64,000 bases of DNA from Rhodobacteraceae bacterium HLUCCA12 (GTDB lineage Bacteria > Pseudomonadota > Alphaproteobacteria > Rhodobacterales > Rhodobacteraceae): the NCBI GenBank assembly GCA_001314715.1, contig LJSV01000001.1, positions 1 to 64,000 of the forward strand, in the 5' to 3' direction. Numbering within the stretch: position 1 is the stretch's first letter; each line of letters starts with the position of its first letter. A program made the position numbers and the translations under genes. Positions 1-64,000 of this stretch are shown in pieces. The notes under the pieces were generated by a model. That model ran no database searches and was not told the DNA's origin. It worked only from the letters and a program-made list of their open reading frames with translations.

Positions 1-204
1 GTCGCGCCCGGGCCAGACCTGCGAGGCATTGTCGACCTGGTCGCCCTGCGCATCGACATAGGCCGCGTCGATCCGGTCGGCATCATCCGTCCCGTGAACG
101 ACACCATCCGGTTCACCGTCAGGATCGCCAGGCCACGTCCCGATATAGGGGGCAGCAAGGTCTTCGAGATTCTCGTTGCGGTTTTCATCGTCGCGATCAG
201 GCAT
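1..204 (-). CDS. N-terminal part of a secreted Hint/repeat-type protein (cut by window edge)
   Basis: The reading frame is open from an ATG at 204-202 to the window edge (68 codons). It is preceded on the minus strand by AGGAG seven bases before the ATG. The start of the protein is very acidic and Asn/Asp/Gly-rich, and contains DGVVHGTDDADRIDAAYVD, a pattern like the G-T-x-x-A/N-D-x-I-D stretch that opens many Rhodobacterales Hint-domain or calcium-binding repeat proteins. No signal peptide is visible; such proteins usually leave by type I secretion with a C-terminal signal, which would lie outside the window. The gene is well supported by its start site and composition. Its function is an inference from this one motif and could equally be another acidic extracellular repeat protein. 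Confidence 0.55.
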   Translation of the reverse strand, partial: MPDRDDENRNENLEDLAAPYIGTWPGDPDGEPDGVVHGTDDADRIDAAYVDAQGDQVDNASQVWPGRD

Positions 205-861
205 TGCAGCTTCTCCTGATGTTCGCCGTGGCGAACGGGTAAAGAACGAACATGGTCGCGCCCCACGGGCGCGCCTTCCGCTTCAAGGTGGCGAAGCGGG
301 CACAAACACGCAGGTTGCTGTCGGAACAGAGCACACGGCGACCACGCCGATTCGGCGCGACCACATCCCCACCCAGGCAGCGATCCTGTGGGGCCACCCC
401 CATGACCCCGGCCCCGTCAGGCCGAGAGCAACTATACGCATTTTTGCAATAAAGGGCAAAAAATCTGCGTCGACACGGTTAAAACACACACAATCTTAGG
501 GAGTTGCGACGCGGCCGGGCGCGCCGACGTGCCGCCGCGCAAGGCCGGATCTGGCGCCAACTGTTGCAGCATCCGGGACAATTCTGCGACCCACGAGGGA
601 GAGGTTCCCGCAAACAGATCCATGAAAGCGGGGGGTATTGCCAATTATGGCAATCCGAGGTGACGGAGGGTCGGTTGTTACTGTTGCCGAGATCGGGTCA
701 ATCAACTTGGATCCATCACGAGGTCTGCGATGGCGGCGAGACACGTGTCGTCGCCGGGCAGGACAGGCAGACTGTTTCGCAAATCAACACGGTCATGGCG
801 AATGCCGGTGTTGCGTTTCCCGTTTGGCAAGGCAGGTGATTCGGCGCAGGTGAGATGCGGA
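205..861. other. 657-base intergenic region without a convincing gene
   Basis: Between the acidic-protein start and tRNA-Leu no frame has a good ribosome site plus plausible protein composition; the short frames here are Arg-rich chance frames. A possible minus-strand -10 (TATAGT, 436-431) lies about 230 bases upstream of the ATG at 204, beside an AT-rich stretch at 436-475. An isolated palindrome, ATTGCCA-ATTA-TGGCAAT, lies at 637-654. The region probably holds the promoter of the leftward gene; the rest is unexplained. Confidence 0.5.
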
Positions 862-947
862 TGGTGCCCGAGGCGAGATTCGAACTCGCACACCCGTTAG
901 GGCGGAGGATTTTGAATCCCCTGCGTCTACCGTTCCGCCACTCGGGC
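862..947 (-). tRNA. tRNA-Leu (anticodon CAA)
   Basis: The minus strand folds as a class II tRNA. The acceptor stem is GCCCGAG/CTCGGGC, the D-arm carries GGTAGAC, and the anticodon stem GGGGA/TCCTC encloses the loop TTCAAAA with anticodon CAA at 914-912. A variable arm (CCGCCCTAACGGGTG region) and a T-arm with GTTCGAATC follow. Discriminator A and an encoded CCA end are present. CAA reads UUG leucine codons. Confidence 0.95.
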
Positions 948-1082
948 ACGGAATTCGGCTTATCGCGCGACCGTCAGGCCGTCAACCGGTGATCGCGGGG
1001 TCGCGGCGCTGGCCCACCGTGCGCCATGCTTGACGGCAGCGCAGGGGTCGGGCAGATGGGGCCGGGCGGATATGGCAGGCGC

Positions 1083-1661
1083 ATGATCAGAACCCTTTAC
1101 GACTGGACCCTTTCGCTGGCCGCCCATCCGCGCGCGCTCTGGGCGCTGGCCTTCGTGGCGTTCATCGAGGCGTCGGTCTTTCCGATCCCGCCGGATGTGC
1201 TGATGGTGGCGATGATCCTGGCCGCGCCGCAGCGGGCCTTCGTGATCGCGGCGGTGGCGACGGCGGCATCGGTTCTGGGCGGGCTGCTGGGCTACGCGAT
1301 CGGGGCTTTCGCATTCGATACGATCGGGCGTCCGGTGCTGGAGGCCCTGGGCAAGGGCGACGCGGTCGCGGCCTTCAACACCCGGTTCAACAGCGCGGGC
1401 TTCTGGTCGGTGCTGGTGGCCGGGGTGACGCCGTTCCCGTTCAAGGTGATCACGATCATGTCGGGCTGGACGGCGATGCCGCTGGGCGTGTTCATCGGCA
1501 CCGCGATCATCGCGCGGGCGCTGCGCTTCTTTTTCGTCGCGGCATTGCTGTGGCGCTTTGGCACACCGATTCGTGACTTCATCGATCGCTGGCTGGGCTT
1601 GTTGTCGATCCTGTTTGTCATAGTGCTGTTTCTGGGCTTCTACTCCGTGAGGTATCTGTGA
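1083..1661 (+). CDS. YqaA/VTT-domain inner-membrane protein
   Basis: A 192-residue protein with about five hydrophobic segments (residues ~15-45, 50-75, 115-135, 140-160, 172-190). The family signature is visible: FIEASVFPIPPDVLMV near the N terminus, G-G-L-L-G-Y-x-I-G in the second segment, and GVTPFPFKVITIMSG in the middle. These define the YqaA branch of the DedA/VTT superfamily, thought to act in lipid scrambling or membrane homeostasis. A longer frame begins at 1026, but the ATG at 1083 (MIRTLYDW) matches the usual family start. The stop overlaps the GTG start of dsbB in a GTGA junction, so the two are probably co-transcribed and translationally coupled. Confidence 0.85.
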   Translation: MIRTLYDWTLSLAAHPRALWALAFVAFIEASVFPIPPDVLMVAMILAAPQRAFVIAAVATAASVLGGLLGYAIGAFAFDTIGRPVLEALGKGDAVAAFNTRFNSAGFWSVLVAGVTPFPFKVITIMSGWTAMPLGVFIGTAIIARALRFFFVAALLWRFGTPIRDFIDRWLGLLSILFVIVLFLGFYSVRYL

Positions 1662-2119
1662 GACCGATCTATTGGGCCTATCTGGCGGCAGCGGGTTCGG
1701 CGGGGCTGCTGCTGGGGGCGCTGTTCTTTCAGTATGTTCTGGGCATGGCTCCGTGCCAGTTGTGCATCTGGCAACGCTGGCCGCATCTGGCGGCGGCCGG
1801 GGCGGGGGCGTTGTTGTGGCTGATCCCGACCCCCGCGCTGGTGCTGCTGGGGGCGCTGGCGGCCGCGACCTCGGGCGGGATCGGCCTCTATCACGCGGGT
1901 GTCGAACAGGGCTGGTTCGAAGGGCCGAGCGCCTGTTCGGGCGGAGCCGGGATCATGGATCAGAGCGTCGATGATCTGTTGAACTTCGAGCAGGCCGCGC
2001 CGGTCGTGCGCTGTGACGAAATCCCGTGGGAATTTCTGGGCGTGTCGATGGCGGGCTGGAACGCGGTGCTGTCGCTGGGTCTGGCTGCGGTCTGGCTTCT
2101 GGCGCTGCGCCGGCGCTGA
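1658..2119 (+). CDS. dsbB: disulfide bond formation protein B
   Basis: DsbB reoxidises periplasmic DsbA and passes electrons to quinone in the inner membrane. The 153-residue protein has four hydrophobic helices. The first redox pair is Cys33-Cys36 (PCQLC, followed by I-W-Q-R-W-P); the second is Cys93 and Cys119 in the second periplasmic loop (SACSGG and VVRCDE). Length and cysteine spacing are normal for the family. Translation begins at a GTG overlapping the stop of the VTT-domain gene. The stop lies five bases from the convergent exoD gene, with no room for an independent terminator. Confidence 0.93.
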   Translation: MRPIYWAYLAAAGSAGLLLGALFFQYVLGMAPCQLCIWQRWPHLAAAGAGALLWLIPTPALVLLGALAAATSGGIGLYHAGVEQGWFEGPSACSGGAGIMDQSVDDLLNFEQAAPVVRCDEIPWEFLGVSMAGWNAVLSLGLAAVWLLALRRR

Positions 2120-2124
2120 GGCGA

Positions 2125-2781
2125 TCAGGACAGCGTTGTCCAGACCAGCGTGGGCAGGGCAAGGCCGACCGCGATGCCCGCCGCAAGCAGAAGGCCGTCG
2201 CGCATCAGCATGCCGGCGGCCAGGAACGCGATGGCCAGACCGGCCAGTGACCCGCTCATCGGCACGAATTCGAACACCGGCATGCAAAGCGCGATCGCCA
2301 GGATCAATGCGATCGGAAACGCCGCCAGCGGGCCGTCCACCAGAAGCAGCAGGCGCGGGCGAAACCACCGCTCGACCCGCGCCGCGGGCCCGGCCATGAA
2401 TGCGACCACCGATTGCAGCCCGCTGGCCGACACCCGGCGCTGACCCAGCCAGCGCGGCAGCCAGAGCGCGCGGCGCCGCAGCAGGTGCTGTATCACCACC
2501 AGGATGATGACGAGGCCCATCATGGTCGTCAGGCCCGGTACCGCGCTGAGGGGTGATACCAGGATCAGCGACGGCAGCAGGAGCAGCGTTGCGAACGAAT
2601 GGCCGCCGAGGCGGTCCAGCAGGATCGAGACCGGCACGCCGTCGTTATCGGGCCAGTCCGCGGCCAGACGTGCCATCCGGGCGATGATCTCGCTCAGGTT
2701 GCGGGGCGCGCGATCGTCGCGATCGGGGGGCGCCGCCGACACGGCGACACGGTGTGGTGGCGTCGGGCGGCGCTTGGCCAT
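2125..2781 (-). CDS. exoD: ExoD-family exopolysaccharide synthesis protein
   Basis: A 218-residue membrane protein of the ExoD family, first linked to exopolysaccharide production and alkali tolerance in Sinorhizobium. After a soluble N-terminal part (residues 1-50) comes the signature I-L-L-D-R-L-G-G-H-S-F-A, then about five hydrophobic helices including LLLPSLILVSPLSAVPG and MPVFEFVPMSG, both typical. The biochemical role of the family is not firmly established. It stands alone on the minus strand, convergent with dsbB; aspS lies upstream across about 120 bases. Family assignment is confident; a link to the polysaccharide transferase 3.5 kb away is only suggestive. Confidence 0.88.
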   Translation of the reverse strand: MAKRRPTPPHRVAVSAAPPDRDDRAPRNLSEIIARMARLAADWPDNDGVPVSILLDRLGGHSFATLLLLPSLILVSPLSAVPGLTTMMGLVIILVVIQHLLRRRALWLPRWLGQRRVSASGLQSVVAFMAGPAARVERWFRPRLLLLVDGPLAAFPIALILAIALCMPVFEFVPMSGSLAGLAIAFLAAGMLMRDGLLLAAGIAVGLALPTLVWTTLS

Positions 2782-2899
2782 GTAAGATCCTGCGATATGA
2801 TACTCGCAAGAGATGCAATTTCGGCGCGCGAATTCAAGTCACGGTGGCGCGAGTGCCGCTGTTATCCGCCGATCCCCGGCCGGTGATCGGCGCGGTTCT

Positions 2900-4675
2900 T
2901 CAGCTTTCGGGCGGCAGGACGCGCAGGCGCAATTCGCGCAATTGTTCGTTCGAGGGCTCGGACGGGGCATCCATCATCAGGTCTTCGGCGCGCTGGTTCA
3001 TGGGGAACATGATGACCTGGCGGATATTCGCCTCATCGGCCAGCAGCATCACGATCCGGTCGATCCCCGCGGCACAGCCCCCGTGGGGCGGCGCGCCATA
3101 GCGGAACGCCTTGACCATGCCGCCAAAGCGCTTTTCGACCTCGCTGGCCGGATAGCCTGCCAGTTCGAACGCCTTGAACATGATTTCCGGCTTGTGGTTG
3201 CGGATCGCGCCCGAGACCAGTTCATAGCCATTGCAGGCCAGGTCATACTGGTAGCCCAGCACCTTGAGCGGATCGCCCGCAAGCGCTTCCAACCCGCCTT
3301 GGGGCATGGAAAACGGGTTGTGCGAGAAGTCGATCTTCCCCTCGTCATCCTTTTCATACATCGGGAAATCGACGATCCAGGCAAAGCGGAAGCTGTCGGT
3401 TTCCGAAAGGCCCAGTTCGCGCCCGATCTCGACGCGCGCCTTGGCGGCGACGGGTTCGAAGCTTTCGGGCTTTCCGCCCAGAAAGAACGCCGCATCGCCC
3501 GCGCCAAGGCCGAGTTGCTGACGGATCGCCTCGGTCCGTTCGGGGCCGATGTTCTTGGCGATGGGGCCTGCGCCGACCGTTTCGCCGCCTTCGTCGCGCC
3601 ACATGATATAGCCCATTCCCGGCAGCCCCTCACGCTGGGCAAAGGCGTTCATGCGGTCGCAAAAGGCCCGGCTGCCGCCTGTTGGCGCGGGGATCGCGCG
3701 GATCTCGGTGCCTGCGTTCTCCAGAAGCTTGGCAAAGATGCCGAAGCCGGAGCCGCGGAAATGCTCGGATACCACCTGCATCTCGATCGGGCAGCGCAGG
3801 TCGGGCTTGTCGGTGCCGTATTTCAGCATTGCCTCGGCAAAGGGAATACGCGGCCAGTCGGTATCGACGCGCTTGCCGTCGGCGAATTCCTCGAACAGGG
3901 CCTGGATCACCGGCTGGATCGCGGCAAAGACATCTTCCTGTTCGACAAAGCTCATTTCCATGTCGAGCTGGTAGAAATCGGTGGGTGAGCGGTCGGCGCG
4001 GGGGTCTTCGTCGCGGAAACAGGGCGCGATCTGGAAATACTTGTCGAACCCGGCCACCATGATCATCTGCTTGAACTGCTGCGGCGCTTGCGGCAGGGCA
4101 TAGAACTTGCCCGGATGCAGGCGCGACGGCACCAGAAAGTCGCGCGCGCCCTCGGGGCTGCTGGCCGTGATGATCGGCGTCTGGAATTCGGTAAAGCCCG
4201 CGTCCCACATCCGGTTGCGGATCGAGCGCACGACATTCGAACGCAGCATCATGTTGGCATGCAACGTCTCGCGCCGCAGGTCGAGAAAGCGATAGGTCAG
4301 GCGCGTTTCCTCGGGGTAATCGGGCTCGCCAAAGACCGGCAGCGGCAGTTCCTCGGCCCGGCCCAGGATGCGCAGCTCACGCACATAGACCTCGATCTCG
4401 CCGGTCGGGATCCTGGGGTTGATCAGGTCGGCATCGCGCGCCTTGACCACACCGTCGATGGAAATCACCCATTCGGCGCGCACCCGTTCGAGTTCGGCAA
4501 AGGCCGGGCTGTCGCTGTCGGCCAGAACCTGCGTGATACCGTAATGGTCGCGCAGGTCGATGAACAGCACGCCGCCATGGTCGCGCACGCGGTGCACCCA
4601 GCCGGCCAGGCGGACATCCTGCCCGACATGCGCGATGTTGAGGTCGGCGCAGGTTTGGCTGCGGTAGGCGTGCAT
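2900..4675 (-). CDS. aspS: aspartate-tRNA ligase
   Basis: Class II synthetase charging tRNA-Asp. The 591-residue length is normal for the bacterial type. In order: an OB-fold anticodon-binding domain ([19 protein letters not shown]), catalytic motif 2 ([19 protein letters not shown]), the bacterial GAD insertion, and motif 3 ([16 protein letters not shown]) near the C terminus. Two adjacent ATGs occur at 4678 and 4675; the second gives MHAYRSQTC, the usual family start, six bases after GGAG. Many alphaproteobacteria lack AsnRS and use a non-discriminating AspRS whose Asp-tRNA-Asn is amidated by GatCAB; gatB is in this window, so that is possible here, but specificity was not determined. Confidence 0.97.
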
Positions 4676-4796
4676 CATGGGCTCCGTTCGCTGGGATTGC
4701 GTCTTGGCGGCGATACACCTTGTGTGGGCGCCGAAGTCAAGCCCGGCGCAAATTGCCGGTGCCGCGCTGCGTCGCATTGTCGGCCGGGATCGTCGA

Positions 4797-5657
4797 TCAG
4801 GCGCTGGGTTCGGGGTCGTGTTCAGGGCGCGCGGCACCGAAAAAGACGCCGTCGCGCAAGATCGCCTCGATGATGGCGCGCTTCACGATCGTCGCGCCCT
4901 GCGCATAGGCATAGGTCAGCGCCAGATCGCACAACTGATTGACCAGTCGCGGCGTCCCGCCGGTGGCATTGTGGATCAGCTCGGCCGCCTGCTTGCTGAA
5001 GATGCCGGGGCTGCCACCCGCCGCGCGCAACCGCGCCGCGATATAGCCCGCGACCCCCTCGGCGCCCAAACGGGGAATGTGGTAACTGGCCGCGATCCGC
5101 TGCGCGAACTGCACCAGATCGGGGCGGCGCACGACATCGCGCAATTCGGGCTGGCCGACCAGCAGCAGTTGCAAGACCTCGTCCTTGCCGGCGTTGATGT
5201 TGGTCAGCATGCGCAGATCCTCCAGCGCCTCGCGCGTCAGGTTCTGCGCCTCGTCGATGATCAGCAGGACGCTGCGGTTGCGCCGATGTTCCTGCAACAG
5301 GAAATCCTGCACCAGGGCGAAATGTTCGGTGCTGTCGTCGGGTTGCGTGGTCTTCAGCCCCAGCGCGGCGCACACCCGGCGCAGGATGTCATTGACGCCC
5401 GGTCGCGGGTTCGAGATCAGCCCGATGGTGACATCCTCGTCCAGCGAGTCGATGAAGTAATGCATCAGGGTCGTCTTGCCCGCGCCGATCTCGCCGGTCA
5501 GCAGCGTGATCGGGGCGCGGGTGGACAGGCCGTATTCCAGCATCGCCAGCGCCCCGCGATGTTCGGGCGACCAGAACAGGAATTCGGGGTCCGGCGTCAA
5601 TGAAAACGGCCGTTCCCTGAGCCCGAAGTGATCCAGATAATAGCTAAGCGCCTGCAT
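4797..5657 (-). CDS. ExeA/GspA-like AAA ATPase
   Basis: A 286-residue soluble ATPase with the N-terminal signature of the ExeA family ([19 protein letters not shown]), Walker [10 protein letters not shown] (residues ~56-64), Walker [11 protein letters not shown] (~133-142) and the arginine-rich sensor region of AAA_22 ATPases. ExeA-type proteins help build type II secretion pores, but similar stand-alone ATPases accompany exopolysaccharide export genes. No secretin or Gsp gene is nearby, and a polysaccharide sugar transferase is transcribed divergently 479 bases away. A role in capsule or exopolysaccharide production is therefore more likely here than secretion. The peptidoglycan-binding domain of full-length ExeA is absent. 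Confidence 0.8.
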
Positions 5658-6136
5658 CGATGCCCGTTCCAGCGGTGCCCGCCCTTCGCGGAACCATGCC
5701 AGCCCTATAGTTCAACTTTGACGACAATACCAAAATCTCGCGGCGGTTTCGGGGCACCGCGAAACACTCGCACCCCCTGGCGCGGGCGAATCATCTGTCG
5801 CAGGCGTGCCGCCTTGCCCGTCCGTTGCCATCTTTTCGCCGGATTCGCGCAGCGGACCCACGCGGCCTGTCGTCACGGCGTGCCCGCCTGGTGTTCCGCA
5901 AACCGCACGAATGGGGCTTTAGACGCCAAATTGATCGCCAAATGGACACGATAGTTCCAGATCGTGAAATATACGCCTGTATGGAAACAGTCTTTTTCCA
6001 ATAACTGTGGCGCAAATGGGGCGTAGTGTGTCTATATTCGGCCGGAAATGTGTTGAAAGAGTGTCGTGTTCGGGCGTGCCTCCTGGCGGTTCCAGAGATC
6101 GCAGATTGGCGCTCGGCCCGGTATTTAGGTGATGCC
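5658..6136. other. 479-base divergent regulatory region (ATPase / sugar transferase)
   Basis: This gap between divergent genes contains no convincing coding frame. From about 5920 to 6060 it is clearly more AT-rich than its surroundings. It holds a direct repeat GCCAAAT (5925-5945 region), the inverted repeat CACGAT-N8-ATCGTG (5947-5966) and TGGAAA-N7-TTTCCA (5982-6000). A -10-like TATATT sits at 6033-6038, about 100 bases before the transferase start, without a good -35. The layout suggests a regulated promoter for the polysaccharide gene; the regulator is unknown. Confidence 0.5.
5947..6000. promoter_or_regulatory. inverted repeats upstream of polysaccharide sugar transferase
   Basis: Two inverted repeats lie in the AT-rich part of the divergent gap: CACGAT/ATCGTG with an 8-base spacer (5947-5952 and 5961-5966) and TGGAAA/TTTCCA with a 7-base spacer (5982-5987 and 5995-6000). 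The first has the size of a dimeric repressor site; the second could also be an RNA hairpin. No matching regulator is recognised in the window. Confidence 0.35.
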
Positions 6137-6934
6137 ATGTCTTTGCAGGGCCACGCGATCGCCGGGTTCCCGGCTCATCTGATGCTGCGTGATCCGATCT
6201 TGTGCGGCGAGCAGGTCTTTCCGTCCGGGATCGACGGGTCTGCGCTGCGTCTGCCTGTCCCTCCGGCGCCACCGTTTGTCGCGCCGGGGACCCGTCCGCC
6301 CGATCCCATCGGGACTGCGGCCACCGGCTTTTACCCCCGCCATGCCAAGCGCGCGATCGATGTGGTGTTGACGCTGATCCTGATCGTGCTCAGCGCCCCG
6401 GTCTTTGTCGTGCTGGCGCTGGCGCTCTGGCTGGAAAGCGGCAATCCCTTCTACAGCCAGCCCCGGCTGGGCCGGAACGGGCGGATCTTTCGCATGTTCA
6501 AGCTGCGCACGATGGTGCGCGGCGCCGATCGGATGCTGGCCGCCTGCCTTGAGGCCGACCCCGCCCTGAGGGCCGAATGGGACCAGAACCAGAAGCTGAA
6601 GAAAGATCCGCGCGTCACCCCGTTCGGGCGGTTGGTGCGCAAGACCTCGATGGATGAATTGCCACAACTTTTCAATGTATTGCGCGGCGACATGAGCCTG
6701 ATCGGGCCGCGGCCGATGCTGGCCGACCAGTTGCCGCTCTATCGCCATCCCGAGGCGTATCTGTCGTTGCGGCCCGGCCTGTCGGGACTGTGGCAGGTCT
6801 GCGCCCGCAACGATCAGGATTTCGACACCCGCGCGCGGCTTGACCGGTGCTATTTCGAGCAGGTGTCGCTGTGGCTGGATCTGCGCCTGTTCCTGGCCAG
6901 CTTTCGCGCGATCTGGCGCGCGACCGGGTTCTGA
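6137..6934 (+). CDS. polyprenyl-phosphate sugar-1-phosphate transferase (exopolysaccharide initiation)
   Basis: The bacterial sugar transferase family (WcaJ/ExoY/PssA type) moves a sugar-1-phosphate onto undecaprenyl phosphate, the first step in building an exopolysaccharide repeat unit. The 265-residue protein has one hydrophobic hairpin (AIDVVLTLILIVLSAPVFVV) followed by the catalytic domain: YSQPRLGRNGRIFRMFKLRT, DPRVTPFGRLVRKTSMDELP, LFNVLRGDMSLIGPRP and the end motif LRPGLSGLWQVCARND. It belongs to the short, single-membrane-anchor ExoY-like class, not the five-helix WcaJ class. The ATG at 6137 follows AGGTGA with good spacing; an earlier in-frame ATG (6026) lacks a ribosome site. Sugar specificity is not readable. 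Confidence 0.9.
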   Translation: MSLQGHAIAGFPAHLMLRDPILCGEQVFPSGIDGSALRLPVPPAPPFVAPGTRPPDPIGTAATGFYPRHAKRAIDVVLTLILIVLSAPVFVVLALALWLESGNPFYSQPRLGRNGRIFRMFKLRTMVRGADRMLAACLEADPALRAEWDQNQKLKKDPRVTPFGRLVRKTSMDELPQLFNVLRGDMSLIGPRPMLADQLPLYRHPEAYLSLRPGLSGLWQVCARNDQDFDTRARLDRCYFEQVSLWLDLRLFLASFRAIWRATGF

Positions 6935-6946
6935 GGCGCGCGCCGT

Positions 6947-7630
6947 TCAATCTTCCGCGATCAGGCCGTCACGCAGGTGCAGGACGCGGTCCATGCGGTC
7001 GGCCAGGGCCAGGTTGTGCGTGGCGATCAGCGCGCTGAGTCCGGTGCCGCGCACCAGATCCATCAGCACACCGAAAACCTGATCCGATGTCGCCGGGTCC
7101 AGGTTGCCGGTGGGTTCGTCGGCCAGCAAAAGGCGCGGGGCATTCGCCATCGCCCGGCAAAAGGCCACGCGCTGCTGTTCGCCGCCCGACAATTGCGCCG
7201 GGCGGTGGTGGGCACGCTCGCGCAGCCCCACCTGATCCAGCAGGGCGCGCGCGCGCGCGTCGGCATCGGCGCGCGTGGCGGCATTCGCCAGTTGCGGCAG
7301 GACCACGTTTTCCAGTGCGGTGAATTCGGGCAGAAGATGGTGGAACTGGTAGATGAACCCCACTTGCGCGCGCCGCGCGGCGGTGCGGGCGCGGTCACCC
7401 AGGCGCGTCATGTCCTGCCCGCCGATCAGGACGCGGCCCCTGTCGGCGGTGTCCAGCAGCCCCGCGATATGCAGCAGCGTCGATTTGCCGGCGCCCGAGG
7501 GGGCGACCAGCGCCGCCACCTCGCCGCGGTGCAAGGTCAGATCGGCCCCGGCCAGCACCCGCACCGGCGCGGCAATGTTGGATGCATAGGTCTTGGCAAT
7601 GGCGTCAAGTTGCAGAACCGGCTCACTCAT
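6947..7630 (-). CDS. lolD: lipoprotein-releasing ABC transporter ATPase LolD
   Basis: ATPase of the Lol system, which extracts outer-membrane lipoproteins from the inner membrane. The 227-residue protein has Walker A APSGAGKST (residues 43-51), a Q-loop in IYQFHHLLPEFTALENV, the signature LSGGEQQRVA and Walker B LLLADEPTGNLD. The FHHLLPEF segment and the MacB-like ending THNLALADRMDRVLHLRDG are typical of LolD. The start overlaps the 3' end of the permease gene by eight bases, so both are one transcription unit and probably coupled. It ends 12 bases from the convergent sugar transferase gene. Confidence 0.95.
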   Translation of the reverse strand: MSEPVLQLDAIAKTYASNIAAPVRVLAGADLTLHRGEVAALVAPSGAGKSTLLHIAGLLDTADRGRVLIGGQDMTRLGDRARTAARRAQVGFIYQFHHLLPEFTALENVVLPQLANAATRADADARARALLDQVGLRERAHHRPAQLSGGEQQRVAFCRAMANAPRLLLADEPTGNLDPATSDQVFGVLMDLVRGTGLSALIATHNLALADRMDRVLHLRDGLIAED

Positions 7631-8909
7631 AGCGCAGCGCCTCCACCGGGTTCATGCGGGCCGCGCGTCGCGCCGGAAACAGCGTGACGCCGAACGAAAG
7701 CCCCAGCGACAGGGCCACGGCCTTGGCCACGTCTTCGAGCCGCAATTGCGCGGGCAGGGCATAGATGCCGCGAATCGACGGATCCCAGACCCCGCCGCCG
7801 GCGACATAGTTCACCGCCGCGAAGATCGGGTCGATATAGATGGCGAACAGGCAGCCCAGAGCCACGCCCAGCGCCGTGCCCAGAACGCCCACCGATGCCC
7901 CGCAGATAAAGAAGATGCGCATCACCGAGCCCTCGCTCAGGCCCATGGTGCGCAGGATGCCGATGTCGCGCCCCTTGTTCTTGACCAGCATGATCAGCCC
8001 CGAGATGATGTTCATTGCCGCGATCAGCACAAGGATCGACAGGATCACGAACATCACGTTGTCCTCGATATCGAGGGCGCGCAGGAACGAGCCGGCGCTG
8101 TCGCGCCAGGTCCAGAGGATTGCGCGCTCGCCACCGGCGTCCAGCAGGGGCAGGGCCAGCTCGTCCACGCGTTCGGGGTCCGCGACCATCACCTCCAGCT
8201 CGTCGGCGACGCCATCGCGGTTGAAAAAGCGCTGCGCCTCGGCGAAGGGCAGGTAGGCGCGCGTGCGGTCGATGTCATAGCGCCCGGCGGTAAAGATATA
8301 GACCACGTCATAGGCATTGATCCGAGGGCTGGTGCCAAAGGCGGTTTGCGCGCCTTCGGGGGCGATCAGGCGGATGCGGTCGCCCACGGTGACATTCAAT
8401 TCGCGCGCCACGCCCGAGCCGATGGCGATGCCGTCCTCGAACCGGTCGATATCGCCGCGATGCGCCTCGGGGTTGGCGATGCGCGGGATCGTGCGCAGGT
8501 TCTCGTCCGAGATGCCGAACACCTCGACCCCGGCCGAACGCCCGTCGCGGCTGGCCATGACCTGCGCCTTGATCAGCGGCGCGACACGGGTAACGCCCGG
8601 CACCTCGGCCACGCGCGCGGCCATCGCGTCGTAGTCCTCGATGACGCGCGTCAGCTGCCCGCCGCCGGATTCGACCGCCGAGTTGTAGATCGTGACATGC
8701 GCGTTCGCGCCCAGGATCGTATCGACGAACTCGGCCCGGAAACCGGATCGCACGGCCAGGGTCGCGATCAGCGCGAACACGGCCAGCATGATCCCGATCA
8801 GGCTGATCCAGGTCATCACGCTGACGCCGCCCTCGGCGCGGCGCGCGCGCAGATAGCGCCAGGCGATCATCCATTCGAAAGCGGCGAAGGGCGGGGTGCG
8901 GCCGGTCAT
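7623..8909 (-). CDS. lipoprotein-releasing ABC transporter permease (LolC/LolE type)
   Basis: Inner-membrane permease partner of LolD, 428 residues. Order: one N-terminal helix (WISLIGIMLAVFALIATLAV), a periplasmic MacB-type domain (~60-270), and three C-terminal helices (VMFVILSILVLIAAMNIISG, the segment around FICGASVGVLGTALGVALGC, and VAKAVALSLGLSFGVTLFPA) ending with RRAARMNPVEALRYE. Only one permease gene is present. Alphaproteobacteria commonly use a single hybrid permease (LolF-like) as a homodimer instead of LolC plus LolE, which fits. The ATG at 8909 has GGAG seven bases upstream and gives MTGRTPPFAAFEWMIAWRYL, a usual family start. Confidence 0.92.
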   Translation of the reverse strand: MTGRTPPFAAFEWMIAWRYLRARRAEGGVSVMTWISLIGIMLAVFALIATLAVRSGFRAEFVDTILGANAHVTIYNSAVESGGGQLTRVIEDYDAMAARVAEVPGVTRVAPLIKAQVMASRDGRSAGVEVFGISDENLRTIPRIANPEAHRGDIDRFEDGIAIGSGVARELNVTVGDRIRLIAPEGAQTAFGTSPRINAYDVVYIFTAGRYDIDRTRAYLPFAEAQRFFNRDGVADELEVMVADPERVDELALPLLDAGGERAILWTWRDSAGSFLRALDIEDNVMFVILSILVLIAAMNIISGLIMLVKNKGRDIGILRTMGLSEGSVMRIFFICGASVGVLGTALGVALGCLFAIYIDPIFAAVNYVAGGGVWDPSIRGIYALPAQLRLEDVAKAVALSLGLSFGVTLFPARRAARMNPVEALRYE

Positions 8910-9031
8910 GGGGCTCCAGTCAAGATCGTGGCGGGCGCACCCTCGGCGCAATCCGCATGGCGGTCAAGGGGCAAGCGCGCCCATGCCTGATCCGGCGCGA
9001 CGGGACCGGTGCGCCTGTCCTGCCGATCGTG

Positions 9032-9063
9032 CCGATGCCCGCGGCAACGGGGGCGGGCATCGG
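9032..9063 (-). terminator. possible terminator hairpin downstream of bioY
   Basis: A perfect 11-base-pair inverted repeat CCGATGCCCGC / GCGGGCATCGG (9032-9042 and 9053-9063) lies about 30 bases beyond the bioY stop. There is no T tract after the stem on the minus strand, so it may pause polymerase or stabilise the mRNA end. Confidence 0.45.
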
Positions 9064-9093
9064 GGTCATCCCGGTGTCGGGACTGGCGCGGGA

Positions 9094-9636
9094 TCAGCGC
9101 GTCATCACGAAGCCGGGCCGGGCGCGGTAGATCGCGCCCGTGACCAGACCGGCGACCACGGCCTTGATCATGTCACCGGGGATGAAGGCCCCCAGTGCCG
9201 CGACGGCCTCGGGCGGGGACAGATCGACGACCAGCATCATCCCGACCGCGCCGAAGGCATAGAGCACCAGAACCCCGCCGATCAGCGCCCCGGCGCCGGC
9301 CGAAACGCTCAGATCGACGCCGCGCCAATGCTCGGCGATCCAGCCGGTGACGAAGGCCGCGACCGGGAAGCCATAGAGAAAGCCCGCGGTCGGCCCGACG
9401 AATGCCCCCAGACCGCCGCGCCCGCCAGCCAGAAGCGGCAGACCCAGCGCGACCAGCGCCAGAAACAGCAGGACCGCCAGCGCCCCGCGCCGCGCGCCCA
9501 GGACGGCACCGCACAACATCACGCCCAGGCTTTGGGCCGAGATCGGAACACCGGTAAACAACATGAAACTGGGAAACAGGCCCAATACCGCGATCAGCGC
9601 GGCAAAGAGCGCCACCATTGTCAATGAACGTTCCAT
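9094..9636 (-). CDS. bioY: biotin ECF transporter substrate-binding protein BioY
   Basis: BioY is the membrane S component that binds biotin in energy-coupling-factor transporters. The 180-residue protein has about six helices, with the family segments FPSFMLFTGVPISAQSLGVM (ligand-binding loop), LLAGGRGGLGAFVGPTAGFL and GAFIPGDMIKAVVAG. AAAGGA precedes the ATG by eight bases. It is last in a bioM-bioN-bioY operon, 17 bases after bioN. The complete set of three matches the tripartite importer of Rhodobacter, in which BioMN raises the affinity of BioY. Confidence 0.95.
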   Translation of the reverse strand: MERSLTMVALFAALIAVLGLFPSFMLFTGVPISAQSLGVMLCGAVLGARRGALAVLLFLALVALGLPLLAGGRGGLGAFVGPTAGFLYGFPVAAFVTGWIAEHWRGVDLSVSAGAGALIGGVLVLYAFGAVGMMLVVDLSPPEAVAALGAFIPGDMIKAVVAGLVTGAIYRARPGFVMTR

Positions 9637-9653
9637 GGTTTTTCCTTTCTTGC

Positions 9654-10262
9654 TCAGTCGGGGCGGGCGACACCGCCGCGCGCCCGCAGGGCATCGGCCA
9701 GATGTTCGGCGTCGTCAAGAGCCAGAAGCGCCAGGGGCACCGCGATCTGGTATCCGGTCCGGCGCGGCGAACGCGCGCGCCAGGCATCCAGAAGCGCCGC
9801 GCCCTTTTGCGACAGAACCGGAATGCAGCGGATCACCAGCGCCAGCGCGAGGCTGATCGCGGCGGTGTTCACACCGATCCGGCGCAGCGGGTGCAGCACC
9901 CATTCCAGAACCGCGGTCATGTCGTCCAGCCGTGTGGTCAGCGTCACCAGGTTGGCCAGCGCCACCAGCGCCAGGATGCGCAGGCAGATTACCGCCCCCT
10001 CGGCCGGAGAGCGCGTCACCAGATGCCAGGCCATGATCAGCGCCAGAACCAGCAACAGCGGCCGCAACAGGCGTGCCCCGCGCGCCAGCGCGATGCGTCC
10101 GAGGGTGGCATAGAGTGCGCCCGTTACGGCCACGGCTGCGGCGATGATCGCGGGGTCGGACACCGGCAGCAGCACCACCATCGCGACGGTCATGGCCGCC
10201 ATCTTGGCCCCCGCCGGCACCCGGTGCAGCCAGCTGCGGTGTTCCAGCGTCATGGCCAGCAT
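9654..10262 (-). CDS. bioN: biotin ECF transporter transmembrane protein BioN
   Basis: T component (EcfT/CbiQ family) of the biotin importer, linking the ATPase BioM to BioY. It has 202 residues and several hydrophobic helices. The coupling-helix region near the C terminus contains the A-R-(S/G) motifs typical of EcfT: AWRARSPR and ADALRARGGVARP. The frame overlaps the end of bioM by 13 bases; a second ATG at 10253 would give an ATGA junction (4-base overlap) instead, so the exact start is uncertain. Position between bioM and bioY makes the assignment secure. Confidence 0.92.
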   Translation of the reverse strand: MLAMTLEHRSWLHRVPAGAKMAAMTVAMVVLLPVSDPAIIAAAVAVTGALYATLGRIALARGARLLRPLLLVLALIMAWHLVTRSPAEGAVICLRILALVALANLVTLTTRLDDMTAVLEWVLHPLRRIGVNTAAISLALALVIRCIPVLSQKGAALLDAWRARSPRRTGYQIAVPLALLALDDAEHLADALRARGGVARPD

Positions 10263-10969
10263 GGTTCATGCCCCCCCAGCGCGCGCATTTCGGCGGTAAA
10301 GTCATGCAGCACCGCCGCCGCCGGACCATCGGCCCGAAGCCGCCCCTCGTCAAGCCAGAGCACACGGTCGAACCCTTCCAGAAGCGCGGGCGCATGCGTC
10401 ACGACGACAAGTTGCTGGTCCAGATCCGCCAGTATGCGGTTCAGTTGCATGGTGGTGGGTAGGTCGAGCCCGGTAAACGGCTCGTCCATCAGGATCGCGG
10501 CGGGTTCCATCGCCAGCACCGCCATCAGGCACAGGTAATGGCGCTGACCCTGCGACAGCGTATGCGTCGAGCGATCGGCCCAGTCGGCGCGGCCATGCGC
10601 CTGCAACACGGCGCGGGCGCGGGCGCGGGCCGCGCCGCGCGTGGCACCCAGTTGGGTCAGGCCAAAGGCGATTTCCTCTTCGACCGTGGGAAAGATGATC
10701 TGGTGATCGGGGTTTTGAAACAGAATGCCAAGCGCGCGGATCGCGGCCTTGCGGTCGGACATCACATCCACGCCCGCGACCCGGATCTGTCCGCGATCGG
10801 GCGCCTGCAAACCGGCGATCAGGCGCAAGAGGGTGCTTTTGCCCGATCCGTTCCGCCCGACAATGCCGATGCGCCGTTCGCTGAGTGACAGCGTCACCGC
10901 GTCGATCACCACGCGGCCGTCACGGCTGAAGGTGACATCCGAAAGTTCGATATGCGGCGTTGGCGGCAC
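10250..10969 (-). CDS. bioM: biotin ECF transporter ATPase BioM
   Basis: A component of the biotin ECF transporter, first gene of bioMNY. Walker A GRNGSGKSTLL, Q-loop ILFQNPDHQIIFPTVEEEI (the Q-N-P-D-x-Q pattern typical of ECF ATPases), signature LSQGQRHYLCLMA and Walker B AAILMDEPFTGLDLPT are all present. The likely start is GTG at 10969, nine bases after AGGAG, giving about 239 residues; a longer frame from 11038 adds a non-conserved N terminus. It begins 77 bases after the VOC gene on the same strand and could share its transcript. No BioR-type box was seen upstream. Confidence 0.93.
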   Translation of the reverse strand: MPPTPHIELSDVTFSRDGRVVIDAVTLSLSERRIGIVGRNGSGKSTLLRLIAGLQAPDRGQIRVAGVDVMSDRKAAIRALGILFQNPDHQIIFPTVEEEIAFGLTQLGATRGAARARARAVLQAHGRADWADRSTHTLSQGQRHYLCLMAVLAMEPAAILMDEPFTGLDLPTTMQLNRILADLDQQLVVVTHAPALLEGFDRVLWLDEGRLRADGPAAAVLHDFTAEMRALGGHEPCWP

Positions 10970-11046
10970 GCGGCACGGCTCCTGCGGTGGGTTGGCACTT
11001 GTGCCGGTTCCCTTGCCCGTCCGCTGCCGTGGATGCAAGCGCGGAT

Positions 11047-11637
11047 TCAGCCGCGACGATAGGGGGCGCGGGGCGCGCGGTCCTCGGACAGGCTGTCGAA
11101 GCGTTGTACGCTCAGGGCTTCGATGGCGTCGGCAAGGTGGATCTCGGCGATGTTGTAGTCGCCGCGCGCCACGCGGATCTTGTGGGCCTCCAGCAAGACC
11201 TCGGCATGGGTCAGGCCTGTCGGCGGTTCGAAACGATAGGCGGCCAGTTCGATGGTCAGGCCCAGCGGATCGTTAAAATAGATCGAATCCATGAAGCCGC
11301 GGTCCTTGGGGCCGCTGTGGCGGATGCCGCGCTCGTCCAGCCGTTCGACGGCTTGGGAAAAGGTCGCCTTGGACACGTTGATCGCGATATGATGCACGCA
11401 ACCGGGTTCGGTCGGGGTGCGGCGCGGATCGGGTTTGCGATCCTCGTTGGTGAAGATCGTGATCAGCCGCCCGTCGCCCGGATCGAAGTAGAGATGGCTT
11501 TCGCCCGCCTCGTCCAGATTGGGCTGTTCGAACACGAAGGGCATGCCCAGCACCCCCTCCCAGAAATCGATCGAGGTCTGGCGGTCCGCACCGACCAGCG
11601 TGATATGGTGAATGCCCTGGGCCTGCAGCTTGCGCAT
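11047..11637 (-). CDS. VOC-family (glyoxalase/dioxygenase fold) protein
   Basis: A 196-residue protein of the vicinal-oxygen-chelate superfamily. The first beta-alpha module contains [22 protein letters not shown], whose second His (GIHHI) is the usual metal ligand. A second module follows [10 protein letters not shown] and ends with [16 protein letters not shown], where Glu in I-E-L is the typical last metal ligand. The layout resembles ring-cleaving dioxygenase-like proteins (PcpA/LinE type) as much as glyoxalases, but it is shorter than those two-repeat enzymes. The ATG at 11637 lies eight bases after AGGAG; a TTG just before is less likely. Substrate unknown. Confidence 0.75.
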
Positions 11638-11807
11638 CAACTCGGCTCCTGTGTCGGTGGATTGTGCGACAGGTTGTAGAACCGGCTGTCGAAAGTCAAC
11701 GAACGCCCGCCAGCCCGGCGGTGTGCCGGCATCGGCAAGCGGCCTTGCCTGTTGCGCGCGATTTACCTACACCCGTGCGCGAACCGCCTTTGATCATGGG
11801 ATCCCCG

Positions 11808-13145
11808 ATGCGCCTTTCCCGCTACTTCCTGCCCGTTCTCAAGGAAACGCCGTCCGAGGCGCAGATCGTCAGTCACCGGCTGATGCTGCGCGCAGGCATG
11901 ATCCGCCAGCAGGCGGCGGGGATCTATTCCTGGCTGCCGCTGGGATACCGCGTGCTGCGCCGGATCGAACAGATCGTCCACCAAGAGCAAGAGCGCGCGG
12001 GTCACATCCCGCTTTTGATGCCGACGCTGCAACCGGCGGATCTGTGGCGCGAATCCGGGCGCTACGACGACTACGGGCAAGAGATGCTGCGCATCCAGGA
12101 TCGCCACAAGCGCGACCTGCTTTATGGACCGACGAACGAAGAGATGATCACCGACATCTTTCGGGCCCATGTCGGCAGCTACAAGGATCTGCCGCTGACG
12201 CTGTATCATATCCAGTGGAAATTTCGCGATGAGATCCGCCCGCGCTTTGGCGTGATGCGCGGGCGCGAGTTCCTGATGAAGGACGGCTACAATTTCGACG
12301 TGGACCGCGAGGCGGCGCTGCATGCCTACAACCGGCACATGGTCAGTTACCTGCGCACGTATGAGCGCATGGGCCTGACCGCGATTCCGATGCGCGCGGC
12401 CTCGGGGCCGATTGGCGGCGACAACACGCATGAGTTCCTGGTGCTGGCGCAGACCGGCGAATCCGAGGTCTTTTACGACGACCGTGTCACCGCGCTGAAG
12501 CTGGGCACCCGGAAGGTCGATTTCGATAACCGGGCCGAGGTCGCGGCGATCTGCGAGGAATTCACCAGCCTCTATGCACGCACCGACGAGACCCACGACC
12601 CGGCGCTGTTCGATGCCATACCCGAGACCCACCGCAAGGTTGGCCGCGGCATCGAGGTCGGGCAGATCTTCTATTTCGGAACCAAGTATTCCGAGGCGAT
12701 GGGCGCCACCGTCGCCACCGCCGACGGGCGCCGCGTGCCTGTCGAGATGGGTTCGCACGGGATCGGCGTCAGCCGCCTTCTGGGGGCGATCATCGAGGCC
12801 AGCCATGACGACAAGGGCATCATCTGGCCTGAAGGCGTGACGCCGTTCCACGCCGGGATCGTCAACCTCAAGCAAGGTGACAGCGCGGCGGATGCCGCCT
12901 GCGACGGGCTTTACGCGGCGCTGGCGGCCAAGGGGCTGAGCGCGCTTTATGATGACCGCGACGAGCGCGCGGGCGCGAAGTTCGCGACGATGGACCTGAT
13001 CGGCCTGCCCTGGCGGATCACGGTCGGGCCACGCGGGCTGCAAAAGGGCGTGGTCGAGCTGACCTGCCGCCGCACCGGCGACAGCGAAGAGATGTCGCCC
13101 GAGGCTGCCGTGGATCGGCTGGGCCGAATTTACGCCGACTGGTGA
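11808..13145 (+). CDS. proS: proline-tRNA ligase, short (no editing insert) form
   Basis: Class II synthetase for proline. The start [20 protein letters not shown] is the usual alphaproteobacterial one. Catalytic motifs: motif 1 around [16 protein letters not shown], motif 2 [20 protein letters not shown], and [14 protein letters not shown] as motif 3. A C-terminal HGTP anticodon-binding domain follows ([11 protein letters not shown] onward). At 445 residues it lacks the ~180-residue INS editing domain of the 572-residue E. coli enzyme, as usual in alphaproteobacteria; clearance of Ala-tRNA-Pro would then need a separate ProXp/YbaK-type protein, not seen here. In-frame upstream ATGs exist, but 11808 has GGA eight bases upstream. 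Confidence 0.95.
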
Positions 13146-13207
13146 ACCGCCGCCGCATCGGTGCACCCGCGCGCGCCGTCGCCCGGTGTTGTTGCCCCGC
13201 CTGAAAC

Positions 13208-13239
13208 GAAAACGGGCGGGGCCGTTGTCAGCCCCGCCC
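13208..13239 (-). terminator. rho-independent terminator after acnA (minus strand)
   Basis: Between convergent proS and acnA lies the perfect 9-base-pair stem GGGCGGGGC / GCCCCGCCC (13214-13222 and 13231-13239, 8-base loop). On the minus strand it is followed by GTTTTCGTTTC, a T-rich tail, so it should end acnA transcription. Confidence 0.75.
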
Positions 13240-13272
13240 GCCTGATGTCGCCCTGGCGACGGTATCGGCCGC

Positions 13273-16044
<2,772 letters not shown>

Positions 16045-16144
16045 GGGCTGTGGCTCCCTTCTGGCAAACAGGGGTTCTCGCTGGGCATGCTCTTGCCTTA
16101 TCTGCCGTCAGCGATCAAGGGGGAGGGCCGATTTTTTGTATACT

Positions 16145-16156
16145 ATTGTGCACAAT
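16145..16156. promoter_or_regulatory. 12-base palindrome between acnA and the DUF1223 gene
   Basis: ATTGTGCACAAT is a perfect palindrome in an AT-rich island of the divergent gap, next to a second small palindrome GTATAC (16138-16143). The shape TTGT-N2-ACAA is common in operators of FadR-type GntR regulators. It is about 100 bases from the acnA start and 135 bases from the other gene, so it could control either or both. No regulator is encoded nearby. Confidence 0.4.
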
Positions 16157-16290
16157 TCGGCCGGCACGCGCCTCGCAAGCTGGTGCGCGGGGGTCACAAG
16201 CCGGTGTATGGGGCGGTTTTGGCCCTTGCGACGCCTTGCCACCGGGTTCATTTGCCTGCCATTAAGGACACGACGATCAATGAGGCGACA

Positions 16291-17175
16291 GTGAGACCAA
16301 GTGCAATGGCGCACAGGGCAGGACGGTTCTGGAACAGGGCGCGCGGCATTCTGGCCTGTGCGGTTGCCCTGATCGGCATGTCGACAGCACTGATGCCCGG
16401 CGCCGCGCGAGCGCAATTGTCGATGCCCGACGAATCCTATGCCAGTCAGGTCGTGCTGGAACTCTATACCTCGCAAGGATGCGCCGCCTGTCCGCCCGCC
16501 GATGCGATGATGGCCGATCTGGCGATGCGCGAGGACGTGATCGCGCTGGCGCTGCATGTCGATTACTGGGATTACATCGGCTGGACGGATGTCTTTGCCC
16601 GCCCCGGCCATGCCGAACGCCAGAAGGAATACGCCCGGCGCAATGGCCACAATACGATCTATACGCCTCAGGTCATCATCAACGGGCAGGATATCGTCGA
16701 AGGGTTCCGGGTGGCGCAGGTCATGGAGATGATCGCCGATCACCGCGCCCGTGCCGCGCGTGTCGACCTGGATCTTGAGCGTGTCGATGCCGGCGCGCTG
16801 GAGATCCGCCTGAGCAACCGCACCCCCGAGGAGCCGCTGATGCTGACCTCGCGCGGGCGCGAACCAGCCGCGCCGGCGCAACTGGGGGCGTTGGCGGAAC
16901 AGGCCCTGAACGGCGCGGACGGCGACGATCGCCGGCCACTGCGCCTGCAACTGGTGCGGTATCGGCCGTCCGCGCATGTAGAGATCAGCGCCGGCGAGAA
17001 CGCCGGCAGGCAGGCGCAGTATTTCAATATCGTCACCAGTTGGGAAACGATTGCCGATTGGGACATGCGCACGCCGCTTGAACTCTCGGTCGAGATCGAG
17101 GGGGAAGAGCCGGCGGTGGTGATCCTGCAAGAGCCCGATCACGGCGAGATCGTCGCCGCGGCCCGGCTGCGCTAA
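16291..17175 (+). CDS. DUF1223 family secreted thioredoxin-like protein
   Basis: A protein of about 294 residues with an N-terminal signal sequence (basic start, hydrophobic GILACAVALIGMSTALM, then A-R-A before the mature part). The mature domain opens with VVLELYTSQGCAACPPADAM, holding a C-x-x-C pair in a thioredoxin-like fold, followed by HVDYWDYIGWTD and YTPQVIINGQ, all conserved in DUF1223. Function of the family is not established; the cysteine pair and export suggest periplasmic redox or metal chemistry. GTG at 16291 has GAGG five bases upstream; ATG at 16306 is an alternative. The frame stays open far upstream, opposite acnA, but that is not coding. Confidence 0.85.
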   Translation: MRPSAMAHRAGRFWNRARGILACAVALIGMSTALMPGAARAQLSMPDESYASQVVLELYTSQGCAACPPADAMMADLAMREDVIALALHVDYWDYIGWTDVFARPGHAERQKEYARRNGHNTIYTPQVIINGQDIVEGFRVAQVMEMIADHRARAARVDLDLERVDAGALEIRLSNRTPEEPLMLTSRGREPAAPAQLGALAEQALNGADGDDRRPLRLQLVRYRPSAHVEISAGENAGRQAQYFNIVTSWETIADWDMRTPLELSVEIEGEEPAVVILQEPDHGEIVAAARLR

Positions 17176-17211
17176 GCCCGTTCGTCCGGCACGGGGCCGG
17201 CGCGGTCGGTT

Positions 17212-18087
17212 TCAGTCCTTGAACCAGCGGCGGTGAATCCAGAACCATTGATCCATGTTCTGCCGCACATGATGCGCCAGGCTGTCGTTGAGCGCCTGGG
17301 TCATGGTGACCGGGTCCGAATGCGGAACGGGCGCGTCGAACCAGATTCTGAAACTGAGGCCATCGGGCTGGCGGATCGCATAGCCGGGAACCACCACGGC
17401 ATCGTATTTCAGCGCGATTTCGGCCGCCGACAGCGCGGTTGGCGCGGGCTTTCCCAGGAAATCCAGCATCGCGCCATGTGCCATGTACTGGTCGATCACC
17501 ATGCCCAGGATGCCGCCGTTGCGCAGGAACCGCAGCATCGCGCCCATGCCCTCGCGCCCGCGCGGGAACATCGGTTTGCCGATACGTTCGATCGCCGCCA
17601 CATAACGCCGATTCGTCAGCGGGTTGCGCATCGGGGCATAAAGCCCGCCAAGCCGCAGGCCGCGTGCCAGCATCACGGCGCGGGCGGCATCGTAATTGCC
17701 CAGATGCCCCGAGACCAGAACCACCGGCTTGCCCGCGGCATGCGCCGCCTCCATCGCGGCAGCGCCCGGCCCTTCAAGCGGTGTGCCCGCGACATGGCGG
17801 GCAAGCTCTGGTCCCGACAACATTTCGATGAAGGCGCGGCCGACATTGTTGGCGACCGCGCCGCACAGGCGATCGACCTCGGCGCGGGGCAGGTCGGGAA
17901 AGACATGGGCGAGATTGGCGCGGATGCGCCTTCGCCCGCCCGAGAGGGGCGACAGCACATGCTGCGCCATCCAGCCGAAGCTGCGCACCCGCGCGGCATA
18001 GGGCAGCAGCATCGCCACCCCGATCACCGCGCGCACGGCGCCATCCTCGATCCGGTCGCGCAGGGTCGGTGCGGCCTGGGCCGTCAT
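17212..18087 (-). CDS. LpxL/HtrB-type lysophospholipid acyltransferase (HX4D intact)
   Basis: A 291-residue inner-membrane acyltransferase of the LpxL/LpxM (lipid A biosynthesis acyltransferase) family. One N-terminal hydrophobic segment is followed by RIRANLAHVFPDLP, the catalytic HLGNYD (H-x4-D), LYAPMRNPLTNR, the FPRGREGMGAMLRFLRNGG segment and DQYMAHGAMLDFLGKPA. It could acylate lipid A or another lipid such as ornithine lipid precursors. It starts with an ATGA overlap on the end of a second, similar gene, so the pair is co-transcribed, and acpP (acyl donor carrier) lies just upstream of the pair. The start at 18087 is fixed by this overlap. Confidence 0.87.
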   Translation of the reverse strand: MTAQAAPTLRDRIEDGAVRAVIGVAMLLPYAARVRSFGWMAQHVLSPLSGGRRRIRANLAHVFPDLPRAEVDRLCGAVANNVGRAFIEMLSGPELARHVAGTPLEGPGAAAMEAAHAAGKPVVLVSGHLGNYDAARAVMLARGLRLGGLYAPMRNPLTNRRYVAAIERIGKPMFPRGREGMGAMLRFLRNGGILGMVIDQYMAHGAMLDFLGKPAPTALSAAEIALKYDAVVVPGYAIRQPDGLSFRIWFDAPVPHSDPVTMTQALNDSLAHHVRQNMDQWFWIHRRWFKD

Positions 18088-19040
18088 GGCGCGGGTTCCT
18101 GCGGCGACGGGGCATCGGCGGGGTGGTCGTCTTTCCAGCGCTTGTGCCACCACAGCCACTGATCCTTGTGGCGGGCAACCATGCGGCCAAGCCCGTCATT
18201 GATCGCCTGCGTCATCGCGACGGGTTCGGAATGCGCGATGGGGTCGTCGATGAACGCGTCGAAATGGACCCCGTCGGGGCGACGGATGCCGTAGACCGGC
18301 ACCATCAGCGCATCGTGCTTCAGGCCCATCTCGGCGATCGACAGAACCGTGCGCGCGGGCTTGCCCAAAAAGTCCAGCATCACGCCATGCGGGCGGTCCA
18401 GATCGACGCTGATCGCCAGCATGCCGCCGCGGCGCAGGTGCCGCACCATCGACAGCACGCCCTGACGCCCGGCGGGGAAAAGCGGGCTGGTGACGGCCTC
18501 GACCGCCTTGGCGTAAAAGCGGTTGACGGCGGCACCGGGCATCGGCGTGTAAAAGGTGCCGACATCGAAGCCCTGCGCCCTGAGCGCGGCGCCGACGGCG
18601 GCGGAATTGCCGAAATGCGCGGTCAGCAGCAGGACCGGACGGCCCGCTTTGCGGGCCTCTTGCAGGGCGGGCCAGCCGGGGCCCGCGATCGGCGATTGCG
18701 CGGCATGGGCATAGAAATCCGGGCCCGAGATGATCTCGATCGTGGAACGGGCGATATTCTCGGGAACCGTGTCGCAGATCCGCGCCACTTCGTCATCCGG
18801 CAGGTGCGGGAACAGGTGCAGGACGCCGGCCCGGATACGCCGTCGCAGCCGTCCGCGCCGGGCCAGAACCCGCCGCCCGGCCCAGGCCGCCAGGCCCAGA
18901 CGCCACCGATAGGGCAGGGCCGTCAGCGCGTGCAACCCGGCCAGGGTGGCGCGTTCGCGCAAGCCGCGCGGCCCCGCATCGGTGCCCGTGCCGCGCGGCT
19001 GCGGCGGTCGGTCGGATGAGGGGGTGTCTGGGGGGGTCAT
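18084..19040 (-). CDS. LpxL/HtrB-like acyltransferase paralogue lacking the acidic residue of HX4D
   Basis: A 318-residue paralogue of the following gene, with the same order of family segments: RIRAGVLHLFPHLP, LYR-type binding region FYTPMPGAAVNRFY, FPAGRQGVLSMVRHLRRGG and DLDRPHGVMLDFLGKPA. At the active site it reads AHFGNSAAV, so the His is kept but the Asp/Glu four residues later is Ala. The catalytic dyad is therefore incomplete, which suggests loss of transferase activity, a changed mechanism or a partner role. The first ~45 residues are Pro-rich and not conserved; the ATG at 19040 (MTPPDTPSSDRPP) is preferred over longer starts, with weak ribosome-site support. Confidence 0.83.
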   Translation of the reverse strand: MTPPDTPSSDRPPQPRGTGTDAGPRGLRERATLAGLHALTALPYRWRLGLAAWAGRRVLARRGRLRRRIRAGVLHLFPHLPDDEVARICDTVPENIARSTIEIISGPDFYAHAAQSPIAGPGWPALQEARKAGRPVLLLTAHFGNSAAVGAALRAQGFDVGTFYTPMPGAAVNRFYAKAVEAVTSPLFPAGRQGVLSMVRHLRRGGMLAISVDLDRPHGVMLDFLGKPARTVLSIAEMGLKHDALMVPVYGIRRPDGVHFDAFIDDPIAHSEPVAMTQAINDGLGRMVARHKDQWLWWHKRWKDDHPADAPSPQEPAP

Positions 19041-19196
19041 GCTGGGGTCACGGGGGACAGCGCAGCCAAACGGGGATGCAGGATCCGCCGATCCGGCTGC
19101 GCCCGTCGTGAATGACGCGGTGGCGTCATTCCGGCGACAGGCGCCGCGCCGGCGCCGACCCGCCACGGGGCCGGGCGGCGCGGACCGCCGCGTCGG

Positions 19197-19430
19197 TCAG
19201 GCGGCTTCGGTGATGAACTTCACCGCGTCGCCGAAGGTCTGGATGTTCTCGGCGGCGTCATCGGGGATTTCGATGCCGAACTCTTCCTCGAACGCCATGA
19301 CCAGCTCCACCGTGTCCAGGCTGTCGGCCCCCAGATCGTCGATGAACGAGGCGTTCTCGGTGATCTTGTCCTCTTCGACGCCGAGATGCTCGACGACAAT
19401 CTTCTTCACGCGATCTGCGATGTCGCTCAT
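19197..19430 (-). CDS. acpP: acyl carrier protein
   Basis: Carries growing acyl chains on a phosphopantetheine arm in fatty acid synthesis. The 77-residue acidic protein has the attachment motif [10 protein letters not shown] with Ser37, and the usual flanks FIDDLG and [17 protein letters not shown] lies six bases before the ATG. It follows fabG on the same strand across 183 bases, with its own probable promoter (TTGCCA-N16-TATAGG), and is followed by the two acyltransferase genes. Confidence 0.98.
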
Positions 19431-19560
19431 GGTCTTCCCTCGTTTATCTTCGGCGGTGCCCGCCCAAATGATCGTGGTCGCTTTCGCAAGCGGTGATGGC
19501 CGCGCACCACGGGGCGCCCGGCCTGATCTGCGCGGGCAGGTCCCGGCTCAATCAGCGCCG

Positions 19561-19588
19561 CCTATAGCACAGTCATGCGCCATGGCAA
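19561..19588 (-). promoter_or_regulatory. acpP: probable promoter of acpP
   Basis: On the minus strand TTGCCA (19588-19583) and TATAGG (19566-19561) are separated by 16 bases and lie about 130 bases upstream of the acpP start. This is the best sigma-70-like match in the fabG-acpP gap and would allow acpP to be expressed more strongly than fabG. Confidence 0.5.
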
Positions 19589-19613
19589 ACGCTTTCGAAC
19601 CCGGCTGCCCGGC

Positions 19614-20351
19614 TCAGATCATGGCCATTCCGCCGTTCACATGCAAGGTCGCGCCGGTGACATAAGCGGCCTCGGGCGAGGCCAGATACAACACCGCCGC
19701 CGCGATCTCTTCGGGGGTTCCCATGCGCTGCATGGGAATCTGCGCGTTGATCCGGGCCTTTTGCTCGTCGCTCAGCGTGTCGGTCATGGCGGTGGCGATG
19801 AAGCCCGGCGCGACCGCATTCGCGGTGATGTTGCGCGAGGCCACCTCGGCGGCGAGCGACTTGGTCAGCCCGATCAGCCCGGCCTTGGAGGCGGCATAGT
19901 TCACCTGGCCCGGATTGCCGGTGGCGCCGACGATCGAGGAGATATTCACGATCCGGCCCCAGCGCGCCTTCATCATCGGCCGCAAGACGCCGCGGCACAG
20001 GCGCATGGCGGCGGTCAGGTTGACATCGATCACCGACTGCCATTCGTCGTCGGACATGCGCATGAAGATGTTGTCGCGGGTGATGCCGGCATTGTTCACC
20101 AGAATGTCCACCGCGCCCATTGCCTCGCCGGCGGCCTTGGGCAAGGCGTCGACGGCCTGCGGATCCGAAAGGTTGCAGGGCAGGACATGCGCCCGCGCGC
20201 CCAATGCGCGGGCGAGTTCGTGCAGCGGCGCCTCGCGCGTGCCCGAAAGCCCGACGCTGGCCCCCGCGCCGTGCAGGGCGTGCGCGATCGACGCGCCGAT
20301 CCCGCCCGAAGCGCCGGTGATCAGCGCGCATTTGCCGGTCAGATCGAACAT
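19614..20351 (-). CDS. fabG: 3-oxoacyl-ACP reductase
   Basis: NADPH-dependent reductase of the fatty acid elongation cycle, 245 residues. The cofactor motif ITGASGGIGASIAHAL is at residues ~13-28, followed by NNAGITRDN and the catalytic Ser-Tyr-Lys set (NISSIVG, and VNYAASKAGLIG). The C terminus YVTGATLHVNGGMAMI is typical of FabG. AAAGGATG precedes the ATG with good spacing. It lies directly upstream of acpP. In the common rhodobacterial order fabD also adjoins it; here a dispersed repeat and a glycerate kinase gene lie on that side instead. Confidence 0.96.
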   Translation of the reverse strand: MFDLTGKCALITGASGGIGASIAHALHGAGASVGLSGTREAPLHELARALGARAHVLPCNLSDPQAVDALPKAAGEAMGAVDILVNNAGITRDNIFMRMSDDEWQSVIDVNLTAAMRLCRGVLRPMMKARWGRIVNISSIVGATGNPGQVNYAASKAGLIGLTKSLAAEVASRNITANAVAPGFIATAMTDTLSDEQKARINAQIPMQRMGTPEEIAAAVLYLASPEAAYVTGATLHVNGGMAMI

Positions 20352-20423
20352 GGTCTGTCATCCTTTCTGTCATGGCGCCCGAGCCGGGCGTTGCTGGCCG
20401 TGTTGCACCCCGTGGCCGGCCGG

Positions 20424-20495
20424 GCAGGGGGGCTGGCGCCCCCCTCTGGCCTGCGGCCATTCACCCCCGCCGCGTATTTTCGGCAAGATGAAGGG
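20424..20495 (+). repeat. dispersed intergenic repeat, copy 1
   Basis: First of three related elements. It has a GC hairpin GGGGGGC-TGGC-GCCCCCC (20427-20444), a second hairpin TGGCC-TGC-GGCCA (20447-20459), the segment TTCACCCCC, and a tail GCGTATTTTCGGCAAGATGA. It lies between the divergent fabG and glycerate kinase genes, so it is not an ordinary terminator here. Confidence 0.8.
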
Positions 20496-20583
20496 CCGCG
20501 CGGGCGCATCGTCCGGCGCGTTCTAGCAGCGGCGCGGGCTTTGTGCCAGAGAGAGGGTGAGTCAGGGTGCGACGGGGGATGCG

Positions 20584-21831
20584 ATGATCGAGGCGATGCG
20601 GGACGAGGCGCGGGCGCTGTTTCAGGTGGCGGTGGAAGCCGCCGATCCGGGTGCGGCGGTCCGCCGGTCACTGAGCGGGTCGCCGGTGGCGGCGCCCGGC
20701 CCCGGCGGGTACATCCGGGTGGTGGCGGTGGGCAAGGCCGCCGGCGCCATGGCCGGGGCGGCGCGCGACGTGTTGTCGCGCCAGGGCGCGGCGGCAGAGT
20801 ATCTGGTGATCACGAATGCCGAGAATGCGGCCAGTCAGGACGGCATGGCAGTGCATGTGGCGGGCCATCCGGTGCCGGATACGGGCGGGTTGCGCGCGGC
20901 CGAGGCGGTCGAGGCGATGCTGGCCGAGGCGGGCGCGCAGGATCTGGTGCTGGCGCTGGTCTCGGGCGGCGGGTCGGCGCTGCTGCCGGCGCCGGTCGCG
21001 GGCGTGAGCCTGGAGGACAAGGCCGAAGCCAGCCGCCTGATGCTGGGCGCGGGGCTGGACATCACGGCGATGAACAGCGTGCGTCAGCATTTGTCGCGGC
21101 TGAAGGGCGGCGGGCTGTTGCGCGCCGCCGCACCGGCGCGGGTGGTGGCGCTGATCCTGTCGGACGTGATCGGCGACGACCTGCGGGTGATCGCCTCGGG
21201 CCAGACGGCGGCGCCGATCGCTTCGCGCGCGGCCGTGCGCCGGATGTTGCAAGACCGGGAGCTGTGGGACCGGATGCCCAAACCGGTGCGTGCCGCGCTT
21301 GAGCGGGCCGAACCCGCGCAGCCCTTGCCCGAGGCCGAGAACCGGCTGATCGGATCGAATGCGGTATCGTTGCAGGCCATGGCGCGGGATTCGGGCGGGG
21401 CGATCTGGGATGCGTCGCTGTGCGGCGATGTCGAGACGGCCGCCGCGGCGGTGGCCGCGCGGATGCGCGCCGCCGCGCCGGGGCGGGTCGTGGCCCTTTG
21501 CGGCGGCGAAACGACGGTGACGTTGCGCGGCAAGGGCCGCGGCGGGCGCAATCAGGAACTGGCCCTGCGCGTGGCGCGGCACATGGAAGGCGTCGCGCGG
21601 CCTTGGGTCGTTCTGTCAGGGGGCACCGATGGCCGCGACGGCCCGACCGAGGCTGCGGGCGGTCTCGTCGATGGCGGCACGCTGGAGCGCATCGCCGCGG
21701 CAGGCGGCGACGTGGCGGCGCTGCTGGCAAACAACGATTCGAACCGGGCGCTGTCACTGGCCGGGGATCTGCTGATCACGGGCGGGACCGGGACCAACGT
21801 GGCCGATGTCCAGATCGTGATCCTGGGATAG
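20584..21831 (+). CDS. glycerate 2-kinase (MOFRL family; also annotated hydroxypyruvate reductase TtuD)
   Basis: A 415-residue two-domain protein of the DUF4147/MOFRL glycerate kinase family. These enzymes phosphorylate glycerate to 2-phosphoglycerate, feeding serine-cycle or tartrate/glyoxylate carbon into glycolysis; older annotations call them hydroxypyruvate reductase. Visible segments: VVAVGKAAGAMAGAA, LVLALVSGGGSALLPAP, NSVRQHLSRLKGGGL, LILSDVIGDD, and in the MOFRL domain GETTVTLRGKGRGGRNQELA and LSGGTDGRDGPTEAAGG. The ATG at 20584 has GGGGGA four bases upstream; a GTG at 20557 is an alternative. It stands between divergent fabG and same-strand fabF with no obvious link to fatty acid synthesis. 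Confidence 0.88.
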   Translation: MIEAMRDEARALFQVAVEAADPGAAVRRSLSGSPVAAPGPGGYIRVVAVGKAAGAMAGAARDVLSRQGAAAEYLVITNAENAASQDGMAVHVAGHPVPDTGGLRAAEAVEAMLAEAGAQDLVLALVSGGGSALLPAPVAGVSLEDKAEASRLMLGAGLDITAMNSVRQHLSRLKGGGLLRAAAPARVVALILSDVIGDDLRVIASGQTAAPIASRAAVRRMLQDRELWDRMPKPVRAALERAEPAQPLPEAENRLIGSNAVSLQAMARDSGGAIWDASLCGDVETAAAAVAARMRAAAPGRVVALCGGETTVTLRGKGRGGRNQELALRVARHMEGVARPWVVLSGGTDGRDGPTEAAGGLVDGGTLERIAAAGGDVAALLANNDSNRALSLAGDLLITGGTGTNVADVQIVILG

Positions 21832-21929
21832 GCTGGCGCGCGGTGGGCCGCCGCAGCGACAAGCGCGCTCTTTCCCCATCGCGCAAGCTTGTGTATCAGG
21901 CGGCAGAGACGAAATTCGGAGGACAAGCG

Positions 21930-23192
21930 ATGCGCCGTGTTGTGGTGACGGGACTGGGGATGGTCACGCCTTTGGCCTGCGGGGTCGAGGCGACCTGGAC
22001 GCGGCTGCTGGCGGGGCAGTCGGGCGCCGGGACGATCAAACGCTTTGACGCCTCGCATCTGGCGACGACCTATGCCTGCGAGATCCCGCTGGGCGATGGC
22101 AGCGAGGGAACCTTCAACCCCGATGACTGGATGGAACCCAAGGAGCGCCGCAAGGTGGATGAGTTCATCCTCTATGGCATGGCCGCCGCGCAGCAAGCCA
22201 TCGAGGACGCGGCATGGCGCCCGGCGGACGAGGAAAGCCGACAGCGCACCGGCGTGATGATCGGTTCGGGAATCGGCGGGCTGTCGTCGATCGCGGAAAC
22301 GGCGGTGCTGATCCGCGAGCGCGGGCCCAAGCGGGTTTCGCCCTTCTTCATCCCCGGTGCGCTGATCAACCTGATTTCCGGCCAGGTCAGCATCCGCTAC
22401 GGCTTCAAGGGGCCGAATCATGCGGTGGTGACGGCCTGTTCCACCGGCGCGCATGCCATCGGCGACGCCGCGCGGCTGATCGCGCTGGACGATGCCGATG
22501 TCATGGTGGCCGGCGGTGCCGAAAGCCCGATCAGCGAAATCGGCATTGCCGGGTTCAACGCCTGCAAGGCGCTTTCGACCAAGCGCGGCGACGATCCGGC
22601 CAGGGCCAGCCGCCCCTATGACGCCGACCGCGACGGCTTTGTCATGGGCGAGGGCGCGGGCGTCGTCGTGCTGGAAGAATACGAACATGCCCGCGCGCGC
22701 GGCGCGACCATCTATGCCGAAGTGCTGGGATACGGGCTTTCGGGCGACGCCTATCACATCACCGCCCCGTCCGAGGATGGCGATGGCGGGTATCGTTCGA
22801 TGGCGGCCGCTCTGAAACGCGCAAAGCTGACACCGGCGGATGTGGATTACATCAACGCGCACGGCACATCGACCATGGCCGACACGATCGAACTGGGCGC
22901 GGTCGAGCGGCTGATGGGCGATGCCGCGGCGCAGGCCACGATGTCGTCGACCAAGTCGTCGATCGGCCATCTTCTGGGTGCGGCCGGCGCGGTCGAGGCG
23001 ATCTTTTGCATGCTGGCGATCCGTGACCAGATCGCGCCACCGACGATCAACCTGGACAATCCGGCCGTCACCTCCACCCTGGACCTGGCCGCCAATGCCG
23101 CGCGCGCCCGCAAAATCGACGTCGCGCTGTCGAACTCGTTCGGCTTTGGCGGCACCAATGCCAGCCTGGTCCTGGGCAAGGTCCGCGATTGA
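21930..23192 (+). CDS. fabF: 3-oxoacyl-ACP synthase II
   Basis: Condensing enzyme of fatty acid elongation. The 420-residue protein has the Cys-His-His triad of KAS I/II enzymes: TACSTGAHAIG (Cys ~165), NAHGTSTM (His) and SSIGHLLGAAGAVEA (His), plus the ending FGFGGTNASLVL. GGAGGA lies six bases before the ATG at 21930. The stop overlaps the mltG start by one base (TGATG), implying one transcript. The pairing fabF-mltG is the common arrangement in alphaproteobacteria, usually with acpP close by. Confidence 0.96.
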   Translation: MRRVVVTGLGMVTPLACGVEATWTRLLAGQSGAGTIKRFDASHLATTYACEIPLGDGSEGTFNPDDWMEPKERRKVDEFILYGMAAAQQAIEDAAWRPADEESRQRTGVMIGSGIGGLSSIAETAVLIRERGPKRVSPFFIPGALINLISGQVSIRYGFKGPNHAVVTACSTGAHAIGDAARLIALDDADVMVAGGAESPISEIGIAGFNACKALSTKRGDDPARASRPYDADRDGFVMGEGAGVVVLEEYEHARARGATIYAEVLGYGLSGDAYHITAPSEDGDGGYRSMAAALKRAKLTPADVDYINAHGTSTMADTIELGAVERLMGDAAAQATMSSTKSSIGHLLGAAGAVEAIFCMLAIRDQIAPPTINLDNPAVTSTLDLAANAARARKIDVALSNSFGFGGTNASLVLGKVRD

Positions 23193-24355
23193 TGTTTCGC
23201 CATGTCGCCGCCAACGGGATGACCCTGCTGATCGTGGGCCTTTTGCTGCTGGCCGCGATCATGACGATGGGCCAGCGCGTCTTTCAGTCGGAGGGACCTT
23301 TGGAGCAGGCGATCTGCCTGCGGGTCGAACCCGGCGCGACCTTGCGCGGCGTGACGCGCACGCTTGAGGACGAGGGCGCGATTCGCAACGCCATGATCTT
23401 TCGGATCGGCGCCCAATATACCGAGCGCGACAACCAGTTGCGATTCGGCTCGTATCTGGTGGGGCCGGGCGCGTCGATGGATGAGATTCTGGACATCATC
23501 ACCAGTGGCGGCGCCTCGACCTGCGGGACCGAGGTTGTCCTGCGCATCGGCGTGACCGAGGCCGAATACCGGGTGCGCGAGCTCGATCCGCAGACCGACC
23601 GGTTCGAGGAGGTTCTGACGCATCCGCTGGACGACGAGGATTTTCCCGAAGCCTATGACGAGGTTGCCGAAAGGGCCGACACGCGCTTTCGCATCACCAT
23701 CGCCGAGGGCGCAACCAGCTGGCAGGTCTGGAACGCGCTGACCCAGGCGGAATTCCTGAGCGGCGATCTGCCCGACGTGCCGGACGAGGGGACGCTGGCA
23801 ACCGAAAGCTATGAGCTCAGCCGCGGCGCCGAGCGATCGGCCCTGGTCGAGGAGATGCAGGAACGGCAAGCGGCGATCCTGGCCGATGCCTGGGAAAACC
23901 GCGCGCCGGATCTGCCGCTGGACAGCCCCGACGAGGCGCTGATCCTGGCGTCCATCGTCGAAAAGGAAACCGGCCAGCCTGAAGAACGCCGGCAGGTCGC
24001 CAGCGTGTTCATCAACCGCCTGCGCCTGCCCATGCGGTTGCAGACGGACCCGACCGTGATCTATGGCATCACGCGCGGCGAGCGAAGCCTGGGGCGCGGT
24101 CTGCGGCGTTCGGAACTTGATGCCGAAACGCCCTACAACACCTACCGGATCGAGGGGCTGCCGCCGACGCCGATCGCCAATCCCGGCCGGGCCAGCATCG
24201 AGGCGGCGCTGAACCCTGATGAGACCGAGTATCTGTATTTCGTGGCCGATGGCACGGGCGGGCATGCCTTTGCCACCAACCTGGCCGACCACAACCGCAA
24301 TGTCGCGCGTTGGCGGGCGATCGAGGCCGAGTTAGAACAAGAGCGAGATCAATAG
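23192..24355 (+). CDS. mltG: endolytic murein transglycosylase MltG
   Basis: Membrane-anchored lytic transglycosylase (YceG family) that cuts nascent glycan strands and sets their length. It has 387 residues. After one transmembrane segment (TLLIVGLLLLAAIMT) comes a LysM-like region, then the catalytic domain with DEALILASIVEKETGQPEER, whose Glu in V-E-K-E-T is the family catalytic residue, followed by VFINRLRLPMRLQTDPTVIY, TPYNTYRIEGLPPTPIANPG and YFVADGTGGHAFA. It lies one base over the fabF stop. A strong terminator follows at 24483-24518, before the GTA genes. Confidence 0.95.
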   Translation: MFRHVAANGMTLLIVGLLLLAAIMTMGQRVFQSEGPLEQAICLRVEPGATLRGVTRTLEDEGAIRNAMIFRIGAQYTERDNQLRFGSYLVGPGASMDEILDIITSGGASTCGTEVVLRIGVTEAEYRVRELDPQTDRFEEVLTHPLDDEDFPEAYDEVAERADTRFRITIAEGATSWQVWNALTQAEFLSGDLPDVPDEGTLATESYELSRGAERSALVEEMQERQAAILADAWENRAPDLPLDSPDEALILASIVEKETGQPEERRQVASVFINRLRLPMRLQTDPTVIYGITRGERSLGRGLRRSELDAETPYNTYRIEGLPPTPIANPGRASIEAALNPDETEYLYFVADGTGGHAFATNLADHNRNVARWRAIEAELEQERDQ

Positions 24356-24482
24356 ATTGCGGCCTGTTGTTCACGCGGAACATGGCATTTGAAGGATTTC
24401 CGCGGCACAACCGGCGCGCGATTGGGTTGACTTTGCGCACGTTCTGATGTAGCCATTTGGGCAAGCTGGAAGAATTGGGCAA

Positions 24483-24518
24483 GCGGCACGGGGTCAACCC
24501 CGCGCCGCTTTTCCTTTT
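24483..24518 (+). terminator. rho-independent terminator between mltG and GTA g1
   Basis: The stem GCGGC-A-CGGGG / CCCCG-C-GCCGC (10 paired bases plus one internal A/C mismatch, loop TCAA) is followed directly by TTTTCCTTTT. It lies 128 bases after mltG and 37 bases before the g1 start. It should block readthrough from fabF-mltG into the GTA genes; any GTA promoter must sit after it or work by antitermination. Confidence 0.85.
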
Positions 24519-24554
24519 CGCTCGTGCGGGGCGGCAGGGCAACAGGCTGACTAC

Positions 24555-24899
24555 ATGACAAATGACAATCCCCGCCAGGGGGAGGCAGGCGCACCGGACA
24601 TCGTTGCGGTGGCGGAATGGCATCTGGGCGAGACATCCCGGGCGCTGCGCGTGGCAATCACGGATATCGAGGCCGGCCGGTTCGGCACGGTGAAAGAGCT
24701 GGGCAGCACCATCAGCGCCCTGCGCAAGGCATTGGAGGCGGTTTTCAGTGAGCGGGCAAAACTTGAACGGATCGGCACAGCAAACGGTGGCGATGCCACG
24801 GCCATGGATCTTGGCGCGGCGCGGGCGGAAATCCGACGCCGAATGGATCGCCTGCGCGCCAGTGGCAACCCAGGAGAGGTTCCTGGAAAGCCTGAGTGA
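24555..24899 (+). CDS. GTA g1-like protein (small terminase candidate)
   Basis: A 114-residue, mainly helical, charged protein with no membrane segment. The central part (residues 18-75: VAEWHLGETSRALRVAIT, TVKELGSTISALRKALEAVF) forms two predicted helices. Position directly before the large terminase, overlapping it in another frame, is that of g1 in the Rhodobacter capsulatus gene transfer agent cluster, shown there to act as the small terminase subunit that brings DNA to TerL. Identification rests mainly on synteny and helical character. An ATG at 24555 is used; the ribosome site upstream is weak. The C-terminal third overlaps the terL frame, so one of the two ends is over-extended. Confidence 0.65.
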   Translation: MTNDNPRQGEAGAPDIVAVAEWHLGETSRALRVAITDIEAGRFGTVKELGSTISALRKALEAVFSERAKLERIGTANGGDATAMDLGAARAEIRRRMDRLRASGNPGEVPGKPE

Positions 24900-26175
24900 C
24901 GCGGCGTTGCTGGCCTTGCCGTGGTTGTTCGAATTCTGGGCAATGCCACATCAACTTCCGCCGGTAAGGCCAAGAAAGGATTGGAGAACATGGGTCTGCA
25001 TGGGCGGGCGCGGCGCGGGCAAGACCCGTGCCGGCGCGGAATGGGTGCGCGCCATGGTCGAAGGAGACAGGCCAGCCGATGCGGGGCGCGCGCGGCGCGT
25101 GGCGCTGGTGGGGGAAACCCATGACCAGGTCCGCGAGGTGATGATCTTTGGCGACAGCGGGATCATGGCCTGCACCCCGCCCGACCGCCGCCCGCGCTGG
25201 GAAGCGACGCGCCGCCGCCTGGTCTGGCCCAACGGCGCCGTCGCCCATGCGATTTCGGCCCATGAGCCCGAGGCGCTGCGCGGCCCGCAATTCGACCTGG
25301 CCTGGGCCGATGAACTGGCGAAATGGAAAAAGGCCGATGCGGTCTGGGACATGCTGCAATTCGCGCTGCGCCTTGGCCCGCATCCGCAGCAGATCGTGAC
25401 GACGACGCCGCGCGCGCAGGCGACCCTCAAGTCCATCCTGGCGCGCGACAGCACGGTTCTGACACAGGCGCCGACGCGCGCGAACCGGGCCTGGCTGGCA
25501 CAATCGTTTCTGGAGGAGGTCGAAAACCGCTATGCGGGCACCCGGCTCGGCCGGCAGGAGCTGGACGGACAATTGCTGGAGGATGCCGAGGGAACCCTGT
25601 TTCCCGAACGGCTGATCGACTCGGTCCGCACAGCGTCTGCGCCGGCCTTCAGCCGCGTGGTTGTCGGGCTGGATCCGGCGGTGACGGGGCATGCGGGCTC
25701 GGACCTTTGCGGCATCGTCGTCGGTGTCGTGACCGACGGCCCGGTGCGGGATTGGGGCGCCTGGGTGCTGGAGGATGCCTCGATCCGCGCGCCCAGCCCC
25801 ACGGACTGGGCCCGCGCCGCGCTCGATGCGATGGCCCGCCACGGGGCCGACCAACTGATCGCCGAGGTCAACCAGGGCGGGGACCTGGTCGCCAGCGTGC
25901 TGCGCCAGATCGATCCGCTGGTGCCGGTCAAGGCGGTGCGCGCGGCGCGCGGCAAGGTGGCGCGCGCCGAGCCGGTTGCCGCGCTGTATGAACAGGGGCG
26001 GGTCAGGCACCTGCCGGGGCTGGGCGCGCTTGAGGAAGAGATGGCGCAGATGACCGCGCAGGGGTTTCGCGGGATGGGCAGCCCCGACCGGGTCGATGCT
26101 CTGGTCTGGGCGTTGCATGCCGCGATCATCGAACCCGCCGCGCGGTGGCGACGCCCCGCCATCCGCGCGCTGTAA
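24748..26175 (+). CDS. GTA large terminase subunit (g2-like, DNA packaging)
   Basis: Phage-type TerL: an ATPase plus nuclease that drives DNA into capsids. The family opening FLESLSDAALLALPWLFEFW is followed by Walker A GGRGAGKTRAGAEWV, Walker B region FDLAWADELAKW, TTTPRAQATLKSIL, and nuclease-domain acidic residues in VVGLDPAVTG, LIAEVNQGGD and SPDRVDALVWAL. The frame is intact to a normal end. The first ~39 residues are not family-like and overlap g1; GTG at 24862 (ATQERFLESL) is a plausible true start. No portal, protease, capsid or tail gene follows: the next gene is on the other strand. The gene therefore looks like the retained head of a GTA cluster. Confidence 0.87.
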   Translation: MSGQNLNGSAQQTVAMPRPWILARRGRKSDAEWIACAPVATQERFLESLSDAALLALPWLFEFWAMPHQLPPVRPRKDWRTWVCMGGRGAGKTRAGAEWVRAMVEGDRPADAGRARRVALVGETHDQVREVMIFGDSGIMACTPPDRRPRWEATRRRLVWPNGAVAHAISAHEPEALRGPQFDLAWADELAKWKKADAVWDMLQFALRLGPHPQQIVTTTPRAQATLKSILARDSTVLTQAPTRANRAWLAQSFLEEVENRYAGTRLGRQELDGQLLEDAEGTLFPERLIDSVRTASAPAFSRVVVGLDPAVTGHAGSDLCGIVVGVVTDGPVRDWGAWVLEDASIRAPSPTDWARAALDAMARHGADQLIAEVNQGGDLVASVLRQIDPLVPVKAVRAARGKVARAEPVAALYEQGRVRHLPGLGALEEEMAQMTAQGFRGMGSPDRVDALVWALHAAIIEPAARWRRPAIRAL

Positions 26176-26200
26176 GCGGGTTGACCCCGCGGCTGCGCGG

Positions 26201-26767
26201 TCAGCCCTGGCAGACCGGCAGGCTGCGGGTAAAGGCGGCCACGTCCTCGCGTTTGGACGGGTCGCGCAGGGGTGGCCAATCGGCGGCCACGCCGCCGCGT
26301 CCGCTGGCGACGACCCCGTCGCGGGTCACGGCCGCCGCCGCGATCCGCGTCGCGCAGCGCAGGTTGGTCGCCCCGTCGTAAAGCCCGTCCGGATCGGACA
26401 GGTCGCAGTCGTGGTGGCGGGCGGTTGCGGGCGAAATCTGCAACAGCCCCTGATACCGCCCGCCAGCGCCCGCCGCGCGCGGGTTCCAGGTGCTTTCATA
26501 CCGGGCCAGCCCCGAAAAGAGTGCGATCCAGAATGCCGCGCGCCCCTCGGTATCCGCGTCGGCATAGCCGGGGCAGAATGTATCGGCATCGACGGGTGTG
26601 ATGGCCAGCATCCGGGCGCCATCGCGCAGCAGCGCCTGCATCATCGCCGTATTCCAGCTTTCCGATTCCTGGCGGTGGTCCCAGCGCGCGGCGATTTCGA
26701 TTGGCGGCTGGGCCGTCGACGGCTGGCAGGCGGAAAGCAGCAAGACGAGGAACAGGATGTGGCGCAT
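26201..26767 (-). CDS. lytic transglycosylase-like lipoprotein (SLT domain)
   Basis: A 188-residue exported protein. The N terminus MRHILFLVLLLSACQ is a short lipoprotein signal ending in a lipobox (L-L-S-A-C). The domain contains LARYESTWNPRAAG, whose Glu matches the catalytic residue of E-S-x-x-N-P in Slt-type transglycosylases, and GGRYQGLLQISPATARHH, matching the G-L-x-Q-I motif. It probably cleaves peptidoglycan at the outer membrane. GGAAG precedes the ATG at 26767. It lies 25 bases from the convergent terL end. A link to GTA release is possible by position only. Confidence 0.8.
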   Translation of the reverse strand: MRHILFLVLLLSACQPSTAQPPIEIAARWDHRQESESWNTAMMQALLRDGARMLAITPVDADTFCPGYADADTEGRAAFWIALFSGLARYESTWNPRAAGAGGRYQGLLQISPATARHHDCDLSDPDGLYDGATNLRCATRIAAAAVTRDGVVASGRGGVAADWPPLRDPSKREDVAAFTRSLPVCQG

Positions 26768-26960
26768 GGCGGCTTCCGGTATCGGTTGTGTGTTGGTGCC
26801 ATGGCCCGGTTCCCGATTGCTGGCAAGATTGGATTCGCGATTGGCCAACGCAAGGCGGCGCGGTCGGCGGTTGCCCGCCGGTCGGGCGGGGGAAAAACGC
26901 TTTCCTCTGGCGCAAAGGCGCATTAGAACCGCAGCCGCAGATTGAAGGAGCCGCGAACCC

Positions 26961-28472
26961 ATGCTCGATCTCAGTTTCGAATCGCCTCGCCCCAAGACCA
27001 TTGCCGGTGCCACCGGCGACTGGGAGCTGGTCATCGGGATGGAGATCCATGCCCAGGTGTCGAGCCTGGCAAAACTGTTTTCCGGCGCCTCGACCGCGTT
27101 CGGGGCCGAGCCCAATTCCAATGTGTCGTTCGTCGATGCGGCGATGCCGGGGATGTTGCCGGTGGTCAACGAATTCTGCATCGAGCAGGCCGTGCGCACG
27201 GGGCTTGGGCTGAAGGCACGGATCAACCTGGTGTCCGCCTTTGACCGCAAGAATTATTTCTATCCCGATCTGCCGCAGGGCTACCAGATCAGCCAGCTTT
27301 ATCATCCGCTTGTCGGCGAGGGCGAGGTTCTGGTCGAGATGGGGCCGGGCGTGGCGCGGCGCGTGCGTATCGAGCGTATTCATGTCGAACAGGATGCGGG
27401 CAAGTCGATCCATGACATGGACCCGACCATGTCCTTTGTCGACCTGAACCGCACCGGCGTCGCGCTGATGGAGATCGTCAGCCGCCCCGACATCCGCGGC
27501 CCCGAAGAGGCCGCGGCCTATGTGGTCAAGCTGCGCCAGATCCTGCGGTATCTGGGCACCTGCGATGGCAACATGCAAAACGGCAACCTGCGCGCGGATG
27601 TGAACGTGTCGGTCTGTCGGCCGGGCCAATACGAGAAATGGCAGGAAACCGGCGATTTCGGCCATCTGGGCACGCGCTGCGAGATCAAGAACATGAACTC
27701 GATGCGGTTCATCCAGCAAGCGATCGACCACGAGGCCCGGCGCCAGATCGCGATCCTGGAGGATGGCGGCCGCGTCGATCAGGAGACCCGCCTTTACGAC
27801 CCCGACAAGGGCGAGACGCGGTCGATGCGCTCCAAGGAAGAGGCGCATGATTATCGCTATTTCCCGTGCCCCGACCTGTTGCCGCTGGAGATCGAGCAGG
27901 GTTGGGTGGACGATATCGCCGCCGCGATGCCCGAGCTGCCCGATGCCCGCAAGGCCCGCTACATGGCCGATTTCGGGCTGACGGATTACGACGCCTCGGT
28001 CCTGACCTCGGAAAAGGAAAACGCCGAGTTTTTCGAGGCCGTGGCACGGGGCCGCGACGGCAAGACCGCCGCGAACTGGGTCATCAACGAATTGTTCGGC
28101 CGCCTCAACAAGGAGGGGCTGGCAATTGCCGACAGCCCGGTTTCTGCCGGGCAGCTGGGCGGGGTGCTGGACCTGCTGGCCGATCAGACGATTTCGGGCA
28201 AGATCGCCAAGGATCTGTTCGAAATCCTCTGGACCGAGGGCGGCGATCCGGCCAAGATCGTCGAAGAACGCGGCATGAAGCAGGTTACCGACACCGGTGC
28301 CATCGAAGCGGCCGTGGACGAGATCATCGCCGCCAACCCGGCACAGGTGGAAAAGGCCAAGCAGAACCCCAAGCTGGCCGGCTGGTTCGTGGGGCAGGTG
28401 ATGAAGGCAACGGGCGGCAAGGCCAATCCGGCCGCCGTCAATGCGCTGGTCAGCGCGAAACTGGGACTGTAG
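26961..28472 (+). CDS. gatB: Asp-tRNA(Asn)/Glu-tRNA(Gln) amidotransferase subunit B
   Basis: GatB binds mischarged tRNA and activates its carboxylate as a phosphoester before amidation by GatA-released ammonia. The 503-residue length is normal. Signatures: [62 protein letters not shown] and [11 protein letters not shown], followed by the C-terminal YqeY-like tail domain ([20 protein letters not shown]) that contacts the tRNA. GAAGGAG precedes the ATG by ten bases. gatA and gatC are not in the window, as is common in Rhodobacterales, where they sit elsewhere. Confidence 0.97.
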
Positions 28473-28500
28473 GTTTGCCGACAAGCAGGGAGTGCGCGTG

Positions 28501-28977
28501 ATGGTGAGGACGAGTGTGTTGGCCGCGATCCTGGCCGCGTCGATAGGTGCCGCCCCAACCGCCGCGCAGGAGGCGCCGGCCCTGACCTTCGCGCTTGGCG
28601 CCAACAGCTCGGGCTCGTTCGAGGGGTTCGCCGGATGGCGCGGGGCGCCGGTCTGGCACGGGTTTCAGCCCACGGTGGGCGCCTCGCTCAGCAATCGGGG
28701 CGAAGGCTGGGTCGGCGCCGGGCTGGCCTATACCTGGCGCGCCGCGCAGCAGCCGGGATTCTTGCGCGTCGCGGTCATGCCCGGACTTTACCGGCAGGGC
28801 AACGGGCGCAACCTGGGCGGGGCCATCGAATTCCGATCCAGCCTTGAGGTCGGACTGCGGCTGCGCAGCGGTGGCGAGGTGGCACTTGGCGTCGCGCATC
28901 GTTCGAATGCCGGGATCTACAACACCAATCCGGGGCTGAACACGGCCTATCTGGGCTATTCCATGCCGCTGGACTGA
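28501..28977 (+). CDS. PagL-like acyloxyacyl hydrolase / lipid A deacylase family outer-membrane protein
   Basis: A 158-residue exported protein with a cleavable signal (TSVLAAILAASIGAAPTAAQ) and alternating hydrophobic strands typical of a small beta-barrel. The C terminus carries GVAHRSNAGIYNTNPGLNTA, matching the His-x-Ser motif of PagL lipid A 3-O-deacylases, and ends in Y-S-M-P-L-D. In Pseudomonas PagL a Glu twelve residues after the catalytic Ser completes the triad; here that position is Asn, so activity is uncertain. GGGAG lies eight bases before the ATG. It follows gatB closely and ends three bases before convergent eda. Confidence 0.65.
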   Translation: MVRTSVLAAILAASIGAAPTAAQEAPALTFALGANSSGSFEGFAGWRGAPVWHGFQPTVGASLSNRGEGWVGAGLAYTWRAAQQPGFLRVAVMPGLYRQGNGRNLGGAIEFRSSLEVGLRLRSGGEVALGVAHRSNAGIYNTNPGLNTAYLGYSMPLD

Positions 28978-28979
28978 GG

Positions 28980-29645
28980 TCAGCCTGCCGCGCCGTTCAC
29001 GCGCGACAGCGCCGCGGTCTCGCGGGCCAGGCGGGTGATGCCGTCCCAGTCGCCGTCCTTGACCATTTTTTCCGGCGCCACCCAACTGCCGCCCACGCAG
29101 GCGACGTTCGGCAGCGCCAGATAGTCCGACGCATTCGCCGGGCCGATCCCGCCGGTGGGGCAAAACCGCACGCGCGGCAAGGGCGAATGCCACGCCCGCA
29201 ACAGCGCCGTTCCGCCCGCAGCCTGTGCCGGAAAGAATTTCAGCATTCGATAGCCGTCATCCAGCAGCGCCATCACCTCGCTGGCGGTCGCCGCGCCGGG
29301 CAAGAGCGGAAGCCCGCGCGCCACGCAGGCCGCAACCAGCGCGGGCGTCGCGCCGGGCGACACCGCGAAGGCCGCGCCCGCCGCCTGCGCGCGGGCCGCG
29401 TCATGGCCCCCCAGCACCGTGCCCGCACCGACGATCGCGCCGGGCACATCGGCAATCGCGGCGATGGCCTCCAGCGCGGCGGGGGTGCGCAAAGTCACCT
29501 CCAGCACCGGCAAGCCGCCCGCGACCAGCGCTTGCGCCAGCGGCGCGGCATGGCGGGGGTCGTCGATCACCAGAACCGGGATCACCGGCGCGCGGCGGCA
29601 CAGCGCCAGCATGGCATGGCTTTGCAGGGCAGGGGTCATCGGCAT
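28980..29645 (-). CDS. eda: 2-dehydro-3-deoxyphosphogluconate aldolase (KDPG/KHG aldolase)
   Basis: Class I aldolase of the Entner-Doudoroff pathway, cleaving KDPG to pyruvate and glyceraldehyde 3-phosphate. It has 221 residues. VLEVTLRTPAALEAI holds the catalytic Glu, IVGAGTVLG and AFAVSPGATP the phosphate and substrate loops, and YRMLKFFPAQAAGG the Schiff-base Lys; the ending PTGGIGPANASDYLALPNV is typical. The usual partner edd is not adjacent. An ATG two codons downstream (MTPALQS) is an alternative start. Single gene, convergent with the PagL-like gene and about 60 bases downstream of the LysR gene end on the same strand. Confidence 0.93.
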   Translation of the reverse strand: MPMTPALQSHAMLALCRRAPVIPVLVIDDPRHAAPLAQALVAGGLPVLEVTLRTPAALEAIAAIADVPGAIVGAGTVLGGHDAARAQAAGAAFAVSPGATPALVAACVARGLPLLPGAATASEVMALLDDGYRMLKFFPAQAAGGTALLRAWHSPLPRVRFCPTGGIGPANASDYLALPNVACVGGSWVAPEKMVKDGDWDGITRLARETAALSRVNGAAG

Positions 29646-29709
29646 TCGACGGCTTTCGGTTTGGAAGTCGGGCGTCGATGGTGCGGGCAGCGGCGGCGAA
29701 AGGCAAGGC

Positions 29710-30609
29710 TCAGACCACGGTGTCGCGCGCGACCTCGGTCACCAGCCAGTCGCGGAACTGCGTCACCGCGCGCTTGGGCGTCTGGCCGGGTGCGGGTTCG
29801 GGTTCGACGAAGTAATAGCCAAAGCCGCTGGGCTGATCCTCGGCCAGGGGAACCAGCGCGCCGCTGTCCAGCTCGGGCTGGATCAGGAACGCGGGCAACA
29901 GCGCCACGCCCATGCCCGCCGCCGCCGCCTGGGCCAGCGTGGCGACCTGTTCGAACCGCATCAGCGGGGCCTGGGCACTGCCGGCCAAGCCTTGGCGCGC
30001 GCGCCAGTCCGACCAGGCCTGCGGGCGCGAGGCCAGCGCCAGAACCGGCAGATCCGCCAGCCCGCGCCCACGCGCGGCCTGCGCGGCCAGCGACGGTGCC
30101 GCGACCGGCATCACCCGTTCCAGCATCAGTTGCGTGATCCGTGCGCCGGGCCAGTCGCCCCGGCCGGAATGGATGGCGGCATCCATCCCCTCGGCGGCCA
30201 GGTCGAACTGGCCGATTCGGGTGGCGAATTGCAGCGTGATTTCCGGGTGCCGGCGCACGAAGGCGGGAATGCGCGGCATCAGCCAGCGCGTGCCGAAGGT
30301 TGGCAGGATCGCCAGCTTGAGGCCCTTTTCCGGGGTCTGGCCCAGGGCCTCAAGCGCGCCCTGGCTCAGCAGCTCCAGCGCCGCGCGGGCGCGCCGGGCA
30401 TAGGCGCGCCCGGCCTCGGTCAGGGTGGTGCGGGGGGCATCGCGGTCGATCAGGGTGGCACCCAGTTGCCCTTCGAGGGTGGCAACCTGGCGCGAGATCG
30501 CGCCTTGCGTCAGCGACAGATCGCGCGCGGCGGCGGTGAACGACCCGGTGCGCGCGACCGCGTCGAAGGCCAGAAGCGCCGAGGTGGATGGCAAGAGCCG
30601 GCGTTGCAT
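29710..30609 (-). CDS. LysR-family regulator, probably of gcdH (GcvA/GcdR type)
   Basis: A 299-residue LysR-type regulator. The winged-helix domain is at the N terminus (FDAVARTGSFTAAARDLSLTQGAISRQVATLE), and the substrate-binding domain from ~95 opens with LKLAILPTFGTRWLMPRIPA, a pattern typical of the GcvA subgroup. AAGGGAATAGCC precedes the ATG at 30609. It is transcribed divergently from glutaryl-CoA dehydrogenase across 114 bases, the standard layout for a LysR regulator and its target; GcdR-gcdH pairs of this kind are known in other proteobacteria. The inducer is likely glutaryl-CoA or glutarate, by inference. Confidence 0.87.
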   Translation of the reverse strand: MQRRLLPSTSALLAFDAVARTGSFTAAARDLSLTQGAISRQVATLEGQLGATLIDRDAPRTTLTEAGRAYARRARAALELLSQGALEALGQTPEKGLKLAILPTFGTRWLMPRIPAFVRRHPEITLQFATRIGQFDLAAEGMDAAIHSGRGDWPGARITQLMLERVMPVAAPSLAAQAARGRGLADLPVLALASRPQAWSDWRARQGLAGSAQAPLMRFEQVATLAQAAAAGMGVALLPAFLIQPELDSGALVPLAEDQPSGFGYYFVEPEPAPGQTPKRAVTQFRDWLVTEVARDTVV

Positions 30610-30687
30610 GGCTATTCCCTTTGGTAATGGACCCATGCTGATTTATCGGTTTTTTGCGCCAATGTCTCATGCTATTGCCGCGCCACA

Positions 30688-30702
30688 GTTTGAATTTGAA
30701 AC
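30688..30702. promoter_or_regulatory. possible LysR binding site in the regulator-gcdH gap
   Basis: GTTTGAATTTGAAAC lies 22 bases before the gcdH start and is partly symmetric, with T-N11-A spacing (T at 30689, A at 30701), the generic LysR pattern. The match is weak and the pattern is common in AT-rich sequence. Confidence 0.3.
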
Positions 30703-30723
30703 AACCAGCGAAAGGTTGCCACC

Positions 30724-31944
30724 ATGAGCGAACGCCCCACCCTCAAGGCCAAGGACGCCCCCAATCTGAGCACGTTCCAGTGGGACGACGCGCTGCGCCT
30801 CGAAGGCCAGTTGAGCGAGGACGAGCGGATGCTGCGCAATGCCGCGCATGAATTCGCGCAATCGACGCTTCAGCCGCGCGTGATCGCCGCCTATCGCGAA
30901 GAGAAAAGCGACCCGGAGGTGTTTCGCCTGATGGGCGAGGCGGGGCTTCTGGGCACCACCATCCCCGAGGAATACGGCGGTCTGGGCGCGGGTTATGTCA
31001 CCTATGGGCTGGTCGCGCGCGAGATCGAGCGCGTCGATTCGGGCTACCGGTCGATGATGTCGGTGCAGAGCTCGCTGGTGATGTATCCGATCTATGCCTA
31101 TGGCAGCGAAGAGCAGCGCCAGAAATATCTGCCGGGCCTGGCCTCGGGCGAATTGATCGGCTGTTTCGGACTGACCGAACCGGATGCGGGGTCTGACCCG
31201 GCCGGCATGAAGACCCGTGCCGAAAAGACCGCCAATGGCTACCGGTTGACGGGGTCCAAGATGTGGATCTCGAACAGCCCGTTTGCCGATGTCTTTGTGG
31301 TCTGGGCCAAGTCGGATTCGCATGGCGGACGAATTCGCGGCTTCGTGCTGGACAAGGGTATGAAGGGGCTGTCGGCGCCCAAGATCGAGGGCAAGCTGTC
31401 GCTGCGCGCCTCGACCACCGGCGAGATCGTGATGGATGGCGTCGAGGTGGGCGAGGACGCGCTCTTGCCGCATGTCGAAGGGCTCAAGGGGCCGTTCGGC
31501 TGCCTCAATCGCGCGCGCTATGGCATCGCCTGGGGCGCGATGGGTGCGGCCGAGTTCTGCTGGCACGCCGCGCGCCAGTATGGCCTTGACCGCAAGCAGT
31601 TCGACAAACCGCTGGCGCAGACCCAGTTGTTCCAGAAGAAGCTGGCCGACATGCAGACCGAGATCACGCTGGGCCTGCACGCCGCGTTGCAGGTGGGCCG
31701 GTTGATGGACGAGGCCCAGGCCGCGCCCGAGATGATCAGCCTGATCAAGCGCAACAACTGCGGCAAGGCGCTGGACATTGCCCGCCAGGCCCGTGACATG
31801 CACGGCGGCAACGGCATCTCCGAGGAATATCAGGTGATCCGGCACATGCTGAACCTGGAAACGGTGAACACCTATGAGGGCACGCATGACGTGCACGCCC
31901 TGATCCTGGGCCGTGCCCAGACCGGGTTGCAGGCGTTCTTCTGA
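30724..31944 (+). CDS. gcdH: glutaryl-CoA dehydrogenase
   Basis: FAD enzyme converting glutaryl-CoA to crotonyl-CoA and CO2 in lysine, tryptophan and glutarate breakdown. It has 406 residues. The acyl-CoA dehydrogenase segments [16 protein letters not shown] (flavin binding), [17 protein letters not shown] and [19 protein letters not shown] are present. The ending [20 protein letters not shown] carries the catalytic Glu and the glutaryl-CoA-specific T-H-D-V-H-A-L pattern. AAAGG precedes the ATG by nine bases. Divergent from its probable LysR regulator; a bidirectional terminator separates it from xthA. Confidence 0.96.
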
Positions 31945-31966
31945 GGCAGCTCATCACGACCAAAAC

Positions 31967-31994
31967 GGGCGCGGGGCCGGTTGGCCGCGCGCCC
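31967..31994. terminator. bidirectional terminator between gcdH and xthA
   Basis: A 12-base stem with one mismatch, GGGCGCGGGGCC / GGCCGCGCGCCC with loop GGTT, lies between the convergent stops. On the minus strand it is followed by GTTTTGG, so it best fits the end of xthA. Confidence 0.7.
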
Positions 31995-32002
31995 CTTCGC
32001 GT

Positions 32003-32782
32003 TCACAGGTCGAGATCGGCCCAGACCGGTGTGTGGTCGGACGGTTTGTCCCAGCCGCGCGGGCCGGTTTCGACCCAGGCGTCGCGCAGCCGGTCGGCGG
32101 CTTGCGGCGACAGCAGCAGATGGTCGATGCGGATGCCGTCATTGCGCGACCAGGCGCCAGCCTGGTAATCCCAGAAGCTGTAGATCCCGCTTTCGGGGTG
32201 GCGCAGGCGCACCGCGTCGTAAAAGCCCAGCGCCAGCAGCCGGCGAAAGGCCGCGCGGCTTTCGGGCAGGAACAGCGCATCCTTTGCCCAGGCTTCGGGG
32301 CGGGCGGCATCGTCGGGTTGCGGAATGACGTTGTAATCGCCGGCCAGGACCAGCGGCACCTCTTGCGTCAGAAGGGTCTTTGCATGGGCCTGCATCCGCG
32401 CCATCCAGGCCAGCTTGTAGTCGAATTTCGGCCCCGGCGCGGGGTTGCCGTTGGGCAGATAGAGGCCGCAGACCCTGAGCCCGCCGGCATCGCCCACCGT
32501 CGCCTCGATCCAGCGCGCCTGTTCGTCGCCATCGTCGCCGGGCAGGCCGCGGCGCACATCGGTCAACGGGGTGCGCGACAGGATCGCCACGCCGTTGAAC
32601 CCCTTTTGCCCATGCGTTTCAAGGTGATAGCCGCGATCCTCGATCAGTGCGCGGGGCACGTTGGCGTCGATCGACTTGATTTCCTGCAACACCGCGACAT
32701 CGGGTTTGCTTTCGTCCAGCCAGCGCGCCAGCACGTCGCCGCGCGCCTTGATCCCGTTGATGTTGAATGTGGCGATGCGCAT
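32003..32782 (-). CDS. xthA: exodeoxyribonuclease III (AP endonuclease)
   Basis: Repairs abasic sites and 3'-blocked ends. The 259-residue protein begins MRIATFNINGIKARGDVLAR. It has the metal-binding Glu in VAVLQEIKS, YLPNGNPAPGPKFDYKLAWM, the catalytic GDYNVIPQPDDA (Asp, Asn), SFWDYQAGAWSRNDGIRIDH and the terminal SDHTPVWADLDL (Asp-His pair). Length and motifs are normal for the ExoIII/XthA family. GGGGGAAAG lies directly before the ATG at 32782. It follows trpE by 31 bases on the same strand and may be transcribed with it. Confidence 0.95.
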   Translation of the reverse strand: MRIATFNINGIKARGDVLARWLDESKPDVAVLQEIKSIDANVPRALIEDRGYHLETHGQKGFNGVAILSRTPLTDVRRGLPGDDGDEQARWIEATVGDAGGLRVCGLYLPNGNPAPGPKFDYKLAWMARMQAHAKTLLTQEVPLVLAGDYNVIPQPDDAARPEAWAKDALFLPESRAAFRRLLALGFYDAVRLRHPESGIYSFWDYQAGAWSRNDGIRIDHLLLSPQAADRLRDAWVETGPRGWDKPSDHTPVWADLDL

Positions 32783-32813
32783 TCTTTCCCCCTTGGCGCG
32801 GCCCGTTCGCGGC

Positions 32814-34334
32814 TCAGCCGTTGCCGCGCACGAAAAGCCCGGCGTCTTCGGCCGCGCGGCGCAGGGCGCGCGACTTGTTGACGGTTTCCTGCCATTCGGC
32901 CTCGGGGTCGCTGTCAAAGACCACGCCGCCCCCGGCCTGAATATACAGCACCTGATCCTTGATCACAGCGGTGCGCAGGGCGATGCACATGTCCATCTCG
33001 CCATTGGCCGAGAAATAGCCGATCCCGCCGCCATAGACGCCGCGCTTTTCGGGTTCCAGCTCGTCGATGATCTGCATCGCCCGGACCTTGGGCGCGCCCG
33101 AGACCGTGCCGGCGGGCAGCCCGGCCAGCAGCGCCGACAGCGCATCCTCGCCCTCGGCCAGTTCGCCGACCACGTTCGAGACGATATGCATCACGTGGCT
33201 GTAGCGTTCGATGATGAATTCCTCGGTCGGGCGCACGGTGCCGATGCGGGCCACGCGGCCCACGTCATTGCGGCCCAGATCCAGCAGCATCAGATGCTCG
33301 GCGCGTTCCTTTTCGTCGGCCAGCAGATCGGCCTCCAGCGCCTTGTCCTCTTCGGGCGTCGCGCCGCGGGGGCGGGTGCCGGCGATGGGGCGAATGGTCA
33401 CCTCGCCGTCGCGCAGCCGCACAAGGATCTCGGGCGAGGCCCCGACGATGTGAAACCCGCCCATGTCGAAATAGAACAGGAAGGGCGAGGGGTTGGTGCG
33501 CCTGAGCGAGCGGTAGAGCGCGAAGGGCGGCAGCGGAAATTCCTGTGCCCAGCGCTGGCTGGGCACCACCTGAAAGATGTCGCCCGCGCGGATGTAGTCT
33601 TTCGCCTTTTCGACGGCGGCCAGATAATCGGCCTTGGCGATGTTCGAATGCGCCGCGCCGACCTGAGCGCTGCGCCCCAGCGCGCGGCCCATGCCCGGTG
33701 CCTCGCGCTCAAGGTCGCGCAACGCGTCCATGACCCGTTCGGCCGCCTGCGCATAGGCCGCGCGCGCCGACAGATCGGGGTCGTGCCAGGCCGGGGCGAC
33801 CACCGTCACCTCGCCCTTGACGCCGTCCAGCACCGCGACCACCGAGGGCCGCATGAGCACGGCATCGGGCAGGTCCAGCGGGTCGGGGCGGGTGTCGGGC
33901 AGGTTTTCGACCAGCCGGATCATGTCATAGCCCAGATAGCCGAAAAGCCCGGCCGCAATCGGTGGCAGATCGGCGGGCATGTCGATGCGGCTTTCGGCCA
34001 GCAGCGCGCGCAGGGTTTCCAGCGGGTGACCGGGCAGGGGTTGGAAGGCCTCGGAATCGAAGCGGGCCTGCCGGTTGATCCGGCTTGTGCCGGCGCGGCA
34101 TTGCCAGATCAGATCGGGTTTCATGCCGACGACCGAATAGCGCCCGCGCACCTCGCCGCCGGTCACTGATTCCAGCATGAAACTGTCGCGCCGGTTGCCG
34201 GCCAGTTTCAGCATCAGCGAGACCGGCGTGTCCAGATCGGCGGCCAGACGGGCATGGACCAGACCGTTTTCCCCCCGTGCCCAGCGGGCCTCGAACGTGG
34301 CAAAATCGGGTGAAAGCGACGCGGCGTCGGACAC
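32814..34334 (-). CDS. trpE: anthranilate synthase component I
   Basis: Converts chorismate to anthranilate with glutamine-derived ammonia from TrpG; first step of tryptophan synthesis. It has 506 residues. The N-terminal feedback region contains the Trp-binding LLESVTGGE-like segment FMLESVTGGEVRGRYSVVG. The chorismate-binding domain shows PIAGTRPRGATPEEDKALE, LLDLGRNDVGRVARIG, PAGTVSGAPKVRAMQIIDEL and IQAGGGVVFDSDPEAEW. Translation probably starts at GTG 34334, 20 bases after the ppiD stop, a ppiD-trpE order also seen in other Rhodobacterales. trpG, trpD and trpC do not follow; xthA does. Confidence 0.95.
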   Translation of the reverse strand: MSDAASLSPDFATFEARWARGENGLVHARLAADLDTPVSLMLKLAGNRRDSFMLESVTGGEVRGRYSVVGMKPDLIWQCRAGTSRINRQARFDSEAFQPLPGHPLETLRALLAESRIDMPADLPPIAAGLFGYLGYDMIRLVENLPDTRPDPLDLPDAVLMRPSVVAVLDGVKGEVTVVAPAWHDPDLSARAAYAQAAERVMDALRDLEREAPGMGRALGRSAQVGAAHSNIAKADYLAAVEKAKDYIRAGDIFQVVPSQRWAQEFPLPPFALYRSLRRTNPSPFLFYFDMGGFHIVGASPEILVRLRDGEVTIRPIAGTRPRGATPEEDKALEADLLADEKERAEHLMLLDLGRNDVGRVARIGTVRPTEEFIIERYSHVMHIVSNVVGELAEGEDALSALLAGLPAGTVSGAPKVRAMQIIDELEPEKRGVYGGGIGYFSANGEMDMCIALRTAVIKDQVLYIQAGGGVVFDSDPEAEWQETVNKSRALRRAAEDAGLFVRGNG

Positions 34335-34353
34335 GTTCAAACCGGCCTTCAGG

Positions 34354-36213
34354 TCAGGGGAAATTGGTATGAACCGCGTCGATCGCGGCCTGGTTGAAGG
34401 AAATCCCGGCCTCTTGCTCGACCGCGCGGGCGAAGTATTCATAGACGTCCTGCGCCACGGCACCGCCGATCTGTTCGTCGATGGCCTGGACCAGGCGCCG
34501 GGTCTGTTCGTCCTCGGGGTCGGGCGCCCGGCGGTCGGTGACGACCGCCAGGTAGGCGCGCTCTTCCGAGACATGCACAACCGGATCGCCGGGTTCGGCG
34601 TCGAACACGGCATCCAGAAGCGTGCCGGGCAGATCGGGAAGCGAGTCGTTGCGCGTGACCTGTTCGAACCCGTCGACGGGCAACCCGGTTTCGTCGGCGA
34701 AGGCATCGACCCCCTGTTCGGCCAGATCGCCGCTGAGGGAGTCGGCACGCGCGCGCAGGGCCTCGTTGACCGCCTCGGCGCGGGCGCCGGCCTCGGCCTC
34801 GGCTCGCACCTCGTCCAGCGGGCGCGGCGCGGGCGGGGTCACCTCGTCAAGGCGCAGGGCGAAGACGCCGCCATCGGCCAGGGGGCGGATCTCGGGATAG
34901 TCGTCCTCGTCGACACGGGCGGCGGCCTCGCGGAATTCCTCATAGGCGGCGATGCCGTCGCTTGATCCCTCGGACCACTCGATCTGGCCCAGCTCCATAT
35001 CGGTTTCGTCCGCCAGATCCTCAAGCGTGGCGCCCCCGGCCAGTAGATCCTCGAACGTGTCATGGGCATCGGCGATCTGGCGGCGGGCGCGATCGGCGGC
35101 CAGTTCGGTGCGCAATTCGTCCTCGACCTCTTCCAGCGGGGTCTCCTGCGCGCTCAGGATCGCGTTCATCCGAAACAGCGCCGGGCCGACCGGGCTGGGA
35201 TGCGGACCGGTCACCGCGCCGGGTTCGTCCAGATCAAAGACGGCATCGCCGGCCTCGTCCAGACGCTCGCGGGTGACATCGCCCATGTCGGTGTCATCCA
35301 GCGACAGGCCGCGTTCCTCGACCAGATCCTCGAACGAGACCTCGCCCGCTTCAAGCCGGGTCATCGCCGCGCTGGCGGCCTCGGTGTCGGGGAACACCAG
35401 CCGTTCGACCAGACGCCGCTCGGGCTGGACATAGTCGGCGCGGCGGCTGTCATAGAGTTGGCGCAACGCCTCCTGGTCGATCTCGATCGTGTCCAGAACC
35501 ATCTCGGGGGTGAGCCAGGCATAGGTGATGGACCGGGTTTCGGGGGCGGTAAAACGATCCTGATTGTCGTCATAATATGCGTCGACCGCCTCGGCGTCGG
35601 GCTCGGCGACGGCGGTGTCCAGATCCTCCTCGCTCAGGGTAAAGAGCGCGAAATCGTGGCGGCTGGCGTAGTAGTCGAGCAGCGCCTGGCGCATCGGTTC
35701 GGGGGTTTCGACCCCGCCCACGGTGGCCGATTGCAGGATGCCGCGGGCGGAATCGCGCCGCACCTGGGCCTCGAACTCGGACGGGGTCTGGCCGGCATTC
35801 TCCAGCGCGAAGCGATAGGTCTCGGCGTCGAAACTGCCGCCGGGGCCCTGAAAGGCGGAAATGCCGGTGATGGTGCGCTGCACGCTGGCATCGCCCGCCG
35901 AAACGCCGATGCGCCCGGCCTCGTGTTCCAGCGCGGCGCGGGTGACCAGTTGCGCGCGGACCTGCGAATCAAGCCCCATCGCCTGAAGCTCGCGGAACGG
36001 AACCGACTCGCCCAGTTCCTCTTCGATGGCGCGGATTTCCTGTTGCAGGGCGCGGGCATAATCGTCGGTCGAGATCTCGCGATCGCCGACCTGCCCGATC
36101 GAGCGCACCGTCTGGGTCAGGAAACCGTCGATGCCGAACCCGGCCAGCCCCACGACCAGGAGCGCCATCAGCACCCAGACGAGAATGTTTTGCGCGCTTT
36201 TCTTCCTGGCCAT
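34354..36213 (-). CDS. PpiD-like periplasmic folding factor (SurA N-terminal/PPIase)
   Basis: A 619-residue inner-membrane-anchored chaperone of the PpiD family, which assists folding of proteins leaving the Sec translocon. A short cytoplasmic start (MARKKSAQN) and one transmembrane helix (ILVWVLMALLVVGLAGFGID) precede a SurA_N-like helical domain (~40-210: DYARALQQEIRAIEEELGES), a parvulin-type domain and a second helical region. The parvulin domain is divergent, as is common in PpiD. The exported part is strikingly acidic, rich in Asp and Glu, which may reflect a saline habitat. GAGAGGGG lies upstream of the ATG at 36213. trpE follows closely and is probably co-transcribed. Confidence 0.88.
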   Translation of the reverse strand: MARKKSAQNILVWVLMALLVVGLAGFGIDGFLTQTVRSIGQVGDREISTDDYARALQQEIRAIEEELGESVPFRELQAMGLDSQVRAQLVTRAALEHEAGRIGVSAGDASVQRTITGISAFQGPGGSFDAETYRFALENAGQTPSEFEAQVRRDSARGILQSATVGGVETPEPMRQALLDYYASRHDFALFTLSEEDLDTAVAEPDAEAVDAYYDDNQDRFTAPETRSITYAWLTPEMVLDTIEIDQEALRQLYDSRRADYVQPERRLVERLVFPDTEAASAAMTRLEAGEVSFEDLVEERGLSLDDTDMGDVTRERLDEAGDAVFDLDEPGAVTGPHPSPVGPALFRMNAILSAQETPLEEVEDELRTELAADRARRQIADAHDTFEDLLAGGATLEDLADETDMELGQIEWSEGSSDGIAAYEEFREAAARVDEDDYPEIRPLADGGVFALRLDEVTPPAPRPLDEVRAEAEAGARAEAVNEALRARADSLSGDLAEQGVDAFADETGLPVDGFEQVTRNDSLPDLPGTLLDAVFDAEPGDPVVHVSEERAYLAVVTDRRAPDPEDEQTRRLVQAIDEQIGGAVAQDVYEYFARAVEQEAGISFNQAAIDAVHTNFP

Positions 36214-36295
36214 AGGCCCCTCTCTGGCTGGTCGGTTTCGAGCCTGTGTAAGGACAAGCGCGCGCCGGGGCAAGCGGTTGCGCGGGGGCGACGGG

Positions 36296-36370
36296 GCAGG
36301 GGGGCTGTCTGCCCCCCTCTTCGGCTGCGCCGAATTCACCCCCCGAGCGTATTTTCGGCAAGATGAAGGG
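36296..36370 (+). repeat. dispersed intergenic repeat, copy 2
   Basis: Same layout as the copy at 20424: GGGGGGC-TGTCT-GCCCCCC (36299-36317), then TTCGGC-TGC-GCCGAA (36320-36334), TTCACCCCCC, and the tail GCGTATTTTCGGCAAGATGA. The second stem has different bases from copy 1 but still pairs fully. It lies between the tandem minus-strand EF-G-like and ppiD genes, six bases from the EF-G-like stop. Confidence 0.8.
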
Positions 36371-36375
36371 CCGGG

Positions 36376-38322
36376 TCAGACCCCGGCGGCGAGGCGGGTC
36401 TTGCTGATGGCGTCGGCTTCCTTGCCATAGACCTCTTCGTAATGGTCGAACCCGGCCTCGACCCAGGCCGTGCCCTGGGTGGCGCTGGCCAGGGCCGACA
36501 GAAGATCGTCGCGCGCGGCGGCGGGCAGGGTGGCGCGAAACAGGTCCCAACCCCGAAAGCCGGGGTCGCGGTCGAACCCCAGGATCTGACCCTTGAGGCC
36601 CGAGACCAGCCCGACCAGCGCGCCCGACACGACCGAGGGCACATGGATATCCACCCGGTCGATGGCCTGCAGCAGCAAGGGCCCGGCCGCGGCAAGCGCG
36701 TCGCGCGTGCCCATCCGCCCGGCGGTGCGAAAGGCGTGGTCGGAGCTGTCGACCGGATGGTGCTTGCCGTCGGTCAGGGTCACGGCGATATCGACGACGC
36801 GAAACCCCATCGGGCCGCGTTCCATGGCGTCGCGCGCGCCCTCTTCGACGGCGGGAATATAATTGCGCGGCACCGCGCCGCCCTTGACCGTCTCATCGAA
36901 GCGAAAGCCGGTCCCGCGCGGCAGCGGCGCCACGCTCAGCGCGACATCGGCGAATTGCCCGGCGCCGCCCGACTGCTTGCGGTGGCGATAGCGGATGGTG
37001 GCCTGTCCGGCGATGGTCTCGCGCCAGCCGACGCGGGGCGCGCGCGTGTCCACGACCAGGCCGAAGTCGGCGTCGAGCATGGCAAGCACCCGGCGCAGAT
37101 GCTGCGGACCCTGGACCTGCAACACCGGCTGTCCGGTCTCTTCCTCGGTGGTGAGGGCCAGGAAGGGGTCGGTCTCGGACAGACGTGCCAGGGCGGCGGA
37201 CAGGCGCACCTCGTCGCGTTCGGATCCGGGGATCAGCACCCGCGCCAGCATTGGCGGCTGGCGCACCGCCCAGTCGGGCGTGGGCAAGAGCGCGGCGGCA
37301 TCGGCCGGATGCCCCGCGCGCAGCTGATCGGACTTGACCGCCAGCGCCACCGCGCCGGGCGCCAGCGCGGTGCTGCCCAGCGCGCCGCCGCCGATGGCTT
37401 GCAGCGCGCCGAGCCCGGACCCGCCCAGCGGCTGGCCGGCGGCGATACCGGGCGCCAGCGCGCGAATCGCCACGACCTTGCCCAGATGCCTGCGCACCGT
37501 GGCCTGAAACGCCACCGCCAGCGGCGCGGTGCCGCCGGCATCGGCCAGACGGGCGCGCAGCGCGCCGCAGTCGGGGGTTTCGTGGCGCAGCGCCTTCATC
37601 AGGCGGGTGAGGCCGTTGGCGCGTTCGGCGGCGCCCAGGAAGGCCGGGATCAGCACGTTGTCGTGGGTTTCGCGGCTGGCGATGGCAAAGAGCGCGCCGG
37701 TGGCGGGCGCGCGATCCTCGATCAGCTGTTCGAGCAGCGCATCGTCATAGTCCGACATGTGTTCGAGCAGCGCGGCGCGCGCCTCGGCCTCGCGCTCGGC
37801 GACGGGGCCCGAGGGCAATTCGACGAGCGCCGATTGCTGCCCGTCGCGGTAGCGCCAGGCGCGTTCCGAGATCAGATCGACCGCGCCGATCACCTGTTCG
37901 CCCTCGCGTATCGGGATCTGGCGCAGCACGATGGTGTGGTTGGAATAGGCCTGAAGCTCGGACACGATGTCGCGCACGCGGGCCTCGGCGGTGTCCATGC
38001 GGTTGACGAACAGCAAACACGGCGTGCCCGAGGCCTCGATCGCGCGCAGATACGGCGCGCAGAGCATCGCCGCCGCCGGGTCGGGCGGCACCACCAGCAC
38101 CGCCGCGTCCGAGGCCATCAGCGCGCCTTGCCCCAGAACCGCGCCTTCGGCGCCGCCGGGCAGATCGAGCGCGCACCATCGCTCGCCCAGATAGCCGAAG
38201 GTGGTCAGGGTGACGGGATCAAGGGTCTCGGTGGCGACCGCATCCCCGTCGAGCGCGGCCAGCTGCCGCACCAGTGTCGATTTGCCTGATTGCGAAGGCC
38301 CCAGAACCGTGATGCACCGCAT
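36376..38322 (-). CDS. elongation factor G-like GTPase (EF-G paralogue)
   Basis: A 648-residue member of the alphaproteobacterial EF-G-like paralogue family. The G domain has P-loop GPSQSGKST (residues 8-16), D-x-x-G as DLPGG and N-x-x-D as NRMD, so GTP binding looks intact. The usual switch I/G2 region after the P-loop is strongly shortened and changed (DPVTLTTFGYLGER). Domain IV and V regions are recognisable: GGAGQFADVALSVAPLP, FRFDETVKGGAVPRNYIPAV and DGKHHPVDSSDHAFRTAG. It is about 45 residues shorter than EF-G (~690-700). It may act as a ribosome factor other than the main translocase; the role is unknown. GGGGGAGG lies seven bases before the ATG at 38322. Confidence 0.87.
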   Translation of the reverse strand: MRCITVLGPSQSGKSTLVRQLAALDGDAVATETLDPVTLTTFGYLGERWCALDLPGGAEGAVLGQGALMASDAAVLVVPPDPAAAMLCAPYLRAIEASGTPCLLFVNRMDTAEARVRDIVSELQAYSNHTIVLRQIPIREGEQVIGAVDLISERAWRYRDGQQSALVELPSGPVAEREAEARAALLEHMSDYDDALLEQLIEDRAPATGALFAIASRETHDNVLIPAFLGAAERANGLTRLMKALRHETPDCGALRARLADAGGTAPLAVAFQATVRRHLGKVVAIRALAPGIAAGQPLGGSGLGALQAIGGGALGSTALAPGAVALAVKSDQLRAGHPADAAALLPTPDWAVRQPPMLARVLIPGSERDEVRLSAALARLSETDPFLALTTEEETGQPVLQVQGPQHLRRVLAMLDADFGLVVDTRAPRVGWRETIAGQATIRYRHRKQSGGAGQFADVALSVAPLPRGTGFRFDETVKGGAVPRNYIPAVEEGARDAMERGPMGFRVVDIAVTLTDGKHHPVDSSDHAFRTAGRMGTRDALAAAGPLLLQAIDRVDIHVPSVVSGALVGLVSGLKGQILGFDRDPGFRGWDLFRATLPAAARDDLLSALASATQGTAWVEAGFDHYEEVYGKEADAISKTRLAAGV

Positions 38323-38525
38323 GCGCGTGCCTCCCCCGTGGCTGATCGCCGGAATCGACCGGCGATGGCGCCACAGCGCAGGCGGCGCCTGCATCGCGGA
38401 ATGATCGCGTGGGATTGACGCGACGTCAATGACCGGATCATTGGTGGGCCGGATTTGGCTTGACGCCTGACGTGGCGGTTGCGCACTCTTGCGCGGATGC
38501 CAAAGGCTTGATCGGGGGGCTGTCG

Positions 38526-38954
38526 ATGATGGGGCGTCTGCCATGGCTGGTGGTGGTGGCCGGGCTGCTGCTGACGCCGGCCGCGGCCTTTGCCGACCGG
38601 ATCGTGGCGCGCGTGTCGATCACCGATCAGCGCATGCATGTCTATCGCGATGGCGTCTTGCTGCACGAATGGCCGGTTTCGACCGCGCGGCCCGGCTGGA
38701 TCACCCCGACAGGCGCCTGGACGGCGCAATGGCTGTCGCGCAACCATCGTTCCAGCCGCTACAACAACGCACCCATGCCGTTCTCGATCTTTTTCAACGG
38801 CCATTATGCCATTCACGGGACCGACCAGATCGGCCGCCTGGGCCAGCCCGCCAGTGCCGGTTGCGTGCGCCTGCATCCCGACAATGCGCGCCGGTTGTTC
38901 GGCATGGTCGCCGAGGAGGGCGCCGGGAACATGCGCGTCGTCGTGGTGCCGTGA
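38526..38954 (+). CDS. L,D-transpeptidase (YkuD domain)
   Basis: A 142-residue exported protein: signal sequence (LPWLVVVAGLLLTPAAAFA) followed directly by a single YkuD catalytic domain. The catalytic motif is YAIHGTDQIGRLGQPASAGC, with His in I-H-G-T and Cys in S-A-G-C-V-R-L. These enzymes form 3-3 cross-links in peptidoglycan or attach proteins to it using Cys chemistry. No LysM or peptidoglycan-binding domain is present, so it is among the shortest members. ATGs at 38526 and 38529 are both possible after GGGGGG. It is divergent from the EF-G-like gene. Confidence 0.92.
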   Translation: MMGRLPWLVVVAGLLLTPAAAFADRIVARVSITDQRMHVYRDGVLLHEWPVSTARPGWITPTGAWTAQWLSRNHRSSRYNNAPMPFSIFFNGHYAIHGTDQIGRLGQPASAGCVRLHPDNARRLFGMVAEEGAGNMRVVVVP

Positions 38955-39081
38955 TCGGGTGAGTCCGGTGCGCAACAGGGCGGAGGGACGATCTGGGGGG
39001 TGGCTTTTTTCCCTACCCAATCTGTGGCGGTAACCCTATAGTCCCTGTGGAAAACCCGGTTGCCACCCCGAGGGAGAGGTC

Positions 39082-39549
39082 ATGCGCTGTCCGTTTTGCG
39101 GAAATGTCGATACCCAGGTCAAGGACTCGCGCCCGGCCGAGGATCATGTCGCCATTCGCCGCCGCCGTTTCTGCCCCGCCTGTGGCGGCCGGTTCACGAC
39201 CTATGAGCGCGTGCAACTGCGTGATCTGGTGGTGGTGAAGTCCTCGGGCCGGCGCGAGCCGTTCGACCGCGACAAGCTGGAACGCTCGGTCCGGATTGCG
39301 ATGCAAAAGCGCCCGATCGAGCCCGAACGCATCGACCAGATGCTGTCGGGCATCGTGCGGCGGCTGGAATCGATGGGTGAGACCGACATCCCCTCGCGCA
39401 CGATCGGCGAGATCGTGATGGAGACCCTGGCTCGGATCGACACCGTCGCCTATGTGCGCTTTGCCAGCGTTTACAAGAACTTCCAGGCGGCCGACGATTT
39501 CGACAAGTTCGTGTCCGAGCTGCGCCCACAGGGTGTCGCGGAAGACTGA
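39082..39549 (+). CDS. nrdR: transcriptional repressor NrdR
   Basis: Represses ribonucleotide reductase genes when dATP/ATP occupies its ATP cone. It has 155 residues. The N-terminal zinc ribbon has MRCPFCGN and [16 protein letters not shown] (four Cys), and the ATP cone runs from [20 protein letters not shown] to the end, with [21 protein letters not shown] lies directly upstream of the ATG. ribD follows by 74 bases; nrdR-ribD is a widely conserved pair. Confidence 0.97.
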
Positions 39550-39623
39550 GCCGGGGCGGCGCATGGCCCGTCGCGTCGGGCCTTCGGGGAACGCACAGGG
39601 GGCGAGGGGGGGGCGAGGCCGCG

Positions 39624-40751
39624 ATGAGCAGCGAAGCCGACAGCCGGTTCATGCGCCTTGCGATCGCGCTGGGGCAACGCGGTCTGGGCCGGGTCTGGCC
39701 CAACCCGGCGGTGGGTTGCGTGATCGTGCGCGACGGTGTCATCGTCGGGCGCGGATGGACGCAACCGGGCGGCCGGCCCCATGCAGAGGTGGTCGCGCTG
39801 GCGCAGGCGGGACCGGCCGCGCGGGGCGCGACGGCCTATGTCAGTCTGGAGCCCTGCGCCCATACCGGCAAGACGCCGCCCTGTGCCGGCGCGCTGGCCG
39901 CGTCGGGGGTGGCGCGGGTCGTCACCGCGCTGACCGATCCCGATCCGCGTGTGACCGGGAAAGGTCACATGATGCTGCGCGCGGCCGGCATCGACGTTGT
40001 CGAAGGGGTCGAGCGCGCGGCGGCGGCGCAGGCAAACGCCGGGTTCCTGATGAGGGTCCGCCACGGCCGGCCCTTTGTCACGCTGAAGCTTGCGCAGACG
40101 CTGGACGGGCGAATCGCCACCGCCTCGGGGGCGAGCCGCTGGATTACCGGACCCCAGGCGCGACGGCGCGTGCACCTGATGCGGGCGGCACATGACGCGG
40201 TGATGGTGGGGGCCGGAACGGCGCGCGCCGACGATCCCGATTTGCGCGTGCGCGAACTGGGCGTGGCGCACCAGCCGCTGCGCCTGGTGGCCGACAGCCG
40301 GCTGGGTGTCAGCGCGACAAGCCGGCTGGCGCGGTCGGCGCATGAAAGCCCGGTCTGGATGCTGCACGGCCCGCAGGCCCCGGCCTCGGCGCGGGGCGAC
40401 TGGCATTGCGCGGGTGCCGAACTGGTGCCCTGCGCGCTGGACGGAATGGGGCGGCTGGACATGGCCGATGCCTTGCGGCAACTGGGCGCGCGCGGCCTGA
40501 CGCGGCTGTTTTGCGAAGGCGGCGGCGGCCTGGCGGCAAGCCTGATGGGTGCGGGGCTAATCGACGATCTGGTGGTGTTCAGCGCCGGGCATGTCTTTGG
40601 TGCCGACGGCACCGCCGCGCTGGGCGCGCTGGGGATCACCGGAATCGGCCCGCATCCGTTCGAACTGGTCGGAATGCAGCGATGCGGGGCGGATCTGATG
40701 CATCATTGGCGCCGTTCCGATATGCTGATGGATTTGTTGACGAAACGGTAA
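39624..40751 (+). CDS. ribD: bifunctional riboflavin deaminase/reductase RibD
   Basis: Catalyses the second and third steps of riboflavin synthesis. It has 375 residues. The N-terminal cytidine-deaminase-like domain has zinc ligands in GGRPHAEVVAL (His-Ala-Glu) and LEPCAHTGKTPPCAGAL (two Cys). The C-terminal reductase domain has VTLKLAQTLDGRIAT, VGAGTARADDPDLRVR and CEGGGGLAASLM. Other rib genes (ribE, ribBA, ribH), often next in Rhodobacterales, are not here; lon follows instead. No FMN riboswitch-like structure was noticed upstream. Confidence 0.96.
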   Translation: MSSEADSRFMRLAIALGQRGLGRVWPNPAVGCVIVRDGVIVGRGWTQPGGRPHAEVVALAQAGPAARGATAYVSLEPCAHTGKTPPCAGALAASGVARVVTALTDPDPRVTGKGHMMLRAAGIDVVEGVERAAAAQANAGFLMRVRHGRPFVTLKLAQTLDGRIATASGASRWITGPQARRRVHLMRAAHDAVMVGAGTARADDPDLRVRELGVAHQPLRLVADSRLGVSATSRLARSAHESPVWMLHGPQAPASARGDWHCAGAELVPCALDGMGRLDMADALRQLGARGLTRLFCEGGGGLAASLMGAGLIDDLVVFSAGHVFGADGTAALGALGITGIGPHPFELVGMQRCGADLMHHWRRSDMLMDLLTKR

Positions 40752-40925
40752 CCAGCCATGCGTTCTGCCGGGAAAATCACCCCCTTGGGTCAAAGATTTG
40801 CCACATAACGGAAACATACCCATGCGCATGGCGAGTTGATTTCTGGGCCGATCCACCCCAGATATGGGCTTGTCCGGTGCGCGTGCCACGCAATGCGCCC
40901 CGTGTGGAAGATTTGAGGTAGGTTC

Positions 40926-43334
40926 ATGGCAGTCGAAACAAACAGGTATCCGGTCTTGCCGCTGCGCGACATGGTGGTGTTCCCGCACATGATCGTGCCG
41001 CTATTCGTAGGGCGCGACAAATCCGTGCGCGCGCTGGAGACCGTGATGCGCGAGGACGGGCAGATCCTGCTTGTCACCCAGATCGATCACGCCGCCGAGG
41101 ATCCGGGTCCCGAAGGCATGTATCGGGTCGGGGTGCTGGCGAGTGTGCTGCAACTTCTGAAGCTGCCCGACGGCACCGTCAAGGTTCTGGTCGAGGGCAA
41201 GACCCGCGTCTCGCTGGAACGCTTTGTCGACAACGACCAGCATTTCGAGGCCGAGGCGCGCGAACTGACGCAAGACCTGGGCGACGAGGCGGCGGTGACC
41301 GCGCTGGTGCGCTCGGTCTCGGACGATTTCGAGCGCTATGCAAAGATCCGGCGCAATGTCCCCGATGAGGCGCTGGCCGCCATCGCCGATGCCGCCGACC
41401 CCGGCAAGCTGGCCGATCTGGCGTCCGGGCACCTGGGCATCGAGGTCGGGCACAAGCAGGATCTGCTGGAAACCCTGCGCGTCGATCAGCGTCTGGAAAA
41501 GGTCTATTCCCTGATGCAGGGCGAGATTTCGGTCCTGCAGGTCGAACGCAAGATCAAGAGCCGCGTCAAGAACCAGATGGAGCGCACCCAGCGCGAATAC
41601 TATCTGAATGAGCAGATGAAGGCCATTCAGAAGGAGCTGGGCGACGGCGAGGACGGCCAGAACGAGATCGGCGAGCTGGAGGCGCGGATCGCCGCGACCA
41701 AGTTCACCAAGGAAGCGCGCGAAAAGGCCAATGCCGAGCTGAAGAAGCTGAAATCCATGTCGCCGATGTCGGCCGAGGCCACGGTGGTGCGCAACTACCT
41801 GGATTGGCTGCTGTCGTTGCCCTGGGGCAAGAAAAGCCGCGTCAAGAAGGACTTGGGCCGCGCCCAGGACGTTCTGGATGCCGATCACTACAGCCTGGAA
41901 AAGGTCAAGGAACGCATCGTCGAATACCTGGCGGTGCAGGCGCGCTCGTCCAAGCTGCGCGGCCCGATCCTGTGTCTGGTCGGCCCGCCGGGCGTGGGCA
42001 AGACCAGCCTGGGCCGTTCGGTCGCGCGCGCAACCGGGCGCGAGTTCATCCGCATCAGCCTGGGCGGCGTGCGCGACGAATCGGAAATCCGCGGCCACCG
42101 GCGCACCTATATCGGCTCGATGCCGGGCAAGATCATCCAGGCGATGAAAAAGGCCAAGACGACCAACCCGTTGATCCTGCTGGACGAAATCGACAAGATG
42201 GGCCAGGATTTCAGGGGCGATCCGGCTGCGGCCATGCTGGAGGTGCTGGACCCCGAACAGAACGCCACCTTTGCCGACCACTATCTTGAGGTCGAATACG
42301 ATCTGTCCAACGTGATGTTCATCACCACGGCCAACAGCTACAACATGCCCAGCCCGCTTCTGGACCGGATGGAGATCATCCCGCTGTCGGGCTATACCGA
42401 GGATGAAAAGGCCGAGATCGCGCGCCGGCACCTTTTGCCCAAGGCGATCAAGAACCACGGCCTGCGCAAGGGTGAACTGACGCTGTCGGATGATGCGCTG
42501 ACCGCGATCGTGCGCCTCTATACCCGCGAGGCCGGGGTGCGCAATTTCGAACGCGAGTTGAACAAGCTGTCGCGCAAGGCGGTGACCAAGATCATCAAGG
42601 GCGAGGCCAAGAGCGTTTCGATCAATGCCGACAATATCGGCGATTTCCTGGGTGTGCCGCGCTATCGCTTCGGCCTGGCCGAGAAAGAGGATCAGATCGG
42701 TGTCGTGACCGGGCTGGCCTGGACCCAGGTGGGCGGCGACCTGTTGCAGATCGAGGCGTTGAAGCTGCCCGGCAAGGGCCGCATGAAGACCACCGGCAAG
42801 CTGGGCGACGTGATGAAGGAATCGATCGAGGCTGCGGCCAGTTTCGTGCGCTCGGTCGCGCCCGAGATCGGCGTCAAGCCGCCGCGCTTCGACTTGATGG
42901 ACATCCACGTCCACGTCCCCGAGGGCGCCACGCCCAAGGACGGGCCCAGCGCCGGGATCGCGATGGTCACGTCGATCGTGTCGGTGGTGACGGGCGTTCC
43001 GGTGCGCAAGGATGTCGCCATGACCGGCGAGGTCACCTTGCGCGGCAATGTCCTGGCGATCGGCGGGTTGAAGGAAAAGCTTCTGGCCGCGATGCGCGGT
43101 GGCATCACCAAGGTGCTGATCCCCGAAGAGAACGCCAAGGATCTGCCCGAGATCCCCGACAACGTGAAAGAGGGGCTCGAAATCGTGCCCGTCGCCAATG
43201 TCCGCGAGGTGTTGAAGCACGCGCTGGTGCGCATGCCCGAACCGATCGACTGGGACGCCGCCGCCGAGGAAGAGGCCGCGCAAGCCGCCCAGATCGCCCG
43301 GCGCGACGGCATCGCCGCCCGGACCGCGCACTGA
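40926..43334 (+). CDS. lon: ATP-dependent protease Lon
   Basis: Cytosolic AAA+ serine protease degrading damaged and regulatory proteins. It has 802 residues. The LON N-terminal substrate domain ([20 protein letters not shown]) is followed by a coiled coil (~190-250), Walker [10 protein letters not shown] (~353-361), Walker [11 protein letters not shown], and the protease domain with Ser675 in [11 protein letters not shown] and Lys718 in [11 protein letters not shown], spaced 43 residues apart as in E. coli. TTTGAGGTAGG precedes the ATG. A loose heat-shock-like -35 (CTTG at 40784) lies about 140 bases upstream, without a clear -10. A terminator follows at 43360. Confidence 0.98.
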
Positions 43335-43359
43335 CGCCGGGGCGCCATGTCACGACCGA

Positions 43360-43385
43360 AAGACCCGCCCGCCACGGCGGGTCTT
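43360..43385. terminator. bidirectional terminator after lon
   Basis: A perfect 10-base-pair inverted repeat AAGACCCGCC / GGCGGGTCTT with a 6-base loop lies between the convergent lon and small membrane protein genes. T-rich bases follow on both strands (TCTTCCGCGTTTT on plus, TCTTTCGG on minus). Confidence 0.75.
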
Positions 43386-43400
43386 CCGCGTTTTCATGGC

Positions 43401-43781
43401 TCAGGCGTGGCGAAAAAGGTTGATCGCAAAGGCGATCAGGCTGGCCAGCACGATCAGTTCGGAGAGCATGATCACCGGGCCGAAGGTGGCCGGCGATACG
43501 GTCTCGGAAACGATCAGATACAGCACGATCAGCAACAGCAGCGCCCCGATCTGGAACAGCCAGAAATGCAGCTTTCCTGTCAGGGTCCGGCCCATGTCCG
43601 GGATCTGCCGATAGACCAGTCCGAATATGGCCATCAGCGTGAAGCCCAGCAGGTTGATATGTGCATGCACCGGCGCCAGCGTGTAATTGCTGGTCCCGCC
43701 CATATACATGCCGAACACGATGCCGATCAGCAGATAAAGCGAGCCTATGACCAGATAGGCGCGCGAATAGGGTATTGCCAT
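43401..43781 (-). CDS. small four-helix membrane protein resembling part of heme-copper oxidase subunit I
   Basis: A 126-residue protein with four hydrophobic segments (~8-26, 38-57, 71-90, 96-116). The second carries APVHAHINLLGFTLMAIFG, closely resembling the H-A-H-x-N-x-x-G helix of heme-copper oxidase or NO reductase subunit I that binds low-spin heme. Similar short proteins are annotated as cytochrome-c-oxidase-like in Rhodobacteraceae. It is too short to be an oxidase. It might bind heme through the His pair or be a remnant domain; no partner gene is next to it. GGAGGAGATAA precedes the ATG, an excellent ribosome site, so the gene is surely real. Confidence 0.8.
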   Translation of the reverse strand: MAIPYSRAYLVIGSLYLLIGIVFGMYMGGTSNYTLAPVHAHINLLGFTLMAIFGLVYRQIPDMGRTLTGKLHFWLFQIGALLLLIVLYLIVSETVSPATFGPVIMLSELIVLASLIAFAINLFRHA

Positions 43782-43995
43782 TTATCTCCTCCCGCGTTCC
43801 GCCCGCGATCACGGGCGCGTGATCATAAGCCTGACGTCTGGATCGGCGAATAGGTTTTTCCTGCATTGTTCATTTTTTCATGCAGGTCGCGCACCGCCGT
43901 CACAGCCGCCTCCGGCCCACGCCCGGCCCCCGGAGCGATTTCCGTTGTATGCCCCCTTGCACCGCAGCGCCGGCGGCGCTAAAGGACAGCGCGTG

Positions 43996-44070
43996 GGGCG
44001 ATTAGCTCAGCGGTAGAGCGCTTCGTTCACATCGAAGATGTCGGCGGTTCAAATCCGTCATCGCCCACCA
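43996..44070 (+). tRNA. tRNA-Val (anticodon CAC)
   Basis: Acceptor stem GGGCGAT/ATCGCCC, D-arm GCTCAGCGGTAGAGC, anticodon stem CTTCG/CGAAG enclosing TTCACAT with anticodon CAC at 44028-44030, T-arm with GGTTCAAATCC, discriminator A and encoded CCA. It reads GUG valine codons. Confidence 0.95.
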
Positions 44071-44278
44071 TCTTGCACCGGAATGATCAGAGTGCCGCCG
44101 CGCGTGGGCCGGTTCCTGCACGGCTCATCCCTTGCCGCGAACCCATCCTGATCCCGTGCCGACGTCCAACGAGACGTGATACGGCGCCCGGGGCACCTGC
44201 GCGCCGCGATCGTCGAAGACCAGAAACCACGCGCCCTTTCAAGGAGTTGCCGGTATCGGACAGCCATGTCAGGAAAAA

Positions 44279-44353
<75 letters not shown>

Positions 44354-44441
44354 AATCGCTTCGGGCGGCTGGATAGACGCAAAACAGGTGCCGCGCAAGG
44401 GTTATCTGGACGGTTTTTCAACCATGCGCTAAGACGAGGAC

Positions 44442-44633
44442 ATGAAAGCGCCAAAGACATCCCGAACCCGATCCGACCGCCCCGCCGACCGCGTGCCCGA
44501 TACCGCCGGTGCGGGTCGGGACGACCGGCTCAAGGCCGCGCTCAAGGCCAATCTGGCGCGGCGCAAGGCGCAGGCGCGGGCGCGCGCGCAGCCCGCCGAA
44601 GGCCGCACGAAAGGAGGGGCGGATCATGACTGA
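44442..44633 (+). CDS. small basic protein of unknown function before DUF2948
   Basis: A 63-residue, strongly basic protein (MKAPKTSRTRSDRPADRVPD start; Ala/Arg/Lys-rich second half LKAALKANLARRKAQARARA) with no membrane segment. Its stop overlaps the ATG of the next gene by eight bases, and a small basic protein at this place, before DUF2948 and hisD, is recurrent in Rhodobacterales. That synteny is the main support. The function is unknown; the helical Lys/Arg face could bind nucleic acid. Confidence 0.6.
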   Translation: MKAPKTSRTRSDRPADRVPDTAGAGRDDRLKAALKANLARRKAQARARAQPAEGRTKGGADHD

Positions 44634-45117
44634 TGCCCGGTTCGAAGAGGGGCAGGAGCGCCCCTTGCGGCTGATCGCCCGCGATGGCGAGGACCTCAAG
44701 GTGATCTCGGCGCTGGTGCAGGATTCGATCCTAGGCGGGGGCGATCTGCGCCATGACCGCCGCAAGCGGCGGTTTTCGCTGCTCATCAACCGGTTCCGCT
44801 GGGAAGATCGCGACGCGGCACGCACCGCGGGGCGCGCGTTCGAGCGCGTGCGCTCGGTGCTGGATTTCGGCGATGTCACGCGCGTCGCCCACCAGGGACT
44901 GGAGCGGCGCGACCGCGACACCGTCCTGTCGTTGCTGGCGCTGGCCTTCACGCCCGCAACGCCCGACGATCCGGCCAGTCCGGGCCGCGTCGTGCTGACA
45001 TTCGCCGGGGACGGGGCGATCGCGCTCGACGTGGATTGCCTGGATGTCACCCTGGCCGATGTCACCCGGCCCTATATTGCCCCTTCGCGCCGCGCCCCCG
45101 AGCACGGCGCCGACTGA
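44626..45117 (+). CDS. DUF2948 family protein
   Basis: A 163-residue soluble protein. The N-terminal part has the DUF2948 pattern LRLIARDGEDLKVISALVQD followed by KRRFSLLINRFRWED. The end (ALDVDCLDVTLADVTRPYIA) is also typical. Function of the family is unknown. It is conserved directly upstream of hisD in alphaproteobacteria, and here the hisD start follows by 12 bases, so it is probably co-transcribed. AAGGAGGGGC precedes the ATG at 44626 with good spacing. Confidence 0.88.
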   Translation: MTDARFEEGQERPLRLIARDGEDLKVISALVQDSILGGGDLRHDRRKRRFSLLINRFRWEDRDAARTAGRAFERVRSVLDFGDVTRVAHQGLERRDRDTVLSLLALAFTPATPDDPASPGRVVLTFAGDGAIALDVDCLDVTLADVTRPYIAPSRRAPEHGAD

Positions 45118-45129
45118 CAGGACCCCGGA

Positions 45130-46440
45130 ATGCCCGTTTTTCTTGACAGCCGTGACGACGGTTTCGACACGGCGGTGGCCGCCCTTCTGGGCGCCAAGCG
45201 CGAAGAGGCGCAGGATGTCGACGACGCCGTCGCGGCGATCATCGATGACGTGCGCCGGCGTGGCGACGCGGCGGTGATCGAATTGACCGAACGCTTCGAC
45301 AGGCTGCGCCTGACGCCCGACACGCTGGCCTTCGGCGCGGACGAGATCGCGGCGGAATGCGCCAGGGTTTCGCCCGAGGACCGCGATGCGCTGGAACTCG
45401 CCGCCGAGCGCATCCGCGCCTATCACGTCCGCCAGCGCCCGCAGGACGCCCGCTGGACCGACCCCGACGGGGCCGGGCTGGGCTGGCGCTGGTCGCCGGT
45501 GGCGGCGGCGGGGCTGTATGTGCCGGGGGGGCTGGCCAGCTATCCGTCGTCGGTGCTGATGAACGCGATCCCGGCGCAGGTGGCCGGGGTCGAGCGGTTG
45601 GCGATCTGCGTGCCGACACCGGACGGCGCGGTCAATCCGCTGGTGCTGCTGGCCGCGCGGATCGCGGGGGTGGACACGGTCTATCGCATCGGCGGGGCGC
45701 AGGCGATCGCGGCGCTGGCCTGGGGGACCGAGACCATCGCGCCGGTCGACAAGATTACCGGGCCGGGCAATGCCTATGTCGCCGCGGCCAAGCGCCGGGT
45801 CTTCGGGCGGGTCGGGATCGACATGATCGCCGGGCCGTCCGAGATCCTGGTGATCGGCGATGGCACCGGCGATCCCGACTGGATCGCGCTGGACCTGTTG
45901 AGCCAGGCCGAGCATGACGAAAGCGCGCAGGCGGTGCTGATCACGACCTCGGCCGACGAGGCCCGCGCCGTTGCGGCGGCGGTGGAGGCCCGGCTGAAGA
46001 CGCTGGCGCGACGCGCCATCGCCGGTGCCAGCTGGCGCGAGCATGGCGCCATCATCACCGTGCGCGATCTGGACGAGGCCGCGGATCTGTCGAACCGCTT
46101 TGCCCCCGAGCACCTGGAACTCAGCCTGGACGACCCCGAGGCCCTGTTGCCGCGTATCCGCCATGCCGGGGCGGTTTTCCTGGGGCATTGGACGCCCGAA
46201 GCGATCGGCGACTATGTCGGCGGGCCGAACCATGTGCTGCCGACCGCGCGTTCGGCGCGGTTCTCGTCAGGCCTGTCGGTGCTGGATTTCATGAAGCGCA
46301 CCACCCTGGCCCGGATGACGCCGCAGGCCTTGCAGGCGATTGGCCCGTCGGCCGAACGGCTGGCGAAATCCGAGAGCCTTGAGGCCCATGGCCTGAGTGT
46401 GCGCGCGCGCCTTGATCGTCTGAACCGGCGCGGCGGCTGA
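45130..46440 (+). CDS. hisD: histidinol dehydrogenase
   Basis: Catalyses the last two steps of histidine synthesis, oxidising L-histidinol to L-histidine with NAD. It has 436 residues. Family segments: GLYVPGGLASYPSSVLMNAI, KITGPGNAYVAAAKRRVFG, DMIAGPSEILVI, DLLSQAEHDESAQAVL, the catalytic Glu-His in RFAPEHLELSL, and GDYVGGPNHVLPT. Its usual rhodobacterial followers (UPF0262, a low-molecular-weight phosphatase, infA) are absent; copy 3 of the dispersed repeat starts six bases after the stop. Confidence 0.97.
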   Translation: MPVFLDSRDDGFDTAVAALLGAKREEAQDVDDAVAAIIDDVRRRGDAAVIELTERFDRLRLTPDTLAFGADEIAAECARVSPEDRDALELAAERIRAYHVRQRPQDARWTDPDGAGLGWRWSPVAAAGLYVPGGLASYPSSVLMNAIPAQVAGVERLAICVPTPDGAVNPLVLLAARIAGVDTVYRIGGAQAIAALAWGTETIAPVDKITGPGNAYVAAAKRRVFGRVGIDMIAGPSEILVIGDGTGDPDWIALDLLSQAEHDESAQAVLITTSADEARAVAAAVEARLKTLARRAIAGASWREHGAIITVRDLDEAADLSNRFAPEHLELSLDDPEALLPRIRHAGAVFLGHWTPEAIGDYVGGPNHVLPTARSARFSSGLSVLDFMKRTTLARMTPQALQAIGPSAERLAKSESLEAHGLSVRARLDRLNRRGG

Positions 46441-46445
46441 GCCGG

Positions 46446-46513
46446 GCAGGGGGCGTTGCCCCCTCTTGGCCTGCGGCCAATTCACCCCCAGGATATTTTC
46501 AGACAGAAAATGG
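46446..46513 (+). repeat. dispersed intergenic repeat, copy 3
   Basis: Hairpin GGGGGC-GTT-GCCCCC (46449-46463), second hairpin TTGGCC-TGC-GGCCAA (46466-46480), TTCACCCCCA and a diverged tail GATATTTTCAGACAGAAAAT. It lies between convergent hisD and the FadJ-like gene, where it could serve as terminator. The tail differs from copies 1 and 2, forming its own short inverted repeat (ATTTTC/GAAAAT). Confidence 0.75.
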
Positions 46514-46532
46514 ACAGGCGGCGGGTGGGGAC

Positions 46533-48473
46533 TCAGTCGGTGTTGAGATCCTCGAACCGCCATCCCTGCCGGATCAGTTCGGCGATCAGGGGCGCGGGGG
46601 CCCAGAGGTCGGGGTCGAGGGGGGCGGCCTGGTCCATCATCCGGCGCAGGACCAGCGGGCCCAGCATGTCGGCCTCGGCCATCGGGCCGCCGCGCCAGTT
46701 GGGATAGCCCGCGCCCAGGACGGCGGCGATATCGAGATCCGAGGGACGCAGCGCGCGGCCCTCCTGCAGCAGGCGCGCCCCGGCATTGACCAGCGCGAGA
46801 AGGATCATCCGGTCAGGATCCAGCGGCAGTGCCGGTGCCGGTGCGGCCGGGTCCGAGGGCAGGTCGCGTGGCAGGAGGGCGGCGCCGGGCAGGATGCCGC
46901 AATCGCGCAGGGCCGCCGCCGGGACACCCAGGGCCACGAGGCGCTCGGCGGCCTGGCGCGCGGCGTGCAGCATCAGGGGCAGCAGCGCCGCGCCGGCCGC
47001 GCGCAGCGGCGTCAGATGCAGTGAGAGAAGAAGATCCGAGGCTTGGTTGACGGTCGCGGCCGTGGCCAGGTCATGCACCGCGATCTCGACCAGCCGGGGC
47101 ATGCCCCCCGCCCCGCGCACCGGCGCCGGGACCAGCGACAGCGCCCGCTGCGGCTGCGCCAGTGGCGGTAGCGCGGCGTTCCAGACCAGAAGTGGGGCAT
47201 CGCCGTCGATCTCCGCCTCGAGCCCCGGCGCAAGCGCGGCCGAGCACAGGGCGGCACGAACCCCGGTTTCGGACCCGAGATCGCGCGCGCCCGACACTCG
47301 GTCCCAGTCGGCATCGGCCTGGGCCTGGGTCAGGCGCCCGTCGGCGACGGCGGCCAGCTGCGCCTCGGCCACGGTTTCGAGCGCGGCACTGAGCCGGGCG
47401 GTGTCGGGCAGGACCAGAACGACCCGCGCGCCGCTGCGCAGCAGCGGCGGCACCAGAAGCGCGGCTTCGGCGCCGTCGAGCGCGGCCGCGATCGGGCCTG
47501 TTTCGGCCGGTGCGGCGGCAGCGGAATCGGCGGTGCGGGCCTCGGGCGTATCTAGGACGCGCCGCGCGGCCCGTGCCAGATGCGCCAGCGCCCGGGCCGT
47601 GGGATCGGTGGCGCAATCCTCGGCCAGGACGCTGTCGAGTTCGAGGGCCTGACCGGGCGGCAGCAGCTGGGCCGATTCGACGCTGTCGATGCGAAGGGAT
47701 TCATGGCGGCGATGCGGCGGCAAGGTCGCGGGCAGCGCCGCCCGCGCCGCCGCGATGGCCGCGCGATAGGCGGCCGGATCGGCCAGGCCGGGGGCGGGAT
47801 CGGTCGCGGGTGTCACCGCCAGCGCGCGGGCTTGCGCGATCGCGGCGGGCACCAGCGCCTCGGGTTCGATTCGGTCGATCAGCCCAGCCGCGGCCGTGGC
47901 CGGCAACGGCCCCTCGCGTGCAAGAAAGCCCAGCGCCGCCTCGGCGCCGAGGCGCCAAGCCAGCCGCACCGCGCCGTTTCCGGGTGGCAGCCGCGCCAGC
48001 CGGGTTTCGGGGAATTGCAGCACCGCCCGAGGATCGCCCAGACGCATCCGCGCGGCCAATGCCAGCGCCAGCCCCGCCGAGGTCACCCGGCCATGCAGGG
48101 CGCAAACCACCGGGCGCGGGCTGTCGGCGATCTTGTGGCAAAGCCGGTCCAGGGACGCCATCACCCCCGGCGCCGCCGCCGGGTCGGGGCCGGGCGGGGG
48201 CAGGTCGGCATAGGGACCGGCGCAGAAATCGGGGCCGCGCGCTGTCAGGACCAGCGCGCGCACGCCAGGGTCGTCCAGCGCCGTGGTCAGGGCGCGGTCC
48301 AGCGCATGCACCAGGTCCGGGGAAAAGCGATTCCCACCCGGCCCGGCCAAGGTAAGGATCGCGATGCCGTCCTGGGTGCGCCGCTGGACATAGTCATCCG
48401 CCGCGCCCGCCCCGCGCAGGGTGGCCGGGTTGCCTTGGGACGGCGCTGCCGGTGCGCCGGTTTCCTCGCGCAA
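46533..48473 (-). CDS. degenerate FadJ-like multifunctional protein (crotonase + remnant 3-hydroxyacyl-CoA dehydrogenase)
   Basis: A 646-residue protein with the architecture of fatty-acid oxidation multifunctional enzymes: crotonase domain (~28-220), linker, and a 3-hydroxyacyl-CoA dehydrogenase-like part to the C terminus, which has GAGYPNWRGGPMAEADMLGP, a good match to the FadB/FadJ end. Key residues are altered. The crotonase oxyanion segment reads CALHGRVTSAGLALALAARM instead of G-G-G-x-E; only the second Glu (QFPETRLARLPPG) is kept. The NAD-binding G-x-G-x-x-G is missing: the matching stretch reads ALDGAEAALLVPPLLRSGAR. It may be a pseudoenzyme or a strongly diverged one. The start is TTG (48473) after GGAGGAGG. 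Confidence 0.75.
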   Translation of the reverse strand: MREETGAPAAPSQGNPATLRGAGAADDYVQRRTQDGIAILTLAGPGGNRFSPDLVHALDRALTTALDDPGVRALVLTARGPDFCAGPYADLPPPGPDPAAAPGVMASLDRLCHKIADSPRPVVCALHGRVTSAGLALALAARMRLGDPRAVLQFPETRLARLPPGNGAVRLAWRLGAEAALGFLAREGPLPATAAAGLIDRIEPEALVPAAIAQARALAVTPATDPAPGLADPAAYRAAIAAARAALPATLPPHRRHESLRIDSVESAQLLPPGQALELDSVLAEDCATDPTARALAHLARAARRVLDTPEARTADSAAAAPAETGPIAAALDGAEAALLVPPLLRSGARVVLVLPDTARLSAALETVAEAQLAAVADGRLTQAQADADWDRVSGARDLGSETGVRAALCSAALAPGLEAEIDGDAPLLVWNAALPPLAQPQRALSLVPAPVRGAGGMPRLVEIAVHDLATAATVNQASDLLLSLHLTPLRAAGAALLPLMLHAARQAAERLVALGVPAAALRDCGILPGAALLPRDLPSDPAAPAPALPLDPDRMILLALVNAGARLLQEGRALRPSDLDIAAVLGAGYPNWRGGPMAEADMLGPLVLRRMMDQAAPLDPDLWAPAPLIAELIRQGWRFEDLNTD

Positions 48474-48541
48474 TGCCTCCTCCCTTGCCTGGTGGGGGCA
48501 TTAGACGCATCCTGACCGGGTTTGGCAAGCGCCCGTGCGGG

Positions 48542-48874
48542 TTAGCGCGCGCAGTCGGCGCAAAACGGTGTTTCGGGTAACAGATCCAGCCGTTCGGGGG
48601 CGATCTCGGCGCCGCAGCGGGTGCAAAAGCCGTATTCGCCCGACTCGATGCGTTCAAGCGCGGCCTGGATCATCCGCGCCTCGTTCAGGCCGCCGCTTTC
48701 CATCGACGACAGCACCTCGTCGTTCTCGCGCTCGGTTGCCATCTCTTCCCAGTCCTTGCTGTCGTGCGAGCGCAGTTCGGCCTCGATGTCGTGGATGCGG
48801 GTGTCGAGTTCGTCGAGACGGGCCAGAAGCTGGGCCTTGCGCCGGTCGAGTTCGTCCTGGGGTAGGGTGGTCAT
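48542..48874 (-). CDS. DksA/TraR-family zinc-finger protein
   Basis: A 110-residue protein with an N-terminal acidic coiled coil (~1-50: LDELDTRIHDIEAELRSHD) and a C-terminal four-Cys zinc finger GFCTRCGAEIAPERL / TPFCADCAR. This matches TraR/DksA-type proteins that enter the RNA polymerase secondary channel. It is shorter than DksA (~150) and lacks the D-x-x-D-x-A coiled-coil tip, so it is closer to the YbiI/TraR-like small members. GCAGGAGGACGAC precedes the ATG. It is divergent from the sulfide operon; it may share its promoter region but has no known link. Confidence 0.87.
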   Translation of the reverse strand: MTTLPQDELDRRKAQLLARLDELDTRIHDIEAELRSHDSKDWEEMATERENDEVLSSMESGGLNEARMIQAALERIESGEYGFCTRCGAEIAPERLDLLPETPFCADCAR

Positions 48875-48960
48875 GTCGTCCTCCTGCGTGGTGTGGTGTC
48901 ATATCTAGGTGTCGGGGGCGGGGAATGCGATGATACAGGTCAAAAACACACATTCACAAC

Positions 48961-48988
48961 TTGCAATATGATTGCGCTTGTCTATATT
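48961..48988 (+). promoter_or_regulatory. promoter of the sulfide operon with overlapping palindrome
   Basis: TTGCAA (48961-48966) and TATATT (48983-48988) are 16 bases apart and lie 30 bases before the first gene. A palindrome GCAAT-ATG-ATTGC (48963-48975) covers the -35 and spacer, and ATTC-N8-CAAT (48952-48967) overlaps its left half. ATTC-N8-GAAT is the reported core for SqrR/BigR sulfide-responsive ArsR repressors, so this is one base off. A repressor bound here would block polymerase. No such regulator is encoded in the window. Confidence 0.55.
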
Positions 48989-49017
48989 GACCCCAGCAAC
49001 CAAGTGGAGCCTGCCAG

Positions 49018-49881
49018 ATGACACCTGAAATCCATGCCTTCTTCGACGAAGATACCTTTACCGTAACCTATGTCGTGCGCGATCCGTCGTCATCCAAGGT
49101 GGCGGTGGTCGATTCGGTTCTCGATTTCGACTATGCCTCGGGGCGGACCGACACGCGTTCGGCCGATGCCGTCATCGCGTTCGTCAAGGACAAGGGCCTG
49201 GAGGTGGAATGGCTGCTGGAAACGCATGTCCATGCCGATCACCTGTCGGCCGCGCCCTATATCCAGCAACAGCTGGGCGGCAAGATCGCCATCGGCGAGA
49301 ATATTCGCGTCGTTCAGGACACGTTCGGCAAGGTCTTCAACGAGGGCACCGAATTCCAGCGCGACGGGTCGCAATTCGATGCGCTGCTCAAGGAAGGCGA
49401 CAGTTTCCACATCGGCCAGTTGCGCGGCGACGTGCTGCACACACCGGGGCATACCCCGGCCTGCCTGAGCTATGTCATCGGAGATGCGGCCTTTGTCGGC
49501 GATACGCTGTTCATGCCCGATTTCGGCACCGCGCGGTGTGACTTTCCCGGTGGCTCGGCCGAGGTGATGTGGGATTCGATCCAGAAGATCCTGGCGCTGC
49601 CGGATGAGACACGCATCTTTGTCGGGCATGACTACAAGGCCGAGGGGCGCGACCAATATGCATGGGAAACCACGGTCGGCGCGCAGAAGGCGATGAACAA
49701 GCATGTCGGCGAGGGCAAGTCCAAGGACGATTTCGTCCGCGCCCGCAACGAACGCGACGGGCAACTGGCAATGCCACGGCTGATCATTCCGTCGCTGCAG
49801 GTCAACATGCGGGCCGGCCAGATGCCCAAGGCCGAAGACAACGGCGTGAGCTATCTCAAGGTGCCGGTCAACGGCCTTTGA
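49018..49881 (+). CDS. persulfide dioxygenase-like MBL-fold hydrolase (Blh/ETHE1 group)
   Basis: A 287-residue metallo-beta-lactamase-fold protein. The metal motif is ETHVHADHLSAAPYI (H-x-H-x-D-H), followed by HTPGHTPACLSYVIGDAAF, GDTLFMPDFGTARCDFPGG and FVGHDYK. The GTARCDFPGG segment is typical of the ETHE1/persulfide dioxygenase and Blh branch rather than of glyoxalase II. These oxidise glutathione persulfide to sulfite. It is first in an operon with two YeeE-type transporters and a DUF442 protein, a set found in BigR-controlled hydrogen sulfide detoxification operons. GGAG precedes the ATG by eight bases. Confidence 0.88.
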   Translation: MTPEIHAFFDEDTFTVTYVVRDPSSSKVAVVDSVLDFDYASGRTDTRSADAVIAFVKDKGLEVEWLLETHVHADHLSAAPYIQQQLGGKIAIGENIRVVQDTFGKVFNEGTEFQRDGSQFDALLKEGDSFHIGQLRGDVLHTPGHTPACLSYVIGDAAFVGDTLFMPDFGTARCDFPGGSAEVMWDSIQKILALPDETRIFVGHDYKAEGRDQYAWETTVGAQKAMNKHVGEGKSKDDFVRARNERDGQLAMPRLIIPSLQVNMRAGQMPKAEDNGVSYLKVPVNGL

Positions 49882-49990
49882 TCACCGCGAACCCGCCTTG
49901 CGCCGCGCCTCGGGAGAGGGGGCGCGGCAACGCGGGCAAGACCTGACGATCTGACGACCCCGGAAGGGGCGACGACAACAAAACGGGAAG

Positions 49991-50425
49991 ATGAACATGC
50001 AAGTGGATTGGATATGGGGCCTCGTCGGGGGCCTGATGATCGGTTCTGCCGCGGCGCTCTACCTTCTGGTCAATGGCCGGATCATGGGGGCGTCGGGTAT
50101 CATCGGCGGTCTGGTGGACCGCTCGGGCTGGGGCACCTGGGCCGAACGGCTGGCCTTTGTGGCCGGGCTGGCGCTGGTGCCGGTGCTGCTGCTGCCGCTC
50201 TATGCGGTCGAGGTCAGCACGAATATCACCTCGAACCTGTGGGTGGTGATCGGTGCGGGCCTTCTGGTGGGCGTCGGCACGCGGCTGGCCAATGGCTGCA
50301 CCTCGGGCCACGGGGTGTGCGGGATCTCGCGCTTTTCGCTGCGCGGAATGGGCGCGACGATCTTCTATCTTCTGGCCGGCGGCCTGTCGGTGGTTCTGTT
50401 CAAGCATCTGCTGGGGGTGATCTGA
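49991..50425 (+). CDS. pmpA: YeeE/YedE-type transporter half (PmpA-like)
   Basis: A 144-residue membrane protein with about four helices, one half of the YeeE/YedE fold that conducts reduced sulfur compounds such as thiosulfate. The conserved segment [20 protein letters not shown] contains the Cys residues proposed to interact with the substrate, followed by [21 protein letters not shown] precedes the ATG. It overlaps the next gene by one base (TGATG), as expected for the two-part PmpA-PmpB transporter. In Blh/BigR operons this pair is thought to move sulfite or related sulfur ions across the inner membrane. Confidence 0.9.
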
Positions 50426-50889
50426 TGTTTCGCAATGTTTTCGCATTTCTGGCCGGTGGATTGTTCGGTGCCGGGCTTCTGGTCTCGGGGATGACCAACA
50501 CCGAGAAGGTTCAGGGCTGGCTTGACATCTTCGGTGACTGGGATCCGACCCTGGCCTTCGTCTTGGGCGGCGCGATCCTGCCGATGGCGGTCGCCTGGAA
50601 CATCGCCGCGCGCCGGGCCCGCCCGGTATTGGGCGGCGAGATGCCGGGCAGGTCGTCGACGCAGATCGACCGCAACCTGGTGATCGGCTCGCTGATGTTC
50701 GGCGCCGGTTGGGGCATGGCCGGGCTTTGCCCCGGACCGGCGGTCGCGTCGATCGGTTGGGGCGGCGTCGGTGGTCTGGTCTTTCTGCTGGCGATGATCG
50801 CCGGTATGCTGGCCGCACCTGGCCTGCGTCGCAGGCTCGATCGCGCCGCAGCCGCGCTCGGCGGTCAGAACCCGCAACTTGGAGCATGA
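50425..50889 (+). CDS. pmpB: YeeE/YedE-type transporter half (PmpB-like)
   Basis: Second half of the sulfur-compound transporter, 154 residues with four to five helices. It opens with VFAFLAGGLFGAGLLVSGMT and KVQGWLDIFGDWDPTLAFVL, both typical of PmpB, and has the Cys-containing GMAGLCPGPAVASIGWGG near the C terminus. Its start overlaps the pmpA stop, so it is translationally coupled; the DUF442 gene follows 11 bases later. Confidence 0.9.
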   Translation: MFRNVFAFLAGGLFGAGLLVSGMTNTEKVQGWLDIFGDWDPTLAFVLGGAILPMAVAWNIAARRARPVLGGEMPGRSSTQIDRNLVIGSLMFGAGWGMAGLCPGPAVASIGWGGVGGLVFLLAMIAGMLAAPGLRRRLDRAAAALGGQNPQLGA

Positions 50890-50900
50890 GGCAAGAAACC

Positions 50901-51335
50901 ATGGAAATTCGTCCGCTTAACGACAGCTACGCCGTCTCGCCGCAGATCTCGGCACAGGACATGCCTGCCATTGCGCAGGCGGGGTTCTCGGTGGTGATTT
51001 GCAATCGCCCCGATGGCGAGGTCGGCCCCGACCACAAGGTTGCCGCGCTCAAGGCCGCGGCCGAGGCCGAGGGACTGGACTTTGTCGTCAATCCGGTGGT
51101 GCCGGGCGGGCTGACGATGGACAATGTCACGCTCCAGCGCGAGGCCATCGACAGCGCCGAACGCGACGGCAACAAGGTGCTGGCTTATTGCGCCTCGGGC
51201 AACCGCTCGTCGATCGTCTGGGCACTGGCCAATGCCGGGCGCCAGCCGACCGACAGCCTGATCGCGGCGGGGGCGCAATACGGCTATCAGACCGGCCAGT
51301 TCCGCGATCTGATCGACCGGCTTGCGGCCGAGTGA
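50901..51335 (+). CDS. TIGR01244/DUF442 sulfurtransferase-phosphatase-like protein
   Basis: A 144-residue protein of the DUF442 family, which forms the N-terminal domain of two-domain Blh proteins and here is a separate gene. Segments: YAVSPQISAQDMPAIAQAGF and the active-site loop VLAYCASGNRSSIVWAL, a C-x5-R (phosphatase-like) loop whose Cys may carry a persulfide. The family is suggested to act as a rhodanese-like sulfur transferase with the persulfide dioxygenase. GAGG precedes the ATG at 50901. It is the last gene of the operon; a terminator follows. Confidence 0.87.
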   Translation: MEIRPLNDSYAVSPQISAQDMPAIAQAGFSVVICNRPDGEVGPDHKVAALKAAAEAEGLDFVVNPVVPGGLTMDNVTLQREAIDSAERDGNKVLAYCASGNRSSIVWALANAGRQPTDSLIAAGAQYGYQTGQFRDLIDRLAAE

Positions 51336-51368
51336 CGCGCCGCTGAAACGCGCCGGGCGGCGATGACG

Positions 51369-51399
51369 GGGGCGGGCCGGACCCGCCCCGTTGTCGTTT
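51369..51399 (+). terminator. terminator after the sulfide operon
   Basis: GGGGCGGG / CCCGCCCC (51369-51376, 51382-51389) with loop CCGGA is followed by GTTGTCGTTT. It lies 33 bases after the last operon gene and before the convergent DUF502 gene. Confidence 0.65.
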
Positions 51400-51439
51400 G
51401 GGGAACCGACGCGCCGGCCTTTCCGGCCCCGCTACCGTG

Positions 51440-52108
51440 TCATCGGGCACCCCGGCCGCGCGGGCGTTCGGGGTCGGGCACGACCAGCCCGGCCGAAATC
51501 ACCAGCTTCGCCGCGTCCTCGACCGTCATGTCCAGCAAGACGACCTCGGATTCCGGCACGAACAGCAGAAAGCCCGAGGTCGGGTTGGGCGTGGTCGGCA
51601 GAAAGACCGAGAGATGCTTTTCGGCACCCATGCTGGCCGCGATCTCGCCCTTGGCGTCGGTCGATACGAAGGCGATTGCCCATAGTCCGGGGCGCGGATA
51701 CTGTACAAGACACGAGCGATTGAAGCTGGTCGAGGATTGCGCCAAAACGGTTTCGGCGATCTGCTTGATCGCATTATAGATCGTGCGCACCACCGGCATC
51801 CGGGCGACGATCACCTCGCTCCACTCGATCAGGCTGCGCCCGATCAACCCCTTGGCCAGCGCCCCCACGACCAGCGTGAACAGGATGAAGACCAGCACCC
51901 CGAGGCCGGGAAAGCTGATGTCCAGCAAGACATCGGGCAGCAACCGGCGCGGGATCAGGGGCACCACCTTGCTGTCGATGAATTCGACAACCGACACGAT
52001 CAGCCAGACTGTCAGCACGGCGGGCGCGACCACCACAAGCCCGGTCAGGAACGAATTGCGCAAACTGGCAAGAAGCCCGCGTTTGTGCGGGCGGATCGGG
52101 CTGGACAT
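51440..52108 (-). CDS. DUF502 family membrane protein
   Basis: A 222-residue protein with two transmembrane helices near the N terminus (FLTGLVVVAPAVLTVWLIVS and FPGLGVLVFILFTLVVGALA) and a soluble C-terminal domain. The family segments MPVVRTIYNAIKQIAETVL, VSTDAKGEIA, VFLPTTPNPTSGFLLFVPES and LDMTVEDAAKLVISAGLV are all clear. Function is not established (plant homologues are called COV). It stands alone, convergent with the sulfide operon and about 80 bases downstream of the psuG end on the same strand. Confidence 0.9.
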   Translation of the reverse strand: MSSPIRPHKRGLLASLRNSFLTGLVVVAPAVLTVWLIVSVVEFIDSKVVPLIPRRLLPDVLLDISFPGLGVLVFILFTLVVGALAKGLIGRSLIEWSEVIVARMPVVRTIYNAIKQIAETVLAQSSTSFNRSCLVQYPRPGLWAIAFVSTDAKGEIAASMGAEKHLSVFLPTTPNPTSGFLLFVPESEVVLLDMTVEDAAKLVISAGLVVPDPERPRGRGAR

Positions 52109-52188
52109 GGGATGCTTCCGGCTATGGGGCGGGGACAGTCACACCCATGTAAAAGCGCCGTGCCCGCCGCGCAAGGGTCTGGTCTGGC

Positions 52189-53106
52189 TTACCGCATCGC
52201 CGCCAGTTCGCGGGCGACGGCCCCGGCCAGTCGCGCGTTGTTGCGCACCAATGCGATATTGGCCTTGAGCGAGCGCCCCTCGGTCAGCGTGACGATGCGG
52301 TCCAGCAGAAATGGCGTCACGTCCTTGGCCGCGATGCCCTGCGCGCGTGCCTCGTCGGTTGCGCGCGCGATCAGCGGCTCCAGCGTGGTGCGCGCGATCT
52401 CGTCGCCCAGCGGGATCGGGTTGGCCACCAGTTGCCCGCCGCCAAGCCCCAGAACCGCGCGCATCCGGTGCGACTGGGCGATCTGGGCGGCGCTGTCCAT
52501 CCGCAACGGCGCCTTGAGCCCTGAATCGCGCGACCAGAAGGCGGGCAGGGCGTCTTGCCCGAAGGCGATGACCGGAACGCCCAGCGTTTCCAGAACCTCC
52601 AGCGTTTTTGGCAGATCGAGGATTGCCTTGGCCCCCGCCGCGACCACCGTCACGGGCGTTCGCGCCAGTTCGTGCAGATCGGCCGAGATGTCAAAGCTGG
52701 CTTCGGCGCCCCGATGAACGCCGCCGATGCCCCCGGTGGCAAATACATCGATCGAGGCCAGCGCGGCGCAGATCATGGTGGCGGCGACCGTCGTCGCGCC
52801 GGTGCGGCCCTGGGCCAGGCAGGCGGCCAGATCGGCGCGCGACAGTTTCATCGCATCCGTCGATTGCGCCAGCGCGCGCAGTTGAGCCGGCTCCAGCCCG
52901 ATATGGATCGCGCCGGCCATCACCGCAATGGTCGCGGGCACCGCGCCGGCGGCGCGCACCTCGTCCTCGACCGTGGTGGCGGTGTCCAGGTTCTGCGGCC
53001 AGGGCATGCCGTGGGTGATGATGGTCGATTCCAGCGCGACGATGGCGCGGCCGGTGTCGCGCGCCTGCGCGACCTCGGGCGAAAAGACAAGCGGCGGATG
53101 GGTCAT
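52189..53106 (-). CDS. psuG: pseudouridine-5'-phosphate glycosidase
   Basis: Splits pseudouridine 5'-phosphate into uracil and ribose 5-phosphate. It has 305 residues. Family segments: ALESTIITHGMPWPQN, GAIHIGLEPAQL, KLSRADLAACLAQGRTGATT, VFATGGIGGVHRGAEASFDI, GAKAILDLPKTLEVLETLGV and VANPIPLGDEIA. The ATG at 53106 follows psuK by 16 bases. It completes the two-step pseudouridine breakdown route with PsuK; uracil from this route would enter pyrimidine salvage. Confidence 0.95.
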   Translation of the reverse strand: MTHPPLVFSPEVAQARDTGRAIVALESTIITHGMPWPQNLDTATTVEDEVRAAGAVPATIAVMAGAIHIGLEPAQLRALAQSTDAMKLSRADLAACLAQGRTGATTVAATMICAALASIDVFATGGIGGVHRGAEASFDISADLHELARTPVTVVAAGAKAILDLPKTLEVLETLGVPVIAFGQDALPAFWSRDSGLKAPLRMDSAAQIAQSHRMRAVLGLGGGQLVANPIPLGDEIARTTLEPLIARATDEARAQGIAAKDVTPFLLDRIVTLTEGRSLKANIALVRNNARLAGAVARELAAMR

Positions 53107-53122
53107 TGGCAGGGTCCGGTCT

Positions 53123-54010
53123 TCATGTGGTTTCACCGGCGACATGGTCGGCGGCGGCGTCCTGGGCGCGGGCAAGTGCCTCGGCCGGGGATTCGCCGCG
53201 CGATTCGGCCACCATATGCGCGGCCAGGAACGTATCACCCGCGCCGGTCACGCGCACCGCCCTGACCGCCCGCGCGGCGCGGGTCAGCGGTTCGCCGCCG
53301 GCGTGCAGGTCGGTGGCGTCGCGCGCCCCGTCGGTGACCAGCACCCGCGTCGCCCCCGCCGCGACCAGCGCGATTGCGGCGCTGCGGCTGTCCGAAAAGC
53401 GCGCACCGCCCAGGATGCAGGCCTCTTCCAGATTGACATAGAGCGTCGCGCGCGGATGGCGCATCAGCGGGCGCAGCCGGTCGGCCTTGCCCGGGCTTGC
53501 CGGGACGACATACAGATCGGCAGCTGAAAAAAGCGGCGACCGGGCGATCTCGGCCAACAGATCGACGGTCAGATTGCCGTCCAGCACGATCCGCCCGGCA
53601 AAGGGCGCCTGCGCGGACCCCAGCCGGCCATCGGCCAGCGGCCGCAGGATGGCATCGCCCGCGGCCTCAAGCGAATGGGCATCGGCGATGGCCGCGATCA
53701 GGCCGCTGTCATCCTCGATCGCCATGTAGCGGTCGGTGGACAGGGTGGCGCTGCGCCAGACATAGTGCATCACCAGACCCATCGCGCGGGCGCGGTCCAT
53801 CAGTTCGTCCCCTTCGGGGTCGCGGCCGATGGCGGTCAGCAGGGCAGGACGCTGGTTCAGGCGCGCAAGCGTTACGGCGATGTTCATCACCACGCCCCCC
53901 GGCAGGCGCTGGATCGTGCCCGCCACATCCGCGCCCGGTGTCATCCTGCTTTCGGTCCGTCCGATCATGTCCCATAGGACGGAACCGATGCACAGGAAAT
54001 CTGGCGTCAT
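53123..54010 (-). CDS. psuK: PfkB-family kinase, probably pseudouridine kinase
   Basis: A 295-residue ribokinase-like protein. It has the N-terminal GGVVMNIAVTLARLN substrate motif and the C-terminal VRVTGAGDTFLAAHM, with the catalytic Asp in the G-A-G-D anion hole. The specificity call comes from its position between a methyltransferase and psuG: PsuK phosphorylates pseudouridine to the psuG substrate. Spacing to both neighbours is short (8 and 16 bases), so the three form an operon. Confidence 0.88.
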   Translation of the reverse strand: MTPDFLCIGSVLWDMIGRTESRMTPGADVAGTIQRLPGGVVMNIAVTLARLNQRPALLTAIGRDPEGDELMDRARAMGLVMHYVWRSATLSTDRYMAIEDDSGLIAAIADAHSLEAAGDAILRPLADGRLGSAQAPFAGRIVLDGNLTVDLLAEIARSPLFSAADLYVVPASPGKADRLRPLMRHPRATLYVNLEEACILGGARFSDSRSAAIALVAAGATRVLVTDGARDATDLHAGGEPLTRAARAVRAVRVTGAGDTFLAAHMVAESRGESPAEALARAQDAAADHVAGETT

Positions 54011-54018
54011 CGCGGTGC

Positions 54019-54651
54019 TCAGGCCTTTCGGAACCGGACGATCAGCGCGCGGTCCCCGGCATGGTCGGGATCGCGCGTCCGCGCGGCTTCGCCATAGATC
54101 GGCACCTCGCGCACCTCCAGCCCGGAAATGGCGTCGGCCATCGCATCCAGCGCCGGGCCAAAGCCGCGGTTGTCCCAGACCGCGGCATTGACCGACAGCG
54201 CGAAAAGCGCGCCGGGGGCGGCCACGTGCAGCAGCGGTGTCAGGCCTTCGGGGCCGACATGGCCGTGGGTGAAGGTGCCGGAACTGACCAGCCCGCCGTA
54301 GCCCGGCTGAAGATCCAGCGGCTGGGTGATGTCGGCCTGGTAGAGCGCGCGGTAAAGGCCCTTGTCGCGCGCGCGCTCCAGCATCTCGCCCGACAGATCG
54401 ACGGCATCGATCGGGCCGTCAAAGCCCAGCCCGCGCAAAGCCGCGGCCAGCAGCCCGGTGCCCGCGCCGATGTCGAGAACCGGGCCGGTGCCGCCCCCTT
54501 CCATCCAGGCCGCGGCGACATGGGCGGGCAGCAGGTAGTCCATGCCCGCCGCGAAGTCGGAATCGTAACTGTCGGCCCAGCCGGCATAGAGTTGCAGGCA
54601 GGCCTCGGGGCCAGAGAGCGCGTAGGCGCCATTCAGATCTGCTTTTGTCAT
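54019..54651 (-). CDS. class I SAM-dependent methyltransferase
   Basis: A 210-residue Rossmann-fold methyltransferase. The SAM-binding motif I is VLDIGAGTGLLAAAL, followed by the acidic DAVDLSGEMLERA (motif II) and QADITQPLDLQPGY. The substrate is unknown. It starts at 54651 and is the first gene of an operon with psuK and psuG, eight bases before psuK. The operon is divergent from the acyl-CoA catabolic operon, and their 122-base gap holds the 18-base palindrome. A methylated nucleoside or RNA substrate is conceivable from context, but nothing in the protein shows it. Confidence 0.82.
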   Translation of the reverse strand: MTKADLNGAYALSGPEACLQLYAGWADSYDSDFAAGMDYLLPAHVAAAWMEGGGTGPVLDIGAGTGLLAAALRGLGFDGPIDAVDLSGEMLERARDKGLYRALYQADITQPLDLQPGYGGLVSSGTFTHGHVGPEGLTPLLHVAAPGALFALSVNAAVWDNRGFGPALDAMADAISGLEVREVPIYGEAARTRDPDHAGDRALIVRFRKA

Positions 54652-54719
54652 GGCGCCATGTTGGCCATGGCGGTGGCCGGAATACAAGAGCCCATCGTTT
54701 CGCGCCGGCCCGTGCCGGA

Positions 54720-54748
54720 TTGACAGATATTCTAACAACTGTTAGAAA
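54720..54748 (+). promoter_or_regulatory. promoter and operator of the acyl-CoA carboxylase operon
   Basis: A consensus -35 TTGACA (54720-54725) is followed 17 bases later by TAGAAA (54743-54748). Between and overlapping them is the 18-base palindrome TTCTAACAACTGTTAGAA (54730-54747; 8-base arms, 2-base centre). This is the classical position for a TetR-type repressor. The first gene starts 26 bases after the -10. The same site could also affect the divergent methyltransferase operon. No TetR gene is found in the window. Confidence 0.65.
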
Positions 54749-54773
54749 CAATCCCGCCGGAGGAGGAACGCAT

Positions 54774-55508
54774 ATGCCCGAGCACAGGAAAACCCCGCAA
54801 AAGCTGCCGCAGGAAATCGCGCAATATCTGGCCGTTACGACCTATGTGGACCATGACGCGCCCGAGATTCGGCGCTATGTCGCCGAGGCGTTGTCGGGGC
54901 TGCCAGACACGGCCAGCGATACCGACAAGGCGATCCGGCTGTTCGAAGCGGTGCGCGATGGCCTGCGCTATGATCCCTACTCATTCGCTCTCGATGCCGA
55001 GGATTATCGCGCCAGCCGGATCGTGCGTCAGCAGTCGGGGTTTTGCGTGCCCAAGGCAATCTTGCTTGCCGCCTGCCTGCGCGCGGCGGGAATTCCGGCC
55101 GCGCTGGGCTTTGCCGATGTGCGCAACCATCTGAACACGCCCAAATTGTCCGAGCTGATGGGCACCGACGTGTTCATCTATCACGGCTATGTCCAGCTTT
55201 GGGCCGATGGCAAGACCTGGAAGGTCACGCCCGCCTTCAACATGGAATTGTGCGCGCGTTTCGGTGTCAAGCCGCTGGTGTTCGACGGGACCGCCGATGC
55301 GCTGTTTCACGAATACGATCAGGGGGGGCGCCAGCATATGGACTATATCAACGACCGTGGCCTGTTCGTCGACCTGCCGGCCGAGGAATTCCTGGCGACC
55401 TTTCGCAAGACCTATCCCAAACTTGAAGAATACAACCGCAACAAGCTACTGGAACAGGGCGCGGACGGGGTGGATGCCGGGTTCGCCGCCGGGGGTGCCG
55501 GGGCGTGA
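54774..55508 (+). CDS. transglutaminase-like protein, first gene of the acyl-CoA catabolic operon
   Basis: A 244-residue soluble protein of the transglutaminase-like Cys-protease-fold superfamily. The Cys is at 91 in RQQSGFCVPKAILLAACLRA, a pattern typical of the family, and the His at 137 in YHGYVQLWADG. The third residue (Asp in V-D-P-T) is replaced: the sequence reads TWKVTPAFN with Thr152. It has no signal peptide. The superfamily includes peptidases, amidases and proteins of unknown role, so it might cleave an amide or thioester. AGGAGGAAC precedes the ATG. Its end overlaps the next start in GTGA. Confidence 0.78.
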   Translation: MPEHRKTPQKLPQEIAQYLAVTTYVDHDAPEIRRYVAEALSGLPDTASDTDKAIRLFEAVRDGLRYDPYSFALDAEDYRASRIVRQQSGFCVPKAILLAACLRAAGIPAALGFADVRNHLNTPKLSELMGTDVFIYHGYVQLWADGKTWKVTPAFNMELCARFGVKPLVFDGTADALFHEYDQGGRQHMDYINDRGLFVDLPAEEFLATFRKTYPKLEEYNRNKLLEQGADGVDAGFAAGGAGA

Positions 55509-55948
55509 AATACCTCGAAGACTATCACACCGGGCAAGTGTTCCACCGCCAAAGCCGGCCGATGAGCGCCGAAGGCATCATGGACTTCGCCCGCGAATGG
55601 GATCCGCAGCGCCTGCATCTGGATGCCGACTTCGCCACCGCGATGCACGGAAGCCTGATCGCATCGGGCTTTCAGACGATGCTGCACGCGTTTCAGCCCT
55701 TCATGCACGATGTCTTTTCGCAGATGGAGAATATCGGCGGGCTGGGGCTGGACAACCTGCGCTGGCGGCGCCCGGTGCGCCCCGATGAAGTGCTGGATCT
55801 GAGCATGGAAATCACCGCCGTCACGCCGTCGCGCTCAAAGCCCGACCGCGGTGTTCTGGGCTATCGGATCAGCGCCCGCAACCCGGCCGGCGAAGAGGTG
55901 TTTTGCACCGATTGCGCCGTCATGATCCGACGCCGCCCCGCGCCCTGA
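55505..55948 (+). CDS. MaoC-like (R)-specific enoyl-CoA hydratase
   Basis: A 147-residue hotdog-fold protein of the MaoC dehydratase family. It has the hydratase dyad in AREWDPQRLHLDADFAT (Asp-x4-His), followed by GSLIASGFQTMLHAF and the C-terminal strands around LRWRRPVRPDEVLDLSMEI, typical of MaoC. It probably hydrates an unsaturated acyl-CoA or dehydrates a 3-hydroxyacyl-CoA. The GTG start overlaps the stop of the transglutaminase-like gene (GTGA), tying the two together. Confidence 0.86.
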   Translation: MKYLEDYHTGQVFHRQSRPMSAEGIMDFAREWDPQRLHLDADFATAMHGSLIASGFQTMLHAFQPFMHDVFSQMENIGGLGLDNLRWRRPVRPDEVLDLSMEITAVTPSRSKPDRGVLGYRISARNPAGEEVFCTDCAVMIRRRPAP

Positions 55949-55983
55949 TCGCGCCCGCGCCACCGTTTCCAGGAGAGCCATCC

Positions 55984-56793
55984 ATGTCCGACCGTTACGC
56001 CAAGTATGACCGCCTCAAGTTCGACTATCCCGCCGAGCGGGTCTTGCGGATCACCTTCGACAAGCCCGAAAGCTACAATTCCGTCGATGCCGCGACCCAC
56101 ACGCAGATGACCGACATGTGGATCGACATCGACCGCGACCCCGACATCAACGCGGTTCTGGTCACCGGCGCGGGCAAGGCGTTCTCGGCGGGCGGCGATT
56201 TCACCCTGATCGAGAACCTGACCGGCGATTTCGACACGGTCATGCGCACCTGGAAAGAGGCGAAAGACCTCGTCTACAACATCATCAACTGCAACAAGCC
56301 GATCATTTCGGCCATCAACGGCCCGGCGGCGGGCGCGGGGCTGGTCGTGGGTATCCTGGCCGACATCTCGATTGCCGGCAAACGCGCGCGTATCGTCGAC
56401 GGGCATCCGCGCCTGGGGGTGGCGGCGGGCGATGTCGCGGCGATCATCTGGCCGCTTCTGTGCGGGATGGCCAAGGCCAAGTATTATCTGCTGACCTGCA
56501 AGCCGATGACCGGCGAAGAGGCCGAGCGCATCGGCCTGGTCTCGCTCTGTGTCGAGGATGACGACTTGCAGCGCATCGCGCTGGAAACGGCTGTCGATCT
56601 GGCCAACGGCGCACAAAGCGCGATCCGCTGGACCAAATACTCGCTGAACAACTGGTTGCGCCAGGCCGGGCCGACATTCGACACATCGACCGCACTGGAA
56701 ATGCTGGGCTTCATGGGCGACGACGTGCGCGAGGGGCTGGCCTCGCACCGTGAAAAGCGCGCGCCCAATTTCCGCAAGGATTGCCCGCTTTAA
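55984..56793 (+). CDS. crotonase-family protein lacking both canonical hydratase Glu residues
   Basis: A 269-residue enoyl-CoA hydratase/isomerase-fold protein. It has [20 protein letters not shown] for CoA and oxyanion-hole binding, then [18 protein letters not shown] and [12 protein letters not shown]. In rat enoyl-CoA hydratase the catalytic Glu144 and Glu164 lie in G-G-G-x-E and Q-P-E; here those positions are Val and His. Simple enoyl-CoA hydration is therefore doubtful, and other crotonase reactions (C-C hydrolase, isomerase, retro-Claisen) are possible. The ending [19 protein letters not shown] is typical of the fold. AGGAG lies nine bases before the ATG. Confidence 0.85.
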
Positions 56794-56829
56794 GCGGCAT
56801 CGCGACGACCCGAGGGGAGGGGGGACGAC

Positions 56830-57618
56830 ATGACCGACGACCCTGGCCCGGTGATCGCCACGACACGCGGCGCCACCGGCATCATCGAGCTGGCACGGCC
56901 CGACAAGTTCAACTGCCTGTCGGGGGCGGCCTTCACCGCCATTGACGCCGCCCGCGCCGGTTTTGAACAGGATCGCGCGGTGCGATCCATCCTGATCCGT
57001 GCGCAGGGCAAGCATTTCTGCACCGGCGCCGATCTTGACGAGGTTACACGCACCATTGCCGACCCGGCCGCGCTGGATCACTTTCTGGCGCATGGTATGG
57101 AAGTGCTGCAAGGGCTTGAGTCCAGCCCCTTGCCGGTCGTCGTCGCGGTGCAGGGCCTGTGCCTTGCCGGCGGGATCGAGCTGATGCTGGCCGCCGATGT
57201 GGCCTTTGCCGCGCAATCGGCGCAGTTCGGCGATCAGCATGCCCAGTTCGGCCTGATCCCCGGCTGGGGCGGCAGCCAGCGGCTGACCCGCGTCATGGGC
57301 CTGCGGCCGGCGCTGGATCTGATGTTCTCGGCGCAATGGCTGGGTGCCGAGGCCGCGCACGCGGCGGGGCTGGTCAACCATGTCGTGCCCGATGACGCGC
57401 TTCATGCGCGCGCGCTGGACTACTGCGACACGCTTGCGACGCGCTCGCGCACCGGGCTTGCCCGGATGAAACGGCTGGCGCGCGAGGGGCTCGATCTGTC
57501 GCTGACACAAGCCATGCGGCTGGAACGCGACGCAGCGGTGCAACATCTGCGCGGGCCCGACGTGGCCGAGGGGCTGGCGGCCTTTCGCGCCCGCCGGACA
57601 CCGGATTTCAGGGAGTAG
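56830..57618 (+). CDS. crotonase-family enoyl-CoA hydratase-like protein
   Basis: A 262-residue crotonase. SILIRAQGKHFCTGADLDEV forms the first oxyanion-hole strand, and VQGLCLAGGIELMLAADVAF keeps the Glu equivalent to rat Glu144. The second position, usually Q-P-E, reads AQFGDQHAQFGLIPGWGGSQ, with His in place of Glu164. The rest (GGSQRLTRVMGLRPALDLM, AHAAGLVNHVV) is standard. It may be a hydratase with a modified active site, for example for a carboxylated (glutaconyl-type) substrate. Start ATG 56830 follows a purine-rich GAGGGGAGGGG. Confidence 0.86.
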   Translation: MTDDPGPVIATTRGATGIIELARPDKFNCLSGAAFTAIDAARAGFEQDRAVRSILIRAQGKHFCTGADLDEVTRTIADPAALDHFLAHGMEVLQGLESSPLPVVVAVQGLCLAGGIELMLAADVAFAAQSAQFGDQHAQFGLIPGWGGSQRLTRVMGLRPALDLMFSAQWLGAEAAHAAGLVNHVVPDDALHARALDYCDTLATRSRTGLARMKRLAREGLDLSLTQAMRLERDAAVQHLRGPDVAEGLAAFRARRTPDFRE

Positions 57619-57625
57619 GAACGCC

Positions 57626-58786
57626 ATGGATTTCAGCCTCAACGACGAACAACGCCAGATCTATGACTACGGCGGGCGGCTGGCGCAAAGCTTCGACAAT
57701 GCCTATTGGCGCGACCATGCCCGCCGCCATGCCTATCCGCGCGCGATGTTCGAGCAGATCGCCGCCGACGGCTTTCTGGGCATGATGGTGCCCGAGGAAT
57801 ATGGCGGCTCGGGTCTGGGCATGCTTGAGATGGCGCTGTTCATGGAGGGGACGGGGAACCACGGCATCCCGCTTTTCTCGATGGTGGTGGGGCCGTGCAT
57901 GTCGCTGTCGCATCTGGCCGCCCACGGGACCGAGTTTCACAAGTCCGAGCTGTTGCCGCGCGCCTGTCGTGGCGAGATCCAGTTCTGTTTTGCTATCACC
58001 GAGCCGGGCGCGGGGTCGAACGCGATCCGCATGGAGACGATGGCGCGGCGCAAGGGCAACCGCTTTGCGCTCAACGGCTCCAAGACCTTCATCACCGGGG
58101 CCGATGTGTCGGATTATTGCCTGGTCGTGGCGCGCACGCAAAAGCACACGGAGGTTGCGCGCAAGACCGACGGGTTCACCCTGTTTGCCGTCGATCTGAA
58201 GAAACCGGGCATCGACATGCAGCGCGTGCGCATCGCCGCGCCGCTGCCCGAGGAACAGTGGACACTTTTCTTCGACGAGGTCGATCTGGGCCCCGAGGAT
58301 GTGGTCGGCGAGGTCGATGAGGGGTTCTCGATCCTCTTTGACACGCTCAACCCAGAACGGATCGTGGTGGGCGCGATGTGCTGCGGCGTCGGGCGCTGGG
58401 CGCTGGGCCAGGCGGTGGAATACGCGTCCGAACGCAATGTCTTTGGCCAGCCCATCGGCGCGCATCAAGGCGTGCAGCACCCCTTGGCCAAGGCACATGT
58501 CGCGGTCGAGAATGCCAGCCTGATGACCCGTCGCGCCGCGTGGGAATTCGATCAGGGCCTTGCGGCGGGCGCGTCGTCGAACATGGCGCGCTATGCCGGG
58601 GCCGAAGCCGGGATCGAGGCCGTCGATGCGGCCTTGCAGGCGCATGGCGGCTCTGGCTTTACCGAGGATACGGGCATCTACGAGATGTATCCCTTGATGC
58701 GTATTCTGCGCACCGCGCCGATCAACCGCGAACTGTGCCTGAGCTATATCGGCGAAAAGGTCATGGGATTGCCGCGCTCTTACTGA
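57626..58786 (+). CDS. acyl-CoA dehydrogenase
   Basis: A 386-residue FAD-dependent acyl-CoA dehydrogenase. Segments: MMVPEEYGGSGLGMLEMALF, the flavin-binding FAITEPGAGSNAIRMET, LNGSKTFITGADVSDYCLVV, and near the end LQAHGGSGFTEDTGIYEMYP. The expected catalytic base is Glu369 in APINRELCLSYI, in a C terminus ending GLPRSY, like FadE-type rather than isovaleryl-type (I-Y-E-G-T) enzymes. The acyl specificity is not readable. GGAGTAGG precedes the ATG, seven bases after the crotonase stop. Confidence 0.93.
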   Translation: MDFSLNDEQRQIYDYGGRLAQSFDNAYWRDHARRHAYPRAMFEQIAADGFLGMMVPEEYGGSGLGMLEMALFMEGTGNHGIPLFSMVVGPCMSLSHLAAHGTEFHKSELLPRACRGEIQFCFAITEPGAGSNAIRMETMARRKGNRFALNGSKTFITGADVSDYCLVVARTQKHTEVARKTDGFTLFAVDLKKPGIDMQRVRIAAPLPEEQWTLFFDEVDLGPEDVVGEVDEGFSILFDTLNPERIVVGAMCCGVGRWALGQAVEYASERNVFGQPIGAHQGVQHPLAKAHVAVENASLMTRRAAWEFDQGLAAGASSNMARYAGAEAGIEAVDAALQAHGGSGFTEDTGIYEMYPLMRILRTAPINRELCLSYIGEKVMGLPRSY

Positions 58787-58838
58787 CCGCGGCGCGCCCG
58801 CCGGGCCGCGCCGTCACGACCCTGAACAGGAGACGGGG

Positions 58839-60215
58839 ATGGACGCACAAACGCGCTATCGCCATGCCGCGGCCCGTGACCGGGCCGACGCCGCGATGTG
58901 GAACACCAACGAGGGGCTGGCGCGCACCGCGCTGCGCAGGCTGCAAGATCGGGCACTGAGACGGCAATTGGGTCGGCTGGCGCAGGATTCGCCCTTTTAT
59001 CAGGACAAGTTCGCCGGGATCGACCTGGGCGCAATTCGCGGGATCGGCGACTTGCCACGTCTGCCCTTCACCGTGAAGACCGAACTGCGCGAGAGCCTGC
59101 ACGCCGCGCCGCCCTTTGGCCGGCATCTCGGCGTGCCGATTGCGGCGGTGGTGCAGATGCAGGCGTCGTCGGGCACCACCGGCAGCCCGTCCTATGTCGC
59201 GCTGACCGAGTCGGATGTTTCGGCATGGGCCGAGATGACGGCGCGCACGCTCTTTGCCTGCGGTATCCGCCCCGGCGATCTGGTGTTGCATGCGTTCTCA
59301 ATGGCCAAGGGCTTTGTCGGCGGGGTGCCGATGTTTCAGGCCTTGCAATACATGGGTGCGATCGACATTCCGGTCGGGGCCGATGGCGGCGTCGATCGCC
59401 TGTTGCGCGCCTGTGCCGATCTGCGCCCGCGGGCGATCATCGGCACACCGAACTTTCTTCTGCACCTGGCCGAACAGGCGCCTGCCATCGTCGGCCAACC
59501 CGCGCATGCGCTGGGCGTTCGGCGGCTGGTGGTCGGCGGGGAGCCCGGCGGCGGCATTCCCGCGATCCGGGCGCAACTGGAACGGGCCTGGGGCGCGCGC
59601 TGCTGCGAATTGCTGGGCGGGACCGATCTGGGCGTGGCCTACTGGGCCGAATGCGACCACCAGTCCGGGATGCACATGGTCTGCGAGGACCACATCATCA
59701 CCGAACTGCTGGACCCCGACACCGGCACCGTCATCGCGTTCGAAACCGGCGCCACGGGTGAGCTGGTCTATACCGCGATCGGGCGCGAGGCTTCGGCGCT
59801 GGTGCGCTTTCGCTCGGGCGATCATGTCGAGGTGCTGGGCACCGATTGTCCCTGCGGGCGCAGCGGGCCGCGCATCCGCTGTGTCGGGCGCACCGACGAC
59901 ATGCTGATCGTGCGCGGCGTCAATGTCTTTCCGTCGGCGATTCAAAGCGTGATTGCCGACATGGTGCCGCAAACCAACGGCGTCATGCGCGTCCTGCGCG
60001 ATTTCGACGGTCACGCGACCCAGGCGCCGCTCAAGGTGATTGTCGAACGCGGGCCGGATGCCGACCCCGCCGACGACCCGGCGCTCAAGGCCCGGATCGA
60101 GCGGCATTTGCGCGACGCGCTGGTGTTTCGCGCCGATGTCCGCCTGACCGATCCTGACACGTTCGACAAACCCGGCGTTGCCAAGGTGGCGCTGAGCATC
60201 CGGAATTTTCCATGA
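58839..60215 (+). CDS. phenylacetate-CoA ligase-like (PaaK family) adenylate-forming enzyme
   Basis: A 458-residue AMP-forming ligase of the PaaK group. The ATP-binding loop is [19 protein letters not shown] (~109-127), followed by ELLGGTDLGVAYWAECDHQ (A5-like), TGELVYTAIGREASALVRFR with RSGD, and the C-terminal hinge RCVGRTDDMLIVRGVNVFPS. PaaK enzymes activate aromatic or other carboxylic acids as CoA thioesters; related proteins use different acids, so phenylacetate is not implied. In this operon it probably supplies the acyl-CoA entering the pathway. It overlaps the carboxylase beta subunit in an ATGA junction. Confidence 0.87.
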   Translation: MDAQTRYRHAAARDRADAAMWNTNEGLARTALRRLQDRALRRQLGRLAQDSPFYQDKFAGIDLGAIRGIGDLPRLPFTVKTELRESLHAAPPFGRHLGVPIAAVVQMQASSGTTGSPSYVALTESDVSAWAEMTARTLFACGIRPGDLVLHAFSMAKGFVGGVPMFQALQYMGAIDIPVGADGGVDRLLRACADLRPRAIIGTPNFLLHLAEQAPAIVGQPAHALGVRRLVVGGEPGGGIPAIRAQLERAWGARCCELLGGTDLGVAYWAECDHQSGMHMVCEDHIITELLDPDTGTVIAFETGATGELVYTAIGREASALVRFRSGDHVEVLGTDCPCGRSGPRIRCVGRTDDMLIVRGVNVFPSAIQSVIADMVPQTNGVMRVLRDFDGHATQAPLKVIVERGPDADPADDPALKARIERHLRDALVFRADVRLTDPDTFDKPGVAKVALSIRNFP

Positions 60216-61819
60216 CCATGCTGACCTCGACCATCGACCCGACCTCGGACAGCTTTCGCGCCAATCAGGCGGCCTTTCGTGAAAAGCTCGATGCCCTTTA
60301 CGCGTTGCGGCGCCAACAGCGCTCCGGCGGGTCCGAAAAGGCGCGGCGCCTGCATATCGAACGCGGCCGCCTGTTGCCGCGCGAGCGGGTCGAACGGCTG
60401 ATCGACCCCGGCACACCCTTTCTGGAATTGGCCGAACTGGCCGGGCTGAACCTCTATGACGGGGTGCCGCCGGGGGCGGGCATCATCACCGGGATCGGGG
60501 TGATCGCCGGGCGGCACTGCATGATCATCGCCAACGACTCGACGGTCAAGGGCGGCACCTATTTCGGCATGACCTGCCGCAAGCATGTGCGCGCGCAGCG
60601 CATCGCCTGGGCAAACCGGTTGCCGGTCATCACGCTGGTCGACAGCGGCGGCGGGTTCCTGCCCGACATGGCCAACATCTTTCCTGATGAGGGGCAGTTC
60701 GGGTCGATCTTTCACAACCAGGTCGGCATGTCGGGCGACGGTATTCCGCAGATCGCGGTGATCATGGGGCCTTGCACGGCGGGCGGCGCCTATATTCCGG
60801 CGCTGTGCGACGAGGTGGTGATCGTTCGCGGGCAGGGCTTCATGTATCTGGGCGGGCCCGAGCTGACCTTTGCCGCGACCGGCGAAAAGGTCGATGCCGA
60901 AACCCTGGGCGGCGGCAAGATGCATTCCTCGATCTCGGGCGTAACCGATCACCTGGCCGAGGATGACGCCCATGCCCTGGCCATCACGCGCCGGCTGGTC
61001 GGCCATCTGGGCGAGGCGCGCAAGCCCCGCAAGACCGCCGCCGAACCGCGCCCGCCCGCCTGGCCGGTCGCGGAAATCCACGGCATCGTCAGCCGCGACC
61101 CGCGCGTTCCCACCGACAACCGCGCGGTGGTGGCACGGCTGATCGACGCGGGCGAATTTCACGAGTTCAAGCCGCTATACGGCGATACGCTGATGACCGG
61201 CTGGGCCCGCATCCATGGCCACGAGGTCGGCATCATCGCCAACACCGGGGTGTTGTTCGTCGAATCCGCGCACAAGGCGGCGCATTTCATCAGCCTGTGC
61301 GTGCAGCGCGACATCCCGCTTTTGTTTCTGGTCGATGTGACCGGCTTCATGGTCGGGCGCGATGCCGAACAGACCGGCATCGCCAAGGCCGGGGCCAAGA
61401 TGATCACGGCGATGTCCTCGGCGCGGGTGCCCAAGTTCACGGTCATCACCGGGGGCTCGTATGGGGCGGGGTATCTGGCGATGCTGGGCCGGCCCTTTCA
61501 GCCCGATGCGATGTTCATGTGGCCCTCGGGGCGCGCGGCGATCATGGGGCCGGACCAGGCGTCAAGCGTTCTGGCGCAGGTGCGCGTTCAGGCGCTTGCG
61601 CGCGAGGGCAAGACCATGACCGCCGACGAGGAAGAGGCCTTCACGGCCCCGGTGCGCAAGATCTACGAGGATTTCCAGACGCCCGAGAATTTCGCCGCCA
61701 ATCTTTGGGTTGACGGCGTGATCGCGCCCGAGGAAACGCGCGAGGTCATGGCGCTGATGCTGGATCTGGCGGCGCGGCGCGACAAGGCGGAAACCCGCTT
61801 TGGCGTTTTCCGGTTCTGA
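60212..61819 (+). CDS. acyl-CoA carboxylase, carboxyltransferase (beta) subunit
   Basis: A 535-residue carboxyltransferase related to the beta subunits of 3-methylcrotonyl-CoA and geranyl-CoA carboxylases. N-terminal half: VKGGTYFGMTCRKHVRAQRI, TLVDSGGGFLPDMANIFPDE and VIMGPCTAGGAYIPALCDE. C-terminal half: TGVLFVESAHKAAHFISLC, LFLVDVTGFMVGRDAEQTGI, GGSYGAGYLAMLGRPFQPD and PSGRAAIMGPDQASSVL. It transfers CO2 from carboxybiotin on the alpha subunit to an acyl-CoA. Overall it is closest to the MCC/GCC pattern rather than propionyl-CoA carboxylase, but the exact acyl chain is uncertain. Start overlaps the ligase stop (ATGA). Confidence 0.92.
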   Translation: MTMLTSTIDPTSDSFRANQAAFREKLDALYALRRQQRSGGSEKARRLHIERGRLLPRERVERLIDPGTPFLELAELAGLNLYDGVPPGAGIITGIGVIAGRHCMIIANDSTVKGGTYFGMTCRKHVRAQRIAWANRLPVITLVDSGGGFLPDMANIFPDEGQFGSIFHNQVGMSGDGIPQIAVIMGPCTAGGAYIPALCDEVVIVRGQGFMYLGGPELTFAATGEKVDAETLGGGKMHSSISGVTDHLAEDDAHALAITRRLVGHLGEARKPRKTAAEPRPPAWPVAEIHGIVSRDPRVPTDNRAVVARLIDAGEFHEFKPLYGDTLMTGWARIHGHEVGIIANTGVLFVESAHKAAHFISLCVQRDIPLLFLVDVTGFMVGRDAEQTGIAKAGAKMITAMSSARVPKFTVITGGSYGAGYLAMLGRPFQPDAMFMWPSGRAAIMGPDQASSVLAQVRVQALAREGKTMTADEEEAFTAPVRKIYEDFQTPENFAANLWVDGVIAPEETREVMALMLDLAARRDKAETRFGVFRF

Positions 61820-61831
61820 AGGGGGCTGAGG

Positions 61832-63823
61832 ATGGACATCCGGACATTGCTGATCGCCAACCGGGGCGAGATTGCCTGCCGCATCGCGCGCAGCGCGCGG
61901 GCCATGGGGATCGTTCCGGTGGGCGTGCATTCCAGCGCCGACGCCAATGCCCGCCACGTGCGCGAGATCGGCCACAGCCTGCTGATCGGCGGTGGCGCGG
62001 CGCGCGACAGCTATCTCAGGATCGACGCGGTGATCGAGGCCGCGCGCCGCGCGGGGGCGGACGCGGTCCATCCCGGTTATGGTTTCCTGTCAGAGAACCC
62101 CGATTTCGCCCGCGCCTGTCAGGCCGCCGGGATCATGTTCATCGGCCCCACGCCCGAAACGCTTGAGGCCTTCGGCGACAAGGCGCGTGCCAAGGCTGCG
62201 GCCATCGCGGCCGGTGTGCCGGTGATCGCAGGCGCGGGCGACGCGCTGACGGACCGCGACGCGATCGCCGCGCGTGTGCAGGAAATGGGCCTGCCCATCC
62301 TGCTCAAGGCGGTGGGCGGTGGCGGCGGGCGCGGACAAAGGCTGGTGAATGACCACGCCACGCTGGCCGCCGATATAGCGGCCGCGCTGCGCGAGGCGCG
62401 TTCGACCTTCGGTTCAGAAGGTTTGCTGCTGGAACGCTTCCTGCCAGAGGCGCGTCATGTCGAGATCCAGATCGCGGGCGACGGGCAGGGGCGGGTGGTC
62501 CATCTTTATGAACGCGACTGCACCTTGCAGCGCCGCCACCAGAAGGTGATCGAGGAAGCGCCTGCCACCGGCCTGCCCGATGCGCTGCTGGCGGCCATGC
62601 GCGCCGATGCCGTGCGACTGGGCGAGAGCGTGGCCTATCGCGGGCTGGGCACGGTCGAATTCCTGGTCGCTGATGGCGCCCATTATTTTCTTGAGGTCAA
62701 TCCGCGCCTTCAGGTCGAACACCCGGTGACCGAGGCCGTGACCGGGCTGGACCTTGTCGAATTGCAACTGCGCATCGCTCAAGGCGCGCCCTTGCCGGCG
62801 CAATCCGACATTACGCTGCACGGCCATGCGTTCGAGGCCCGCCTTTACGCCGAAGACCCTGCGCAGGGCTTTGCCCCCTCGACCGGGCGCATCGTTTCGC
62901 TGTCCCTTCCAGGGGGTGCGCGCATCGACTCTGGTGTCGATGAGGGCGACAGCGTCACCCCGCATTACGACCCGATGATCGCCAAGATCATCACCCATGC
63001 CGAAACGCGCGAGACCGCGCTGACAGCCTTGGCGCACGCGCTTGGGCATACGGCGGTCGAAGGTGTCACCACCAATCGGGGCTTTCTTCTGGCGCTGGCG
63101 CGGCACGCGGATTTCGGGGCATTGGCGGTCCATACGCGCTGGATCGACGCCCATATCGAAACGCTTGCCGCCGCCGATCCCGCGCCGGTCTGGGCGGCGG
63201 TCGCGGCGGCGCTGTTCGTGCAGATGGGCCGGGTCGAGGGCTGCCCCGATCCGTGGCGGCGGCGTGACATGTTCACCGGCTGGCGGCTGGGACTGGGCAC
63301 GGACGAGGATGCGCCGTGGCAAAGCGTGTCCCTGTCGCGACCCGGCGCGGCGGCCGAAGAATATCGCATCGGCCCCATCGGTGCGGATGGTTGGCTGTGC
63401 CTGCGCGCCCCCGATGGCACCACGATCCGGCTGGCGCTGCATGAGATCGCGCGCGGGGTCTGGCAGTTGACGCAGCAGGATACGGTGTCGATGCTGCATG
63501 TGCGCGCCCGCGACGGTCTGATCGAGATCGACGGCCCGCAGGGCAGGCATCTGTTTCATGCCGCGCCGCCGGTTGACCATGCCGTGGGTGCGGGGGCGGC
63601 CGAAACGGTGCTGACCTCGCCCCTGACCGGCCTGATCGTCCAGGTTCTGGCGGTCGAGGGCGCGACGGTGGCGCAGGGCGAGACCATCGCCATTCTGGAA
63701 TCGATGAAGATGGAAATCCCGCTGCGCGCCCAGCATGCCGGGCGCCTGGCCAGCCTGACCATCGCCGAGGGGGCCATGATCGACCGGGGTCAGCCCGTCG
63801 CCGAAATCCAGCCCGAGGAGTGA
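61832..63823 (+). CDS. acyl-CoA carboxylase, biotin carboxylase/BCCP (alpha) subunit
   Basis: A 663-residue alpha subunit. The biotin carboxylase domain (1-450) has LLIANRGEIACRIARSARAM, AVHPGYGFLSENPDFA, the Gly-rich KAVGGGGGRGQRLV ATP loop, ERDCTLQRRHQKVIEEAPA and EVNPRLQVEHPVTEAVTG. A linker (BT-like) domain follows. The C-terminal biotinyl domain has ESMKMEI with biotin Lys626. The length is typical of MCC/GCC alpha subunits. It begins 12 bases after the beta subunit gene. It depends on biotin, which the bioMNY importer in this window could provide. Confidence 0.95.
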   Translation: MDIRTLLIANRGEIACRIARSARAMGIVPVGVHSSADANARHVREIGHSLLIGGGAARDSYLRIDAVIEAARRAGADAVHPGYGFLSENPDFARACQAAGIMFIGPTPETLEAFGDKARAKAAAIAAGVPVIAGAGDALTDRDAIAARVQEMGLPILLKAVGGGGGRGQRLVNDHATLAADIAAALREARSTFGSEGLLLERFLPEARHVEIQIAGDGQGRVVHLYERDCTLQRRHQKVIEEAPATGLPDALLAAMRADAVRLGESVAYRGLGTVEFLVADGAHYFLEVNPRLQVEHPVTEAVTGLDLVELQLRIAQGAPLPAQSDITLHGHAFEARLYAEDPAQGFAPSTGRIVSLSLPGGARIDSGVDEGDSVTPHYDPMIAKIITHAETRETALTALAHALGHTAVEGVTTNRGFLLALARHADFGALAVHTRWIDAHIETLAAADPAPVWAAVAAALFVQMGRVEGCPDPWRRRDMFTGWRLGLGTDEDAPWQSVSLSRPGAAAEEYRIGPIGADGWLCLRAPDGTTIRLALHEIARGVWQLTQQDTVSMLHVRARDGLIEIDGPQGRHLFHAAPPVDHAVGAGAAETVLTSPLTGLIVQVLAVEGATVAQGETIAILESMKMEIPLRAQHAGRLASLTIAEGAMIDRGQPVAEIQPEE

Positions 63824-63826
63824 TCG

Positions 63827-64000
63827 ATGTTCGATTATCCGAAATTCGTCGAGTTCCGCGAGGAGGGCCCGCGCGAGGGGTTCCAGATCGAAAAGACGCT
63901 GCACCCGATCGAGGACCGTGTCGCGCTGATCGATCTGTTGTCGGAAACCGGGTTGAAACGGATCCAGGTCGGTTCCTTCGTCAGCCCGCGGCATGTGCCG
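63827..64000 (+). CDS. HMG-CoA lyase-like protein (start only; cut by window end)
   Basis: The first 58 residues of a TIM-barrel HMGL-like protein are visible. FREEGPREGFQIEKTLHPIE matches the family opening E-x-G-P-R-D-G-x-Q, and QVGSFVSPRHVP matches V-x-S-F-V-S-P-x-x-V-P. The metal-binding Asp of P-R-D-G is Glu here. In leucine and terpene catabolism HMG-CoA lyase cuts the hydrated carboxylase product into acetyl-CoA and acetoacetate, so its place after the carboxylase is logical. GAGGAG and the ATG lie within the end of the alpha subunit gene region (4-base gap). Confidence 0.85.
   Translation, partial: MFDYPKFVEFREEGPREGFQIEKTLHPIEDRVALIDLLSETGLKRIQVGSFVSPRHVP

Follow-up and report, generated by a model that had tools for sequence, protein, structure and literature searches.

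A compact gene island of Rhodobacteraceae bacterium HLUCCA12 that probably encodes catabolism of a β-methyl-branched carboxylic acid

The window, the 64,000-nucleotide stretch of DNA that was analyzed, ends within a run of nine plus-strand genes located between 54774 and 64789 on contig C27. Neighbor spacings are −4 to +52 bp (−4, 35, 36, 7, 52, −4, 12, and 3 bp in gene order), and the gene order is TG, MaoC, Ech1, Ech2, Acad, PaaK, CTβ, BCα, and HMGL. The first eight genes belong to the Pfam families Transglut_core, MaoC_dehydratas, ECH_1 (twice), Acyl-CoA_dh, AMP-binding with AMP-binding_C_2, Carboxyl_trans, and Biotin_carb/CPSase/Biotin_lipoyl. The ninth, an HMGL-like gene, starts at 63827 and ends beyond the window at 64789. 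These assignments and coordinates confirm all nine tightly spaced plus-strand genes of the original prediction, in family and order, and the continuation of the last gene past the window; the island itself extends to 74958. The features are as follows.

54774..55508, + strand: transglutaminase-like protein (TG), 244 aa; Pfam PF01841, 45.1 bits; Cys91 and His137 present, usual Asp replaced by Thr152
55505..55948, + strand: MaoC-type hydratase-like protein, 147 aa; Pfam PF01575, 38.9 bits; Asp-x4-His (WDPQRLH)
55984..56793, + strand: crotonase 1 (Ech1), PRK07327/EchA15 type, start ATG at 55984; NF005595, 432.8 bits (cut-off 292)
56830..57618, + strand: crotonase 2 (Ech2); PF00378, 155.3 bits; alignment
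57626..58786, + strand: acyl-CoA dehydrogenase with a helix-G (isovaleryl-CoA-dehydrogenase-type) Glu; PF00441/PF02770/PF02771; alignment
58839..60215, + strand: PaaK-type (phenylacetate-CoA-ligase-like) acid-CoA ligase, predicted hydrophobic acyl pocket; PF00501, PF14535; pocket alignment
60212..61819, + strand: acyl-CoA carboxylase β (carboxyltransferase), MCC/GCC γ-carboxylase lineage; PF01039, 462 bits; Phe163 in pocket
61832..63823, + strand: acyl-CoA carboxylase α (biotin carboxylase and biotin carrier); PF02786, PF00289, PF02785, PF00364; ESMKM at residue 623
63827..64000 (end C27:64789), + strand: start of the HMG-CoA-lyase-like gene; PF00682, 103 bits; NF004283, 256.6 bits

The carboxyltransferase scores 614.6 bits against AccD1, 583 bits against MCC, and 426 bits against GCC; AccD1, the top-scoring relative with a solved structure, has proven MCC function. 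The acyl pocket of MCC β subunits is distinguished by a Phe preceded by a 3-residue insertion, whereas geranyl-CoA carboxylase has Gly and lacks the insertion (PMC4673880). Phe163 falls on the MCC Phe column with no gap and the alignment contains no 3-residue deletion, which is the MCC arrangement; identification as a geranyl-CoA carboxylase β subunit was rejected by this rule. By sequence, the pocket is small and Phe-closed. A 16-residue specificity stretch, RQDEVFPDREHFGRIF, is identical between two proven MCCs (PMC4347857). Hand counts on one alignment show that the island carboxyltransferase retains 7 of these 16 residues, including three Phe, and that the genome's own MCC at C38 retains 14. 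The segment departs from the leucine enzymes in each orthologue checked. Matches to the island carboxylase at 51–54% are present in 15 of the 17 other same-genus genomes (the genome's own MCC is at 52%), and no match above 54% occurs in any of the 17; the two genomes lacking 51–54% copies are 64% and 70% complete.

Isovaleryl-type acyl-CoA dehydrogenases carry the catalytic Glu in helix G and not near the C terminus. The NPERI motif of the island dehydrogenase aligns with YER of the genome's own IVD-like enzyme encoded near MCC, in an alignment that also contains 1ukw, and places a Glu at the isovaleryl-type position. Pro occupies the column assigned to the usual C-terminal Glu. The solved relatives of the ligase are 2y4o, 4r1l, and 6hdw. 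Its score of 209.6 bits against the PaaK equivalog TIGR02155 is far below the 646.3 cut-off, so phenylacetate-CoA ligase proper was rejected and the protein belongs to a related family only. Five orthologue rows, the window among them, have Met, Val, Leu, or Ile in the ligase column equated with BvaA Asp178, a placement that derives from PaaK1 numbering and from reading the two residue lists of the source as swapped (PMC4619459).

The lyase passes the curated HMG-CoA lyase model NF004283 with 256.6 bits against a cut-off of 246. HMG-CoA lyase has catalytic residues Arg41, Glu72, Tyr167, and Cys266 and metal ligands Asp42, His233, His235, and Asn275 (PMC6941031). The island protein retains the Arg, Tyr, Cys, both His, and Asn, and has Glu in place of Asp42 and Gln in place of Glu72. 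Arg-Glu thus replaces Arg-Asp, and there is a 4-residue loop insertion. The homologue alignment shows these substitutions in the window protein and in all nine orthologue rows that cover the sites. Arg-Glu is not exclusive to the module, as it also occurs in three of four HMGL-like relatives at 44–49% that are not beside these carboxylase genes. The changes could mean weak activity.

Enoyl-CoA hydratases use two catalytic Glu residues (Glu144 and Glu164 in the rat enzyme). Ech1, which scores about 328 bits against PDB 3q1t/3qk8/7m3w, has Val and His at these two columns, read by eye from an alignment without the rat sequence; it was also noted for a 12-residue stretch. Ech2 aligns with the first Glu retained and His at the second position. 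The Asp-x4-His of the MaoC protein (WDPQRLH) is what we take to be the MaoC-type hydratase motif. Transglutaminases have a Cys-His-Asp triad. The Cys and His are present in 17 of 17 aligned TG sequences, window included, and the Asp column, placed from the 6g49 alignment, holds Thr in 16 and Val in one.

Leucine- and geranyl-type enzymes are encoded elsewhere in the genome. A canonical MCC β at C38 scores 819 bits against P. aeruginosa MCC β compared to 583 for the island carboxyltransferase, and a dehydrogenase and a biotin carboxylase are located near it. A canonical HMG-CoA lyase is at C48, and a geranyl-type carboxylase with Gly and the 3-residue deletion is at C28. The island was rejected as the genome's leucine (liu) locus because of the C38 and C48 genes, and the predicted ligase-dehydrogenase-carboxylase-hydratase-lyase route is accordingly distinct from the genome's leucine and geranate loci.

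Downstream of the lyase gene are nine further genes of the same set, giving an island of 18 genes (C27:54774–74958). The products of this other half include a Liv-type ABC transporter, a FadD-like ligase, a double TetR, and two SDRs. No thiolase was seen in the island. The C27 contig looks chromosomal, and the island is a compact version of a gene set carried by plasmids, some conjugative, of mostly marine bacteria. Sulfitobacter plasmid NZ_CP040754.1 (bases 1–140000 of 147547 searched) has relatives of all 18 island proteins at 51–84%, and none of four flanking proteins tested matched these bases at E ≤ 1e-20. A second plasmid, searched in two stretches, matched 17 of 18, with the transporter, FadD-like ligase, and one SDR at 34–50% only. 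Unlike the island, the gene sets of NZ_CP040754.1 and NZ_CP021915.1 have the TG and carboxylase parts as separate operons inside a larger cluster with thiolases, ETF, and CaiB transferases, and NZ_CP040754.1 also has a B12 mutase. Annotations of the plasmid relatives name no pathway and the literature searched contained no characterized homologous operon, which upholds the prediction of no obvious substrate.

The gene-order search proposed with that prediction found Ech2-Acad-PaaK-CTβ-BCα-HMGL on both plasmids read for order (NZ_CP040754.1 and NZ_CP021915.1) and in seven genomic loci at 61–83% protein identity (L068, L069, L071, L072, L073, L074, and L099). The seven are loci in which all six genes were called; an eighth, L070, is partly masked by the simple gene caller. 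Because the six-gene order recurs at this identity, the nine-gene layout is not a chance ORF structure. Of 295 family genomes, 9 contain a TG orthologue (E ≤ 1e-100) and 10 an HMGL orthologue (E ≤ 1e-110), and all nine of the former are among the latter (hypergeometric 2.4e-16, not corrected for relatedness). In the other loci read, the operon with TG/MaoC/Ech1 is distinct from that of the carboxylase module, and their joining into a single pathway is therefore drawn from co-occurrence. The partial stretch L101 has TetR2, the BadH-like SDR, PaaK, and Ech1, with no carboxylase genes up to the contig end.

The SDR at C27:74092 scores 389.5 bits against the BadH model TIGR03206 (next family, 233) and does not reach the curated cut-off of 431.2. 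It is the only protein of its genome that matches BadH at E ≤ 1e-85. A BadH-like SDR is present in 11 of 13 picked genomes, and the cut-off was passed in none of the 13 searched. BadI (TIGR03210) had no match in the genome at E ≤ 1e-50; thus, Ech1 is not BadI by profile. A Paracoccus MC1862 plasmid has a cyclohexanecarboxylate-type cluster with a BadH-like protein (381.4 bits) and an Ech1 relative nearby. Genomes G556 and G153 each have another BadH-like gene next to the BadI or BadI-like gene, which indicates that the SDR of the module is a separate paralogue.

We propose, with a probability of about 0.6, that the 18-gene island encodes uptake and degradation of a β-methyl-branched carboxylic acid, with the nine genes as its catabolic half. 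The best reading is a small starting acid fed by an α-branched or alicyclic precursor. Ordinary β-oxidation cannot proceed because the methyl branch sits at the β position. PaaK would form the CoA ester, the dehydrogenase would convert it to a 3-methyl-2-enoyl-CoA, and the carboxylase would add CO2 to the γ methyl. Ech2, with its one catalytic Glu, would hydrate the double bond, and the lyase would release an acetyl unit and leave a β-keto acid. The lyase and carboxylase substrates would be near, yet not identical to, HMG-CoA and 3-methylcrotonyl-CoA. The transporter, FadD-like ligase, BadH-like SDR, MaoC, glutamate-less Ech1, and transglutaminase-like protein may deliver the acid from its precursor. 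A bolder version, which we hold tentatively and at somewhat less than even odds, is an undescribed pathway that has spread among marine bacteria, in part by conjugative plasmids. Its dedicated γ-carboxylase and a lyase whose metal site is rewired (Arg-Glu, Gln, loop insertion) would cleave a new 3-hydroxy-3-substituted glutaryl-CoA. The source would be an α-branched or alicyclic isoprenoid-type acid. Ech1 would act as a retro-Claisen hydrolase that lacks the glutamates, and the transglutaminase-like protein would be a new enzyme that processes CoA thioesters or amides.

The isovaleryl-type dehydrogenase, the γ-carboxylase, and the BadH-like SDR make a branched or cyclic acid, as originally suggested, a plausible candidate, but the genome has no BadI match at E ≤ 1e-50. 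One special case of the preferred reading is an alicyclic BadK/BadH/BadI-type pathway leading into the carboxylase module, in which a methyl-substituted cyclohexanecarboxylate would be hydrated, oxidized, and opened hydrolytically. The C27:74092 SDR is as good a BadH match as the Paracoccus protein and a Liv-type transporter is in the island; this route is nonetheless rather unlikely given the missing BadI match and the separation of the module's SDR from the BadI-linked BadH-like gene in G556 and G153. A second, redundant liu operon, equipped with a separate ligase for free isovalerate, would account for the MCC Phe and insertion, the isovaleryl-type Glu, the kinship to AccD1, and a route completed by the ligase, hydratase, and lyase. 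We judge it improbable because the canonical MCC and HMG-CoA lyase are located elsewhere, the 51–54% copies in 15 of 17 same-genus genomes are accompanied by none closer, and the lyase site and carboxylase specificity segment are divergent in the orthologues that cover them. Isovalerate also does not need the co-inherited MaoC, Ech1, TG, and BadH-like genes.

The cluster architecture is also shared with a β-valine-like route, in which a PaaK-type ligase acts on a β-amino or β-hydroxy branched acid and crotonase elimination leads to the MCC/HMG-CoA-lyase branch; the β-valine cluster likewise combines crotonase-type lyases and PaaK-like BvaA with MCC, a hydratase, and HMG-CoA lyase (PMC4619459). 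The operon includes a dehydrogenase, which implies a saturated substrate, and the hydrophobic column equated with Asp178 is a weak test pointing the same way, so this route is very improbable. An acyclic-terpene (atu) operon for citronellate or geranate has carboxylase, dehydrogenase, hydratase, and lyase families alike in kind, but the Phe and 3-residue insertion exclude geranyl-CoA carboxylase by the published rule (PMC4673880) and the genome already has a Gly/deletion-type carboxylase at C28, which leaves it hardly any likelihood.

If the β-methyl-branched acid reading is right, marine bacteria, among them many isolates listed with diatom hosts, have in common a pathway on plasmids for using a carbon source that current annotation conceals behind the labels 'hydroxymethylglutaryl-CoA lyase' and 'carboxyl transferase domain-containing protein'. 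The operon is short and self-contained, and its substrate, carboxylase specificity, and altered lyase site are directly testable. The results caution against labeling such loci leucine or terpene degradation.

The island resembles several known systems in part. A BadH-like SDR, a Liv-type transporter, and a ligase are shared with the cyclohexanecarboxylate/benzoate ring pathway (AliAB, BadKHI) and monoterpene ring cleavage (MrcDEF, PMC4109377), whereas the genome of the island has no BadI match and has the biotin carboxylase and lyase. The geranyl-CoA carboxylase/atu operon shares γ-carboxylation of a β-methyl enoyl-CoA and the α/β subunit plan, but differs in the acyl pocket (Gly and deletion versus Phe and 3-residue insertion). 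The liu operon (IVD, MCC β/α, methylglutaconyl-CoA hydratase, HMG-CoA lyase) has the same reaction types, γ-carboxylase lineage, and isovaleryl-type dehydrogenase Glu; unlike it, the island has its own PaaK ligase, MaoC, an extra crotonase, the TG-like protein, a divergent carboxylase specificity segment, and a lyase in which Glu replaces Asp42 and Gln replaces Glu72. The implied lack of precedent for a PaaK-type ligase beside liu-type genes does not hold. The β-valine cluster of Pseudomonas sp. SBV1 contains genes for PaaK-like BvaA, BvaB1/B2, MCC, hydratase, and HMG-CoA lyase, with BvaA and BvaB assayed and the MCC branch inferred (PMC4619459). As in the island, the gene for a PaaK-type ligase there accompanies those for a carboxylase, a hydratase, and HMG-CoA lyase; the island has an additional dehydrogenase, MaoC, and TG-like protein and a ligase pocket predicted to be hydrophobic.

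Contig C27 (407,960 bases of the 3,725,513-base draft genome) carries nine plus-strand genes at 54774-64789, spaced by -4, 35, 36, 7, 52, -4, 12 and 3 bp. Pfam recovered all nine families of the original prediction, bearing out its gene list, and the transport and regulatory genes to be looked for past 64 kb are present as an ABC transporter and a two-TetR regulator. The resulting 18-gene island consists of the following features.

From 54774, plus strand, genes 1-8 in order (Pfam): transglutaminase core (TG), MaoC, crotonase (Ech1, start ATG at 55984), crotonase (Ech2), acyl-CoA dehydrogenase, PaaK-type AMP-binding ligase, carboxyltransferase, biotin carboxylase with biotin carrier
Ending at 64789, plus strand, ninth gene (Pfam): HMG-CoA-lyase-like (HMGL)
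Past 64 kb, minus strand: periplasmic binding protein, ABC ATPase, two permeases, FadD-like AMP ligase, second ABC ATPase, SDR, two-TetR regulator
Ending at 74958, plus strand, last island gene: SDR

The gene caller was simple, working from codon GC bias and the longest ORF, so that a few genes were missed or given a wrong start; identities are from blastp, tblastn or search tools. The island edges were placed at about 54774 and 74958 because NZ_CP040754.1, a plasmid of Sulfitobacter sp. BSw21498 typed as conjugative, has relatives of 18/18 island proteins (51-84% identity) and of 0/4 flanking proteins (BNR-repeat protein, methyltransferase, PfkB, PsuG; E≤1e-20) in bases 1-140000 of 147547. 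Stretches 100001-150000 and 170001-220000 of NZ_CP021915.1 (Sagittula sp. P11) match 17 of the 18, with the transporter, FadD-like ligase and minus-strand SDR at 34-50% only. C27 itself looks chromosomal from the two-component, TrkA-, Hfq- and IspDF-like proteins recognised on it by eye. A clean empty site was not found; the same-genus genome G222 keeps a PfkB-PsuG-DUF502-like block, with the right-flank amidase-like gene about 118 kb away.

The same gene order occurs elsewhere, the check proposed with the original prediction. Ech2, dehydrogenase, ligase, carboxyltransferase, biotin carboxylase and HMGL form a six-gene module in seven genomic loci and two plasmids, with identities in gene order of 69-71, 81-83, 63-66, 79, 61-63 and 75-77% across the seven genomic loci with all six called. 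A second copy in G556 runs from the dehydrogenase to HMGL, its ligase located by search after the gene caller missed it. TG-MaoC and Ech1 form a separate operon from the carboxylase module in the loci read, one that also includes two more dehydrogenases and another PaaK-like ligase, lying between or after these genes; the two parts are fused in the window genome only, compared with eight other strong TG loci and the two plasmids. The gene set is real and conserved, with plasmid-borne relatives.

Among 295 family genomes, 15 match the TG-like protein at E≤1e-10, nine strongly (E≤1e-100), and 16 match HMGL at E≤1e-70, ten at E≤1e-110. All nine strong-TG genomes lie within the ten strong-HMGL genomes; the tenth is G131, whose HMGL gene sits on a 3.2-kb contig. 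At E≤1e-80 the TG-like gene is in 8/388 genomes of the relatives sample, within the genus in this genome only. A scan of genome contigs for the TG-like protein gave one locus, in a Rhodobacteraceae MAG. The ligase is matched at E≤1e-90 in 6/385 genomes of the class sample, with G556 (two copies) and G632 at 64-65% besides this genome (100%). Carboxylase matches at E≤1e-100 occur in 18/18 same-genus genomes and exceed 54% identity in this genome only; among the remaining 17, of which 11 are at least 90% complete, a match at 51-54% occurs in 15 (this genome's MCC stands at 52%) and one at 41-45% in 16 (its geranyl-type enzyme stands at 43%). Plasmid records match Ech1 at 80-90% identity (39/71), HMGL at 60-80% (37/242) and the ligase at 60-80% (38/55), counts that are not independent since each search includes 21 records from Pseudosulfitobacter, many of them close to 290.6 kb in size. 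The 71 Ech1 records are typed as 21 conjugative, 7 mobilizable and 43 non-mobilizable.

Identity with the leucine operon was rejected because the canonical enzymes sit elsewhere. Besides two AccA/AccD-sized proteins, the genome encodes three more Carboxyl_trans proteins of full length. That at C38:37288 reaches 819 bits against P. aeruginosa MCC beta and has a dehydrogenase and biotin carboxylase nearby, and a canonical HMG-CoA lyase with Arg-Asp is at C48:272204. The best solved relative of the window carboxyltransferase is mycobacterial AccD1, described as a proven methylcrotonyl-CoA carboxylase in PMC4347857. Of the 16-residue segment that this paper reports as common to two proven MCCs, the window protein keeps 7/16, including three Phe, and the C38 enzyme 14/16, by hand count on the alignment. 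The pocket of the window carboxyltransferase has Phe163 and no deletion, the small-pocket type, and this Phe and insertion rule out an acyclic terpene operon, since Gly with a three-residue deletion is given as the mark of geranyl-CoA carboxylase in a structural paper (PMC4673880). The carboxyltransferase on C28 has that Gly and deletion. Its locus (C28:129667-131079, L050) has its own alpha subunit, with a dehydrogenase and TetR nearby, and may be an acyclic-terpene-type locus of the same genome.

With 256.6 bits the lyase exceeds the cut-off (246) of the curated HMG-CoA-lyase model, and it keeps Arg41, Tyr167, both His, Cys266 and Asn275, with residue roles as described in PMC6941031. Glu replaces the metal ligand Asp42, Gln replaces Glu72, and compared with the C48 enzyme four residues are inserted after the catalytic Cys. 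In an alignment of 17 rows, two of them the window protein, Arg-Glu and Gln occur in the window lyase and in 9/9 rows at 72-77% identity covering the sites; row L037 is a cut copy that does not cover them. A bolder reading would be an undescribed route, in which a dedicated gamma-carboxylase and a lyase with a rewired metal site cleave a new 3-hydroxy-3-substituted glutaryl-CoA. Four lyase relatives at 44-49%, encoded in different genomic neighbourhoods, make this slightly less probable, as three have Arg-Glu and one Arg-Asp (Glu72 column Gln, Asp, Glu and Glu; loop insertion of two residues), and we put it at a little under two in five.

The dehydrogenase has Glu at the helix-G position, as in this genome's isovaleryl-type enzyme. 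Of the two catalytic Glu, Ech2 retains one and has His in the column of the second. Ech1 lacks both and shares a DGH...LGVAA stretch with EchA15, which makes a plain hydratase function improbable. In 17/17 sequences of the TG-like protein, including that of the window, Cys and His are present and the Asp is absent; an AlphaFold2 model from two sequences reached a pLDDT of only 42.7. Relatives at 41-44% lie near ketosynthase-, carrier- or ligase-like genes at L044, L046 and L047 (G173, G099, G147), beside what we take, by eye, to be an ectoine-synthase-like protein, and these neighbours suggest that the family acts in small-molecule acyl chemistry. At L045:5907-10875 (G234) a 44% relative stands last in a gene run that includes a gamma-carboxylase. 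This enzyme has its biotin carboxylase and carrier on two distinct proteins, and Ala in place of the pocket Phe.

The plus-strand SDR has a BadH score of 389.5 bits (cut-off 431.2, next family 233). It adjoins the regulator (C27:72725-74086, L010:2725-4086, past the window), a single chain with two tandem TetR units that has 50-51% relatives on both plasmids and in G632. In a cyclohexanecarboxylate-type cluster on a Paracoccus MC1862 plasmid, a BadH-like protein scores 381.4 bits; its gene adjoins BadI-like (463.9, cut-off 467.6) and ring-dehydrogenase-like (573.2, cut-off 575.35) genes and one annotated aliA, and an Ech1 relative lies close by. Among 13 picked genomes, of which 12 carry the module or its ligase and one is same-genus G222, 11 have a BadH-like gene at E≤1e-85, with G222 and G131 lacking one and 0/13 passing the cut-off; of the control genomes, 0/14 have a match. 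BadI is matched at E≤1e-50 in 5/12 genomes, above the cut-off in G556 only, and in 7/14 controls, all below it, so the weaker matches may be other crotonases. G556 and G153 each have another BadH-like gene that adjoins BadI or a BadI-like gene, which makes the SDR of the island a separate paralogue. These results point to a step that would act on an alpha-branched or alicyclic 3-hydroxyacyl-CoA, without BadI ring opening, which is unsupported because this genome has no BadI match at E≤1e-50.

Further genes of the NZ_CP040754.1 cluster hint at a larger substrate on that plasmid. They encode thiolases, ETF, CaiB proteins, a citryl-CoA-lyase-like protein, a second biotin carboxylase set and an acyl-CoA mutase of 562 aa, accompanied by MeaB and a B12 protein of its own (L082:3832-5967). 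Such a mutase would suit an isomerisation at a quaternary carbon ahead of an isovaleryl-type route. The plasmid annotation also lists a Qat anti-phage system (L090:25221-30103).

Family assignment makes the predicted mechanism fairly secure and does not assign the substrate. No description of the cluster was found among CC-licensed PMC papers. Castellaniella breaks down cyclic monoterpenes with MrcDEF, related to BadH/BadI/BadK (PMC4109377); the main text of that paper does not contain the word 'carboxylase', and the system as described there does not match the whole island. The closest precedent comes from Pseudomonas sp. SBV1, whose beta-valine cluster, described in PMC4619459, combines MCC, hydratase and HMG-CoA lyase genes with one for a PaaK-like ligase. 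A beta-valine route is weakly disfavoured by the ligase pocket, which is hydrophobic; the column taken to hold the acidic residue in beta-valinyl-CoA ligase, assuming that the residue lists in that paper are swapped and that the PaaK1 numbering used here is right, is Met, Val, Leu or Ile in five orthologue rows. The beta-valine cluster has the same architecture; as described, it does not match the island as a whole.
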